Source: Anaeramoeba flamelloides
Lineage: Eukaryota > Metamonada > Anaeramoebidae
Reading direction: 5' to 3'
Length of the DNA: 64,000 nt
NCBI GenBank assembly: GCA_027625915.1
Contig: JANTQA010000023.1
Coordinates: 5,332,001-5,396,000 of the forward strand
Shown here: positions 1 through 64,000 of the stretch, in pieces
Position numbering within the stretch: position 1 is the first letter of the stretch
How the letters are laid out: each line of letters opens with the position of its first letter
The notes under the pieces: model-generated
Seen by the model: the letters and a program-made list of their open reading frames with translations, nothing else
Databases searched by the model: none
Told to the model about the DNA's origin: nothing
Program-made: the position numbers and the translations under genes

Positions 1-2
1 TT

Positions 3-176
3 TTTCCATGCTTAAGTAAATATGTCTTGGATTTGTTATCAATTCAACCAACCTCAACTGAAGTGGAAAGGTTTTTTTCGATTGTGAAAAATATACAATC
101 AACAAAAAGAACTTTAATGAAATTAGAAACAATTCAAACTGAGGCATTTTTTCGTTTTAATTATCGAAAAAAATAA
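3..176 (+). pseudogene. hAT transposase C-terminal (dimerisation) fragment
   Basis: The reading frame is open from the window edge to a TAA stop at 174-176 and has no start inside the window. It encodes about 57 residues, including LSIQPTSTEVERFFSIVKN followed by a basic stretch and a final aromatic FRFNYRKK. This is the pattern of the hAT-family dimerisation domain: a small-residue/S-x-x-x-E-R-x-F-S block, then 'ITKKR.RL...' and a closing hydrophobic-aromatic segment. hAT enzymes are cut-and-paste DNA transposases. The 5' part lies outside the window, so I cannot say whether the gene is intact. The motif is seen directly; the family call rests on recognising it. Confidence 0.75.
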
Positions 177-565
177 AATACTTTAAATACAATTTTTTTT
201 TATTTTTGATTCTTGATCTTTTTATAGTTCTATCTATGTTCTTCTCTCATATTTTTTTTCAAAAAAAATAAGAAAATAAAGAAACTTTATCTATTTTTTA
301 TCTATTTTTTTTTTACTCAAGTTGTGAAAAAAATTTCTCTATTTAAATTTTTTAGAGGAATTTTTTCTCATAATGTGAAAAATTCCATGATTTCTCTAAA
401 TGTCCAAGTCTGACAATGTCTTGAATTTTTGGTTTTGGTTTTTCTTTGATTTTTTCAACACTTTTTTTAAAAACACTTATTTCTTTTACCCCATTTGTCT
501 ACCCACGAAACATCTTGAATTTCATCATTGATGACATAAGCTTTGAAAATATTATTTTTTCTTTT
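177..565. other. A/T-rich stretch after the hAT end; no gene seen
   Basis: I see no convincing coding sequence. The 3' terminal repeat of the hAT element would be expected somewhere here, but without its left end I cannot identify it. The segment just before 566 read on the minus strand may be the downstream remnant of the helix-turn-helix transposase that is split by the palindrome at 571-963. Confidence 0.4.
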
Positions 566-570
566 AATAA

Positions 571-963
571 CACTGTGCCGAAAAAAATTTCAAGAAAAGT
601 CTTAAAAAACAGAGTTTTTTTCGAATTTAGAAAAAAGTAGAAGGAATCTGAAAACAGAAGCGTGGTAATTTTTTTATTATCAAACTAGATTTTCAAATTA
701 CAAGAAATTAATATTATAGATCAATTATAGATGAATAGCACGTATACAAAAAATTAAAATCTTGTATGTCAAACATTTCATTTTTTACAATACTTTCCCC
801 CGTTTACCGTTGATCTATAATTGTATTTTCTTATAATCTGAAACTAAAATACTATAATAAAAAAATTCCCATTCTTTTGTTTTCAAATTCCTTCTACTTT
901 TTTCTAAATTCGAAAAAAACTCTGTTTTTTAAGACTTTTCTTGAAATTTTTTTCCGACCAGTG
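571..963. mobile_element. 393-bp fold-back/MITE-like palindrome with AATAA target duplication
   Basis: The arms at about 571-731 and 803-963 are reverse complements with scattered mismatches. Both ends read CACTG...GAAAAAAATTTCAAGAAAAG when taken inward. AATAA at 566-570 and AATAA at 964-968 flank the element directly, which fits a 5-bp target duplication. No internal ORF of its own is evident, so it looks like a non-autonomous DNA element. It interrupts a minus-strand transposase-like frame; the same 'KISRKVLKNRVFFEFRKK' peptide appears artificially at the end of reading frames entering from both sides. Confidence 0.8.
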
Positions 964-1355
964 AATAATATTATTAGCCTTCTCAAAAATTTACTTTCTT
1001 GTTGGTGTTTTAGATATCCGATTTTTTTTTTTTTCATCGTTTTCAAAGGTTTTTTATCTTCCTTTCTAGTCAGTTTTCTTTTTCTTCCAGAACGTATCTT
1101 TGTTACGTCAACATCTAACCGACTGATTCTATAAGAGAATGTTGATTTTGGAACTTTCAAAAAGGTGGAAATTTTTCGAATTAAATCCGACTCTGGAAAA
1201 ATTTCTTGACTAATTAACCAAATTTTGACTGCTTTGTCAATATCTTCCTTTTCCCTTCTTACTTCAGAATATAGTAAAAATTTTTTGAAAAAAGGGTCAA
1301 ACATAAAAATAAAACGATAAAAAATAAAATATTTTTTCAAAAAATAACTGTCCAA
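964..1355 (-). pseudogene. helix-turn-helix (Psq/pogo-like) transposase N-terminal fragment
   Basis: The frame starts at 1355, or more likely at the internal Met near 1304. It contains DLIRKISTFLKVPKSTFSYR, then a basic segment with GRKRKLT. This is the 'I.KA...F.VPKSTL..R....GR...LT' pattern of the Psq-type HTH found in pogo/Tc5-like transposases and in domesticated DNA-binding proteins. The genuine frame is cut at 963 by the 393-bp palindrome; beyond it (about 420-570, minus) only a short unaligned remnant is possible. No DDE catalytic core is visible, so this is a dead fragment. The HTH assignment is moderately secure; the subfamily is a guess. Confidence 0.55.
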
Positions 1356-2753
1356 CTAATTTTTCTGTGTCCAACATTTTTCTCTCAATAGTAAAACCTA
1401 AAATTTAAGTTTTCACAATTTACCAAATTTGAGATTTTAATTGTAAACAGTTAGTTAAATTTAATTTTTTGGAAATTTTGATGTTAATGTTTTTCAAATT
1501 CATATGAAATTGGATTTATGATTTTAACAATTGAAATTAATCCAGTATAGGTTTCTTATGTTTCATATAGCTTCATTGATCAGTGTAAACAGAAAATAAA
1601 ATAATGGAAAAATTTTTCGTTTTCTACTAAACTATCTTGCAATTAAAATTGATTTGATAATTTGTTTCAAGAATAACATTGTTTTTCATGGAAGGTAATA
1701 TTTTCAATTGATCACACAAAAGGTATTTTAGAGGGGTTTAAATTCTCAGAATTGAGGTTGGACTCTTAATTGAAATAAATTGATTTCTGATTTTAGGCCA
1801 ATACGTTTTTTCGTTAACAATCATTACAAAAAAGTGAATATGAAATTTTTTCCAAAAAGTATTTCACAAACTGTTGAACTTCTCTTTGAAGTAATCTGAG
1901 CAAAATTTTGGAAAATTTATTGAACCCAAGACTGATAAAATATGGTCTCTTTTTTATCTACTGTTATATTCATAAATTTTGAAAAATTAATTTTATCTCA
2001 TTGTTCAATCAGTTAAAAGGCTAAATCAAATCTCAACACTTTTGTTATCAAATGCTCTTATGAAGTTCTGTGGATTTTTAGAACCAATTTATCGAAATAA
2101 TATCTGGATACTTGAAAAAAAAAATATCTTTTATTGATTAGAAAATGGCAATATAAAAAAAAACAGACCTAAAATAAAAACTTAAACGAAGAAAAATAGT
2201 GACACTTTAATAAGAGATCCATTCAATAAATCTCAAAATATTTTGATTGAATTTCTTGATCAGAATTTGCTATAAAATATATTTTAATTTTCTGTAATTT
2301 CAAAACCCAAACAAAAAATTTACCACTGTTCGAAAAAATCTGGTCTGTGTTTGTGGATTATTTGAAAGATCTGAAAAAGAAATTTAAATAATTTTTGCGA
2401 AATCAAAAAAAAAAATTTTTGGAAAAGTAAATTTTGTTATTTCCAAATGATCAAATTACAATTCATTAAAAGAGTAATTTTTTGATTTCAAAAAAATAAT
2501 CATTACTCTTGAAAAATAATTAAAATTTGTACAAAGTTAATCACCTTTAACATCAAAAAAATAAGTGATCAACAGAAAACATTTCATTTTAGAAATTTCT
2601 GGTTTTTTAAAACATCAAAATTAAAAATTAAAATTAGTTTTTTTTCAAACAGATCAACAAAACATTTTCGCTCAAAAAAAAAAAATATTTTTTTCAAACA
2701 AACCCCTAAAAATAGAATTCAAAATTTTAACATATCCTCTATTTTCAGAAACA
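1356..2753. other. Intergenic, no gene recognised
   Basis: A/T-rich sequence with homopolymer runs and no supported ORF. The last 15 bases before the next gene contain TTTTCAG/AAAC, which could be a 5'-UTR splice acceptor. Confidence 0.5.
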
Positions 2754-4820
2754 ATGAAAATCCTCAAAAAAATAAAAAAATTCAATCCCAGGTTATTTCA
2801 TCACTTTTTTCGTGATTATTTTTTTGTAACACTTTTTTCAATTGTTTTCGTGGTTGTGTGGCCTCTTACTCTTCTTGAGTTTCCAGAAAAATATGGCCAA
2901 GATGACTTACGGCTTCCCAAAGGATATGAATCTGACAAATATGTTCTGGATGATACAACTGATCGTTTGTTAACCTTTGTTCAATTGAGTGATACACATT
3001 TAGGTCAGAAAGAACAAAATAAATACAATTTTGAAGATTACTTCTCAAAAGAACTTGAGTATATAAAACCAAAGTTCCATGTTTTGACAGGTGACATCAC
3101 GCATGGAGATAACGGGGTACAGCACAAGAGCGATTGGATATTGTATAAGGAAATATTGGAAAAATATAATGTGAGCAAGGATTTGTGGTTTGATGTTCAA
3201 GGAAACCATGATGTGTATGGTGTGTTAAACCAAGAAGATGACGATAACTACTTTTTTCAATATACAATTAATCGGGATAAGTTGATAGATCGGCCATGGG
3301 CATACAAATTTTCTTATAATACAACATTTGGCACATATGATTTTGTTGCTTTAAACTTTATACATCTCCCAAACCCTTCTAATCCATTTGGCTCCATGGG
3401 TACTGACAGTGTTGATTTGCTTGAGCAATTTGAAAAAATTGTCGACTCATGGTATGTCAATCACACTTTCATTATCTCACATTACCCCATAAGAACGAAT
3501 ATTTATTCCCACAAAACCTTGCAAACAAAGAAAAGTATGAGAGACATTTTACAACAAGAAAGGGTAATTGCTTTTTTAAGTGGGCACATACACTCTAATG
3601 AAAATTATCTTCAAAAATTAGATTCAAAAACAAGTATTTTACAAGCAAGTGCCAGATCAGTCAAGTGGAGAGAATACAGACTTGTTTCAATCGATAACGA
3701 TATTGTCAACTTTATTGAGACAGATCAAGATGATTGGCCAAAAGTTCTCCCAACAAACCCAAAAAATGCTCTTTTTATCTCCAAACACGAACCATTGGAG
3801 AGGATTCGAAAGAGTACACACATCAGAGTATTGATTTACGAGCACCCTTCGAACAGCTCAATCCGATCTGTACAAGTTGAAATCGATGGCAAAGCCATTG
3901 GATACATGACTAGACCAAGGAGTGATTCTACTTATCCGCTTTGGGTGATGCCCTGGAACGCTCATGATTATGAAAGTGAAGATTTACATGATATCAAATA
4001 TATAATAAAATTTACAGATGGATCAAAACAAAAAGAAAAACAACACAAATTCTCAGTGGTTGGCCAGCAACAATATCTAAAACTGAGTTTTAATAGGGAC
4101 TATAAATTTAGAACTCATTGGGACAGATCACCAAGAACAATGTTTTGGATTGGATTTGTGCTCCTTTTTTCTCGATTGTTCTTGTTTTCCAAAATCTTGC
4201 TCTCTTTTTGTTTCTCCAAAACTTTTGTTTCAAATTTTCAAAATGATTTATTCCAGGTTTTAGATGCTGATCAATATAATTTGTTCAAGGCAATCATTTT
4301 ACATTTCAAAATCACATTTTGGAGACATGTTCAACTTTCAAATCGATATTGGTGTTTTCTTTGCCTTCTAGCTGTCTCTTCAATTGCCTTGCCATCATTG
4401 ATCATTCAAGTTGCAGACAAGAGAGCTTGGTTGGCGATTTGGGTTTTTGGGTGTTGTGTTGAGGGAAGCTGTTACCAAAATGCAAAGACCTATCTTTTTG
4501 GTTTCTTCTTTATTTATTTGGTTTATTTACCATCCTTAGAATTAATTATTGACCTTGAAATAGCCAATAAAGAACAATCACCAAATTTTATGACAGATAG
4601 GTATATCATCTTTAGATCATTGGCACATTTTATTGTTTTTATAATTATAAATATCTTTCTAATTCACGAGTACACACGAAACTATGGCCCAATTGGGGGC
4701 CTAATATCTCTTGGTCATGGTTATGTTTCATTATTACTTTTGATAATATCTGGTTATTTATTGATTAAATGGATTAAAAAACTTACAAAAAAACCAACAC
4801 AAACCGAAATTACTCTTTAA
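2754..4820 (+). CDS. TMEM62-like metallophosphoesterase membrane protein
   Basis: Intact 688-aa intronless frame. Residues ~22-42 form one hydrophobic segment (signal anchor). A calcineurin-type phosphoesterase domain follows with all metal ligands visible: D80-T-H82 (QLSDTHLG), G113-D114 (LTGDITHGD), G150-N-H-D153 (QGNHDVYG), H243 (ISHYPIR) and G277-H278-I-H280 (SGHIHSN). Residues ~340-460 form a beta-rich region, and several hydrophobic helices lie between ~465 and 680. This layout and length match the eukaryotic TMEM62 family (human about 640 aa), predicted to act in an internal membrane with the catalytic domain on the lumenal or outer side. Its substrate is not established. The start is the first Met, in a Lys-rich context just before the membrane segment. 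A possible AATAAA lies at 4851. No frameshift is seen. Confidence 0.9.
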   Translation: MKILKKIKKFNPRLFHHFFRDYFFVTLFSIVFVVVWPLTLLEFPEKYGQDDLRLPKGYESDKYVLDDTTDRLLTFVQLSDTHLGQKEQNKYNFEDYFSKELEYIKPKFHVLTGDITHGDNGVQHKSDWILYKEILEKYNVSKDLWFDVQGNHDVYGVLNQEDDDNYFFQYTINRDKLIDRPWAYKFSYNTTFGTYDFVALNFIHLPNPSNPFGSMGTDSVDLLEQFEKIVDSWYVNHTFIISHYPIRTNIYSHKTLQTKKSMRDILQQERVIAFLSGHIHSNENYLQKLDSKTSILQASARSVKWREYRLVSIDNDIVNFIETDQDDWPKVLPTNPKNALFISKHEPLERIRKSTHIRVLIYEHPSNSSIRSVQVEIDGKAIGYMTRPRSDSTYPLWVMPWNAHDYESEDLHDIKYIIKFTDGSKQKEKQHKFSVVGQQQYLKLSFNRDYKFRTHWDRSPRTMFWIGFVLLFSRLFLFSKILLSFCFSKTFVSNFQNDLFQVLDADQYNLFKAIILHFKITFWRHVQLSNRYWCFLCLLAVSSIALPSLIIQVADKRAWLAIWVFGCCVEGSCYQNAKTYLFGFFFIYLVYLPSLELIIDLEIANKEQSPNFMTDRYIIFRSLAHFIVFIIINIFLIHEYTRNYGPIGGLISLGHGYVSLLLLIISGYLLIKWIKKLTKKPTQTEITL

Positions 4821-7098
4821 CAATTTCTCTTCACTTTATTTTAATTGAGGAATAAACTTGAAAATATTTCAATATTTGTTTGTTTGTTTTTTTTTTTTCA
4901 TGTGATTTAATTACTGATTTGCATTATCTTTTTTTGTGTTGAAATTAATGATTATTTTTAAAACTGTTGAAATTTTTGTAGATGAATTTTTACACAAAGA
5001 TATTGGATTGAAATATGTTTTTTTTTTGCCAAAATATTCATATTACACTAATTTAAGTAATTTTATTGTATTCTCTCACAACATTTCTTATTTTTTGATA
5101 TAAGCCAAATTATAAAATTTCGAAAAACAATAACTTTGAATAAATGGAAATTTTAATTTATTTTTTTATTTATTAAATCTTAACATTTTTTACCTCTTCT
5201 TTGTTAAATTTGAATAAAAAAACAGTAAAAAAATAACAAAAAAAAATGTTTTTTAATTATTTATTTTTGGAAAGACTAAAACAAAGATCACTTAAAAAAG
5301 AAATCTGAACTAATTTCGAAGTGCTATTCTTAAAAATGAAAAAAATTCTAAAATTTATCTTCTCGATTACTTTAATCATGTGATTCTTTTACAATAATAA
5401 TTATTATTATTTACAATTGAAATGAATCTATACAATTATTATTATTATTTTTTTTTTTTTTTTCAAAAATGTACTAAGATATAAAATTATATGTAAATAT
5501 AACTAAATAAAAAATTAAAAACTATTGTAAAACTTTTTTATAACTTCCTATATTTTTTTTATTTGAAATAATTATCGTATTATCATTGTATTTTAGCCTA
5601 TAAGAACAAAAAAATGAAATTTGTGAGTTTTGATAACAGAGATATTATAATTTCCTATTTTTTGTAAAAAAAAAAATAAAGTGATTTTAATAATAATATA
5701 TAACAACAAAAATACCTAATGTTGTACTTGGTTCCCTTTTTTACAATTTTATAGTACCAAATTATCAGGTAAAATTCTTGGGAAAATATCTGTAAAACAA
5801 GAAATTTTTATATTTTTTAAAAAAAAATAGTTAACAAAAAAGGATATGGGAAAGTAGAATAATAGCAAATTTTATTATTTTTTTTTTTTTGTTCTCATAT
5901 TTTATTCTCTAGTGAATCATTTTAGAAAAAAAAAATATTCCAAGATATGTGATAATGATGATGGGGAGAATAATAAAAAATTATTTTCGCCATTACAGTT
6001 TATTTAATGAAATAACATCCAATAGTATTTTTCTTTTTCTATTCTGAAATTTCATTGTTCAAATATTTGTGATTTTTTTCTAACTTGTCACAATAATTCG
6101 TAAAGTTAAGTTGTTTAAAGGAATCTAGGATAATCTTGAGGAGTTAGAAGAACAATGATCAATATCATTATAGTACTAGAATGTAATCATATTTTGAGTC
6201 TATAAGTCTGTAGTAAAAATATTCATCATAATTGATTTCTATTTAACAAATGGAAAAATATGATTTGCTATTTATTTGTAGAATCTTGACACTACATTCC
6301 CAAAAAAAAAAAAATAAAAAATAAATATTAATATGTGATTTTTAACCAGGGTTTTCAAGAACTAACTCTTCAAAGGTTTTTTTTTCTCCCAGCTGATTGA
6401 GTTAAAAACTAATATTAAATGTTAAATATGTAATATTAAATACATAATTTTATTTAAAATTTTCATAATGAAAAAAACAAAGTTATCTAACTTTTCCAAG
6501 TGTGTATTTACTCTTTGATTTTATATTAATTAATAAATATCCGAAACCATAAAATAAAAAAAAAACTTCTTATAGCAAGTATTCTTAATATTGACAGGTT
6601 TTATATGTTACTCTATAATTTATTTTCATGTTGAAATGTGAAAAAAAAATCTTTTTTGTTATTCTATAATTTATATTTTACCTCCACTCCCCCCCGGCTT
6701 TTTTTTTTTTGAAATTCTTTAAATTCATTTTTTTTTTACTTATTTTCACAATAAAGAAAAAAGAGATGTTCATTTTTTTTTTTTTTTTTTGATAATATTA
6801 CTGATCGTTAATCAAAAAAATAAAACACATTTTGGATGTAGATCTTATTTTCCAATGATAAATTGGGATTACTCAATTTCCTGGCTTTATCATAACAATG
6901 AAGGTATTATTATTTAACTTTTATTCATCGAACATTTTGATTCAATATTCACAGTATTTATTTAAGCTATTTGGAATTGAGATAGAGTACTAACATATTT
7001 GATGTTAAGAAAATATAAAAGAATCAATTAATTCGATTTTGTTGTTAAAAGTTAGAAAAAACTTTTAATCTTTGAAAGAGAGATTTTTAATAGTGTTA
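4821..7098. other. Intergenic, no gene recognised
   Basis: About 2.3 kb of A/T-rich sequence with many homopolymer runs. A short C-rich patch (CCTCCACTCCCCCCCGG, near 6680) stands out. No ORF, RNA gene or clear terminal repeat was supported. Confidence 0.5.
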
Positions 7099-7258
7099 AT
7101 ATCACTTTTAAGGAACAAACTTTAAAAAAAAAGATGGTACAAAATTTCAGATTCTAGTAAAATAATTTGTGTAAAATAATTCCACATTCATGTGCCTTAA
7201 TTTGTGATTGTTTTATGCCTTAATTTAAGTTGACATTTTTTGTCTCAAAAGTGAAAAT
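7099..7258. mobile_element. decayed copy of the TTAAGGCACAAA palindromic MITE
   Basis: It carries weak but ordered matches to the intact copy at 50401-50597: CACTTTTAAGG-ACAAACTTT on the left, a central 'AGATTCTAGTAAAATAATTTGT', and TGCCTTAATTT and CTCAAAAGTGAAA on the right. Terminal bases and the target site can no longer be read. Confidence 0.5.
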
Positions 7259-7659
7259 GGGTGTAGGTTAAATTTGTAGTTTCCAATTACAGAAATATTT
7301 AAAAAATCATTGGAAGTGTTTTAATTTTGATTTCTTTTTCTAAATAAACGTTGAATGAGAAATCTATGAAAATTGCATGTAAAAAAAAAATGAATAAATA
7401 CAATAAATGACAAAAAAAGAAGAAGAAAAAGACAATTGAGAATAAATAATAAATGAAAAAAAGTTGGAAATTGTTTGTATGTGTTTAAGGTAGTTGAAAA
7501 TTTGAGGGATTGGTAGTTTTTGTTTGTAAAAAAATATTTATAAAATAGATCTTCTGCCCTTATAACTTGTTGAGTAAAATGGGTAACAGTGAGTTCTCTA
7601 GTAATGTGATAAAATTCATTTATATTGATTTTCCTCCAGCATTATTCTAAACTATATTC

Positions 7660-8160
7660 CAAAAGTTTGGACACAGTTTACACAGTTTAAAGAATAACAA
7701 TAATACACTTTAAATTCAATTTGGAAAGAATTTTGATTTTACAACTATTTTCATTTTTTGTCTTTTTCGTTTTGTTTTCAATTCCTTTTTTATAGTTACG
7801 TAATCGGTTTGGTTAGATAATGGAAATTTTTTTTGATGGGTGATAGAAGGTTAGTGTTGATTTTGTTGAAATAGAAAAAATCAGATACAATTGGTTGATG
7901 ATATCTTATCATTTGATCGATCATTAATTGTTGGTGAAATTTCAACAAATTTACCAATACATTTTTTGTTCCACTCGTTTCATTATTTTAACACAGATAT
8001 TTTTATTTTTGAGTTTTATATTTTATATATTTTATTTGGATTAAAATGATTTAGTTATTAAAACTGTAATATTATGTATCTTAAATGTGGTTTTAATATT
8101 TAGTTTGGAAAAATACAATAAATTGAGTTTTATTTGGCGTTTTATTGAATTTGGGTTGAT
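7660..8160 (+). repeat. family A repeat, copy 1 (GATCGATCA core)
   Basis: Shares an ordered series of blocks with 8838-9165, 21597-22145, 48610-49170 and 51940-52440: an 'ACAGTTTAAAGAATAAC' start, TTTTTGTCTTTTT(C/T)GTTTTG, AATAGAAGGTTAG, ATCTTATCATTTGATCGATC, then 'AATACAATAAATTG'. The core around GATCGATCAAATG is the best conserved part. Copy 2, inverted, lies 0.7 kb downstream, so the two could be long inverted ends of one ~1.5-kb element. Confidence 0.7.
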
Positions 8161-8837
8161 TTTCCAAAAATATTTAAAAATGATTAATTTTTAACTATAT
8201 TTTTGATTTCTAGTTTTTTTCTGTGTTTGGGGGGTTTGACTTTTTTTTCATTGGATTAACATGAGTTTAAAGGGATTTTTTTCTTGTTTTCATCATTTTC
8301 AAAGTTTTCTAATTTTATTTTTTAGATTTTTTCAATTTTAACATGGTTAGTTAGTTGATACAAGTTTCTGTTTTTTTTTTTTTTTTTTTTTTATGAAATT
8401 GGTATTCTTTCTTTGAATAATATGTACTTGGTCTTTATTTGAAGATTAATCAATTTTTTTTTTAATTATTTTGTTAATTATGATATTTGTTTTAGTTTGG
8501 TTTGTATTAATGTAATATTGTAAATTAAAAACAATTTCCAACTTGAGTAAAAATTATCGTTTTAATAAATTAGATTATAGTTGCATTTAATATTTTTTAT
8601 TTGTGAAAAAAATAGTTAAAGGCTTTCAAAATAACTTTAAAGTAACCCCATTAAAAAAATTCGGATACGGCCCAAAATCAAACCTAGGTAAAAAACTCAA
8701 TTTATTCTATTTTTACAAATTAAATATAGAATTGCATTTAAGATGCATAGTATTAATGTTTTTATTGGTAATAATTATCATCCAAATAAAAGAAAAAATA
8801 TTAAACAAAAAGATAAATAATTGTTCTTTTCAAAATA
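8161..8837. other. Segment between inverted family A copies
   Basis: Contains a doubtful 81-codon frame at 8603-8848 (+), rich in Lys, Asn and Ile, with one hydrophobic stretch. I recognise no domain and the codon content looks like random A/T-rich DNA. It may be the decayed interior of an element bounded by the two family A arms. Confidence 0.35.
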
Positions 8838-9165
8838 ATGAAATGTAGGTAAAAAATTTATTCGTAAATTTGTTTAAATTTCACGAACAATTGTTGATCG
8901 ATCAAATGATAAGATATCATCAACCAATTGTATCTGATTTTTTCTATTTCAACAAACTCACACTTACCTTCAATCAGAGTTTGAAAAAAAAAATAGATCT
9001 AGCCAAACAGAGTACCTAACTGGAAAAAAGGGGAATGGAAATAAAAAAAAAAAGCAAAAAATGAAAATAGTTTGTAAAATCATAATAATTTTTAAATTGA
9101 ATGTAAATTCTGGTATTGTTATTCTTTTAACTGTTTAAACTATATCCAATGTCTTGGTATTTATT
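8838..9165 (-). repeat. family A repeat, copy 2 (inverted)
   Basis: Reverse complement of copy 1. CGATCAAATGATAAGATATC and the adjacent CAACCAATTGTATCTGATTT match 7870-7930 inverted, and the end near 9130-9150 matches the 7670-7700 start inverted. Divergence is moderate and there are indels. Confidence 0.7.
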
Positions 9166-11730
9166 ATATTTTTTTTAGTAGTTTTTGATTGTTAAATGAT
9201 TTTAATTGTCATCTTACATAGTTAAAAATAATCTAGCTAAAAAATCTAAAATTTTCAGATTCTATAATGATTTCTCAAAAAAATGGATAAATACTAATGA
9301 TTTATCTAATTTTTTTTTTTTATTAAAAGAAAAATAAAAAATAGTTCTATTGTTTTAAAGTGAAATTCACATTTGAAAAAAAAAAAACTTTGAAAAGGGT
9401 CTTAATTTTTCAGTTAGTAATTTTTGAGATGAGAATAATTGTTTTAATTCTAACTTGGAAATAATACATAAATAAATTAAAATCTAAATTATATATATAT
9501 ATATCAAAAAAAAAAAAAAAACTACCTATGATTAACCAAAGGTGGGGGTTACTTATAAGTACATTATTAAAAAAGAAAAGTATCAGGTACAAAAACAAAA
9601 GTAAACAATCTCCAGTTAAAATATACTATTTCGAGACCTTTGGGTGGGGGTTGTTTAATAATAATTAAAACAGGGAAATATTACTAATTTCAAAACTAAC
9701 CCACAAAAACTAAAAAAAAAAAAAAAAACAGATTTAAACTTACAAGGTTAGAGGGTGTTATATAAATATTGTTGATATTTGTATATATTCCAATATATAA
9801 GAATATTTTCCAGATTCTAAACTTCAAGAAAAAATATGAAAAAAAAAAGGAAGGGGTGTCTTATTTAGATCCTAAAAAAGTTTTATTTGTTATTTTCCAA
9901 AATTTTTAAAGGTGTGCGAACATTTCTAAAATAATTATTTATATGGGTTTATTTCGTGAATTCGTAATTCCATATATTTTTTATTTAAAACCAGAAAAAA
10001 TCTATCTAATTCTTTTCATTAATAATTAATATTAATTATTGAAAATGTGAAATCATGGGTTTATTTTTATGTTCAAAGATATTACTTTGATAAAAAATAT
10101 TTCAATAAAGTTGTTAAAAATTAATATTACAATTCAAATCTCAAAAAATAAAATTAATAAAAAATCAGATAATTATTGTATTCATTAAAATTTGTTAGAA
10201 ATTTACCAAAAGTTCACCATGAAATATAGATCTAATGAGTAAAAAACAATTACCTTTAAAGTTTGAAAAGGGTTATTCTATCATTACTATCAAAAGGGAA
10301 AAAATCCATAAAATATTACAGAATTTGAAATTTTTGTAGGAAGTTATATAGTCATATTCACAAGAGTCATAATAACAATTTAAATTGTTTTTAAAATAAA
10401 AAATTGATTTTGAATTTTGAGGATAAAAATACATAATTCCTAAATATCTACAAGAAAATTTTATGTTGAAAAAAGTAAATTTCCTATAAAAATAAAAATA
10501 CAGATACTGAGCAAAAAAAAATAGATTGGTTTCAAATTTAATGATTAAAGATATTATTCTTAACACAACACCATTGTTTTATAATCAGTTGAACAAATCA
10601 TTTTTTTCGTTAAACAAAAGAATTATCATAACAAAGTAGATACAATTATATTATTAATACACATGGACATTGAGAATAATTTGAGGAAATAATAATGGAA
10701 AAAGGGGAATAAAAAGAGTGAAAACTTGTTATATTGTGAGAAAGAAAATCAATTTGATTATTGTCTTTTTGATAAACAAAATTGAAAAAAAAATGATCTC
10801 ATTGAACAATATTCTTTTTTGAGTTTGTTGAGTTGAGAAGAATTGTTAAAACTTGTAGATAAAAAATTAACAAGGTTAAGTTGATAATATCTCGAATAAA
10901 ATATTTTAAAATTTTGTCCTGTGTTGTTCTTTATTTTCCTAAATATTTTAGATCATTGTTTATTGTTTTTGTTATTCTTAAAATTAAAATTTATTGATTT
11001 TCGTAAAAATTGTGAACATTTAAATAATTTTTGTTGGTTAGCATGTAGGAAATCAAATTACTCAGAACCTCAATTAATATATTCCTTCAAAATATAAACT
11101 GAATAATATCTTATACAAGTTCTTCAAATGAGGATATTGTTCGTGTTCTTTAATATCTTTAGTAGAAGTTGTGTTTCACGAGTTTCTTAATTATTCACTA
11201 AGTTTCAAACACAGATTGATAATTGTTGATAAACCCAAATCAATTTTAGATTTTTAATGTTTCAAATTCGTTCTGTCTTTGTGACTTTTCTTCAGTATAG
11301 CGTTTGATGACTTATTTTGAGTTTTAGAATAATAAATTTGAAATCAGAAAGGATTTTAATTCTTAATAAAACCAATGAATCAATATTAATTGAAACAATA
11401 ATAATAAAAATAAACCTATATTAGAGCAAAATCTCTTATCAAATATAAAACCAAAAACCTTCAATAAATCATAAAAAATCAAAAATATAATTTTTCATTT
11501 TTTTTATTTTCTCTTCAAATCTAAATTGTAAAATAATTACCTTTATTTTTTAAATATTCATAAAACAACAACCTTTCTTTTTTTCTTTCTGGGTATTTGT
11601 TTTATTTTTTTTTAGAAGCAAACCTTTTTCTCAAATCTAAAAAAAAAAAACTTTTTACTTTTTTATCTTTTTTTTTCTTTTTAAAAAAAAATCATTAAAA
11701 AAACAATAACAAAAAATTTCAAAGAACAAA
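9166..11730. other. Intergenic, no gene recognised
   Basis: About 2.5 kb without supported coding sequence; the minus-strand frames near 9.4-9.6 and 10.3-10.6 kb are hydrophobic chance ORFs. There is a short AT dinucleotide run near 9490. The 160 bases before RPSA are unusually rich in poly-T/poly-A runs, as is common upstream of genes in A/T-rich protists. Confidence 0.5.
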
Positions 11731-12891
11731 ATGAGCAAATCTCAAAAGAATTTCAAAAAAAAAAACCAAAGAAAAAACAACAACAAAAAAAAAGTCAAAA
11801 AAGCAAAAAAAAAAGTTGTTGAATTACCAAGTGCCCACACATACATCAGCAAAAAACAAAGAAATGACGATCTCAAAAAAATGATTGCCTGTAACTGTCA
11901 AGTTGGAACACACAACTTAGAAAAGCAAATGGGAGATTACGTTTACAAAAGAAGAAAAGAAGGTGTCTATATCATCAACATTGCACAAGCCTGGGAAAAG
12001 CTCATGTTTGCAGCCAGAGTAATCGCCTCGATCCCAAACCCTGAAGATGTTGTCCTTGTTTCCGCCAGACCATATGGTCAAAGAGCTATCCTTAAATTCT
12101 CCAAATATCTTGGTGTAAAAGCTTTAGCTGGAAGATTTATTCCAGGTACATTCACTAATCAAATCCAAAAGGCATTCCTTGAACCTCTTTTGATTATTGC
12201 TACAGATCCAAGAACTGATGCTCAAGTAAATTATTCCTTCTTTTTTTTTTTTTTTTTTTTTATTTTTGTAATTCTTGCTTTTTTATTTATTTATTTTTTT
12301 TTTTTTATTTTTTTTATTATTTTTCTTTCTGCTTTTTTTTCTGATTTTTAAAATTCAAAACAAATCAAACTAAAAATTTTAATTTTTTCTTTTCATTTTC
12401 CAAAATCTTCAAAAAAAAAAAAAAACAACCACAAACCAAAACAAAATTAGCCAATCAGAGAAGCCAGTTATGCAAATATTCCAGTTATCTGTTTGTGTGA
12501 TACTGACTCCCCATTAAACTTTGTTGATGTTGCCATTCCATGTAACAACAAAGGAAAATTCTCAATTGGGTTTATTTATTGGTTACTTGCCAGAGAAGTC
12601 TTGAGATTAAAAGGAATGTCAAGAGAAAAGGAATGGGATGTCATGCCAGATCTCTTCTTTTACAGAGACCAATCTGAAATTGAAGAACAACTCGAAGAAG
12701 AAGAACGTAAAAAAAGAGAAGAAGAAGAAGCCAGAAGAGAACAAGAAAATGAATCAGAACCAGAATCCGAAAAATCCGATAATGAATCTTCTGTTGAAGA
12801 AGTTGCTTCTTCAGATAATGAAGAAGACGCTTGGGGTGAAGAAAAATGGGACGAAAAAGAAAAAGAAAAAGGAGAAGAATGGAATGATTAA
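11731..12891 (+). CDS. RPSA: 40S ribosomal protein SA (uS2), two exons
   Basis: Exons 11731-12225 and 12451-12891 are joined across a 225-bp T-rich GT-AG intron (donor CAA/GTAAAT, acceptor AAAATTAG/CC), giving 311 aa. Family signatures are clear: [31 protein letters not shown] and [15 protein letters not shown], then across the junction [36 protein letters not shown] and [10 protein letters not shown]. It is a structural component of the small ribosomal subunit. Two features are unusual: about 45 extra N-terminal residues, nearly all Lys/Asn/Gln, precede the conserved start, and the C-terminal ~85 residues are a highly charged Glu/Lys/Ser tail ending WND. The usual metazoan laminin-receptor tail is absent. 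A possible AATAAA lies at 12939. The intron sits inside the conserved DAQ/IREA core, so the splice is forced by homology. Confidence 0.97.
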
Positions 12892-14161
12892 GGAATGAAA
12901 CAAATTTTTTTTAAAAAATTCTTTATTTAGAGACTTCGAATAAATTATTGAAATTTCTTTATCTTAAATATATAATTTAATGTGCTCACATGATGAAATT
13001 AATAATTGTATTTATAAATATAGATATCTAGGTATATATATTTTATTTTTTTCATTCAATAATACTCTCTTTTCAATTTCAAATTGTGATCCACAAAAAT
13101 TTTGCATTTGAAAAGATCCATTATAGAAATCAATAAAAGATACTTTTATTTTTATTTTTTTTTTTTCTATCAAATATACTTTTTCATTATTTTTTGTTTA
13201 TATTTCTATTCCAATTCAAAACTTAAATTTACTGTACAAAGAATTTAGGTGGGGAATTCGATCGCATTTGAAATTTAACAGAACGACAAAGTTGTAAAAA
13301 TTTGTTTTGAAAAGTATTTTTTTTTATCGACAACAAAAGTTTAATTTTTTCCAGATTTAGTTGAGTAAAAAAATTATCATCTTCAAGAATTGTTTTTTTC
13401 GAAATTTTCTCAGATCTAATTTATTTTAAGTTTTTTTGATCTGAGAGTAAAAATAAACGATAGAATGTACACAACGAACAATTGTTTTTTTTTTTGAGAT
13501 TTTTTTCATTTTTTTGTTGTATTATTAATAAACATTGCAAATTTTTATCAAAAATAGCTGAAAACACCTCACACTTGCTTTAAACTTGAAATCAAAAAAA
13601 AAAAAATAATTTAAAAAAGTTTCATAGGATTGAAATTCAAAAAAATATATTTAACGAAAGTGGTTTTAGAAGATATTATAAGTAATTAAAAAAAAACAAA
13701 AAATCGTTCTTGGATTCCATCTACCGGATCCCATTGTTTGAAAAAAGTTACTTTAAACTAATTTGAGTAAAAAAAAATATTCGCAATGATCTTCTACAAG
13801 GTGGAGAATTTAGTTTCTTAAAAAAATACCCGTATAATAAGAGTCAACATATTTTAATCAGATTGAAACAAATTATAGGGGGAAACGATAAAAAAAAAAT
13901 AATAATAAATATTTTTAAGTTCGGTAAATCTGGAAGATTGGTTAAAATAATAATAATTCCTAGATTAGTTATTGTTTTTAAGGTTTTACAAAAATATAAA
14001 ATTAATTTAAAACCTAAAGTGTTATCTTAAAATAAATATTTTTAGATAATCAATATAGCATTATTGTTTATTTTTCTTAAAATATTCTTAAATACAGAAT
14101 TTAACGATTATTACCTTAGAAATAATTATTTGTATAATGGAAAATTTGATAGGGGTATATA
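12892..14161. other. Intergenic, no gene recognised
   Basis: A/T-rich DNA. No supported ORF, RNA gene or repeat with readable ends. Confidence 0.5.
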
Positions 14162-14354
14162 CAGTTGGTTTCAAATATATGGCACAAACTTTCAACCAAA
14201 TTTGACACACAAAAAAATATCAAATTAAAGAAAAAAATATGGTTTTTTTTTTACAGCTTATTTTATTAGAATCTGAATTCTGTGCAATAATCTGAGGTTA
14301 CGTTTTGTGCTTTAATTTTTGTTGAAGTTTGTACCTTAAAAGTTAAACATTCTG
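14162..14354. mobile_element. TTAAGGCACAAA-family MITE, diverged copy with TA site
   Basis: Palindromic arms read CAGTTGGTTTCAAA and GGCACAAACTTTCAACCAAA on the left, and inverted ...GAAGTTTGTACCTTAAAAGTTAAACATTCTG on the right. TA dinucleotides flank both ends (14160-14161 and 14355-14356). The length (193 bp) agrees with the copies at 42794 and 50401. Confidence 0.75.
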
Positions 14355-17313
14355 TAATAAAAAAAAATTGAAAAATATTGTATATCATTTTTAGAAATTT
14401 TTCTTGGTTCTGGTTAATTCGTTATTTTGTATTGGAAATTTATCCAAAATTTTATTTTTATATTTATTTATTTGAAAATTCTGTAAAAATATAGAAAAGT
14501 GGTTGGTATTAATAAACATACAGTATCCATTCTCCCGAAATATCAGAAAAAAAAAAACCACGTGGTCCAATTAACTTGTTTTTGGAATGAATAATTTATT
14601 TAATCTTGATATATATATATATATATATATATAGTCATATTTTAATTATTTAATTTTTTTTATATTTTGGTTTCCAATTCAGATTTAATCAATATTTTTG
14701 ATTTTAAATTATTATTTATTGAAAATTTTTAATATTTGAAAAAAAAATATAATCTGTAAAATTATTGTATTTGTGGATACAAAAATTAGATATTTTTTCA
14801 ATTAAAATCTTTTAAATTTTCAATTATTTCTCCAACGGTCTGAATTGGTTGAAAAAGTTACACATTTTTTTTTTTTTTTAAATTTAATGTTGCTAACAAT
14901 TTGAAAAACAAATTGTGAAAAATAATTTTTTACAATTAAAAAATGTTAAAAACGATATTATTTTATAGAGGTATTAAAAAACATGAGATATCTGTATTAA
15001 TTTAGATTAACAAATCCAATTTTTAGATTGTTTTTATTCAAATTATTAGCAACAATAATAGTATAAAATAAATAAAATTATTTTTTATTTATTGACTAAT
15101 CAAGATTATTTTATTTTTATTTGAATAATTTTTGAAATTTGATATTTATCTTTTTTAAAAAGCTAGGATCAAAGATTTTATCAAATTATGATTTTTTTAG
15201 TTATTTGATTTAAATTTATTAATCAGAATTATTTAAAAAGTGTTATTATTAATTATTTACTAGTGGGTGATTTATTGTTTTAGAAAGTCATTTATAATCA
15301 ACTTTAATTTTTAACATAACAAAATAATATACATTTTTCACCTGAACCACTGTTTAATTTGGTTGGAGTATTAATTGTACGTTTTCTGGTTGTTTTCTGT
15401 AATCAAAATAACGTAATAAACGATTTTATTATTTGAAGAGCACGTGAATAGATTTTTTATTTTTTTTTACTTTATTTGAGGGGTATGTAATTTAAGTACT
15501 GGATTATATTAAATGTTCTTTTTTAAAACTCCATTCCATTTTTTATCTGATCACAAAAAAAAAAAACAAAAAAAAATATCAAATCTTTTTTTCTTCCCAA
15601 GTAAAAAAAATAAACTGAATAGTTCAAAAAACACTAAAAAAATTCAAAATTCTATTTTATTTTGAGAAAAGGTACATTTGGTATTGTGTTTTGATTTCTA
15701 AAAGAGGATTTCAAATGGTTAATTACACATACCCCAATGATTGTAGACATTTTTATACTTGCAACATTGTAATATATCTAGGATTTTCAAAAAAAAAAAT
15801 TTTTTTTTTCGTTCTTTAAATTATAGAACAGTCTTATTCTGGTGATTAATAATCCGGTTCTTCATATTTTTTATTGGTGATTAAAGTATTGGTAGTGAAG
15901 ATTCCTTATTTTTTTTAATTATAGTTATATACATACATATATATATATATATATATTCTTAATCAATAAAGAAACAATAAATAAAGCCATTTTTAGTAAA
16001 ATTAATCAGTACCAAATGGAAAGAAAAGATTATTAAAAAAAAAAGATTCACAACTCTTTGAAAGGGGTTTTCTAATAAAAAAAAAACTTAAAACTCTATA
16101 ATATGATTAATGAAAATTGGATTTTTTATGTTATTGTCAGGTGCTTTTCATCGGGGTGCAGTGATTAAAAAACTTGCTGCAATAAAGAAAAATTAATAAT
16201 AAAAATTGAAAATAAAAAAAACATAAAAAGAGAAATATATATATGCAATGTGGTATTTAGTACTTCGATCCTGGGGGGGTAGTGTATTGTGTTTTTTTTT
16301 TTTAAATGTAAAAGAATATAATAAAATCGAAGGTTTGATTCACTGAATTTAAAACACATAAAATGAAATAATAATGATAAAGTAATACCAATCACCAGTC
16401 ACAGAAAATCGAATTTTTTATTAATTATTGAGAATCTATTTATTGGGTCCATGCCCTATATGTGAAGTTTGGGAAAGTTATACCAAGTTCTTCCAGGTAT
16501 TGGTGGGTTTTTCGGGGTACCTTCAAGTGTCAACAAGTGTCTAGATTTTCCAGAATTCAAAGGAATTGAAAAAAAATAAAGATTTTACACTGTTCTTTTA
16601 AATTCTCGAAAACTTAACAGTCCTAAATGCATTTTTAATATGTTTATGTGAATATTATTATTATTATTTTAATATTTTAAATATTCTTCTCTTCTCTTTT
16701 TTTTTTTATTTTTCGAAATTTTCTTTAATGGTACCTTTCTTTCAATAAATTAATAAAAGCATTTTTAAACAAAAGTTACAAAAAGAGAATATGAACTTTT
16801 TTTTCATTTGATATAAAAACCAAAGTTTTCAAGTCATTAATGAATAGAAATAAAAATGTACAAAGATATCATCATTCAAAAAAATAATTTAAATCAAATA
16901 CTATTGACATATTTTATATACTTTTTCTGAATTTTGTTTTTTACTTTTTACTTATTCAGATTTGAAATTAGATTCTCTAATAATATTATAATTTTACAAA
17001 AAAAAAAAACGGTAAAAGTAAGCCCGTTAGTAAAAATTTAAAATTAACAAAAAGTTCATAAGAAAAAAAAATGAAAAATAAAAAATATGATTTTTTTAAA
17101 TTTTATTTAGTTTTAGATTTTTTATTCTGTAAATCTATAAGTTTTTTCGAACATAATTTGAACAAGTAAGCGTAATAATTAAGGTCTGTTAATATTATTT
17201 TTTTTTTTAAATTAATTAATTATATGGAATTTAGAAGACAAGTTTGTTTTTACAAAACAATTAAAAATAAAGTTCTTTAATAATTTTTAAAAATTATTCT
17301 TGGTGAAAGTAAT
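14355..17313. other. Intergenic; simple AT repeats, no gene recognised
   Basis: About 3 kb. (AT)n runs lie at about 14609-14633 and 15926-15956. A relatively G/C-richer island lies at about 16440-16560. A minus-strand frame at 16165-16395 is a hydrophobic chance ORF. No other structure is supported. Confidence 0.5.
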
Positions 17314-18856
17314 TTAATTTTCTTCAACTTCTTCATCGAAAGCTCTAATTGGCTATTTTTTTTAAAAATAATAATGTTATTAAGGGTTTAAGTTTAATAA
17401 AAATAAATTAATAGTTGAATAATTAAAGAACTTCAAAATTTGGGGCTGAGAAAAATAAAGGAAAGAAGAAACAATAAAAATACTTACTTCAAAGGCTACT
17501 TTAACGAAAGCGGTTCGTCCACCAATTTCGGTTTCATTTACTTGGAGGGCTTCGTCTCTGCTATCTTCATCGGCAAATTCAACGAATCCAAATCCTTTTG
17601 ATCTACCATTTCTGGATTGAATTACTTTTGCTCTTGATGGTTCGTAATCTGTAAAGGCTTCAAGAAGATCGTCATCAGTGAATTCAAATGGGATGTTAGT
17701 AATAAAAAGAACAGTTTCACTTGGGTTTTTTTCGTCAAAATTTGGTCTTCTTTGGAATCTTCTTCCGCCAAATCCTCTTCCTCTTCCAAATCCTCTTCCT
17801 CTTCTTCCAAATCCTCTTCCCCTTCTTCCAAAGCCTCTGCCTCTTCTTCCAAATCCTCTTCCTCTTCTTCCAAAGCCTCTTCCTTCAAATTCTCTATCTT
17901 CGAAACCTCTTTCTTCGAATTCTCTTTCTTCGAATTCTCTTTCTTCAAATCTTCTTCGGCCATATCCTCTTTCTCCATATCCTCCAAATTCGCGGTATGG
18001 GTTATAGTATGGTTCTTGGTAATATCCTCTTCCGTAGCCCATTCTCTGTTTTTGTTAAATGTAGAATTTTGTGTTTTTTTTTTTAGTTTTTAATATTTGA
18101 AAATAAAAATAAAAAAAAAAAAAAAAAAGAAAAGGAATAAGCCAAAAGAGAAAAAGATAAGAAGAAAGAAAAAATAAAAAAAAAAAAGCAAAAGAAAAAA
18201 AAATAAAAAAAAAAAAATAAATCAAAAAAAAAAATAAAAAGAAGGAGATTTACATATGGATTGAAAAATCGTCCTCTACCTCTTCCTCTTCCTCTGAATC
18301 TTCCACGGCCTCTGCCTCTGAATCTTCCTCTTCCTCTTCCTCTTCCTCTTCCTCTTGATCTTCTTTTTGATCTGTTAGGATCTGAAAATTCAACTACAAT
18401 TTCACGTTCGTCAACTTCTTGGTGGTTAAGACCTTCAATTGCTTTTTCTGCTCCTTCAATGGTTTCCATTTCTAAAAATGCATAACCTAAGCTTCTGTTT
18501 CCTCTTCTGATGATTGTAACTTCTTTACTAAAAAAGTTTTTTTAAAAATTCATTATTATTTTAAAAGAGTTTTATATATTTATTTTGATCAGAAGGAAAG
18601 GTGGTAAATAAAGTAAGTTTTAAGGAGAAAATTTTTTATTGTTTTTTTGTTTTTTTGTTTTTTATTTTTTTGTTTTTTAATTTTTGTTTTAAAAGAAAAA
18701 AAAAAAAAACCAATCTTACACTTTTCCATATTCACCAAATGCTTCTTCAAGTGATTCTTCGGTTGATTGGAAAGATACGTTTCCTAAGTATAATTTGGTT
18801 GTTGGTTCTGTTTTAGCTTCTTTTTTTTCGAAGGTTTTTGTTTCCTTTTTGCTCAT
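17314..18856 (-). CDS. two-RRM, RG/FGRR-rich RNA-binding protein, four exons
   Basis: Exons 18720-18856, 18254-18527, 17488-18045 and 17314-17352 join in frame through introns of 192, 208 and 135 bp (all GT-AG) to give 335 aa. The first RRM (about residues 21-98) has RNP2 LYLGNV and RNP1 RSLGYAFLEM; the first intron splits it and the splice restores the fold. An RG-repeat follows (RGRGRGRFRGRG), then a Tyr/Arg/Glu segment with repeated FEEREFEER, then repeated RRGRGFG. The second RRM has RNP2 LFITNI and RNP1 SKGFGFVEF. The acidic end is AFDEEVEEN. This architecture resembles nucleolin/GAR-type or hnRNP-like proteins acting in rRNA or mRNA processing; RG tracts are usual targets of arginine methylation. 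The exact orthologue is unclear. The last 12-residue exon is the least certain part. Confidence 0.9.
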
Positions 18857-19797
18857 TGTGAATAACTTTAAATAAAGACAAGTAAAAATAATGATAAAAT
18901 TTTTTCCTTAAAAAAAATTACTGTACTTTATTGAAATTTCCACTTTTAGCTATTTCAAATGGCGTGGTCTTTGAGTACTTTATTTTAAATTCTCTTTTTT
19001 TAACTAGAATTTTTTATTTTTTTAAATAAGAGAGAAATGCTTAACCTTAAGAAGATAATTTCAAATTACCTTACATAGTAATTCTAATTTTATTATTATT
19101 TTACGTAATTGCATTTTTATTTTGAAATTGCTTAATTCTTTAGTTTAAATCGAATACTAATTCCCTACATCAAAAGGATCAACCCAACCAATTCAAATCT
19201 AGCACTCTAGAGTAAAAGGATTTTATCATTGTTAAAGGTTTGTGTCCACAAAATTCTGTTAGTTTATTTGAGAAATTACAAGTTTTTATTGTTAAGGAAT
19301 CAGCCAAATAAAGTTAACTGGTCAAAAGATAAAATATCGTATTAACGACACCCCTCATCAACGAATTTTGGATATGTGAAGTGTCAAAAAATTATGATTG
19401 AAGAAGAAACTTAGAAAAGAAATTTTTTTTGGCGAGATTAATTTTTTTTTTGTTAAATAAAGAAAAGTCTGAAAAGAATTTGCTTTTTTATTGAATATTC
19501 CCCTCACTTCTAAACTTACTATTTGTTGCAAAATAAATGTAACAAAATTTTCCTTCACCTTTCCAAAAAAACGATTTTATGAATCATGTAACTTTTCAAT
19601 TTTTTAATAACCTAAACAAGTTTAAATTATTAATTTACCTTTTCTAATTAGGGACTTTGGTGATCAATTTTAATTATTGGGTGTGTTTTTTTTTTGGACA
19701 GATGAATGTATATTTTGATCTTTTTATTTTGCCATTAACAGTCTAAACTTTCTTTAGTTTCAAGGAATATTCATAAATTATTTTTTTGCTTTTTTAA
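18857..19797. other. Intergenic upstream of the RRM gene
   Basis: No gene is supported. The part from about 19480 to 19760 is a diverged repeat (family F; a second copy lies near 61380-61615), sharing TTTGTTGCAAAATAAAT and TTTTGATCTTT(T/A)TATTTT. Confidence 0.5.
19480..19760 (+). repeat. family F diverged repeat, copy 1
   Basis: Blocks in the same order as 61380-61615: TATTTGTTGCAAAATAAAT, an AACAAAA stretch, CAATTTTTTAAT, and GATCTTTTTATTTTGCC near the end. The element type is unknown. Confidence 0.45.
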
Positions 19798-21030
19798 GGG
19801 ATATGGGTCTAACAAGAAGAAGTTTATGATTAACGTAAGTTGTTATTGGTTGAAAATCACATTAATACACCATGATTCTAATCCCTCTAAAAATCGATTG
19901 GTCAAGTACTGTTGTCAAAATAAAACGTGCCAAAAATTTTAATGAATGTTTCAAAATAAAAAGCGTGTTTTTTTGTTATAGAAGAACTATACATCAACCA
20001 ATCAAAGAAACTGATAATAAATCTTAAAAAAATACGGTATTGGTTTCTTAAAAATCTATTATTTAAAGAGAAATTCTAAAAATGAAGGATCAAATTGCAA
20101 AATTTGTCTCAAAAAATAGAGTAAATTTTGTTCAGAAAATTGTTATCAACAAAAAAACAAAAAAATTCAAAAAAAATGAGAATATTATAGAAAATTTTCA
20201 ACTATTTGCATGAATAATTTAAATTTCACTGAAAATAACCAGACATTCACTTTCAAAATTGTTTTGAATTTGGTATACTATTTGGTGGTAGATTGGATGT
20301 TGCCTTGTAACAAGAAGAAAAAAAGCACAGATCAAAATAGACGTGTACAAAGAATACAATCTGTGTTTCAAAATATTATTCCTGTAGTATTATCTGTTCA
20401 TCTTCATTAATTAAAACTAACCTTTATATCACAGTGATCAAAAAGCGTTAACAACTACTATAATCCATATTTTGAAAAATAATCCCTACTTTTTTTTCTT
20501 CTTGTTACAACGCAACATCCATTTTACTACCAAATAGTATACCCAACTTCAAATCAATTTTGAAAGTATAACCATTGATATTTTCAGTAAAATTTAAATT
20601 ATGAATGCAAATAGTTGAAAATTTTTATCTTTTTGATTTTTTATTAAAATTTTTTGTTTTTTTGTTTTAAAAAAATTAACTCCATTTTTTGAGACAAATT
20701 TTGCAATATGATTCTCCATTTTTAGAATTTCTCTTTAAATAATAGATTTTTAAGAAACCAATAATATATTTAATTAGGGTTTATTGTTAGTTATTTGACC
20801 TATTAATGTATTTTTTCTTCTATAACAGAAAATAACACACTTATTATTTTGAAACATGGATTAAACTTTTTTTGCACACATTATTTTAACCACAGTAGTA
20901 AAAAAACCCAAAAATTTCAGATTAAAATCGCCACTCCGTCACAAATTTAAAGGCTGAGCCATCTTTTTTCAGACTCCAAAGTTACAGAATATCTGTCGTT
21001 ATTTGTACGAATTTGAGGAAATAAGTAATA
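19798..21030. mobile_element. family B element (GGGAYTAG end) carrying an inserted palindrome
   Basis: It begins directly after TTAA (19794-19797) with GGGATATGGGTC. The first ~110 bp match both ends of the element at 56849-57609: AATCACATTAATACACCATG, then GATTGGTCAAGTA. After the palindrome at 19909-20895, family B sequence resumes as TAGTAAAAAAACCC, CACAAATTTAAAGG and AGACTCCAAAGTTAC, matching 57350-57470 inverted. The right terminus is not found, so the copy is incomplete or rearranged. It shows an older element split by a younger one. Confidence 0.6.
19909..20895. mobile_element. 987-bp palindromic family C element, TA on both sides
   Basis: The left end CTGTTGTCAAAATAAAACGT and the right end ACACATTATTTTAACCACAG are inverted repeats; TA flanks both (19907-19908, 20896-20897). 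The arms run from the ends to about 20320 and 20500, with a loop near 20330-20490. Each arm holds the family blocks CTTCTTGTTACAA-GCAACATCCA, ACCAAATAGTATACC, AATTTTGCAA and AGAAACCAATA. The frame at 20210-20410 is a by-product of this repeat. A single-arm version of the same family occurs at 33763-34245 and 46013-46784. Confidence 0.75.
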
Positions 21031-21309
21031 TATTTTTCTAGATAGGTTAATATTTATATCACTCAGAAAGAAAAATATTTTGCTTGTTTTTGAAATAAAT
21101 GAGTCTGATTGTGTGAGTTATTGTTTGTTGAAATGTGAAGATCTACAATTAAAAAAAATTAAAAACAATAAAAACATAATAAAAAGATATCTTTGTTTAG
21201 ATCTGTTTATTTTTGGTTGATAATAAAAAAGAAAAAAGTAATTATGTACAAATTATGTACAAAAATAAAAAAAAATTGGTTTTCTTGGTTTAATTTCAAC
21301 TCTCTTTTT

Positions 21310-21600
21310 AGAATTTTTTTTTCTTTTATTTTCTTTTCTTTTTTTTGTTTTTTTTCTTTCTTTTTTCTTATTTTGTTTTTCTTTTTTTGTTTTTCTTATT
21401 TTGTTTTTTTTTCTTTCTTCTTTTTCTTTTTCTTGTATTTGTTTCATTTTTCTTATTTTTTCTTTCTTATTTTGTTTATTTCTTTCTTCTTCTTCTTCTT
21501 CTTTTCTTTTTTTCTTTCTTCCTTTTCTTTTTCTTCTTCTTCTTTTTCTTCTCCTATTTCTTCTTTTTCTTTTTCTTTTTTTGTTTCCCTCTTTCTTTTG
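21310..21600 (+). repeat. pyrimidine-rich low-complexity tract
   Basis: Almost uninterrupted T and C on this strand, with (TTC)n near 21485-21500 and 21530-21550. Overlapping Phe/Ser-only (plus) and Lys/Glu-only (minus) frames here are chance products. A decayed K/E-rich exon is possible on the minus strand but nothing supports it. Confidence 0.8.
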
Positions 21601-22145
21601 ATTAAACTAAACCCCAATTCAAAATTTTTAACACACCAAAATTTGATTTGTGAAAAAAACCTTATTTAATCAATTCCAGAAGATTTATCAAATTAGAACC
21701 ATTTACTAATTGAAATGTTAACACTTGTTTATAAATTACAATACTCTCAAAACAATAAATAAATAATTATCAATACAAATAAATCAAGGGTGTGTTAAAA
21801 ATTTTGGAGAGAGCCAAACAAAAAATGCATTAGTAAATTTGTTTAAATTCTATTAGGAATATTGATCGATCAAATGGTTAGATACTACCAACTAATTTTA
21901 TTTGAGTTCTTCTATTTGGAACAACTCAAATTTAACCTAATATCAATGGTTGCTCAAAAAATTTTGATCCAACGAGACAAATTACGTGATTCAAACAATG
22001 AAATGAAAACAAAAACTAAATGATGAAAAAATGATTTTCATATTTTACAAAAATCAAAATTATCTTCAATTTCAATGAAATTCTATTGTGATTGTCTGGA
22101 ATGTTTTAGCTGTGTTGAAATTTTTGGAATTTTAGTTTAGTTTGG
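21597..22145 (-). repeat. family A repeat, copy 3
   Basis: It matches copy 4 (48610-49170, opposite orientation) over its whole length, including AGAGAGCCAAACAAAAAATG, TTGATCGATCAAATGG and TCAAAATTTTTAACACACCA. It contains the same central GATCGATCAAATG core as copies 1, 2 and 5. The inner frame ending at 22106 overlaps its end. Confidence 0.75.
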
Positions 22146-22575
22146 GGATAATTGATAAAATTCCCACCAAACACAACAAATAGTGATTGTCTTACATTGC
22201 CAATATTTGGTAACATCTGCTTCAATGGAAAAGGTGGGATATTAGAACTGGGTGTCAAACAAATTATTGGTTTACTTGAATCATTCAATTTTTCTTACAT
22301 TCAATGAATTTGGATTCTGATTATGAGTTTTATGCCTTTTCACAATTTCTTTGTCTTCTTCGTCAATTCAACTTTTTCTTCATTTTGTTTTATCTTTTCT
22401 TTCTCCTGTCCCTTTTCGGTTTCATTTTCATTTCACTCACCCTTTTCATTTCTTTCTTCATCATTTTCCGAAAATTGATCTAAAACTATCATCATCTCAT
22501 CATCCTGTTGGATGTATTCCTTAGTTTTAAACCATAGTTGTTCGGGTATTTGAAATTCAGTGAGTCTCTTATTCT
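22106..22575 (-). pseudogene. possible decayed protein gene, function unknown
   Basis: From an ATG near 22575 the minus strand reads MENKRLTEFQIPEQLWFKTK, continues with acidic Asp/Glu residues for about 48 codons, meets a TGA, and remains K/E-rich in the same frame for another ~30 codons. A GGTGAGTG just before the TGA could be a splice donor. Further down, frame 22288-22106 reads SSNIPPFPLKQMLPNIGNVR and continues hydrophobically, protein-like rather than random. No domain is recognised. Either a small spliced gene or, more likely, a decayed copy; its 3' end lies in the family A repeat. Confidence 0.35.
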
Positions 22576-22590
22576 CCATTAATTTTAGTA

Positions 22591-24675
22591 AAAATAAAAT
22601 AATATTTAAAAATAATAAAAAAATTCATTGTCTATTTTTTATTATTTTTAGATCTTTAAAGCTAGAAGAATTTTTGTCTTCTTGAAAACTGTTTTAAAAT
22701 AACGGACTATTAACAAAAAAGTTATTGTTTCTAAAATACAACATTTTTAAAAAGTTATTTTCTTTCTCCCTTTTAAACTCTCAAAATAGCAAACACTCAT
22801 TAATAACAACACCTTTTGAATCCATTTTTTTACATAAAAAAAAATAACTAGTTAAATAAGATCTAGAGAAAATTCACATTTCATCTATTACCATGTATCT
22901 TCCTTTATTGAGAATAAGACACCATTTCCAAAAACTCAACTATTTATTTCTTAAAAAAAACAAAAAAGATAAAAATTCAATAATACTCTAAATCGGTAGA
23001 GTGTTATTTAAAAAAGATCCTTTTTCAAGAAATAACCAATATAAAGATGTTTGGAAAAATGGTTATTTCTTTTCATTTTTCTAGCTTAGGTTTCAAAAAA
23101 ATAATAACTTTCTTAAATATGTTGTAAAATGTAGATTGATTGCAAAACAATTCAATTGTTTTAAAAATTATTAATTAATTCAGAGATTGTTATTGGAAAA
23201 TTATTTCTGAAATATTGCAAATAATTTGATATTAGAAGGATTATCAGGAAAAGGAAGCAGAAATACCCATTCTTGGGTTTTTGCGTTGGTAATTAATGAG
23301 TTAATCTTTGAAATTAGAAAATTCAAAAAATAGTTACTTTATGGAAGTTCTAGATACAAATTATTCGAAACGAGAAGAATATTATTTATGTTTCTATATT
23401 TAGATTTGGAAAAGGAATTTCAAAAAACAATTTCCAAAAAATGAATATTTTTATTTGTGATTATTTTGTACAAAAAGTAATAATTTATTTTGCAATGTAC
23501 TCGGAATCTAAAACAGAAGTGTTTTTTAAAAATGGGCTTATTACCTTCACAATTTAAACATCTAAAAGGCAGAAAGACTGGTTTTCTTCCTTATCAACGA
23601 CCAATCAAAAAAAACCATTAAACTCTAGGTGTTTTCTGTCAAATACAAAGATATGAGAAGAAGAAGAATAACAAGAAGAAAACAAATGTTCAAGCAATCT
23701 TAATGTTTCAGGATAATGTGTTTAAGTTCTTGAGGAAGCTTTTGAAAAATCATCCAACCCATTTCAATTTTCATAGAATAAATGAAAATGTTTTAACCCT
23801 AGAAAACATTCTTTAAAGAACACGTTAAGCATTATTTATATCAAAAGTTGTTTTATTTAACATAACTTACAATACTTCCATAAAATAATAAACTATCAAT
23901 TTTATCTTTATTTATTACTTTTACTGATCGAAAGGATGTACCATTCTGTCAACAAACCAAATCAGTGAAAATAAAATGAAAACTCTTTGATCTGATTCTT
24001 GATACAATCAAGTATCTTTTTTTTTTATTTTTTAAAAGAATTACTTTTTTTTTTAAGGATCTATTATTTAATCAAAAAAAATTTGTCTTTTTTAAAAATA
24101 TTGTTGAATTGTTCCTAAAGCCAACAATTATTATAAAGCGGATTTAATTTTCCTCACGATATTTGGGTATTTATCTCGATTTTTGGATCATTATAACTAT
24201 TTTATAGAATCTTGAGATTTGTGATATTATCGTCAATTTTATTGATTATCATGATTTGATAAAAATATCCCGATTTTTGGAATCTTCTCGTGACTTAACA
24301 ATAGATATCATCCAATCCACTATTTCTGAAATTGAATTCATTTCAAAAAACTAATAACAGTGAAATAATTTCACAATTTTTTTCTATTTAAATCAATTAA
24401 TGCTAATATGATTTCAAATATTGATCATTCTTGAGTTAAACAATTCCATTTTAATAATTCCAATTCACAATTATTCTGAGATATTTATTCAAAAAAAATA
24501 ATTAACCATTTTATCATTTTTTTTTGACCAAATAAATAATATAATAGAAAAATCAAATACAAATAAAATATAAATAAAAAAACAAAGATAAAAAATTATC
24601 AAATATTTTTTTTTGAATTTAATGTAAAAAAATAATGAAATAAAGAAAAAAGAATTATAACTGACTGAAAGCGCA
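22591..24675. other. Intergenic, no gene recognised
   Basis: No ORF of note. A 29-codon frame at 23532-23621 (+), reading MGLLPSQFKHLKGRKTGFLP, has a less biased composition than its surroundings. It is too short to call. Confidence 0.45.
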
Positions 24676-27600
24676 TCATTTATTTTTATATTGGGTTCTT
24701 AATTTGTGATATTTATCAACCATCACATTATTTTTTTGGATTAATTGGTTAATTCTGATATTTTTTTCTTTTATTTTTGATTGGTTTCTTCTGAGCTTTA
24801 TTTGTAAATGATGGATATTATTTTCTTTACTATTTATTTTCTTTTCTTGATTTGAAAGCAATTTTTTCAATTTTCGATATTCCGAGGACAATCTAATATA
24901 TTTAGTTTCGATCTGTTTAAAGCTTTTTGCTGATTTTGGATCCGTTTTAGATTTTTCAAGATCGGTAGTTAAAGATTTAATCTTATTTAGGGCCAGCGTA
25001 TGCCTTTTATGGTAATTTGCCTTCACCGCATGATAATTTTTTACGATTTGATTATTTTTTTTGATTAAATTATTTAAATGCTCATTTTTTTCTTTTATTA
25101 ATTTTGAATTAGCTTCCATTAGTTTCTGCAAAGTTAAGATTTTTTGGTTTTTTAATAGAATTTCGCTATTAACATCGTTAACATCATATTGGTCATTTAG
25201 CATTACTAAATTTTTGATCTCTTTTTTCAAGTCTTCAAATTTATTTGTAGATTGCCCCGTTTGCAACGTTAACTGCGTTTTTAAGACATTATACTGATCT
25301 ACCATTTTATTTTTACTTCTTATTAACGAATTGATCTTTTCAATTTTTTCTTTATTCTTTTGATTTAAAATTTTGATTTTTTTATTTTTTTTTTGAAGCA
25401 TTGCTTTAAAATTGTTTGAAATTTTGTTGTTTTCCTTTGCTTGGAATTCATTTTGATTATTTCCAATACTTTTCTCTCTCTCTAACTCTTTTATGTGCGC
25501 CTTTTTATTTTTTTCTTGTTCAGCTTTTAACAATTTTTTATTTTTTTGTAAGTCAAATGTCATTTTTTTTAATAAATTTTCTAGTTTTTTTTTTTCAATT
25601 TCGATGTTTTTCAATTTTTCAATTTCCTTTTTTTTTTCATTCAATTTATCAATCAGAATTTCTTTATTTTTAGTATTATTTTTTTGCTTTTCAGCTTTTA
25701 ACAATCGTTTGCTTTTTTGCAAGTCAAATGTCATTTTTTTTAATAAATTTTCTAATTTTTTTTTTTCAATTTCAATTTTTTGTAATTTTTCACTTTGCAT
25801 TTCGTTATTAGTACGTTTACTTTTTACGTTCTTATTCTTATCGCTGTTCGAATTTTGATTTGTTAAATTACTTATTTGCCTTTTCAATTTTGTTATCATA
25901 ATTATTTTTTGTTTGATTTTAATTTTTAATGATTTATTTTCTTCAATTATTTTTCTATTTTCTTTAGTCAGTGTATGCACTGTTTCTTTATTCTCATTTT
26001 TACGCGTAATCGTTGATTTGGATTTATTATTCTTCAAGTTATTGAGTTCTTTTTTTAATTTTGTGATCAAAACTAATTTTTGTCTTGTCTTAATTTTTAA
26101 TGATTTATTCTCTTCGATTAATTTTTTTTTTTCATTATTTTCTTTTTTCATTAATTGATTATTTTTCAGTTGCTTTTTTAAATTTTGAATTATTTTGACA
26201 TTTAGATCTTCTCTCTTTTTTAATTCTCTTTTTAAATCTTGAACTTCTTTCACATTATTATTATTGCTGTTATTTTGTTTTTTATTATTTTTCACTAATT
26301 CTTTTTTTAAATTATTTATTTTTTTTAAATTATCATTATTGTGGTTCTCATTTTTATTATTTTTAAGCAATTCTTTTTTCAAATTATTTATTTTTTTTAA
26401 ATAATTATTACATTGGCTTTTTAATTCTTCATTTTCTTTTTTAAGATTATTGATAACTAAATTATTATTTTTTAATTTGTTATTCATTTTTTTAAAAATT
26501 TCCTTATTCTTATTATTCTTATTATTATTCTTATTCTTATTGGTGTTTGGTTTTTTATTTATTACATTATTTGTTTTTTCATCTTTTTTATCTTTATTGT
26601 TTTCATCTTTTGATTCTTTATTATCTGTTTTTTTTTCCCTTTCATCTTTTAAATCCTTATTTTGATAAATCTTTAGTTGATTTTTTAAATTTAAATTATT
26701 TTTTTTTAAATTGAGAATTTCCTTTCCATAAGAAATTTTCAATTTTTTTAATTCCATTTTAATTTGATTTTTCGAATCTTGTGTCATTTCTTGGTTAGAA
26801 CTACTTTGCAATTTTGAATTTTTTTGTTCCAATACTTTAACCTTTTCCTTTAAACTATTATATTCTTGAGTTATACCACGGAGTTTTTTTAAAACAATAA
26901 AGGCTTGATTTTTTTCTTCTTTAATTTTTGCAAGTTTTTTTTTCAATTTCTCATTTTCGGAGTGTAATTCTTTATTCTTTTCCTTAAATTGATCTTGGAT
27001 GCTGTCCATTTCTTTTTGATTGCCACTCTTTTGACCCTCTAATTTGTATTGTGTTTTTTCAAGTCTCTCTTGTAGCATTGTATTTTGCTCCAGCAATGAA
27101 GTGTTTCGCAATTCAATATTTTTTGTTGTTCTTCTGAGATCGAGCAGCTCTTGAAATTCTACCTGCCCTAACGAACTTTGCCGATTTTTTAATAATTGGA
27201 TTTTGGTATTAAATTTCTCTTTTTGTAAATTTGCTTCTGTAAATTTAATTTCCAAGTTTTTAATTTTCTTTAAATCTTCTAGTTTGCTCTGTTTCAATTC
27301 GTCTTTAACCCTTTCAAGTTCCTCTCTTAATTGATCATTGGATTGCTTCAATTTTTGTTTTTCATTTTTAAATTTACCGTTCATCTCTGTTAATAATTCT
27401 TTCGTTTTTTTGATAATTTTTTCTTCATAATTTTTTGTTTTTTTTTCTGACAACAATTCTTTACATTGATCATAAGTTTCATTCAATAAGAAAATTAATT
27501 CCTCCCTTTCATTTTCTTCTTCAGATGCTAACCCATTTTCATTTTCATTTTCATTGCCATTTCCATTGCCATTTCCATTGCCATTTCCATTACCATTGCC

Positions 27601-29284
27601 ATTGTCATTGTCATTGTCATTGTTGTTATCTGATTTCTTTTTTAAATTCATAATTAATGCTTTTAATTTCTCAACAAACAGTGAATATTTTTTTAATTCA
27701 ATCGCAGAATCCTTTTCTTTAATTTCATTCTTTAATTCCATAATTTTTAAATTTTGGTTCTTCATTAATTGTGTAATTTGAAAATTATAATCATTCTTAA
27801 TTTTTGATTTGTCTTTTTCAAAATCCTGAATTTTTAAATTCAAATTCTTATTTTTTATTTCTAATTCTTTAACTGTTTTGTCATTAATCAGATTTGTAAT
27901 AGCAGTTTCTTTAGTTTTATTTTCCAATTGTTCCAGTTTCTTTTCCAATTGGCTTGCTAAAAAAAGTTGTGTGTTATATTTGGAATTGATTTTATTGTTT
28001 GTTAATTGTAATTTCTCAAAGTTTTGATAATTAAACTCAAGCCCGTTTTGAGACTTTGTATTAAAACTTAAGATTGGTTTGCCATCCTTTGTTGTGTTCT
28101 CAAACTCCTCTTCACTTTCAGAATTTAATTTTTTTGATGTGCCCGTTTCTGTCTCTGAACTTGATTCTGATCTTGCATATTTTATGTTTCTTTCTTTATA
28201 AACTCGATCTGAAAACGAATTGATTAAGAGGATTAAATGTTGCTGTGACCGTTTAGAGATCCCACCCAATTGTGTTTGATGGAAATCACTATTTGGACAT
28301 TTTAATGAGGAAACTAATAATATAAGAAGAATTGTTTTAATAGTCTCTTCGTTTCCTTTAATAGATATCTCGTTGATGTTATCCAATTGGATCTTTTGGT
28401 TAATTTTTTGTGTTTTTGTTTTGTTATTATTTTTTGTGAAGATTTTGTTTTTGTTTTTGTTTTTTTTGGATAAAAAGGTAAAACTATTTCTTTAAATGGA
28501 AAAAAGTTTTCAAAAAAAAGTGTTTTGAATAATTACTGGTTTTTTGATCAATTTAGGAGAGAGTTCCTCGATGCCCTTATAAATGTTTTTAAAATTAAGT
28601 GTTTTTTTAACAATATCTTTTTGAATATTTTTTGACTCGTCTATTGCTATTGGTGTTGAAATAATAGTATTTAGAATCTCGCCAATACGAATACCGTCCC
28701 ATAATGACTTGATTGTTTTGTACCTTATTTGAGAATATGTGTTTACCTTTGTTAAAAATTGGAGAAAAGTTTGCAAATTAAAAATATTTTAGATTTGAAA
28801 AAAGAATTTGTTAATGGTTAGGTGTGAAAGGAGTTCTGGGGGTTTTAAAGAAAGATAGTGTTCGAACTTTTTCAAAACTTTTTGTTTTTTTGAGAATACT
28901 TTTTTGACTTTTGTTTTTTCAAACGTTTAAAATTTTTTGGATTTGTAGAAAATATAACAACAATTAACTCAATCTTTAAGTGAACAAAAATTGAGTTAGA
29001 GTTTAATTCAAGTTTTTTGTAAAAAAATTGTGTTTTTTTTTTGTCTTTTTATCACAAGCAAAGGTAGAAGAATGTACTTATTGACGATCTTTAAAACACT
29101 AGAAAAAAAAAGTCCAAAAATTAAAACCAAACCAATTGCTCAGATTAGAGGTTTCAGTGAACGACTTTACTTTGTCTTAATTAAATCCCCTTTTTTTTTT
29201 TTTTTTGAATAGAAGGAAAAGAAAAGAAAAGAAAAAAAAGTTAATACTTACCCACTCTAACAAAGCGTCATCTTCTATGCTCAT
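24676..29284 (-). CDS. Hook-domain long coiled-coil protein, three exons
   Basis: Exons 29252-29284, 28537-28746 and 24676-28392 join in phase 0 across introns of 505 and 144 bp, giving about 1319 aa. The first exon supplies only MSIEDDALLEW; the second continues VNTYSQIRYKTIKSLWDGIR, and the third begins IQLDNINEISIKGNEETIK. Together, residues ~1-150 follow the HOOK-domain pattern (LL.W.NT.......I..L.DG...GE.L..I, then a helix set ending QQHLILLINSF). Residues ~150-1319 are nearly continuous heptad-rich coiled coil, interrupted by an Asn/Gly repeat of (NG)n then (NE)n at about 27535-27625. Hook proteins join cargo or organelles to dynein and microtubules; a scaffold role at microtubules or the centrosome is the inference. 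It is longer than animal Hook (about 720 aa) and no C-terminal cargo domain is recognisable. The Hook call rests on a weak pattern. Confidence 0.8.
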
Positions 29285-30039
29285 CGGGAAAGGCTTGTTT
29301 TATGGTTCTAATTTTTTACAATCAAGAAAATGATTTTTTAAAAAAAAGAAGAAAATGAAAATATTTATTCCCATTTTTGTAGAGTTGTTTTTCAATTTTT
29401 AAAAATTGGACTCTTTTGAATACGATAAAGTTAATTGATGAAATACGGATTCTTTTTAGTTACTCACTAAAGGACGAGTAACGATTATTTCTTATTTATA
29501 CAAGGTAATAGAGTATTTATTTTTAACAAAGATTCAATTAAGGACAACTTTGAAGATTGAATTTCAAAAATGTGTTTTTATAATGGATTGTTGGTTGGTA
29601 ATTTCGACAAATATTTAGTCAAGCTGGATCTAGAAAGAATAAAATGACATATTTTTGCAAAATTTTTAATATTATCATTTCTGTGATTTCTGTGTATTCT
29701 GTGAGATCTAAAAGAGAAAAAGAAAGTTAGGAAAAAACATCCTTTTAAGAAAATTACCACACATACGAAAAGAAATACCCTAAGACCTTGTTTATAAATA
29801 TCAAATCAATTTTTTTCATGTAGTGGAAAGTTAACACTGTATGAGCTTTTAATATTGAGAAGATCAAAACTGAGAATAATAATAAAGAATTTGGAATTAT
29901 TGATGATTATTTTATATTGAGTTAATCATCTGACAAAAGCAGGATAAAATATTTAAGTAATCTATCAAATTCATCAAAATCCACATTTTCCGAAAAAAAT
30001 TATATATCATTTTTTCTTTTTATTGTATAAAAATTTTTT
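29285..30039. other. Intergenic upstream of the Hook-like gene
   Basis: No gene recognised; small frames on both strands look random. This includes the presumed promoter of the divergent minus-strand Hook-like gene, but no clear core element is visible. Confidence 0.4.
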
Positions 30040-30725
30040 TTTCTTCTGAAAAATAAAAAAACTAACAATTTTCACAAATTTTACTTCCATTTAGATCGTG
30101 AAATGCAAAAATCCCACAAAACACTCAACCAAATTTATCTTCAAACTTGAAATTTGGTTTTGAGAGAAATGATACAAACAAAAAAAAATGTCACATGAAA
30201 ATAAGCAAAATGTTCAGAGTGTTTGTTCATGGAGGTTCTGTTCAAAATATCAAAGAGGGTTTATACAATAATTGGAAAGCGTTTTTCGGAACTTTAATCC
30301 AAGAAAAAATAAAAAGAACCTAAAACAAAAACTTAAAAACAAAGAGAAAGCAACAACTCCTTTGTAATGAATTGTTCTGATTTATCAGTACAATTGAACA
30401 ATTCATGCAACCTAAAATCAAAACCCATATACCATGCGATCTTTTAAATTTGGAGTCATTTATCAAGAGTGTTTGAAATGATCTTGATTTTTCAAGCTCA
30501 TAGAAAGGGTAATTATTTTTCATTTTCACATTTCTTAATAAGGGTGTTTGGGTTAAGATTCCTAAAAATTTCTTGAGGACTTTTCATTAAATATACTTTT
30601 ATAATTTTTTGATCCATATTTCAGATTATTTACATCACTTTACAATTTAAATGAGATTAGATAAAAAGGTGTGGAGGTAACTTGATAAATTGCCAAAGTA
30701 GTTTTAGCTTGAAAAATAAACACCC
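30040..30725 (+). repeat. family D diverged repeat, copy 1
   Basis: Collinear with 58630-59795. Shared blocks: ATTTGGTTTTGAGAGAAATG versus ATTGGGTTTTGATAGAATCG; TTAATCCAAGAAAAAATAAA followed by AGAACC; CTTAATAAGGGTGTT; and TTTAAATGAGATTAG. The interior has expanded or shrunk, and the copies are strongly diverged. The element type is unknown. Confidence 0.55.
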
Positions 30726-32764
30726 CTTTCACAACTTTCTAGAAATGAATTATCGTTTTGAAAGAAGTTAGTTTTTCTGAATTAATTTTTCAAAAAGATC
30801 AACCTCCTTTTTTTTTTGATTTTTAGTGTTGAAAAACAAAACAGCTTTATTTAATAAAATCTCATTTTTAGTAAAATTTTTGAGATTCTGTAATAACAAA
30901 AAACATTTAAAATCCAATCTAATTATAAAAATACAAGAAAAATAAAACAAATTTTTCTTCCGAGAAAAACAGTTGTTAAGATAACCCATGAAGACTCAAT
31001 ACGCAAGTGGTACAAATTAAAGAAAGTACTTTTTTTTTTCGAGAATACCTACACATTAAATGATGAAAGCAAATGGCAATAAACAATAAGAAAATATGGA
31101 ATTGATTTCTTATAGTTCTATATTTAAATAAGAAATTCAAAAAAGAAAAGGTTCAAAGGCAATGTCTTTCTAAAAAAAATAGAGAAAATTTAGGATACTA
31201 ATATTGTTCCTTAAAAAAATCAACAAATTTGATAACAATTGAAAACAGTTTCTTTTATTACCATAAAATTTACTTAAAATATAAATGGTTTTTACCTTCA
31301 AAATGGATTGGGCTTGTGTATACTATTGAATATTGAATTATAGGCTGTATTGAAATTAGAAGAAGAAAAAAACCATGGTTTTTATTTTTGGCTTCACTAT
31401 AATGAAAAAATACAATTGTAAAATTCAAGTTAGACAAAACTACTACGTTCATTAACCTTTCATTGTTAATAATAGAGTTTATTTTCAATATAACCAAAAT
31501 TACAGAACTTCAAAGTCATTGGGGCTATTGTATTTATTATTGTAATAGGAATAACCTTTTTAAAAGTCTCAAGTGGAAAAAAAGCACTATTTTTGGAGTA
31601 AAAAATTACAAATAAACAGAAGAATGAATTTTAGCATAATTCAACTTGGCGATATTTACTTGATGGATAATAACTAATAGTTTTGAAAATATTGTAATAA
31701 ACCAATAAAACCGAAATAGAGAGAAAACACATGACGATGAATATTTTATGTCCCAGGTTTTTCTGGACTTGTAAGAATCTAGTAAAATCATAGATATTTT
31801 TGTTGATTCTGTTGAATCCACGAAATCCGAAAGAAACTACCCACTAAGTGTGTATGGTGCTTTGTTTGATTGTTAATTTCAAAAATTAAAAAAAACCTAA
31901 CTGAATTGTACTAGGTTTTTTTTTACTTTTTGAAATAAACTGAAAATTTCATAAATTTTAGGTTTATTACAAAAATTAAAAAAAACTTATGGTAAAATCA
32001 AAAAAAAAATCTTTTTTTTAATTTATATCCAAAAATAATTCCATAATAGTCAAAATAATTGGTTATCCATTGGGGATATATTTATTAATATTTAAATTTT
32101 TTTAAAGATATTAAAATAACCACTAAACTGTGAAAAACAATTTTTTTTCAAATTTTTTACTATTAAATTGGAAAAAAATCTTAATAGAACCTGAAAAATT
32201 GGATTTTCTCACTTAAATTTGTTTGATATCTTAAAAAATAGATTTTTAATGCATATATATTTTATTATCCAATAGAGTTTATTATAAGAGAAGTTATTAA
32301 AAAGGGTAAATTTTAAATGTTTAATTTTTTTTACAAATAATTTTTCATGATCTTACTATGTTTTCAGCTCAGGTCAAAGATATTTTTACACTCTATTATT
32401 CAAGTTTATAATATTCGAACAACTATGTTTCCATACTCTTTGAATTCGAAGTTATTGAACAGGGTACTTCAAAGTCCCCTATTTAACAGATAAAGTGACT
32501 GGCTGTATAAATTATGAACAATAAAAGCATAAAAATACTACACAACGTACGTAGAAAAAACTAATTCGTTTTTATTATTATTCAAGGAGGGTGGCATCAA
32601 AAAAGTCCTTCTATTTACCATAAGCTTTAAAATTTACCCCCCCCCCCCCCGAAAGTTATGATAAAAGAAATAAAAAAAAAAAAAAAAAAACCAATTCTAA
32701 TTATAGGTTGAGGATTGTTAACTTTTTAATGTGGACACACTCACCATTTTAAATATCATCTTTA
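30726..32764. other. Intergenic, no gene; contains a C14 run
   Basis: No supported ORF. Positions 32637-32650 are fourteen consecutive C, exceptional in DNA this A/T-rich. Frames at 30768-30989, 31270-31497 and 31606-31821 (minus) have random composition. Confidence 0.45.
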
Positions 32765-32900
32765 GGGATTAAATTCTACCAAGGAGAAATACAAAATTAA
32801 AGTATCTTGTTATTGGATGTAAATCACATAAATACTCAAGTGCTCCAATGCCTCTCATAATTCGATTCGTAAAATAGTACGAAAAGCTAGCCAAATCAAT
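32765..32900 (+). mobile_element. family B terminal fragment
   Basis: GGGATTAAATTCTACCAAGG, then GTAAATCACATAAATACTCA and a CGATTCGTAAAATAG-like block, follow the order of the family B terminus at 57500-57609 (inverted) and 19798-19908. Only one end is seen; the flanking bases are TTTA, one mismatch from the TTAA of other copies. Confidence 0.55.
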
Positions 32901-33762
32901 TAAAAATGATACTTAAATTTATAAAAAAATCCACAATTTTTGAAAAAAACTAAATTTAAAGACAGATTATAACGGATGAACAATCATAAAAATTTTTAAG
33001 TTGAATAATACCTTTCTTAAATTTATTTAGAAATGTAGTTTAGTAACCACAAAAAGTCTTTAATTTTCAAAAATTAAATAATTAATTCGTTATTTTTTGA
33101 TAAATTATTTCACTTAAGAGAAAATTATTTTGATAATATAAATTGAATAAAAAAAATATAACAAAAATGATCATTTTTTGTGTTTTTATTATTTATTATC
33201 GTTCTGTAAATCTAAGAATTTAATTATTAAAAAACTATTTATTTTGCAGTTATATTTTAACATTTTTAAACATTTTGATATTATATTTGTAATTTTTTTA
33301 TAATTAGTTTTGGAAAAGAAATAAACTATTTTTATAAAAATGGGGAATTTGCAATATTTAACCTGTAATAAAAAACCCAATAATTTATTGATAAATTATA
33401 TTTATAATAGATTTTTTTGGAGACTAATTTAACCATTTAATACTAATATCACGCGATTCACTCACATTTATAACATTTCTTAATTCTAAATGAATCATTA
33501 TTGCTGTAAATTCCTTAATTCTGGAATAAAATAAAAAAAAAACGGACTTCCCAAGAACAATTGAACATGTAATAGAACTAATTATTATCTATATATTATT
33601 TTGTTATTGAAAATTAAAAGAAGCAATTAATTTTATTTTCCCCTACTAATCTTGGTAAAATAGCATGTAAAGACTTGGTTACCCTGCCAAACAAATTAAA
33701 AGTTCTGTTTCTTTCTTTTCTTGAAGACCTATAGTTAAATTAATAGAGAAACCAAAAAAAAA
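32901..33762. other. Intergenic, no gene recognised
   Basis: A/T-rich, possibly decayed interior of the family B copy that starts at 32765. No supported coding or terminal repeats. Confidence 0.35.
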
Positions 33763-34380
33763 AGTGTTCACAATAATGTGCACCCATAGACTATAATCTA
33801 TATTTCATAATATAATCCATTCCTTTTTTTCTTCTTGTTTTAATGGAATATCCAAGCCACTTACCCAAAAGTATAACCACACTAAACCCTACTGTGAAGG
33901 TCAATTCAGTGATGTTTTAAGTAGATTCAAAATTAAGAATTGAATTTGTTCAAAATTTTTTGTAAAATTCTCTTAATTTTGAAATTTTTTATTTTTTTGA
34001 TGATAAAAATTTTCTTCAAAAATTTACTCTATTTTTTGAGATAAATTTTGCAATTTGTTCCTTCATTTTTAGAATTTATTATTGCTCAAAAAATAATAGA
34101 AACCTAGAGAAACCAACATGATACATACTTCGGGTTTATTGTCATTTTTTTTAATCTGTTAACGTACAGGTCTTCTATAACAAAACAACACGATTTTTAT
34201 TTTGAAAAACCAATCAGACTTTTCTGCAAACTTTATTTTTACCAGTTAATTAAATATAATTTTATTGAAGTTCATTTATTCAAACAAAATTCTGAAAATG
34301 AAGGATTAAATTCAAAAGTGTTCTCAAATAATAGAGACAATTTTGTTGGACAGTTTTTCACTCTATAAAAATTGAGAAGA
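33763..34380. mobile_element. family C element plus partial inverted arm
   Basis: The left end AGTGTTCACAATAATGTGCA corresponds to the left end at 46013. The blocks ATAATC-TATTTCATAATATAA, TTTTTTTCTTCTTGTT, AAATTTTGCAATTTGTTCC and CTTCTATAACAAAAC follow in family order, and the end is near ACCAG (34245). From about 34280, AAATTCTGAAAATGAAGGAT is the inverted form of the same family, so this copy is also part of a palindrome, now broken. Confidence 0.6.
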
Positions 34381-35877
34381 ATTGTTAAAAATGGGAAAAA
34401 TTATGATTAATTTCGAACAAATTTATTCCTAATCTCGAATTTTTACTTAAAATTGAATATCTTTCGCTTAAAAAATGATTTACTTTCATATACATTTTGT
34501 TTATTTATAGGGTGTTGTGTTGATATATGAAGAAGAAAAAAAAAAAGAGTTTGAAACTCAACTTTTATGGTACTGATATATTCTAATTAATTTCTAAAAA
34601 TTTTTCGGTCAATTACCATTTTAAAAATCTTGAAATTTTTCTAATTAAAAAGTCAAGGACAAACAATATTGTGAAGAACAACTAATTTTACAGAGTTTCT
34701 TAACATTTGGATTCATAAAATACTTTATTCAAAGCTTGAGTCTTATAATTTCAAAAAGGAAAATTAAGTAAAAATTTCCAAACATAAATAACAATTTATC
34801 CATATTAAACGCTTGACTTTTTGCTACTCTATTATTTTGGAAGTGAAAGTACCTTTCCTTTTTAAAAAGATGTCTTAGTGAATGTTCGCTAAAATATAGG
34901 AAATGTGATATTGAGATTTGGTTACACCAATAGGCGAACTTCTTGATCCTCCAATAATCATTCCAATTCAAAATTTCCCATTTGTTTTGGGAAACAAGGC
35001 TAACAAAATGTGACAAAAAATTTTTCAAAATCATTCCAAAGCAACAGAGAAAGTAACCAATAGTGTTATACAACGATTTTCAAAGATATTTTGATACACA
35101 TTTTTTTCAAATCGTTTTTCAAACAAACAGCTTGTAGGTTTTGGAAGAATAGATTTTGATTTTGATTTTAATTTGAATTTTAAATAATACTTTTTTCGTA
35201 AAAATCAAAATCTTCAATGAAATAAATTGGTGTGTTAAAATTTCTATTTTAGGCAGAGAAACGATTTTAGAGGGTACTTTCAAAAAAAGGCGATTTTTTC
35301 TTAATGGTACAAAAAACATTTCCTGTAAAGAAGAAAAACCTCTCTCATTTTTGAGTTCAATTACTAGGACAATTAACCAAAAATATCTTCAAATTTCCAA
35401 TTGGTTAAAACAAAAATAAAGACTATAGTATTCATCAAAACAAATCCCAAAACATCTTAATTCTTTCTTATCAAAAAAACAATCAAAATGAAATACTCAA
35501 AACTTGAGTAACAAACACTAATTGAAAGTAAAAAAAAATTGAGGAAAAAAAAGAAAAATATTCTCAAAAGTTAAGCAACTAATGGGAAACTTTCGCTAAA
35601 CTTTTTAAAACCGTGGAATTTTCCTCCAAACACAATTACTATGATAATATTTAAAAATTCCTTTGGATCCAGAAGATACATAATTGTACTAAAATTTTCC
35701 TTTATTCTTTAAAAGCCAATAAAAAAAGACTGTAATAAAGTCAAACGTGGTTAAATTAGAACTTTTTTCCGATTTTTCTCACCTTTTGTCAGAAGATTGG
35801 AAAAATTTTCATTTTTTTTTAAAAATTCAAAAAAAAAAACATTTCCTTCTGTTTTCGGAATTACCACCAACAGAAAA
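34381..35877. other. Intergenic, no gene recognised
   Basis: No supported gene. The frame upstream of 35878 (from 35797) is open but Phe/Lys-rich like random A/T DNA, so it is not taken as coding. Confidence 0.45.
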
Positions 35878-38800
35878 ATGACAAATACCAAGTTTGAACT
35901 GAACAATTTTCTGATTAAAACATCAAATCTCAAATCTCAAGACTGGGAAAAAGAGGAACTCATCGCTGAAAAGGAAAAGGAAAAGGAAAACGAAAAGGTA
36001 AAACAAAAAAAAAAAGAAAAAGAAAACAATTTCCTTCTTGATCAGGTTGTTGTCTTTTATTCGTCAAGACTAGCATCGTTTGTAATTGAAAAGTTCGAAG
36101 AAGAAACAAATTTCTCATCTAAATGTATATTAACATTTGAGCCAAGTCACTGGAGCATCTATTATTCAAACAACAATCAAAAGGACAAGTATTTCTGGGA
36201 GCCCCAGCCTAAGTTGGAAATGAAGTATGCCAATGAAGAGTCTACAGACTTGATGATAATTTTCAATAAGGACGATCCCAAGTCAAGAACAGAATTCAGA
36301 TTGAAAGCCGCCGACAAGGAAAATGCACAAGTGATTTCGAAAACCTTTTGGATGTACCAATGGTATTGTGGCGAAACACCAGAAAGGTTCCCCTTTCATG
36401 GCAAGATCTTGGGCAACAAAAGCTCTGAAATTCAAGCAATCGTGAACCGAATTCTCAGCAAGAACAAAGCGGAGTTCGATTTAAAAATGTATGTAATGAA
36501 CGAAAATAAGGAAAAAAAAGCACAAAGTTCTTTAACAATTAACAATAACAATTTAATGATAAGAATTGCTGATCGTGAACACCATTCATTTGTTGTTCCT
36601 TTAAATCAAAATAATTTGAAATTAACAAAGCTATCCGAAAAAGAGATTGGATCCTTCAAAAAAAATGGGTTTGATCACAAAAATAAAAAAAAAATATTTG
36701 GATTAAAATTTAAGCAAACCAAAAACGAAAACCAAAAAGAAAACGAAATTTTTCTAATTTGTCAATGTGCTTCTAAAAAACAAGCAAAAGTAATCAAAAA
36801 TTGTTTAATTAATCTTAACAAAACTAGATCAAAAGTTCAAAATTCAAAAAATGCTCCCGAAACAAAAAATATTCAAAATCTGAAACAAAACGAGAAAAAA
36901 AATAATTTTTTGTTAATGGAAAATAATGAAACAATTTTGATTACACAATTTGGTATTAAACAGTTTCCAATTGTTTTACATGATCAGAATTATCATTCTT
37001 TTCAAAGCTTTACAAATATAAAAAATGAAATTAACGAAAATTGGAAAAATAATGATTTCCTGAAGAATGAAAAAGAGGACATATATCAAGAATTAAAAAA
37101 ATATTTAGAAAATCAAAAAGAAACAGAAAAATTTAAAGAAATTGAAATCTGTTGCAAAGAAACTAATTATAATTTCCAACAATGTAAATTGATAATTAAT
37201 GAAAAGAAGTGCATAATTAAAATGAATAAAAAAATTCTCACAGAATTTTCATTTCGGTTTGATTATCAAATCATTCTTCATCCAATATTAAACTATTTTA
37301 TTATTAAAAAAAAAAATGAGCACGAAAAAGAAATAAAACTAGAAAACGAAAAGGGCACTTTTAATGGAAATGACAATTTTGTATTCAAATCAAAAAACCA
37401 TTATTTAATACTATTAACATTTTTAATATTGATGAAACAAAATTCCAAGAATGAAAAACCAAAGAAAAAGGAAACAAATATAAAAAAAGAAATAAAATGC
37501 ATCCTGAACGAAAAACTAAATTATTCCATGAAAAATTCAAAATATAAGTTACACAAGAAATTGAGAACAACACACGAACTCTTGAATTCTGAATTTGATT
37601 TGAATTTACAAAACCAAAAATTTATAAAAGATCCATGTAAATATGAGGCAAATCTTTTAAATTCAGCAGGGAACTATTCTGGGAAATGCCAATTGAGATT
37701 ATATCCCGAGTATTATCAAATTGTTGTTGATTCACCGGATTTAGAAATCCCAATCGAAATCAATCGAAAGTATAATATCTTTTCAAAAATTATTTTACAT
37801 CCATCAAATAAATCTTTTGGCCAATTGGTTCTTGATGAAAATATTTATTTAATCATTAACTTTCAAAACATTGAACAAAGAATTAGTTTTACATTAACAT
37901 TCGACGATTATATTAAACAAAATTTGCAAATGACAAAATTCGCAACACAAAATTATAATTGTCAAATAATTACTGATCAAGGGGAAAACATTGATGCCAA
38001 GATTTTAGTTAACAAACAAAAAATTTGCCTTTATTCAAATAAAAATAACCAATTAAGTGTAATTAGCCATTTTTCCAAATATCCAAATTTATTTATCAAA
38101 AGTGTTGAAAATTTAGAATTTATTTTCCAATTTGGTATTAATAATAATATTTTAATCAAATTATTTAATATTCAGGATTATTACCAATTATTTAGATCTG
38201 AATTTAAATATTCTTCAACTATTAAAAACCATTTGATCAAAATTAATAAGGATAATAATGAAAATTTTGAAGCTAATGTTACAATAAATCAATTATCAAT
38301 GGACGACTGCAATTTAAAAATTGAAAACGGTAAACTTATTTTATTAAAAAAATTTAAGAAAATTAATTTAAATGTTGAAAAAAAAAAAAAGAAGAAGAAG
38401 AAGAAGAAGAAGAAGAAGATGGTGATGAAGATGATGATGAAGATGATGATGATAATGTTGAAAAGAAAGAAAAAGACAAACAAGAAAAAAAAGAACAAAA
38501 AAAAAAAGAAAAGGAACAACAAAAAGAGGAAAAAAGAAAAAAAAAAGAACAAAAAATGAAATTGAAAAAAGAAAAAAAAGAACAAAAAAAAAAAGAAAAG
38601 TTCAAAAATAAAAAAAAAAAAACAGAAAAGGAAATTGAAGAAGAAAAAAAACAAATGGAAAGAGAACGGATCAAAAAAAAAAAAGAAGAAATGATCATAA
38701 AAAAACTTCAAAATAAAATGGAAATAGAATTAATTGATTATCAAATATTTAGATTTAAAATTGAAAATAAATTAATATTATCGTTTTTAAATAGCAACAT

Positions 38801-40361
38801 TATTGAAATTAGCTTTAAAAATTTAAAACAATTATTGAAATTTGAAAAAATGCTACACAATAACAAACAGGGAAAAATAATTACCAATAAAGAAACAATA
38901 ACCAATGATGACGAGAACCAATTGCTTGACTACAGGAATATTTTTACTGTCAAATTTCGTTTTTCAGATTCCGAAAAAGTTTCTGAGGGAAAACTTGAAT
39001 TATTTCCAGATCATATTGAAATCTTATTAAACACTAAATACCCGGAACAGATTCATACATATTCTATTACTCAAATTAGCTACCGTAATATCAAAATTAA
39101 TGAATATATAGGATGCCTCGATATTTATAGGCCAAAGCACACATTAAAACAAATATATTTTATATTTGAAACACCAGATCTTAGATCGCAGTTTGATACT
39201 TTATTTAATAAATTTTATCAAATGGGGAAATATATACAAAAGGACCATCGGTTTGTTAAATGCAAGAATAAATATAACTTTTTAGAACAATCTACAAAGC
39301 AAACCTTTTCAATTGAATTATTAGATAAAAACTTTAAAGTAATTGAAACGAATATCAATATTATCATACAATTGTCTTCAATTATCATTATTCAAAAAAA
39401 AAACCAATTAAAAATCAATTTTAATGAAAGGCCTTTCCCCTTGGTGCGTTTCCAATTTATTTTAAACCGCAAAACAGAGGCCAAATTACAATTAAAGAAT
39501 TCCCAATTCATTTTAAGCTTTAGATCAAGAAACCAAAAAGAACAATTTGCTAAACTATTATTAAAATACACCAAATTAAATTATAAAAAATCTCAAAATA
39601 ATGAGACCAACTCGAAGAAAAATTCTGGGGTTGATTTAAATAATTATCAATATTGGAATGTTGAAATATTCGATAACACAGACGACAGTTTCAATGGAGC
39701 AGCTTTAATTTCTTTCCAAAAAAATATTTTTAAATTAATAAAACCAAATAATAGAATGAAAAAAATCGCTTTGAATAAAAAATACAAAATTAAATCAATC
39801 GAGAACATTAAAAAACAAAACCAATTACAAATCACATTCCCAAATGGCCAATTCAATTTATATTTCGAAAGCAATTATGAATGTAAATTCTTTCAAACAT
39901 ATTTTCGAAAGGTGATGAAGAATTTGAAAAAAAAAAATTTAAATAAAGATTCAGATTCAGATTCAGATTCAGATTCAGATGATGGAGCACTGGAATTTAA
40001 AGAAAAGGCATCTTCTTCTTCAAATGAAGAAAATATTAAAAAGAAAAATAAACAAAAAGAAAAAAAAAAGGAAAAATCTACAAAATCTGGAAACGAGAAA
40101 AAAAAGGATTCGAAGAAATCTAAAAAAAAAGAAAAGGAAAAAGGAAAAGACAAGGGAAATGAGAAGGAAAAGGAAAAGGAAAATAAAGAAAAGAAAAAGG
40201 AAAAGGAAAAGAAAAAGGAAAAGCAAAAGGAAAAGAAAGAAAAGAATACAAAGAATTTAAAAAAAGAAAAAAAAACCCAAAAATCCAATAAAACAAAAAA
40301 GAAAAAAAAAACACATGATTCAGAAAGCTCCAATTCTTCATCTTCTTCAGATGATGAGTAA
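35878..40361 (+). CDS. giant protein of about nine PH-like units with a K/E insertion; frame shift in an A-run
   Basis: The start is taken at Met 35878 because the open 27 codons upstream look non-coding. The frame runs to a 13-A run at 38378-38390; similarity then continues in the next frame to the stop at 40359-40361. With one more A the product would be about 1495 aa. About nine units of 90-120 residues share the layout of a beta-rich body, a last strand such as IYLIINF, LILSFL or FNLYF, then a closing amphipathic helix (TPDLRSQFDTLFNKFYQ, SRNQKEQFAKLLLKYTK). This is the pleckstrin-homology pattern. They lie at roughly 36030-36375, 36430-36830, 37140-37440, 37630-37925, 37935-38215, 38230-38860 (split by the acidic and Lys/Glu tract), 38940-39225, 39250-39575 and 39645-39925. 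The tail is Lys/Ser/Asp. Function unknown; possibly a membrane- or cortex-associated scaffold. Confidence 0.8.
38378..38480 (+). repeat. A13 run and (GAA)n/(GATGAT)n microsatellite inside the PH-like gene
   Basis: Thirteen A are followed by (AAG/GAA)n and GAT-rich triplets. In the upstream frame this reads poly-Lys then Met-rich sequence; in the downstream frame it reads poly-Glu then DGDEDDDEDDDD, the plausible one for a low-complexity tract. It marks where the frame changes. Confidence 0.85.
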
Positions 40362-42793
40362 GATAAATTTATTACAATATATTTAATCTTTCAAATATTT
40401 TTTTTTTTGTTATTTACAATTTTTAGAAAAATCAAATTTAAAAAAATAAAAATTCGTTTGAATAAAAGGAAAATTAGATAAAAATATTTATTATTTATAA
40501 AAAATAAACAAAAAATAAATAAATTATATATGTCATTTTTGACAATAGACATTTTTTTTTTTATATATTATTTTTCAAGTTTTATCTTCAAATTGGAATT
40601 AAATTAATTTATCAAAAGTTAGACTCTTATCAGGTTTGGTTAATAGTTTGAAATTTCTAATCAGGAAAAATTGGTTTCTGCGATTATCAGCATATCAATA
40701 TTTAAAAGAAAAAGTTAGAATCCTATTTAATAATTTTAAAAATAATTGAGTAACATTACAATATTTTTAAATATCAGAATGGGTTTTAAATTGTTTAAAA
40801 GTCTAATGACCTTGAAACGTTTTTAAAAATAAGAAACAAATAAAATACATTTTCAAAAAGTCTAATGTGTTTATACCCACAAAATTAATTTTCAGTAATT
40901 GAAGCACCTTTTCAAATATTTTCTCTATTTTGTTTTTTTATAAACAAATTTTAAAGAAAATTAAATTGTATTTGTCAAGATTATGCTATTTACTTTCTTG
41001 ACCCTTTTCAAATTCGTTTAGAAAATTACAATTTACTTTTTTCAAATTTAACAAAATAGGAAAAATAGTTGTTAATATTTTTAAATTTTTTGTCCTCTTT
41101 TCTCTGAAAGTCAAAGATTAAAAACTAAATAGAGATATAAAACAATTAACAGATTACACATTTGTGATCATTTCATCTGATTTTTTTTTCTACTTAAACT
41201 TTTTTTTATCCAAAATCTTAATTAAATAACAGCAACCCAAAAAAAAATATTTATTAAAATATTGAAACAAACCAAAAAGAAAAATATAAATAAACATTCG
41301 ATATCTTAAAAAACAAAATTGAACAATTTAATATGGACAATTAAGGTAATAAAACTGGGGGTTATTGACACTATTTACAAAAATTTAAATGTTTACCTTT
41401 GTACAAATTAATATTTTACTTAAAAGTTCAAGTCAATTACGGAGTATTTACCCAATACTCAAGTAACAATCTGTTGTAAAAAGGATTTTAAGAATTCTAC
41501 TTTCTTTGAAGAACAGAATACAAAACACTAAAAAAAAAAATAAAATAAAGGATTTCTTAAATAAAAAAGTCAAATTTTCGAAAAAAAAATATATATATAT
41601 GGATCTTTGTTACAAAATTAGACTAACCTAAAAATACACATAATTCAAATAAACATAAAGTTTCATATTAAAAACGAAAAAGATATTAAGAAAAAATAAT
41701 AATTCAGAGGATATCATTGTCCAAAAATTCAAAAAACCAAAAAAATACAATATTTAATAATAAAACAAAAGAAATCAATTATAAAAAGGTTTAATAGGAT
41801 TCTCAATTTTCAAAAAATTAAGATTTTAGAAGAAAAAAAATATCTTTTTTCAACTTTTATATTTCCCAAATGTTAAGCTTTCTTCAATTTGAAACAAATT
41901 GTTTTCTTTCAGTATACAATCAATTTGATTTTATTTATAAAAATTTGTGATTGTTTAACAACCCTTTATATTTTCCAGATAAAGATTCTGTAATATTCTT
42001 GTGAGAAAAATAACTTCATTTTGAAAACGAAAAAAAAAATAAAAACATGATCCCAGAAACCGCCAAAGAAAGAAACTTAGAAATCAAATGAACCGTATTC
42101 AAAATTATAATTCATAAAAAATTTTGGGGAATTGATTATTATCTTTGGTACTTTTTTCTAACAATTTTATCATTTTTTGATTGTTGAATTTTAGAAATAA
42201 ATCGTACAATATAAACTGATTTGTCTTTAATTGTCACTGATAAAAATTGCTCTTTTTTTTTCTTCCATTTCAAATATATATTTTTTACAATAAGGACGCG
42301 ATCATTAAAAGTTATTTTATTTTTTTTTTAAATTTTAATTCCAAACAGATTCCCTTCACTGTCATTTTGATATTTTTTATTTTTTCAAATTCCAATAATC
42401 GACACCAAAAATATTATTAAATATTCGGTTAATTTTAAAAATCGAATCTAAATTGTTGATCAATGAAAAAATATAGAAAAAAAAATTATAGAGAATAAAC
42501 TGAGAATTATATTGTTTATTGTGAAAAAACAATTTAAAATCTATTAATTTGAATTTAAATGAAGATTTATTTGTTGAAATTTGAATATAAAAAATTTAAG
42601 AAAGTTTAGAAACTCAGTTTTTTTGTTCATTTGATATTGAAACAAAATGTATTTATATTGGAAAATGAAATGACTTGAAATACTACAATTTTCCGAAAAA
42701 TAAGAAGTCAATTTATTTTTTTTTTTGTATATATATATATATATATATATTTTTTGGACAAAAACTCTTAGAATTTCAAATTCTAAAAGGATA
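40362..42793. other. Intergenic, no gene recognised
   Basis: About 2.4 kb. AT dinucleotide runs occur near 41589 and at 42728-42750, just before the MITE. No ORF or RNA gene is supported. Confidence 0.5.
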
Positions 42794-42987
42794 TAGTCAG
42801 TTTCAAATTTAAGGCACAAACTTTCATCGAAATTTAAGGCACAAAAAAATCTCAAATTAAGGCACAAAATTTGGTTTTTTGTTACAAATTATTTTACTAG
42901 AATATGAATTAAAATACCTTAATTTGAGATTTCTATTGTACCTTAAATTTCGTTTGAAAGTTTGTGTTTTAAAAGTAGAAATGATTG
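42794..42987. mobile_element. TTAAGGCACAAA-family MITE, good copy with TA site
   Basis: Palindrome of 194 bp. The left arm has TTTAAGGCACAAACTTTCAT and ATTTAAGGCACAAAAAAATC; the right arm, inverted, has CTTAATTTGAGATTT and GTACCTTAAATTTCG. TA flanks both ends (42792-42793 and 42988-42989). Divergence from the intact copy at 50401 is low, with most changes in the right arm. The frames at 42544-42867 and 42857-43063 run through it and are chance. Confidence 0.85.
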
Positions 42988-44749
42988 TAAAAAGTTTATT
43001 TAGTTTTGAGTAAGACTGGAGAAATAGATTTAATTGCTTTTTTTGAAGTATATTTTTATCCAAAAAATTAATTCTTGAATAGATATCCGGGATTTGATAC
43101 TCAAATCATTAATTTTATTTACTTTTTGAGATTTTTTATTATAAAAAAAGTTTAAAAAATTACAAATACACTTGGAAATAAAACCTTTTATAACTTTAAT
43201 AGTTGTTAGAATAGTATTTTATCTTATTTTAATTGAAGAAAATACTAAAAACAGAGAAATTTGTATTCTCAACTCATAGAAAGAGTAGTTTAATTTCAAT
43301 TTTGGTTTTAAAATCGTTTTTTATTTTTGGTAGTGTATGTTTTCCACTTGGTATAAAAAAAATTGGAGTTGTATTTTTTCTTGAAGGAAAAAATTCAATG
43401 AAATTTCAATATTTTTAAAAAATAAAAAGGTTTTCTTTATTTCTTCAAATTCCCAAGAAAAAGAAACAAATTTTACACAATTAGGACTGGTATTTAAATT
43501 CATATGATTTTAGTAACTAAAAAATAATAGAACTAGGTAAATATTTTTCATTTTTTTTTTTAATTTTTTGTAAAAGAAACTGGGCTTTTATTTAATCAAA
43601 ATAGTAAACCAAGAGTTGGTTTTAACAATATTCTAATAACATTTCGATGTTTATATTTATTAGAACAAACTCTTTTTTTTAAAAAAAAATAAAAAAAAAT
43701 TATCCTGGTATATTAAGACTTATAATAATTCTTGAATATCCAAGTAGTAAAAAAATCGGATCTTTTGTTTTTTAGATCTAGTGGAAGAAGAAAGTTTTTG
43801 ACAAAGTTTTTATCTTCTTTTTTTAATTGAAATTATTTTAATTGTTCTAATTCATCAACACATTTTTTCGAAGATATATAGTTCATGTTTTGTGATTCTG
43901 TTTTTAAATTGTATAATAACTAATTTTTTTAAAAATAATTCAATTGTGACTTAAATGGGCTATTATTATTTTAAACATGTTTTTTTTTTTTTTGCTTTAG
44001 TCAAAACCACTATTTAAACATAAATTGTTTACCAAAATTAATTTTCATAAAAAATTCCAAATTCAGGCACAAAAAATCGGATTATGAAAAAATAATTGGT
44101 ATAAAAAAAGCCCAAAAATTGGAGTTTACATTGAGAATTTTTTGTTTCTATTTTACAGTTTGATGTTATAAAATTTGAAAGTCTTGTTGGCTACAGGAAA
44201 AGAAACAATTGTAGCATTAGACCCAAAATATAAAAATGCCAAAAGAAGGAAAAAAAAATCAAAATAAGAAGTAATAAAAAAAAATATCAAAAAAGATAAA
44301 AATGAATTATTTGGCTAGATTTCAAATAAAATGACAAATGATATATTCAACATTTTTTTTTTGAAAAATAGGATATGAACTTGTATAATTTTAAAAATAA
44401 AAGCAGCTAAATACAACCGATCAGATAATAATACTCGAAAATTGTTAAAAGAATGATTATTTCACATCTGGTCAATTATCCAAAAAAGATAATTAAAAGT
44501 GAAAAAACAAAAAAAAAACGAGTTAAAAAAAATCGAAAAAATAAATTCCAATTTGGATTTTAAATCAACAATATTATCTGAGTGGAAAAAACAACAACCA
44601 AATAAGACAAAATAACCCCAAAATGATAAATAATAACACTAAAATAGAAAATGAGGATCAATCTCATATAAAAACAATGGAGAAACGAAATAAGTAACAT
44701 TATTTTCCAAGAACTTAAAAATAAAAAGAATTTTTACCAAGATAACAAA
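42988..44749. other. Intergenic, no gene recognised
   Basis: No supported coding. Small frames at 43233-43418 (+) and 43321-43503 (-) look random. A short segment near 44060 (AAATTCAGGCACAAAAAATC) may be a scrap of the TTAAGGCACAAA MITE. Confidence 0.45.
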
Positions 44750-44960
44750 TACTGATAAAACATTTCAAAAAGGTATAAATTGAAGAGTAAAGGCTTTATT
44801 GGTAAGGTTTAAGTACCCAAGAGCTCTAGATCTGTTAAAGAGAGAGTTTTAAAGTGACTAAATTTGTGACTCCTAATTCAAAGATTCGTCAAAAGAACCC
44901 TTTAATTACAGTCATTAGAAGTATTTTAAACTCAATTTAGTTTTCTGAAATTGAAGAGTT
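44750..44960 (+). repeat. family E diverged repeat, copy 1
   Basis: AAAGAGAGAGTTTTAAAGTG, ACTAAATTTGTGACTCCTAA and CAGTCATTAGAAGTATTTTA match the inverse of 57780-57960 in order, with about one difference in five by eye. The element type is unknown. Confidence 0.55.
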
Positions 44961-46012
44961 GATAAAAATTTAAAAACTTTTTGAAGTGTTATATCTATTG
45001 AAAGTATTTTTTTTTGATATTTTTTTCTCTTTTTTATTATCTAGTATTTATTGTTTATATATAATTATTATTGAACTTTTTAATGTATTTTAATTTGCTT
45101 TCAGTAGGAATTTTAAATAAAATGGATAAAAATAAAATATATTAAATACAGATATTTATTTTTTTATACATAAAACTAATCAAGGAGTAATCCAAATTTT
45201 AGGTAAATTTCAATTAGTAATATCCTAGCAAAAAAATTCCTGAAACTTACTACAAAAGTATTTGAGATAAATTATCACCCTCACTATTTGGATTTAGAAA
45301 AAAAAATTAACAGAAGAATTCCAATAAAGGGGTTTATGGTAAAATTTAATAATACCAATAATAATTTGCTGAAAAAACCGAGGCTGTTAGAACAGAGCTA
45401 CCAAAAATTTTTGATCTCATATCACATAAATTTAAACTTTGAGAAAAAAACAGAATTAAAGTTTATTAAATACCCCACAATTTGGGAATTTAATAAACTA
45501 CTATTAATTGTAAAATAAAATGATCAGAATTTTCATTCAGCTTTTCCAAAATAATCGCATCCCTAGAATTTAAACAAATCATCAAAAGCCCCGATCCTAA
45601 AAGGTAAATTCATAATTTAAGCTGGTTTTTGAATTAAAAAATTGAAATGTTACCTGTATTTTAAAAATCTATTTTCGGAAAGTTGAATGAAAATTTTGTT
45701 CAATTTATTTTGAAACAAAAAGTATTTAAGTAATATAGAGGATATTGGATACAATTCGCTAATGTTTTGGACCACCATCCCTCATAACTGATTATTTTTT
45801 GATATTCCTTTATGCAACCAAAAATTTAACAAAAAAATATTCAAAAAATTGAAAATGTAAAATATTCCACCCTGATTTATGTTTATTCTTCTCGCAAATA
45901 AAGCAACTGACTGATATTTCGATTTGAAAGTATCAATATCTTGCTGCACTCAAAAAAACACATTTTTTCAGTAAATTTCTTACAAGTAAAAATTGCCAAA
46001 AAGTTCAAATTA
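44961..46012. other. Intergenic, no gene recognised
   Basis: Contains a 76-codon frame at 45288-45518 (+), rich in Asn, Lys and Leu, with no recognisable domain; treated as chance. Confidence 0.4.
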
Positions 46013-46784
46013 AAAGTGATCAAAATAATGCATTCCAAAGGCTATAATCCGTGTTTCAAAATATAATCCGTTCATTTTTTTTCTTCTTGTTCCAATGTGA
46101 CATCCAATTCGTTACCCAGTAGTATACCCAAGTTCAAATCAAGTTTGAAGCAAAACTCCTTGATTTTTTCAGTAAACTTTAAATTCTGAAATTGAATTAC
46201 AGTCCTGTGCCATTTTAAGGCACAGGATAAATCAACATATAGGGCACAAATTTTTGATTTAAGGCACTTTCCCAATTTCAAGATATAATTTCTCCGAATA
46301 ATTACAGAGTTAGTTTGAGTGTCTTCTTCAATATATATATATAGAATATTACATTATGAGTAATCTTGGAAATTTACACAGAAAATTTGTGCTTAATTTT
46401 GACCACTTTGATTTTGTGCCTTAATGGGATTTTTTTTTGCCTTATTTCTTGATTTTTCCTGTGCCTTTTTAAGGCACAGGACTTTAGTCTTGAATTTTGT
46501 GTTTAAATTCTCATCAACTTTCAAAATGTTTTGTTTTTTGGTTTTTTGTCAAAATTTTCATAAAAATTTTCCTATTTTTTTCAGATAAATTTTCAAATTT
46601 GATCCTTAATTTTTAGAATTTCTTGTTGAGTAAAAGAACTTTAAGAAACCAGTACCATATTTCCTTCAGGTTTATTGTTGGCTTCTTTGATTGGTTGATG
46701 TATAGGTCTTTTATAACAAAGAAACAAAACTTGTTAGTTTGAAACACTAATTCAACTATTCTGCACGCATTATTTTGACAACAG
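46013..46784 (+). mobile_element. family C element with a nested MITE, abutting the ankyrin gene
   Basis: The left end near AAAGTGATCAAAATAATGCA and the right end GCACGCATTATTTTGACAACAG (46763-46784) form short inverted ends. TA flanks both (46011-46012 and 46785-46786). Internal blocks TTTTCTTCTTGTTCCAATG, ACCCAGTAGTATACCCAAG and AAGAAACCAGTACCATATTT match 20440-20895 and 33763-34245. It is interrupted at 46198 by a 285-bp MITE. Its right end lies three bases from the ankyrin gene's stop codon. The 46613-46807 frame is a by-product. Confidence 0.75.
46200..46484. mobile_element. second TA-flanked MITE (CAGTCCTGTGCC ends), nested
   Basis: The left end CAGTCCTGTGCCATTTTAAG and the right end TTTTTAAGGCACAGGACTT are inverted repeats. 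Each end also holds a small internal hairpin (CCTGTGCC...GGCACAGG). TA lies at 46198-46199 and 46485-46486. Internal GGCACAAA and TGCCTTA motifs recall the other TA MITE family, so the two may be moved by related transposases. The surrounding family C sequence continues across it (TGAATT...TTGAATTT). Confidence 0.8.
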
Positions 46785-46787
46785 TAC

Positions 46788-48014
46788 CTACTTCGCAAAA
46801 ATGGCAAAGGTTAAAAGAAGCTGAAGCAAAGGAGTTCTGCCCTTTGTATCTTTCGAATTTACCTTGGCACCATTTGAGATTAACAAATGAATAGAACCAG
46901 AGAAAGGATTTCTTCTACAGGCTGTGTGTAATGGCGTAGTTAAGTCCCTTTTTGGGATATTAATATTTGCACCGTTTTGGATCAAGCATCTGATAAGATC
47001 TAAAGAAGGTTTTGTGAACGAAAGCGCAGAATGAATTGGTGTAATACGTTTTCTCATAATTAAATTTGGTTTCGCTTTTGCCTTGAACAATGACTCTGCA
47101 ATTTTAACGTTTGGTTTTGAAACCTTACAGAGATAGTGCAAAGGTGTTTCACAGCTTCTTTTTAATCGAACATTCACCTTAGCACCAAATTTCAAAAGAA
47201 TATTTACAGCACTTACATTTTGTAAGGTTTGGTAGCATAACCAAAAAAGTGGTGAGTACCCATTAGAGTCTACCAAATTAGGATCACCTCCGTTCTCCAG
47301 AGCAAAGGTTAAGACCTTCAGATCAGTTTTCATTTTGCAAATGTTTATTAAAATCGTTTCTTTTTGTGCATTGATATACGAACCAAATTTTGCGCCAGTT
47401 TGATGTGCCAGTTTGTAAAATTCAACACCAAGGGAAAAATTTTTTGACATGAGACCCAAAGCTGAGGATTCTTTACGAAAATAGTTCCAGTCTGAACCAT
47501 ATTTTGTCATACTTGCCACAGCTTCGAGAGTGGGGTTTTTTGAATATTTCATATAATACTGAAATGGTGTCAAAGTATTATTTGACTTTGTCATCAGAGA
47601 GACACCATTTTCCAGTAGCGTTTGTAAGGTATTTAGATTTGTACTATTTGGATTCCTTAGCAAAAAATGAAGGCTGTTTTCTTTCGAGTATCCTTCTTGG
47701 CAATTAAGAGGAACGCCATTTGCAATTAGTAACTGGATTATTTCAAAGTTTTCACTATACTCACAATATTTATGAAGCACAGTTTCTCCTAATAACGTTT
47801 TTGCTTTTAAATCACACCCGACCTTGAGCAAATATTTGATTATTTTAATTGGTACATTTTTTCTTCCGCACACAAAATGAAGTGCATTATTCCAGTTTTC
47901 TTGATCAGTTAACTTGCTTTCCTTTTCTCCAATGTGTTTTTTTATTGACGACAGTCTTAAAGACACTAAAACGTTTTTGAGTTTATCATCCAAATACTTT
48001 GTTGTTCTCGACAT
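46788..48014 (-). CDS. ankyrin-repeat protein (408 aa)
   Basis: Single exon from MSRTTKYLDDKL to a TAG at 46788-46790. After a ~38-residue N-terminal helix come about ten ankyrin units of 33-40 aa, e.g. NALHFVCGRKN...KYLLKVGCDLKAK, ETVLHKYCE...QLLIANGVPLN, SPLFWLCYQ...ILLKFGAKVNV, ETPLHYLCK, and TTPLHTACRR...HLLISNGAKVNSK. The last unit (TKGRTPLLQLLLTF) stops within its first or second helix. Ankyrin repeats bind other proteins; nothing shows the partner, and no BTB or kinase domain follows. The coding end is 3 bp from the end of a family C element, so the native C-terminus may have been lost to that insertion. The units are easy to see; their number is approximate. Confidence 0.9.
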   Translation of the reverse strand: MSRTTKYLDDKLKNVLVSLRLSSIKKHIGEKESKLTDQENWNNALHFVCGRKNVPIKIIKYLLKVGCDLKAKTLLGETVLHKYCEYSENFEIIQLLIANGVPLNCQEGYSKENSLHFLLRNPNSTNLNTLQTLLENGVSLMTKSNNTLTPFQYYMKYSKNPTLEAVASMTKYGSDWNYFRKESSALGLMSKNFSLGVEFYKLAHQTGAKFGSYINAQKETILINICKMKTDLKVLTFALENGGDPNLVDSNGYSPLFWLCYQTLQNVSAVNILLKFGAKVNVRLKRSCETPLHYLCKVSKPNVKIAESLFKAKAKPNLIMRKRITPIHSALSFTKPSLDLIRCLIQNGANINIPKRDLTTPLHTACRRNPFSGSIHLLISNGAKVNSKDTKGRTPLLQLLLTFAIFAK

Positions 48015-48609
48015 TTAGAGTTGAATTAAATCGTTTTTTTTTTTTCGATTGTCAAAAATCAAAGTAAAAGTATCTTTTTCAACAGATCGAATTCTTTTTT
48101 TGTTTTTGTGGGGTTATTGATCAATAGGTGAAAGAGTTTTGTAAAATATGTAATTTGTTTAGTTTTGTCTCAAAAATGGAATGAAAGAATTAATTGGTTT
48201 TTTGTAATAAAAAAACAAGAAATAAAAAATGAAATAATAAAAATATTTTAAGGTGCACAGAATAGAAAAAAATTTTTTAAATAAATTGAATTGGAAATTG
48301 AAAAACAGTTTATTCCACATCTTGAAATTCAAAAATTAAGGAAAACTCTGAGTAGTATAAAACTAAACTAACTTTTAAATGAATTTTCAAAAATCAAATT
48401 ATTGTTTGATAAAAGTGTGATCCATTTTTCTCCTTTTTATTGGGTTCAAAATCTAAGCATATTTCTGAAATATATCCTCACAAATAATGAATTTACAAGA
48501 AAGGAGAAATCTTATTACCTCTGAAGGAATTGCACAAAAATACAATTTAAAATCAACCACTAAGGTTTTAAAATAACTCAGTAGAAAAAAACTACTTTAT
48601 TTCAAAATA
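48015..48609. other. Intergenic upstream of the ankyrin gene
   Basis: No gene recognised. Presumed promoter region; no clear core element. Confidence 0.4.
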
Positions 48610-49170
48610 ATTTTAATACTAATGTAAAATCCAAAATTTTCCACACAGCTAAAACCTTCCAAAGAATCACAATAATAGAATTTCATTGAAAATCGAAATA
48701 ATTTTGATTTTTGAAAAATATGATAATCATTTTTTCATCTTTTTTTTTTTCATTTCAATGCTTGAATTACCTAATTTGTTTCTTTGGATCACAAATATTT
48801 TTTTGAACCATTGATATTAGGTTAAATTTTTGTTGTTCAAAATAGAAGAACTCAAATAAAATTAGTTGGTAGTATCTAAATTTCGATCGATAATAATTCC
48901 TAATAGAATTTTTACAAATTTACTAATCATTTTTTTTGTTTGGCTCTCTCCAAAATTTTTAACACAACCATCATTTATTTGTATTGATAATTAATTATTT
49001 ATTGTTTTTTGAGTATTTTAATTTATAAAAATGTGTTAAAATTTCAATCAGTGAATGACTTTAATTTGGTAAATCTTCTTGAATTGATTAAATAAGTTTT
49101 TTTTTTCACAAATCGAATTTTGGAGTGTTAAAAATTTTGAATTAGGGTTTAGTATTCGAATTAGAAATAG
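48610..49170 (+). repeat. family A repeat, copy 4
   Basis: Inverse of 21597-22145 over its whole length: AGCTAAAACCTTCCAAAGAA, CCATTGATATTAGGTTAAAT, TTGGTAGTATCTAAATTTCG, TTGTTTGGCTCTCTCCAAAA, CACAAATCGAATTTTGGAGT. The conserved core here reads TTTCGATCGATAATAATTCC. Divergence from copy 3 looks around 15 percent by eye. Confidence 0.75.
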
Positions 49171-50400
49171 AAAAACCATTCACTATCTTTTTTTAAATTC
49201 TTTTTTTATAAACAAACTTCTCAAAGAATTATTTTGGAATTGGTGGTTCTATATAAAAAAGGAAATTGAAAACGTAGTGAAAAATTTTCCCATTTATAAT
49301 ACAAATACAGGCAATTATTTTAAACTTGAAAAAATATTATTTTTTTAATTCAAAAAAACGCTCGAATCAATTTTTTCTTTTAGATTTTTTAAAAAAGATA
49401 AAGAAAAACAATAAAGTCAATAAATTATACAATTTCTAAAAATACTTTTTTAAAACCTGGAAAATTCAAAAATCATTTTTGCACCTGTGTTATAACTGAA
49501 AGAAATACTTTTTAATTTGTTTATTTTAAATCAATAATTATTTAATATATCTTAATTATTTCAGTGAGTTAGTAATATTTTAAGGATTAAATATATGATA
49601 TCGATTTTACAATTAATTCTGATTTTTTTTAAAATATTGCAACAAATAAAACAATTCAAAGGCATATTTCTAATAATAAAAAAAAAATAATTCAAATTCA
49701 TTATTTTAATAATAAAAAATTATTGATATTTTATAATACCCCTTTTTTAAGATTAACCGCTCATTTTATACTCTCTTAATTTTTGTAAAAATAAGATTAC
49801 TTAATCTTTATAAAGATTATTTAATATAATTAAATATTACTTAATATAATCTAAATGATCAATTTTTTCCGAGATCTTTGAAGGATTCGATATTTGATTT
49901 ATTGTTATGGTATTTTTAAAACAATATTAAAGTTTCAAGGCAATTTGTTATCATACACTCTCAGGAATTACTAGTAGTGAGATTCCAAAAAAAAAATACT
50001 TGAAAATTTTTATATTTAAATTTTTATCCAAAAATTAAAACTGAAATTAGATCTTTTTACTGAAAATTTAAATGGTAAAAATGCACTTCTAAAAAAAATG
50101 AAAACTTATTTATCTCGAGTTTATCAATGAGTTTACTTATCAAGTTTAATAGGGTTATATGTAAATAATTACTATACTACCTTTGTGAAAATAATAATAA
50201 TAATAAAGTTATTACATCCCTAAGTAAAAATAATTTTGTATAATAAATCAATAATGGTTTTCTTTCCAATTTTTATTTAGTTGAAATAACTAGTTTGGAG
50301 AAAATTATTGAAAATTTGGAGACATTTATTTTATTTCTAGATAATGATACAATAAACCCACAAACATTTTAAATTAAAATTTAAAGAATATAAATAACTA
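49171..50400. other. Intergenic, no gene recognised
   Basis: A/T-rich, no supported features. Confidence 0.5.
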
Positions 50401-50597
50401 CAGTCAGTTTCACTTTTAAGGCACAAACTTTCAACGAAATTTAAGGCACAAAAAAATCTCAAATTAAGGCACAAAATTTGGATTTTTTTTTTTTACAATT
50501 TATTTTAACTAGAATTCCAAATTTTGTGCCTTAATTTGAGATTTTTTTGTGCCTTAAATTTCGTTGAAAGTTTGTGCCTTAAAAGTGAAACTGACTG
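50401..50597. mobile_element. nearly perfect palindromic MITE with TA target duplication
   Basis: The left arm starts CAGTCAGTTTCACTTTTAAG and continues GCACAAACTTTCAACG; the right arm is its reverse complement to the last base (ending GTGAAACTGACTG). The arms are about 80-85 bp each, around a short T-rich/TAACTAGAAT centre. TA at 50399-50400 and 50598-50599 flank it. The near-identity of the arms implies recent insertion or conversion. The end and TA target fit a Tc1/mariner-type system; no transposase is nearby. It is the reference copy for those at 7099, 14162, 42794, 53653 and 57675. Confidence 0.95.
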
Positions 50598-51307
50598 TAT
50601 TCAAGAAATGATTTGAAAAAACATTTTTAAGGACGTTCATTATTATAGAACTTTTGAGTATTGGAATTCAAAGTTATATGACAAAAAAATCATTTAATTA
50701 ATAATTTGTTATAATAAAATTAAAACAATTCAATTTTTATGTTTTTTTTTGGATTTCATTTTTGATCTATCAATTGTTGAAATTTCTTTAACATTTTAAT
50801 TACGATTTGAAATTGATTTTGTTTAACTCTTGTCGAACACCCCCACCCCCTTTAATTTTCAATTATATTGATATAATTACCTTTAACTCAATAATATTTG
50901 AAGATCAATTGGAGTGACTACTCAACAGGCACTTTTGAATTTCACAACTTTATTAATTAAAATTTGAATTTTGTTTTTTTCTAAAATAACTTACTCAAAA
51001 AACCTATTTTCATAAATCGAAAATTTTTTTCAACAATTATTTAGACTTAATTACTAAAATTCTTATAACAATTCAAATCATTTTACCAGGAAAAAAATTA
51101 GGTTTGAATTTTTAAGATAGATTTACTTGTTTCCAAAATTTCTTCAAGAAAATTTTATTTTGAAAAAACAATATTTATCTGAGAAAAAAAAATAATTTCC
51201 AAGTAAAATACGTAAATGACTTTAAAAAAATAATTTTTATAACCATATTCTGAAAGTAATACAAATATTTTTAAATAGGTTGAATATAAATCATTTTTTT
51301 TTTTTTT
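50598..51307. other. Intergenic, no gene recognised
   Basis: A/T-rich; a small C patch (ACACCCCCACCCCCTTT near 50837) is the only unusual point. Confidence 0.45.
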
Positions 51308-51793
51308 GGTTAACTAAAAGAATTATCCCAAAAAATAAATAAAAAAAAATCTTCATATTATTATTACTTACAATAATAATATTTATTGTGAACTACTGAT
51401 TTCAAGAAAAATAAACAAGGTATTTTTTTTATAAGGTAATGAATGAATGAATTTAATATTTTTATTATTCATAAATAAATGGAAAAAAAAAATTGATCTA
51501 ATGAAAAAATTTTCGTTTTAGTGGTTTAATAGCCAATCATAGACATTTTTGATAATTGGTATCTTCATAATATATAAGTAGAGAATAACATCAATAAAAT
51601 ATTTAAAATTTTATCCCAGGTTAGAGTGGAGTAAAGACCTCTAAACCTAAAATTTTCGAAAACCTAACCGAAAAGTTTTACCTTGTTTTGTTCCCTAGAT
51701 TTCAGCAGTTTACAATAAATATTATTATTGTCAGTAATAAAAATGTGAAGATTTTTTTTTCTTTATTTTTTGGGATAATTGCTTTGGTTAACC
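51308..51793. mobile_element. 486-bp element with ~125-bp terminal inverted repeats
   Basis: Left GGTTAACTAAAAGAATTATC and inverted right GGTTAACCAAAGCAATTATC begin a match that runs about 125 bp inward through CCCAAAAAATAAA-AAAAAAAATC, TTACAATAATAATATTTATT and AACAAGGTA. The interior of about 235 bp is not coding. Flanking T-runs hide any target duplication. No second copy in this window is clear; a short similar start occurs near 10600. Confidence 0.75.
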
Positions 51794-51939
51794 AAAAAAT
51801 AAATTAATCCAATAAATTAAAAAATATTATTATCTTTATATAAATTATATTTATAACCATTAAATTTTTAAATTCATTTACAAATTTTATTCAGAAAATT
51901 CATTTTTATTTGATACTAAACCTAATTCCAAAAATTTGA

Positions 51940-52440
51940 AGCTGTTTAAACAGTTGAAAGAATTACAAAATATTACACTTTACATTCAATTTGTAAAGAA
52001 TTTTGATTTATCAAACCATTTCATTTTTTGTCTTTTTTGTTTTGTTTTCATACCTTTTTCCAGTCACATAATCTGGTTTGTTTGATCTGGGATTTTTTTC
52101 TCAATGGTTAATAGAAGGTTAGTTGAGTTTAATTTTTTAAAGAGAAAAATCCACAGGAAATTTTACGATGGTATCTTATCATTTGATCGATCAACAATTG
52201 TTGATGATATTTCAACAAATTAACGAATACATTTTTTGTTTCCGCTGGTTTCATTATTTTGGACATACCAATTTTGATTTTTGAGTTTTATATTTTTTTC
52301 TTTTATTTGGATTAAAGTGATTACTTATTAAAACATTAATATTGGGTTAATTAACAGTGTTTTTATATTAATTTTGTAAAAATACAATAAATTGGGGTTT
52401 TTTTTGCCTATTTTTGATTTTGTATGTGTCCAAATTTTTG
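51940..52440 (+). repeat. family A repeat, copy 5
   Basis: Collinear with copy 1 at 7660-8160: CTGTTTAAACAGTTGAAAGA, TTTTTTGTCTTTTTTGTTTT, AATAGAAGGTTAG, ATCTTATCATTTGATCGATC and AATACAATAAATTGGGGTTT. It ends about 30 bp before the TTAA element at 52474. Confidence 0.75.
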
Positions 52441-52473
52441 GAATGGGGTTTATTATGAAATAAGATTTTTTAA

Positions 52474-53410
52474 GGGACTAGTCTGTATTAATTTTTTTTT
52501 GACCAATAACTAAATCAGGAATCGTTATCTTGAAATATGTTTAAAATTGAAAATAGACAGGTTTTTTCAATGTTAGAACTTTTAGTTCTTGTTTTTTAAA
52601 AATTTTCCAATTCTGCCAAAAAAAGTGACTTTTAAAAATTTTTTTTTGAAAAAAGATCTTTAACTGATGAGAATTTTTTGATTAATTTTGGATTTAATTA
52701 TTTTCTCAAAAATAATATTTATTCTCATTTTTAAAAACGAAAAAATAATTTAAAACTAGTGAATATTATCTCCTTCACTTCTGTTCCTCCAACTTGACTC
52801 TATAAATAACCCAATTTGTTTTATCAATAATTACTTTTTTAAAAAATAGTTCTTATTCTTTTCTTTGATTTTTTTTGACTCTGACAAAAAGTTTTCGGAT
52901 GGTAATTTGGGAACACTTAAAAAAACTTCAAATTCAACAAAAACAAAAGAGTGTAAACTGAAAAAGTAGATTCATAAAAAAAAAAAAAAAGAATGGTACA
53001 ATATAAAAAAAGAAAATCTTTTATTAAGAGTAAAGCATATATTGTATATTTTTTTCGAATCAAACTATGTTTTCATGCAAATCCAAAAAAAACCTTTTAG
53101 GTTTATTTTTTAAACTATTTTTTGTACGTATTCCACAAACATAACAAGGTTTTGCTTTCTTGCTCATATTTTTTTTTATTTTTTGTATTTTTGCGAAAAG
53201 TTGAAAAAAAGCAACTTTCAAAAAAGTGAAAAAATGCAAAAATTTTTTATTTCTATAAAAACAATAACTAAATTTAATGAATGTCATTTAGCAAGATTTT
53301 ATTAATATACTAAAAAGTTTTTCACTTTGATTTCAAATCTAAGTAATTGGCAAAAAAAATTCTAAATCTCTATTAAATTTACCTAAAAAAATTTAAATAA
53401 GACTAGTCCC
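52474..53410. mobile_element. 937-bp TTAA-flanked (piggyBac-like) element
   Basis: The left end GGGACTAGTCTGTATTAATT and the inverted right end GGGACTAGTCTTATTTAAAT are terminal inverted repeats. TTAA at 52470-52473 and 53411-53414 flank it exactly, the target choice of the piggyBac superfamily. A 173-bp element with the same ends lies at 54866. The interior has no full transposase, but on the minus strand a small frame (from Met near 53164) reads MSKKAKPCYVCGIRTKNSLK and ends at 53060, with an AATAAA just beyond. It could be the remnant of an internal gene with a CxxC motif. Confidence 0.8.
53060..53167 (-). CDS. small CxxC-containing ORF inside the TTAA element (doubtful)
   Basis: A 35-codon frame starting MSKKAKPCYVCGIRTK, basic, with one C-x-x-C, ending in HENIV. 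The longer frame from 53287 adds a Phe/Lys-rich leader that looks random. CxxC fingers occur at the ends of some piggyBac transposases and in transposon accessory proteins, but one CxxC pair is not enough to assign a family. The less biased composition than its flanks and an AATAAA downstream (about 53018-53023) are the reasons to list it. Confidence 0.3.
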   Translation of the reverse strand: MSKKAKPCYVCGIRTKNSLKNKPKRFFLDLHENIV

Positions 53411-53652
53411 TTAAATAAAAATTTCTTGATTTTTTTTTTTTGGGAATAAGTAAAATATCCAGTAAAATCAAAACATAATTTTTTTATTTCAAAAATGATT
53501 TAAATTGTAATAAAGTTTATTGTGAATAATCTAAACAATTTAATAATAATTTTTTCAGATGTAAAAAGGTGATTTTTTCTTTTTTTAAAATATCTACACC
53601 ATGAGAAAATAATGTTCATTAAAACTTTTAAGAATACAAACTTTTTTACTTA

Positions 53653-53850
53653 CGTTCAGTTCCACTTTTAATAGACAACATTTCAACTAAAAACAAGTCA
53701 CAGAAAAATCTCAAATTTTCACACATTTTTTTTGGAATTTTTGATTACACAAATTATTTTACTCGAATCCAAATTTTTATACCTTAATTTGGCATTTTTT
53801 GTTGTTTAAATTTTGATGAAATGTTCATTCTTACAAAACATATGAAATTA
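53653..53850. mobile_element. decayed TTAAGGCACAAA-family MITE
   Basis: Left end TA/CGTTCAGTTCCACTTTTAAT, then AGAAAAATCTCAAATTTTCA, central TTACTCGAATCCAAATTTTT, and right-hand ACCTTAATTTGGCATTTTTT follow the intact copy in order. The right terminus is too eroded to place exactly. Confidence 0.6.
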
Positions 53851-54328
53851 AAATTATACTTAGTATATTAAAAATACTAATTCAAGAAAAGGCAGAATAT
53901 ACAAAAATTACAATTAACTTTAAAATGGAAATAACGTAAAAAATAACCAGTAAATTTTAATTTCAAAATTAAAATAAAATATTTTTTTTTTAATTTAAAT
54001 AACTTTTTAATAATTAAAATATATTTAATTTAATAGTTACTCAAACTTTTGGAATTAATTTTTTAATTTTCTCTTGAAAAAAAAAATAAAAATCAAAATA
54101 AAAATAAAAAATAAAATTGAAACAAAATTATTTTTATTAAATATTTGTTTGTTTATAATTTTATTAAGAATGTTTCTGGTTTAATGAAACTTTTGGATTT
54201 ATTTTATTTTTTTTTTGAATTTGTTCTTTGTTATAACATGAGAAACATAAAAAAATATAAACAAAGAAAGTGATTTAAAAAAAAAAAACAAAAGTAATTA
54301 ATTAATTAATAACTTTTGGAGAAGAAAT
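53851..54328. other. Intergenic, 3' side of Ras
   Basis: A/T-rich; no gene or repeat with readable ends. Confidence 0.45.
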
Positions 54329-55302
54329 TTATAAAATTGTACATTTCTTTTTTGGCTTTGAAGGTTTCTCTGCTCTTCTAATTTCCCTTACCAATTCATG
54401 GAAACAATTTTCAATATTTTTCATATTTTTTGCTGAAGTTTCAAAAAATGGTACCCCACACGATTTGGCAACGTTTTTCCCTTCATTTGTTGATACTTCT
54501 CTTCCACTTTCGAGATCGCATTTATTGGCACACATCACACATGGAAACGATTCGGCATCTTTCACTCTTAGCACAAGTTGATATAATTCTGGCATTTCTT
54601 CAAAACTTGCATTATCCACCATGGAATATACAATTAAAAATCCGTCACCTGATTCCATATACTATAATTTATTTTGTTTTTTGATTTATTAATGAATTGG
54701 GGTGTATCAAAATGGCAATGAAAGGAAAAATATTTTTAAAAGTAAGATATTATGGATTAAACAATATTAATTAACTAACAAATTATGTTGAAAAAAATAG
54801 ATATTTTTTTTAGAAAAGGTGTTTTTATATTAACAATTTATTGCGACTTTTTGATTTTATTTTAAGGGACTAATCTCTATTAATTTTTTTTACCTAAATT
54901 TAATAGAGATTGAGAAAATTTTTTGTCAATTACTTTGATTTAGAAAACTCTGTTTATTTTCAATATTAAACATATTTCTAGATAAGGAATCCTTATTTAG
55001 AAATTGGTCAAAAAAAAAAAATAATACAGACTAGTCCCTTAAGAGAAGTAAAATTTTCATTTTTCCTTCAAGGAAAAATCATAAATTTATGAAAACAATA
55101 TTTTTTAAAGTAATAAGAGTTATAGGATAACGACATGGGTTGTATCATCATTCAGAAAAGGCGATTATTTGAATTCCCTATATCAACATTTTATTGGTAA
55201 TTTACCTTTCTTCTTCAAGTTACAAAAATTACTTGGAGGTGTAAATTCAAATCTACCATATAACAATAATAAATTTCAATTCAAATAATTTTGGCAATAT
55301 CC

Positions 55303-55335
<33 letters not shown>

Positions 55336-58300
55336 ATAATTAATTCTCGTTTTTTATTTCATTTATAGAATCATTTTCATAAAAAGATGCAAAAAAGTTT
55401 CCAAATTTTAATATATAAAATAGATGGTAAACTTGTATTAACTTATTTTTAGGATTCTATTGAAAAAATTTTTTGTTACAATTGTTTTGAATGACTTGAC
55501 TTATCCTTTGAAAATAGATTTATAAGCTATTTCCATAAAAGTGAAACAAATTTATTTTAAAATATATTTTTTAAACTTCATTTGAATATTAATATTTAAA
55601 TATCCCAAAATATTATTCATTATTAGTTGTTTTTTCAGCATGATTCAATTTGTTTATTTGTAAGATATCACTATTATTTAAACCATCAAAGTTTATGATT
55701 TCACTTTTATATGAGATTTTTTGGGTGTTAAAAATGATGAGTATGACAATTAAGGTTTATTTTATTCTTATTGATATCCAAAACTTTTTTCAAAAGAGAT
55801 TTAATCTTGATCGAATTTCAAATAAAATGAAAAACTGACATTGTATTTTATTGTTTAAAAAATCGATAATTTCCTTACCATATTGTCCCATTTTTTATTG
55901 AAATTACCCTTACTCTTGTTTTTATCAAAAAAAAAGGGACTTTTTTCCATTTTTTGGAATTATTTTGATGAATATATTTTGAAATACAACCAATAGGTAT
56001 TGATTTAATTATTAGTAATATTTCAGCTTAAATTTATTTTACAAATTTACGAAGGTGGCATACCTTCAAAGAAAATATTATTTGAAATCTAAAAAAATTA
56101 CCCACTTTTTTGAGGAATACCTTATATGTATAGTTAATAGCAATTAAAACAATCGATCTACAAAGTACTTAACTTTTTTTTTAAAAAAAGCAGCACGGAT
56201 TTTTTTTCAACAGATCATTGTCAAATGTTTGCAGATGATTTAACCTTAATAATAAAAGGTATTGAAAATTATTTAAATCAAAAATTAAATTCAATATATG
56301 AAATTAGATATCAATTTGGATTAAAACCAAATAAAGTCAAAATAGTTATATCAAAAGATTTAAAAAAAATTAAATATTATGGAATTTTTTTAGAGAAATT
56401 TTACATATATTGTTTATAAATTTAAAAACAATATAAAGAAACATATAACTGCCAACAATTATTTAATAACAATGCTCTTAATAATATTTTAAAATGAAGA
56501 TTATTTAAAGCTTTTATAATAAGTCAATTAACATTATGGATTAGTTATTTTTAATTCTGAAATAAAAACTATTAAAGTTTTTAAATTCTTTGACTAATTC
56601 ATGTATTGCTGGAATAAGCGAAATAAATAGAAATACACCAATTCTTATTTACAAAACAGAATTTAAAATAGAAAATATGATAATTTCTGTCAATAAAAAG
56701 AAATTTAAATTCAAAAAGAAATTAGGAAATTTATCTCTGCCTAATTTAGAAAAATTAATAAAATTTAATCAAACGAACCAACAATAAAAAAGAAGGTTGA
56801 AATTTAAAAAATTTAATGGAATTCAATAAAAAAAAAATTCCAAATTAAGGGATTAGCGTCACCATAGATTTCTCTATAATTCAAGTAAGCTGTAATTGGG
56901 CGTAAATGATATTAGTGCACCATGACTCAAATAGTTTCTAAACAAATCTATTATAAATCTTATTGTACAATAAATTATTACATTTTTCACTAAGGATCAC
57001 TATTAGAAATTTTCCATTTTGTAAAAATTTTTTTAAAATTCCTTTTCCAAATCTAAAAATCAAAACCCCAAATAATATTAATCCAGTATTTAATAATTCG
57101 TCTTCAGAACTTCCAAAAGTTAAATATTTTTTCAATTTTTTAATTTCAAAGATTAGCTCAATAATCATCAGTATAAAAACCCCAAATACTGATTATTTTT
57201 ATATCCTTTTTATGAAGCTAGTTGGAATTTCAATGTATTTCTAAGATTTCAGAAATAATTTGTCAAAATAATCTATGAAGTTGATTATTTACTTTTTTTA
57301 AAAAAATTGAATTTTTTCGCAACTAATCTACATTTCTCGACAAATTTAAAAAAGATATTTGGCAACTTTGGAGTCTGAATATTGATAATTCAACCTTTAA
57401 ATTTGTGGCAAAATGCAGATATTTTCCCAAAATCCATGGGTTTTATTACTAATACAAAGAATGATTTTTAATTGATGAGGATCAGCAAATATTACTACTT
57501 GACTAATCGCTTTTTTAGAGACATTTGAGTCCTGGTGCACTAATGTGATTTACACCCCATAGTAACTTACTTTAATTTTTATTCTTTATTACTGGTAGAC
57601 ACTAATCCCGAAAAACACAAAAATTCGTTTTTTAGGAAAATAAACTGTGTAAAAAAAATTCCTCGGAAAAGGTTTACTTAATTTGGAATCATTTTTGTTG
57701 CTTAAATTTCGTTCAAAGTTTAATAAAAAATAAAGACTCTTTATTTACAATTCAAAGATATTTAAATTATTCGTGTAATTCAATAATTCTATAATTGCTC
57801 AGAAAACAAAATTAAGTTTCAATTGCTTCTGATGACTTTGTCTATCTTAGACGCTTTTGAATTAAAAGTCTCGAATTTAGTCACTTCAAAATTCTCTCTT
57901 TAATAGATTAGATGAGTTTCATCCAACCCTGTAGAATAAAACAATTTTATAATTGAGAACTTTTACTAATTGCTTGAATAGATATTATGTGGAAAAAATT
58001 CAAATCAATTTTTTCCTTTATATTTAAAATATGAACAGAAGGGGTAATAGAAAATATCGATCATTTTTTATTGGTGTTTCCTTTCTATAGAAGAAGATTG
58101 ATTAATTTTTCAAAACAAATTATAAGAAATAAATCCCAATGAATTAATTTTAACGACTACGTTTGCAATTGGAATTTATAGTATTATGTGTTCTCATCAG
58201 GGTTTGGTGGTTGGTAAATCTCACAAATTTTTATTCAGAGAGATCTAAGAAGGAAAAAATTGCAAATTTTTACTAAAATTTTCAATCTCGTATCTCGAAA

Positions 58301-60586
58301 TGAAAAAGAAGGTTGGCAAAAATCGACTTTTTGAAAAAAATTCCTTTGAAATCATTTTTTAAAATCCTTATACATTGTTGAGGATTTTCTATGTTTTTTT
58401 TTCATTTCTGAGTTAAGTTGAGAAGGGTTTAAAAAATGACTTAGAACGTCAATAAGGAGAAAATTGAAAATTTTTGATGACTAGGCCTTTGTTATTTTAA
58501 AAAGAAAGAGATTTTTGAATAATATTACTGTGATTTGTTTGGTATTATATTAAATCCACTAAAATTCCCATTTCAAAAAATTAAAAAGATCATTTTTTCT
58601 TCACTTAGAAGCACAATAGTTTTGTTTAAAAACAAAAAACAAACCAAATTTTTACAAATTTAATTCCCAAAAGATCCTTTGAATGAAAAATTCTTCAAAA
58701 GATTTCCATGCAACCTCAACCCAATTTCTCTTGATCCAACAAATTGGGTTTTGATAGAATCGATCCAAACAAAAAAATTTTATCAAAAAAACACAAAAAA
58801 AATGAGAAGTACATTTGGCATGGATCATGTTGTTCAAAAAACAATTCGAGGAGACACTCTCCTCTTAGTCATGGCTGGGAGAGATTTAATCCAAAGTAAA
58901 ACAAAAAGAACCAAAAAAAAAAAATAAGATAAAATCACAACCCACATTTGTAATAATTAATACAGCCGTTTCTCCAATCATGAAAGTTTATAAGATCCTG
59001 AAATTGGTTTTCTATACTGAAAATTTTTTTTGTACAACAAACTGTAAAATGGATTATGAAAGTTTACCATAAACTGTAAAATTTATAATAGAAGATTAAA
59101 AATAAGTTATACTTTTTTGGTTCCTTTGGTTTTAGAAATTGACAAACAAATTCAGAAAATACTTACATTAATGTGGATCTTTGATTTCTAAAATTGTAAT
59201 AATCTCAGGTTGTAACAATTTAAAAACAATGATCAAAAAATACTTTCAAGTTTCTATGATTTCTGTGATTTCAATTCTTGAGAAAATTTAATTTTTGTCT
59301 TGGTTTTTACAAAAAAAAAATAACTCTGATGAAGTAAGAGAAGTTGAAATTTTGATCTTCTGTCTGAAATTGGATTTTATATTTCATAAAACACAATTTT
59401 ATAATAGATAACCAGTTTCTATGTGTGATAAATTTTTGCGGTAGGGTTGAAATGGATTAATTGTTTGTGGAGACAATGTAACAATTCAATGTAACTCAAT
59501 GATCAAAAATCATTGACAATATGATTATTTAGATTTAAAGATATTTATTGAGAAGTGTTTTTAAATTTAGAAAATCTCGGTTATTTTTCAATTTCATTTT
59601 CCCGTTCCTTAATAAGGTGTTCGAGTTTGCGGATCTCAAAATTTCTTGTTCATTTTTCATTTAAAAAATGACATAAAATGATTTTTTTGATCCAAATTGG
59701 AAAATATTTTAAAAATCATGAGTTTACGTTTTAAATGAGATTGGAAAAAATTGTGTTGAGGATATGTGTTAAATTGCAAACCTAGTCCTTAAACAAGACA
59801 GTTTGAAATTATTTTAAAATTAATAATCGTGAAATCGATTTTTATGTGTATAAATTTCTGAAAGGGAATTTAAGTCTAAGTTCGTCTCGAGTGTAATTTA
59901 CACTTCAATAATAATAAAAAAAAAAAAAAAAATATGATGTATTTTGAAACCTTTTGTCAACACGAACACTCAGACCCTTTTTAGAACCAAAAACAATAAC
60001 TGTTAATTGAGATCCAAAATTAACCCATATAAATAATAAACAAAAGTTTCGATCACAAATTATTTCAAAAAAGTTTCATTTATAAAAAAGAAAAAAGGAA
60101 GCGAGTTTTTGCTTTTATATTAAAATTAGTGTTTGAACAATACCTGTTCTCTTTTAATTGAGAAAGCCACTTTTTCTAAATCAGGACTAGATAAAAAGTG
60201 AGGTAGAATGCTTGGAACCTTGTCCACCAACATTTAAAAAGAGATTTCAAAAAATTCAAAAATTATATTAAAAAAAAAAAATCAAACTTGTTCACGCATT
60301 GCAGAATATTCCTCTTGACCAGCAGTATCCAAAACGTCTAAAAGAACTGTTTTGTTATCAACTGTTATTTGTTTTCGATAAGTTTCTTCAATAGTTGGAT
60401 CTATATGATAGGGCAATAAAAAAAGAATAAGGGTTTAGAATTCTCAAAACTAAATGCTGAGAAAAGAAAGATTGTGGTGTAGCAATTACCATAGTCTGTA
60501 ACAAAAAAGTTTTGTAAAAAACGAATTGTCATTGCAGATTTTCCAACACCACCACCACCGATCACAACAATTTTACGTTCTTCCAT
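54329..60586 (-). CDS. Ras small GTPase, three exons with a 5.6-kb second intron
   Basis: Exons 60490-60586, 60288-60400 and 54329-54661 join in phase through an 89-bp intron and a 5626-bp intron (donor CAA/GTTTGA, acceptor ATTATAG/TATATGG) to give 180 aa. Numbering matches human Ras residue for residue to 119: P-loop G10-GGGVGK-S17, switch I Y32-DPTIEETY, D57TAGQ61EEYSAMREQ70, then Y71 at the next exon, N116KCD119, ETSAK near 144-148, and a Lys-rich tail ending CaaX (CTIL), implying prenylation and plasma-membrane attachment. Q61 and G12/G13 are those of an active switch. It relays GEF-driven signals to effectors; partners are not visible here. Residue 38 is Glu where most Ras have Asp. Long-intron splicing is inferred from the exact phase and alignment; the alternative is halves of two genes. 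Confidence 0.87.
54866..55038. mobile_element. 173-bp TTAA-flanked MITE
   Basis: Ends GGGACTAATCTCTATTAATT and, inverted, GGGACTAGTCTGTATTATTT. TTAA at 54862-54865 and 55039-55042. It matches the ends of the 937-bp element at 52474 and shares internal AACATATTTC-AGATAA, so it looks like a short internal-deletion derivative moved by the same (piggyBac-like) enzyme. It lies near the 3' end of Ras intron 2, about 200 bp from the acceptor. Confidence 0.85.
55304..55334 (+). repeat. run of 31 A
   Basis: Uninterrupted A-run, the longest homopolymer in the window. It could be a retroposed poly(A) remnant, but no matching LINE/SINE body ends at it. On the Ras coding strand it is T31 in the intron. 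Confidence 0.9.
55335..56199. other. Intronic sequence, nothing recognised
   Basis: No supported gene. The frame at 55650-55838 (+) is hydrophobic and random in style. The last ~100 bases may belong to the LINE fragment that follows. Confidence 0.4.
56200..56790 (+). pseudogene. LINE (non-LTR retrotransposon) reverse-transcriptase fragment
   Basis: The frame from 56225 reads [20 protein letters not shown], the F-A-D-D catalytic box of RT domain 5, followed by [13 protein letters not shown] (domain 6, 'G...N..K') and IKYYGIFL (domain 7, 'IKYLGI'). Downstream, in shifting frames with stops, [11 protein letters not shown] and a Lys-rich end ([15 protein letters not shown]) fit the region after RT. 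Endonuclease and the upstream RT boxes are absent, so it is a 5'-truncated, degenerate copy. It lies antisense to the Ras gene within its second intron. Confidence 0.75.
56849..57609. mobile_element. family B element (GGGATTAG ends), TTAA on the left
   Basis: The left end GGGATTAGCGTCACCATAGA and the inverted right end GGGATTAGTGTCTACCAGTA match for about 100 bp, including TGTAATTGGGCGTAAATGAT versus TGTAAATCACATTAG and TTAGTGCACCA-GACTCAAAT. TTAA precedes the left end (56845-56848); the right flank (GAAA) does not match, so one site is eroded or the ends were rearranged. The 761-bp interior has only random frames (56938-57168, 56963-57244). The GGGAYTAG start resembles the 52474 and 54866 elements. 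Confidence 0.7.
57675..57725 (+). mobile_element. scrap of the TTAAGGCACAAA-family MITE
   Basis: CTTAATTTGGAATCATTTTT followed by GCTTAAATTTCGTTCAAAGT matches the right arm of the intact copy (50531-50570). The left arm and ends are lost. Confidence 0.55.
57780..57960 (-). repeat. family E diverged repeat, copy 2
   Basis: Inverse of 44750-44960; on the minus strand it reads AAAGAGAGAATTTTGAAGTG, ACTAAATTCGAGACTTTTAA and AGTCATCAGAAGCAATTGAA. No terminal repeats are seen. Confidence 0.55.
57961..58629. other. Intronic sequence, nothing recognised
   Basis: A/T-rich with no supported coding. It may belong to the element whose better-conserved part is the family D repeat that follows. Confidence 0.35.
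58630..59795 (+). repeat. family D diverged repeat, copy 2
   Basis: Collinear with 30040-30725 but longer in the middle. It holds an 82-codon frame (58679-58927) reading [20 protein letters not shown] at the start, then a Gly/Leu-containing segment and a Lys/Thr-rich end. The corresponding stretch at 30090-30340 has similar words (e.g. LIQ-K-KR) but is broken, hinting that the family once carried a protein. No domain is recognised. Confidence 0.5.
60143..60232 (-). other. exon-like open segment within Ras intron 2
   Basis: On the Ras strand, ATG at 60232 opens 30 codons ([20 protein letters not shown], then [10 protein letters not shown]) ending at a GTATTG donor-like site; read through, it stops five codons later. 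Its amino-acid make-up is far less biased than random DNA here. It lies 55 bp inside the intron and does not continue the Ras alignment. It could be a first exon of another gene, an alternative Ras exon causing early termination, or a relic. No family recognised. Confidence 0.3.
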
Positions 60587-61379
60587 TTTGTTTTGTACTT
60601 GAAAAACTTTTAAAATTTATTTTTTAAAAATTGAATTGAGAAAAATGTTTTCTTAAAAATTCCTTTTACAAGATATCAATTTATTTTTTTAACAAGTTAT
60701 ATTTGAACTTGTTTTACTTGTTTAATAGGCCTGAACTTTTTTAATTGAAAGTTTAAAACAATTAACTGACTATATTAGATTATTTCCCTGCTTTTAACTA
60801 CTAAAAAAAAATGGTTTTTTGTTCTTTTTTTAAAGAAAAAACCAACTGAGTTTCATAAAACATATGTCATTAAGATTATGTGGTTGAAGAAATTAGAGAT
60901 CAAACAAAATGTTATGACTGAGTTGTTTCATAGAATTGCTTGTCCATTTCGAATTGAAATTTTTCCAATAATTCAACTATTTCTTGGCTTTCTTGAAAAG
61001 CTCTTTCTGGATTTGTTTTTTCAAAAGGTGATCAAATCAAGTTCTTTTTCGAAAAACTTGGAAAATTTTGAAAAGAATTAGACAAATTGTTGATTTTCCT
61101 TTTAATTTGATTTAAAAAATGATCAAAAAAAACACCAATTTTCATGAATTGTATTAGAAGAATATTTTTATTAAACTCATGAGATTTTTGTTTCACATTT
61201 ATTTCACTTTTTATTCCAAATCTTTACATTTTAAAATTTCTTAAAAAAAAAAAGCGTGTTTTTGAGACGATTGTTGTTTGTTACTCTAAATCAATATCCA
61301 AGTAATAATTGTTCCTCGAATCTTTTAATCTAGAAAATTTTGTTTTCAAATTTGACAAAGATATTGTAAACTAAAAAAT
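60587..61379. other. Intergenic upstream of Ras
   Basis: Presumed Ras promoter region. A 67-codon plus-strand frame at 60878-61081 (starts MWLKKLEIKQNVMTELFHRI) has somewhat protein-like composition but no recognised domain and no splice partner; not called. Confidence 0.4.
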
Positions 61380-61615
61380 GTTACCCAAAATAATATTTGT
61401 TGCAAAATAAATAGGACAAAACTTTAACTCAGTTTTTCTCAAAAAGTTAGTAAGTAAATCTTCAAATATTTCAATTTTTTAATTCTTTAAAAACTAAAAT
61501 TGTGATTTTTTTGAGAATTGGAACTATGAAAATTCATTGATTCAATTTCTAGTTTTTATGGAAATCTGAATCAAAATTTTGATCTTTATATTTTACAATT
61601 AATAATAGAATTGGT
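61380..61615 (+). repeat. family F diverged repeat, copy 2
   Basis: Matches 19480-19760 in order: ATATTTGTTGCAAAATAAAT, CAATTTTTTAATTCTTTAAA, and TTTTGATCTTTATATTTTAC. Strongly diverged. Confidence 0.45.
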
Positions 61616-63847
61616 CAAGGGTCCAACGCACAATAGTTTTAAATTGAGTTGCAAAAATATTTACTACAAAGAAATGAGAATTACAATTTAATGATTGATG
61701 GTTTTTGCAAAAAATTTCACCTTCAATTGTTTTGTTTTCTTTTTCAAAGAGGGGTTTAAAAGAAGAAACTTGTAATTTGTGAATCTAAATTGAAATCTGT
61801 AAAAGGAAAATAAAGTGAAAATTTTTTCCATTTTTAATTCAAATACAATCTATTCTTTTAGGGTTTTGAAAAATACTAACACTTTTTGAACCATAATTTG
61901 TTTTTTTTTTAATGTCAAGCTTTTCGTAATGGTATTTGGAATTTAAATGGGATAAAATTCCTCATATTTTTTTTTTCATTTTTGAACACGTGAAGTCTTG
62001 TTTTTTTTGAGGATTCTTAGTTCTCACAAAGTTCCCAATATACCAATAAATTGAATACAAAATATAAACTGAGATCCCAAATAACAATCTATTTCATTGC
62101 AAATTTCTTTGTTAAAAAAAAAGAGAAAGTGTAATTATTTTCCTGTTATTTTATTAAATACCAATATTTTAAGTTTAAAAATTTTTTACATATAAAAAAC
62201 CAAAAAACGAATTATTATTTGTCTTCAAATAATAAACTTGAAATAATTTTCCTTTTTCTATTTCTAATCTCATACTAGAGTTTACAAATTTAATTTCGGG
62301 AAACTCTATTTATGACTTGGTCTTTTTTTTCTGAGATCTACTGTTTAAGATTAGTCTCTTTGAAACAAAAAATTTAAAAAAAGATAAACCAATTAAACTT
62401 TTATCCCATTTATTATTCAAAAATAAGTTGTTGATATAAGTGTTTGTATATAAAGGATTACTTTTTCATTCAAAAACAGGAAAATTGTATATAAAAACGT
62501 ACTCCAGAGAGATCTCTTATCTCAGTTAAATGTACCCACCGAGAATTTCTTTTACAAAAAAAAATGTTAAATTATTATATTTCGGCAATTTTCACAATTA
62601 TCACATTTTAATCGAACAATCCAAAAATTAATTTTAATATTTCATAATTTCCATTTCAAAATTATTAAACAGAAAGCAATTCACAATATGTGTTTGTGTA
62701 CATCATTCACAGTTTCTTTTACAAGTTATAAATGTTTCAAAATTTGAACTTGTACTTGAAAATACTAAAAGGTTACAATCCTTGATATTTAAGAAATGAT
62801 TATGATGTATTTTGGTGTGGTGACTTGATATTTTGGTTCTTTTTTTTGATCTATCCTCAACTTCTATGAATTTTAACCTTTGTTAAAAAAGGCAATTTTT
62901 GACAATTATATTTTTTTTTTCAGAAATCCTAATTTATCAGTCTTAGACTAATAGCACGGTTAGTAATTTATAAAAAAAAGTTTGATTTTTAGTTAACAAT
63001 TGAATTATTTATTTTCCTTTTCCCCAATTACCTAAAAAATAATTTTTTTTTTTTAAAAGCACCAAATAAATGCAGATAAAAATTTCAATCAACAACCCAC
63101 AAACCTAAATTTATACTTAAACACCTATCAATCTATAAATCTTACATTATTCAATTTAGCTTTGGGAAAAAACAAAAAAAATTGTCAAAAATTTCCTTTT
63201 TTAACAAATGTTAAAACCCATTCCAAGTCATGGGTTGATCAACGATGAACTAAAATACAAAGTTACCACACCAGACACAAGATAATCTTTTTTCAAATTT
63301 CAGGGATTGTAACCTTAAAGCAATTTATTTTATTAAATTTTTATTTAACAAACTTGTTTGGTAATTAATCATTTTTGTTTTCTGTTGTTGACCCTAAAAT
63401 TTATTATTTTTATTACCAATTTCTTCAGAACGAAAATTCTTTTTATGAAGTGTAAGTAAAATAACACAATAACACAACACATTTTAGGGGTGAAAGCGGC
63501 TGTACTTAACAAATTCAATATTTCCTTTTTTTTCATTCCTTAGATTGAATAATCTTCTAAATAATAAATATATCTTGACTTATCCAAATAATTGACAAAA
63601 ACTATAATATGACAGTACCTACGATCTCTAAAAAGATCAAAAATTCAATAAAGTGTTTTGTTTCTGTCTCAAGGACTTTTACAATTGTTTAATCAATCCT
63701 CCAATCAATATTCATTTTTTGCATCTTGTTTCGATTAAAGAGAATTTCTTCAAACCTCCCAACCAACAAAACCTTCCTTAAACACATTTGCCTTTCAGTT
63801 TGAATTCCAAACGTAATCATTAGCACAGCATTTTTTATACAGCATCA
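61616..63847. other. Intergenic, no gene recognised
   Basis: No supported gene. The last 70 bp include CCTTTCAG/TTTGAATTCC, which could be a 5'-UTR acceptor for the gene starting at 63848. Confidence 0.45.
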
Positions 63848-64000
63848 ATGTCAAATAATCAAACTAACTCACCAAATACCAAAATCAACAAAAAAGTAAA
63901 AGAAAACGAAAATGAAAATGAAAAGGAAAAAAAAATTGAAGATAAAAAAGAACAAGAAAAAGAAAAAGAAAAAGAAAAAGAAAAGGAAACTTCACAACAA
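63848..64000 (+). CDS. start of a Lys/Glu-rich protein, cut by the window end
   Basis: 51 codons are visible, MSNNQTNSPNTKINKKVKEN followed by (EN)n and (EK)n repeats, open to the last base. The Asn/Ser/Thr-rich start then charged repeat is the style of the low-complexity leaders seen in other proteins of this window. The conserved part of the protein must lie to the right. The function cannot be judged. Confidence 0.65.
   Translation, partial: MSNNQTNSPNTKINKKVKENENENEKEKKIEDKKEQEKEKEKEKEKETSQQ

Follow-up and report, generated by a model that had tools for sequence, protein, structure and literature searches.

A 5.6-kb intron in a Ras-family gene of Anaeramoeba flamelloides: most likely inherited in a small gene family and enlarged by mobile DNA

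A Ras gene in three exons

That transposons can enlarge introns is well known. A review that deals with long introns (PMC3488318) does not, in its accessible part, treat transposon enlargement directly. Coding regions divided into two parts are also found in the trans-spliced split genes of the diplomonad Giardia, where, according to the accessible portions of the reports, splicing is documented to join gene halves that are transcribed separately; the Hsp90 halves there lie 777 kb apart. Here we describe a Ras gene in a 64-kb stretch of A. flamelloides DNA (hereafter the window), which shares its motif order with Ras and M-Ras small GTPases; its protein looks ordinary, and what is unusual is confined to the gene structure. 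We propose, with a probability of a little over nine in ten, that the locus is a single functional gene of the Ras family and that transposon insertion has enlarged the second of its spliceosomal introns, which lies between codons 70 and 71. The first-pass annotation had likewise read the locus as one gene with an intron stretched by mobile DNA, and the analysis below supports this.

Joined, the three exons (97, 113 and 333 nt, stop included) give a 543-nt frame without an internal stop, encoding a 180-residue Ras protein (Table 1). Exon 2 closes on SAMREQ, to residue 70, followed on the donor side by GTTTGATTTTTT; Y71, the first residue of exon 3, stands directly after the acceptor TTATAG on the same strand and in the same phase. 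The intron borders are those of a spliceosomal intron (GT...AG), and removal of the intron restores the frame. The first-pass annotation had placed this phase-0 junction at the same residues and coordinates, and its figure of about 5.6 kb agrees with the measured span (60287-54662). Its Ras numbering through N116-K-C-D119 also holds, N-K-C-D falling at 116-119 in a hand count on the joined protein, and the range that it gave for other introns, 89-505 bp, accommodates the five modelled by eye in the window (89, 135, 192, 208 and 225 bp).

Table 1. Features of the Ras locus (window positions), and lengths of the corresponding intron at other loci of the genome.
Feature	Position	Strand	Details	Support
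Ras exon 1	60490..60586	-	residues 1-32 and first base of codon 33; P-loop GGGGVGKS	PF00071; joined frame; 5/5 close paralogs
Intron 1	60401..60489	-	89 bp, phase 1, GTAATT...ATATAG	83-132 bp in 5 close paralogs
Ras exon 2	60288..60400	-	to Q70; switch I and switch II	PF00071; joined frame; 97-100% identity in 5 paralogs
Intron 2	54662..60287	-	5,626 bp, phase 0, donor GTTTGA, acceptor TTATAG	borders; paralogs
Host-derived 5' end of intron 2	60088..60287	-	T-rich tract after donor	single other genome match
Element D	58149..59793	.	1,645-bp inverted-repeat element	22-nt ends (91%); copies
Element C	56845..57611	.	767-bp inverted-repeat element	55-nt arms (82%); copies
Dispersed repeat	56206..56829	+	broken reverse transcriptase frame, antisense to Ras	RVT_1; copies
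Element A	54862..55042	.	181-bp MITE, inverted ends TTAAGGGACTARTC, TTAA on both sides	copies; empty site
Host-derived 3' end of intron 2	54662..54861	-	includes acceptor	single other genome match
Ras exon 3	54329..54661	-	Y71 to C-terminal CTIL and stop; NKCD, ETSAK motifs	PF00071; joined frame; 5 paralogs
Intron 2, nearest paralog C32:5.92M			1,697 bp	
Intron 2, paralog C13:14.22M			2,882 bp; donor GTAAGT	
Intron 2, paralog C13:8.82M			3,226 bp	
Intron 2, paralog C13:11.41M			3,759 bp	
Intron 2, paralog C24:13.19M			7,950 bp	
Distant locus C9:11.62M			apparent intron ~4.0 kb	exon 2/exon 3 match coordinates
Distant locus C64:7.41M			apparent intron ~3.8 kb	exon 2/exon 3 match coordinates
Distant locus C17:2.84M			apparent intron ~5.3 kb	exon 2/exon 3 match coordinates
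Distant locus C70:6.51M			apparent intron ~1.8 kb	exon 2/exon 3 match coordinates

The Ras-family motifs (P-loop, switch I and II, NKCD and SAK) are present in order on one PF00071 profile; matched separately, the three pieces cover positions 1-31 (5.4e-7), 29-66 (1.6e-10) and 68-161 (1.4e-25) of the 162 of Pfam Ras. The best solved-structure matches of the joined protein are M-Ras and K-Ras, and the exon junction aligns with M-Ras without a gap (domain E 7.1e-62). The C-terminal prenylation box is CTIL in five of the six copies of the gene family described below and CIIL in the other; CTIL is a CaaX form, prenylation here being predicted from sequence. A search of genome_contigs and viral_contigs with the joined protein confirmed no relatives there.

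Other exons for either half had been named in the first-pass annotation as counting against a single gene. Searching the 64-kb window by tblastn returned no further Ras piece, the other matches having E >= 0.3, and other Ras pieces in the window were thus rejected as alternative partners. Insertion into an exon rather than into an intron was likewise rejected: the border is common to five paralogs and, by eye, target duplication is absent at the exon edges. The window contains no known RNA families and no tRNAs.

Contents of intron 2

The first 200 nt of intron 2 have a sole other match in the genome, which adjoins exon 2 of the nearest paralog (78%), and the sole other match of the last 200 nt is the same intron end of that paralog (78%). 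Inside these ends, at the threshold used, the two introns have a common stretch only beside element A. The four inner stretches of Table 1 each recur at no fewer than 39 other places (40 candidates scored for each, so that these counts are lower bounds), which bears out the earlier claim that the intron had been stretched by mobile DNA. Together they sum to 3,217 of the 5,626 bp, or 57% of intron 2, with the remainder being host intron or other sequence.

Element A (copies at 92-95% identity) is a MITE by its inverted ends, its target duplication and its many copies without coding capacity; at only 181 bp a transposase cannot fit within it. It resembles TTAA-inserting MITEs in being short, with inverted ends, TTAA flanks and many similar copies, but differs in that no transposase match links it to a superfamily. 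In the nearest paralog the site is empty, with one TTGA against the two TTAA of the window, so the insertion occurred after the two genes separated. Its inverted-end pattern, with up to three mismatches allowed, is found five times in the window versus 2.7 expected, which is not above chance, and the case for element A therefore rests on the copies and the empty site.

The dispersed repeat at 56206-56829 (copies at 84-87% identity, all starting at the equivalent of 56206 or 56209) is probably the 3' end of a non-LTR retrotransposon. Its reverse transcriptase frame matches RVT_1 at E 1e-4 with 22.5 bits, under the curated cut-off of 29.6, and searched against solved structures it returned chance matches only. 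A copy of this retrotransposon end is also present in the long intron of paralog C24:13.19M. Elements C (81-85% identity) and D (75-83%, with 21 of 39 copies full-length) fit non-autonomous inverted-repeat DNA elements, their ends being inverted and their many copies sharing the same borders; some copies are shorter. A second element C copy lies in the long intron of C13:14.22M; since it is in the opposite orientation and in another place, the two are most likely separate insertions. Pfam searches of ten frames (eight in intron 2, one upstream of the gene and one in an element lying 3' of it) gave one weak match (E 0.078), and two more intron 2 frames gave one weak match below the cut-off (E 0.016), neither of them informative.

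Long and short forms of one intron

The joined protein and exon 2 each served as a query against the host genome (76 contigs, 254 Mb). There are five close paralogs of exon 3, each with an exon 2 on the same contig and strand, and in all six members of this clade exons 1, 2 and 3 are in order on one strand, with an open 543-nt frame. That the halves in the window belong to one gene, as first proposed, and are not a chance pairing is thus borne out by five paralogs that agree in order, strand, phase and residue. In all six genes intron 1 measures 83-132 bp and intron 2 is long (Table 1), the other five loci lying on three contigs. The large intron is a trait of the six-gene clade, not unique to the window gene.

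Beyond the clade, we took the 30 best of 150 exon-2 matches; the sequence-bearing loci among these, minus the six clade genes, leave 24 (L057-L080). In 19 of the 24 an intron of 101-441 bp interrupts the gene at exactly the same boundary, and in the other five (L071-L074 and L080) the intron is absent and the frame reads straight on. Since codon boundary and phase in the 19 loci are those of the window gene, intron 2 is old. In less similar Ras-like genes the boundary is often crossed in a single open frame, of about 190-260 residues for many of the lower matches; an intron at Q70/Y71 is therefore common to the relatives of the window gene and not to every Ras-like gene. Four more distant Ras loci, outside all of these counts, seem long-introned from coordinates alone (Table 1).

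In a tree of the six clade genes and ten sisters with introns of 244-441 bp, whose frames read through and are intact, the six separate from the ten with 100% support, for the joined gene and for each half, so that the long intron 2 belongs to the six-gene clade. Within the six, support is weak in places, and the half-gene trees conflict on placing C13:14.22M (61 versus 78% support). A conserved block common to all six long introns, which might have been a sign of function, was not found at the threshold used, and one pair of introns lacked any match. Taken as a whole, these genes make it most likely that the long intron 2 is real and has been inherited within this small family.

In the order of growth that we infer, intron 2 would have lengthened once before the clade split, which is simplest, or repeatedly since, and insertions would have continued later, the mobile elements differing from copy to copy. 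The outer 200 nt or so at each end would be leftover host intron carrying the splice signals, with a middle that most likely takes no part in splicing. Transcription most likely covers the entire 6.3-kb unit, and cis-splicing over the 5.6 kb then most likely joins the exons to encode an ordinary Ras GTPase that ends in CTIL and is predicted to be prenylated; splicing, like transcription, we infer from the genome. Published Anaeramoeba work (PMC11550330) allowed introns of up to 10 kb when mapping RNA reads.

Splice signals, alternative readings and significance

The donor of intron 2 is off-consensus, which the first-pass annotation did not mention. As a reference we used the five window introns modelled by eye (89-225 bp; donors GTAAAT, GTAAGA, GTAAAT, GTAAGT and GTAATT), three of which come from an RRM-like gene, also named by eye. 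GTTTGA differs at +3 and +4 from all five, and the usual GTA start, which is not a defining one, is absent from intron 2 of the window gene. GTTTG opens intron 2 in five of the six clade members, the sixth having a canonical GTAAGT, so that the clade has access to a stronger donor, and in none of the 19 relatives, all of which begin GTA; the intron-1 donors of the six clade genes and ten sisters likewise begin GTA (16/16). After the intron 2 donor there is a T tract (22/30) that is equalled at 9 of 1105 background GTs; it resembles four of the five reference introns and is absent from Ras intron 1. An A-rich 3' end, as in some introns, is ordinary here, 18% of the background being as extreme or more.

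T at +3 is unusual here, but that GTTTG has been kept in five copies differing widely at synonymous sites suggests that this donor is functional. Because the half-gene trees disagree over C13:14.22M, either GTAAGT or GTTTG may be the original donor of the clade. The conserved GTTTG and the lasting long intron could together be a kept regulatory device, giving slow or conditional splicing of this Ras clade; we regard this as unlikely, but were it so, the output of one Ras subfamily would be set at intron 2, by retention or by stepwise splicing across 2-8 kb.

The long gap and weak donor would also fit two half genes transcribed apart and joined by trans-splicing, like Hsp90 of Giardia. However, the Ras halves do not sit at separate loci: they are ordered, on the same strand and 1.7-8.0 kb apart in all six copies, as cis-splicing expects, and 101-441 bp apart in the 19 relatives. 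Complementarity between the intron 2 ends is also ordinary, since interior pairs were equal or better in 35 of 60 comparisons at 100 nt and 55 of 60 at 200 nt. Because the halves are adjacent and ordered in every copy examined, unlike the widely separated Hsp90 halves in what is accessible on Giardia, we consider trans-splicing very improbable.

The off-consensus donor and the mobile DNA filling intron 2 might instead mark a recently dead copy, in which a transposon insertion or a mutated donor silenced the gene and the halves merely still look intact. Rates of substitution (Nei-Gojobori; the higher dS values are close to saturation) speak against this. Across the 15 clade pairs, for the parts before and after intron 2, dN is 0-0.047 and dS 0.196-1.843; many pairs have about one synonymous change per site, with GTTTG kept in five of the six members. 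Between the window gene and its nearest paralog, dN is 0 and 0.021 and dS 0.355 and 0.488 for the two halves. Both gene halves are thus under strong purifying selection in the six genes, and given these values a dead gene seems scarcely credible.

Least probable is an assembly artefact, in which a repeat-rich stretch was misplaced between the halves of a short intron: the middle of intron 2 does consist mostly of multi-copy repeats, a kind prone to misassembly, but it is bordered at either end by unique intron sequence that matches a paralog whose middle differs, long introns stand at the same place in five other loci on three contigs, and element A is bordered by TTAA, its site being empty in the paralog.

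One functional gene with a transposon-enlarged second intron is therefore the reading that we prefer. Gene finders tuned for short introns could split such Ras genes into two fragments, which is a warning for annotation. The Ras genes of this genome also offer a natural length series, in which one intron at a fixed codon boundary ranges from about 100 bp to nearly 8 kb, with intact frames verified for the six long-intron and ten short-intron genes and selection measured for the six. This makes the reach of splicing in this organism testable, together with the question of whether a weak donor accompanies long introns. Among the open-access titles and abstract openings surveyed, none describes such an intron-length series. 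Such a clean series, for one intron position in one gene family of one genome, is uncommon. As in transposon-enlarged introns elsewhere, the position is old, the relatives are short and mobile DNA lies between conserved ends; here, in contrast, one position is long in all six genes of a clade, beside a neighbouring intron 1 that has stayed at 83-132 bp.

Mobile and probable repeat DNA in the window

The 945-bp element lying beyond the Ras stop codon has TTAAGGGACTAGTC ends in common with element A, the 181-bp MITE inside Ras intron 2, and both ends of element A match the respective ends of the longer element. Element A would thus appear to be a related element whose interior has been deleted. 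The 75-residue frame carried by the 945-bp element matched no Pfam family. The five short frames share, by eye, a LLKFHQQLLIDQMIRYHQPIVSDFFYFNK-like motif or a decayed form of it, and probably all belong to one family of dispersed repeats that carries a small frame.

Features of the window outside the Ras gene
Feature	Position	Strand	Details
hAT transposase, C-terminal dimerisation piece	3-173		window's very start; Pfam E 1.8e-7
Short frames with common motif	7796-7987, 8849-9019, 21847-22023, 48767-48919, 52129-52287		by eye
Ribosomal protein S2/SA-like gene	11731-12891		single intron, 225 bp
Coiled-coil-like frame, 1271 residues	24676-28491		N, K and E repeats
945-bp element	52470-53414		0.9 kb past Ras stop codon; TTAAGGGACTAGTC ends
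75-residue frame	53060-53287	minus	CYVCGIRTKN; inside 945-bp element

Other frames

The 1271-residue frame had no match in Pfam; in the S2/SA-like gene, the reading frame continues open partway into the intron.

Ras introns and small-GTPase repertoire

Five Ras loci (L071-L074 and L080) have no intron at the 70/71 residue boundary and still keep the exon split at 32/33, so on their branch the 70/71 intron was either never gained or lost. The small-GTPase repertoire of this genome is very large: the Ras profile gave 1782 first-look candidates (150 of these were scored), and among the matches listed many are single open frames without introns.
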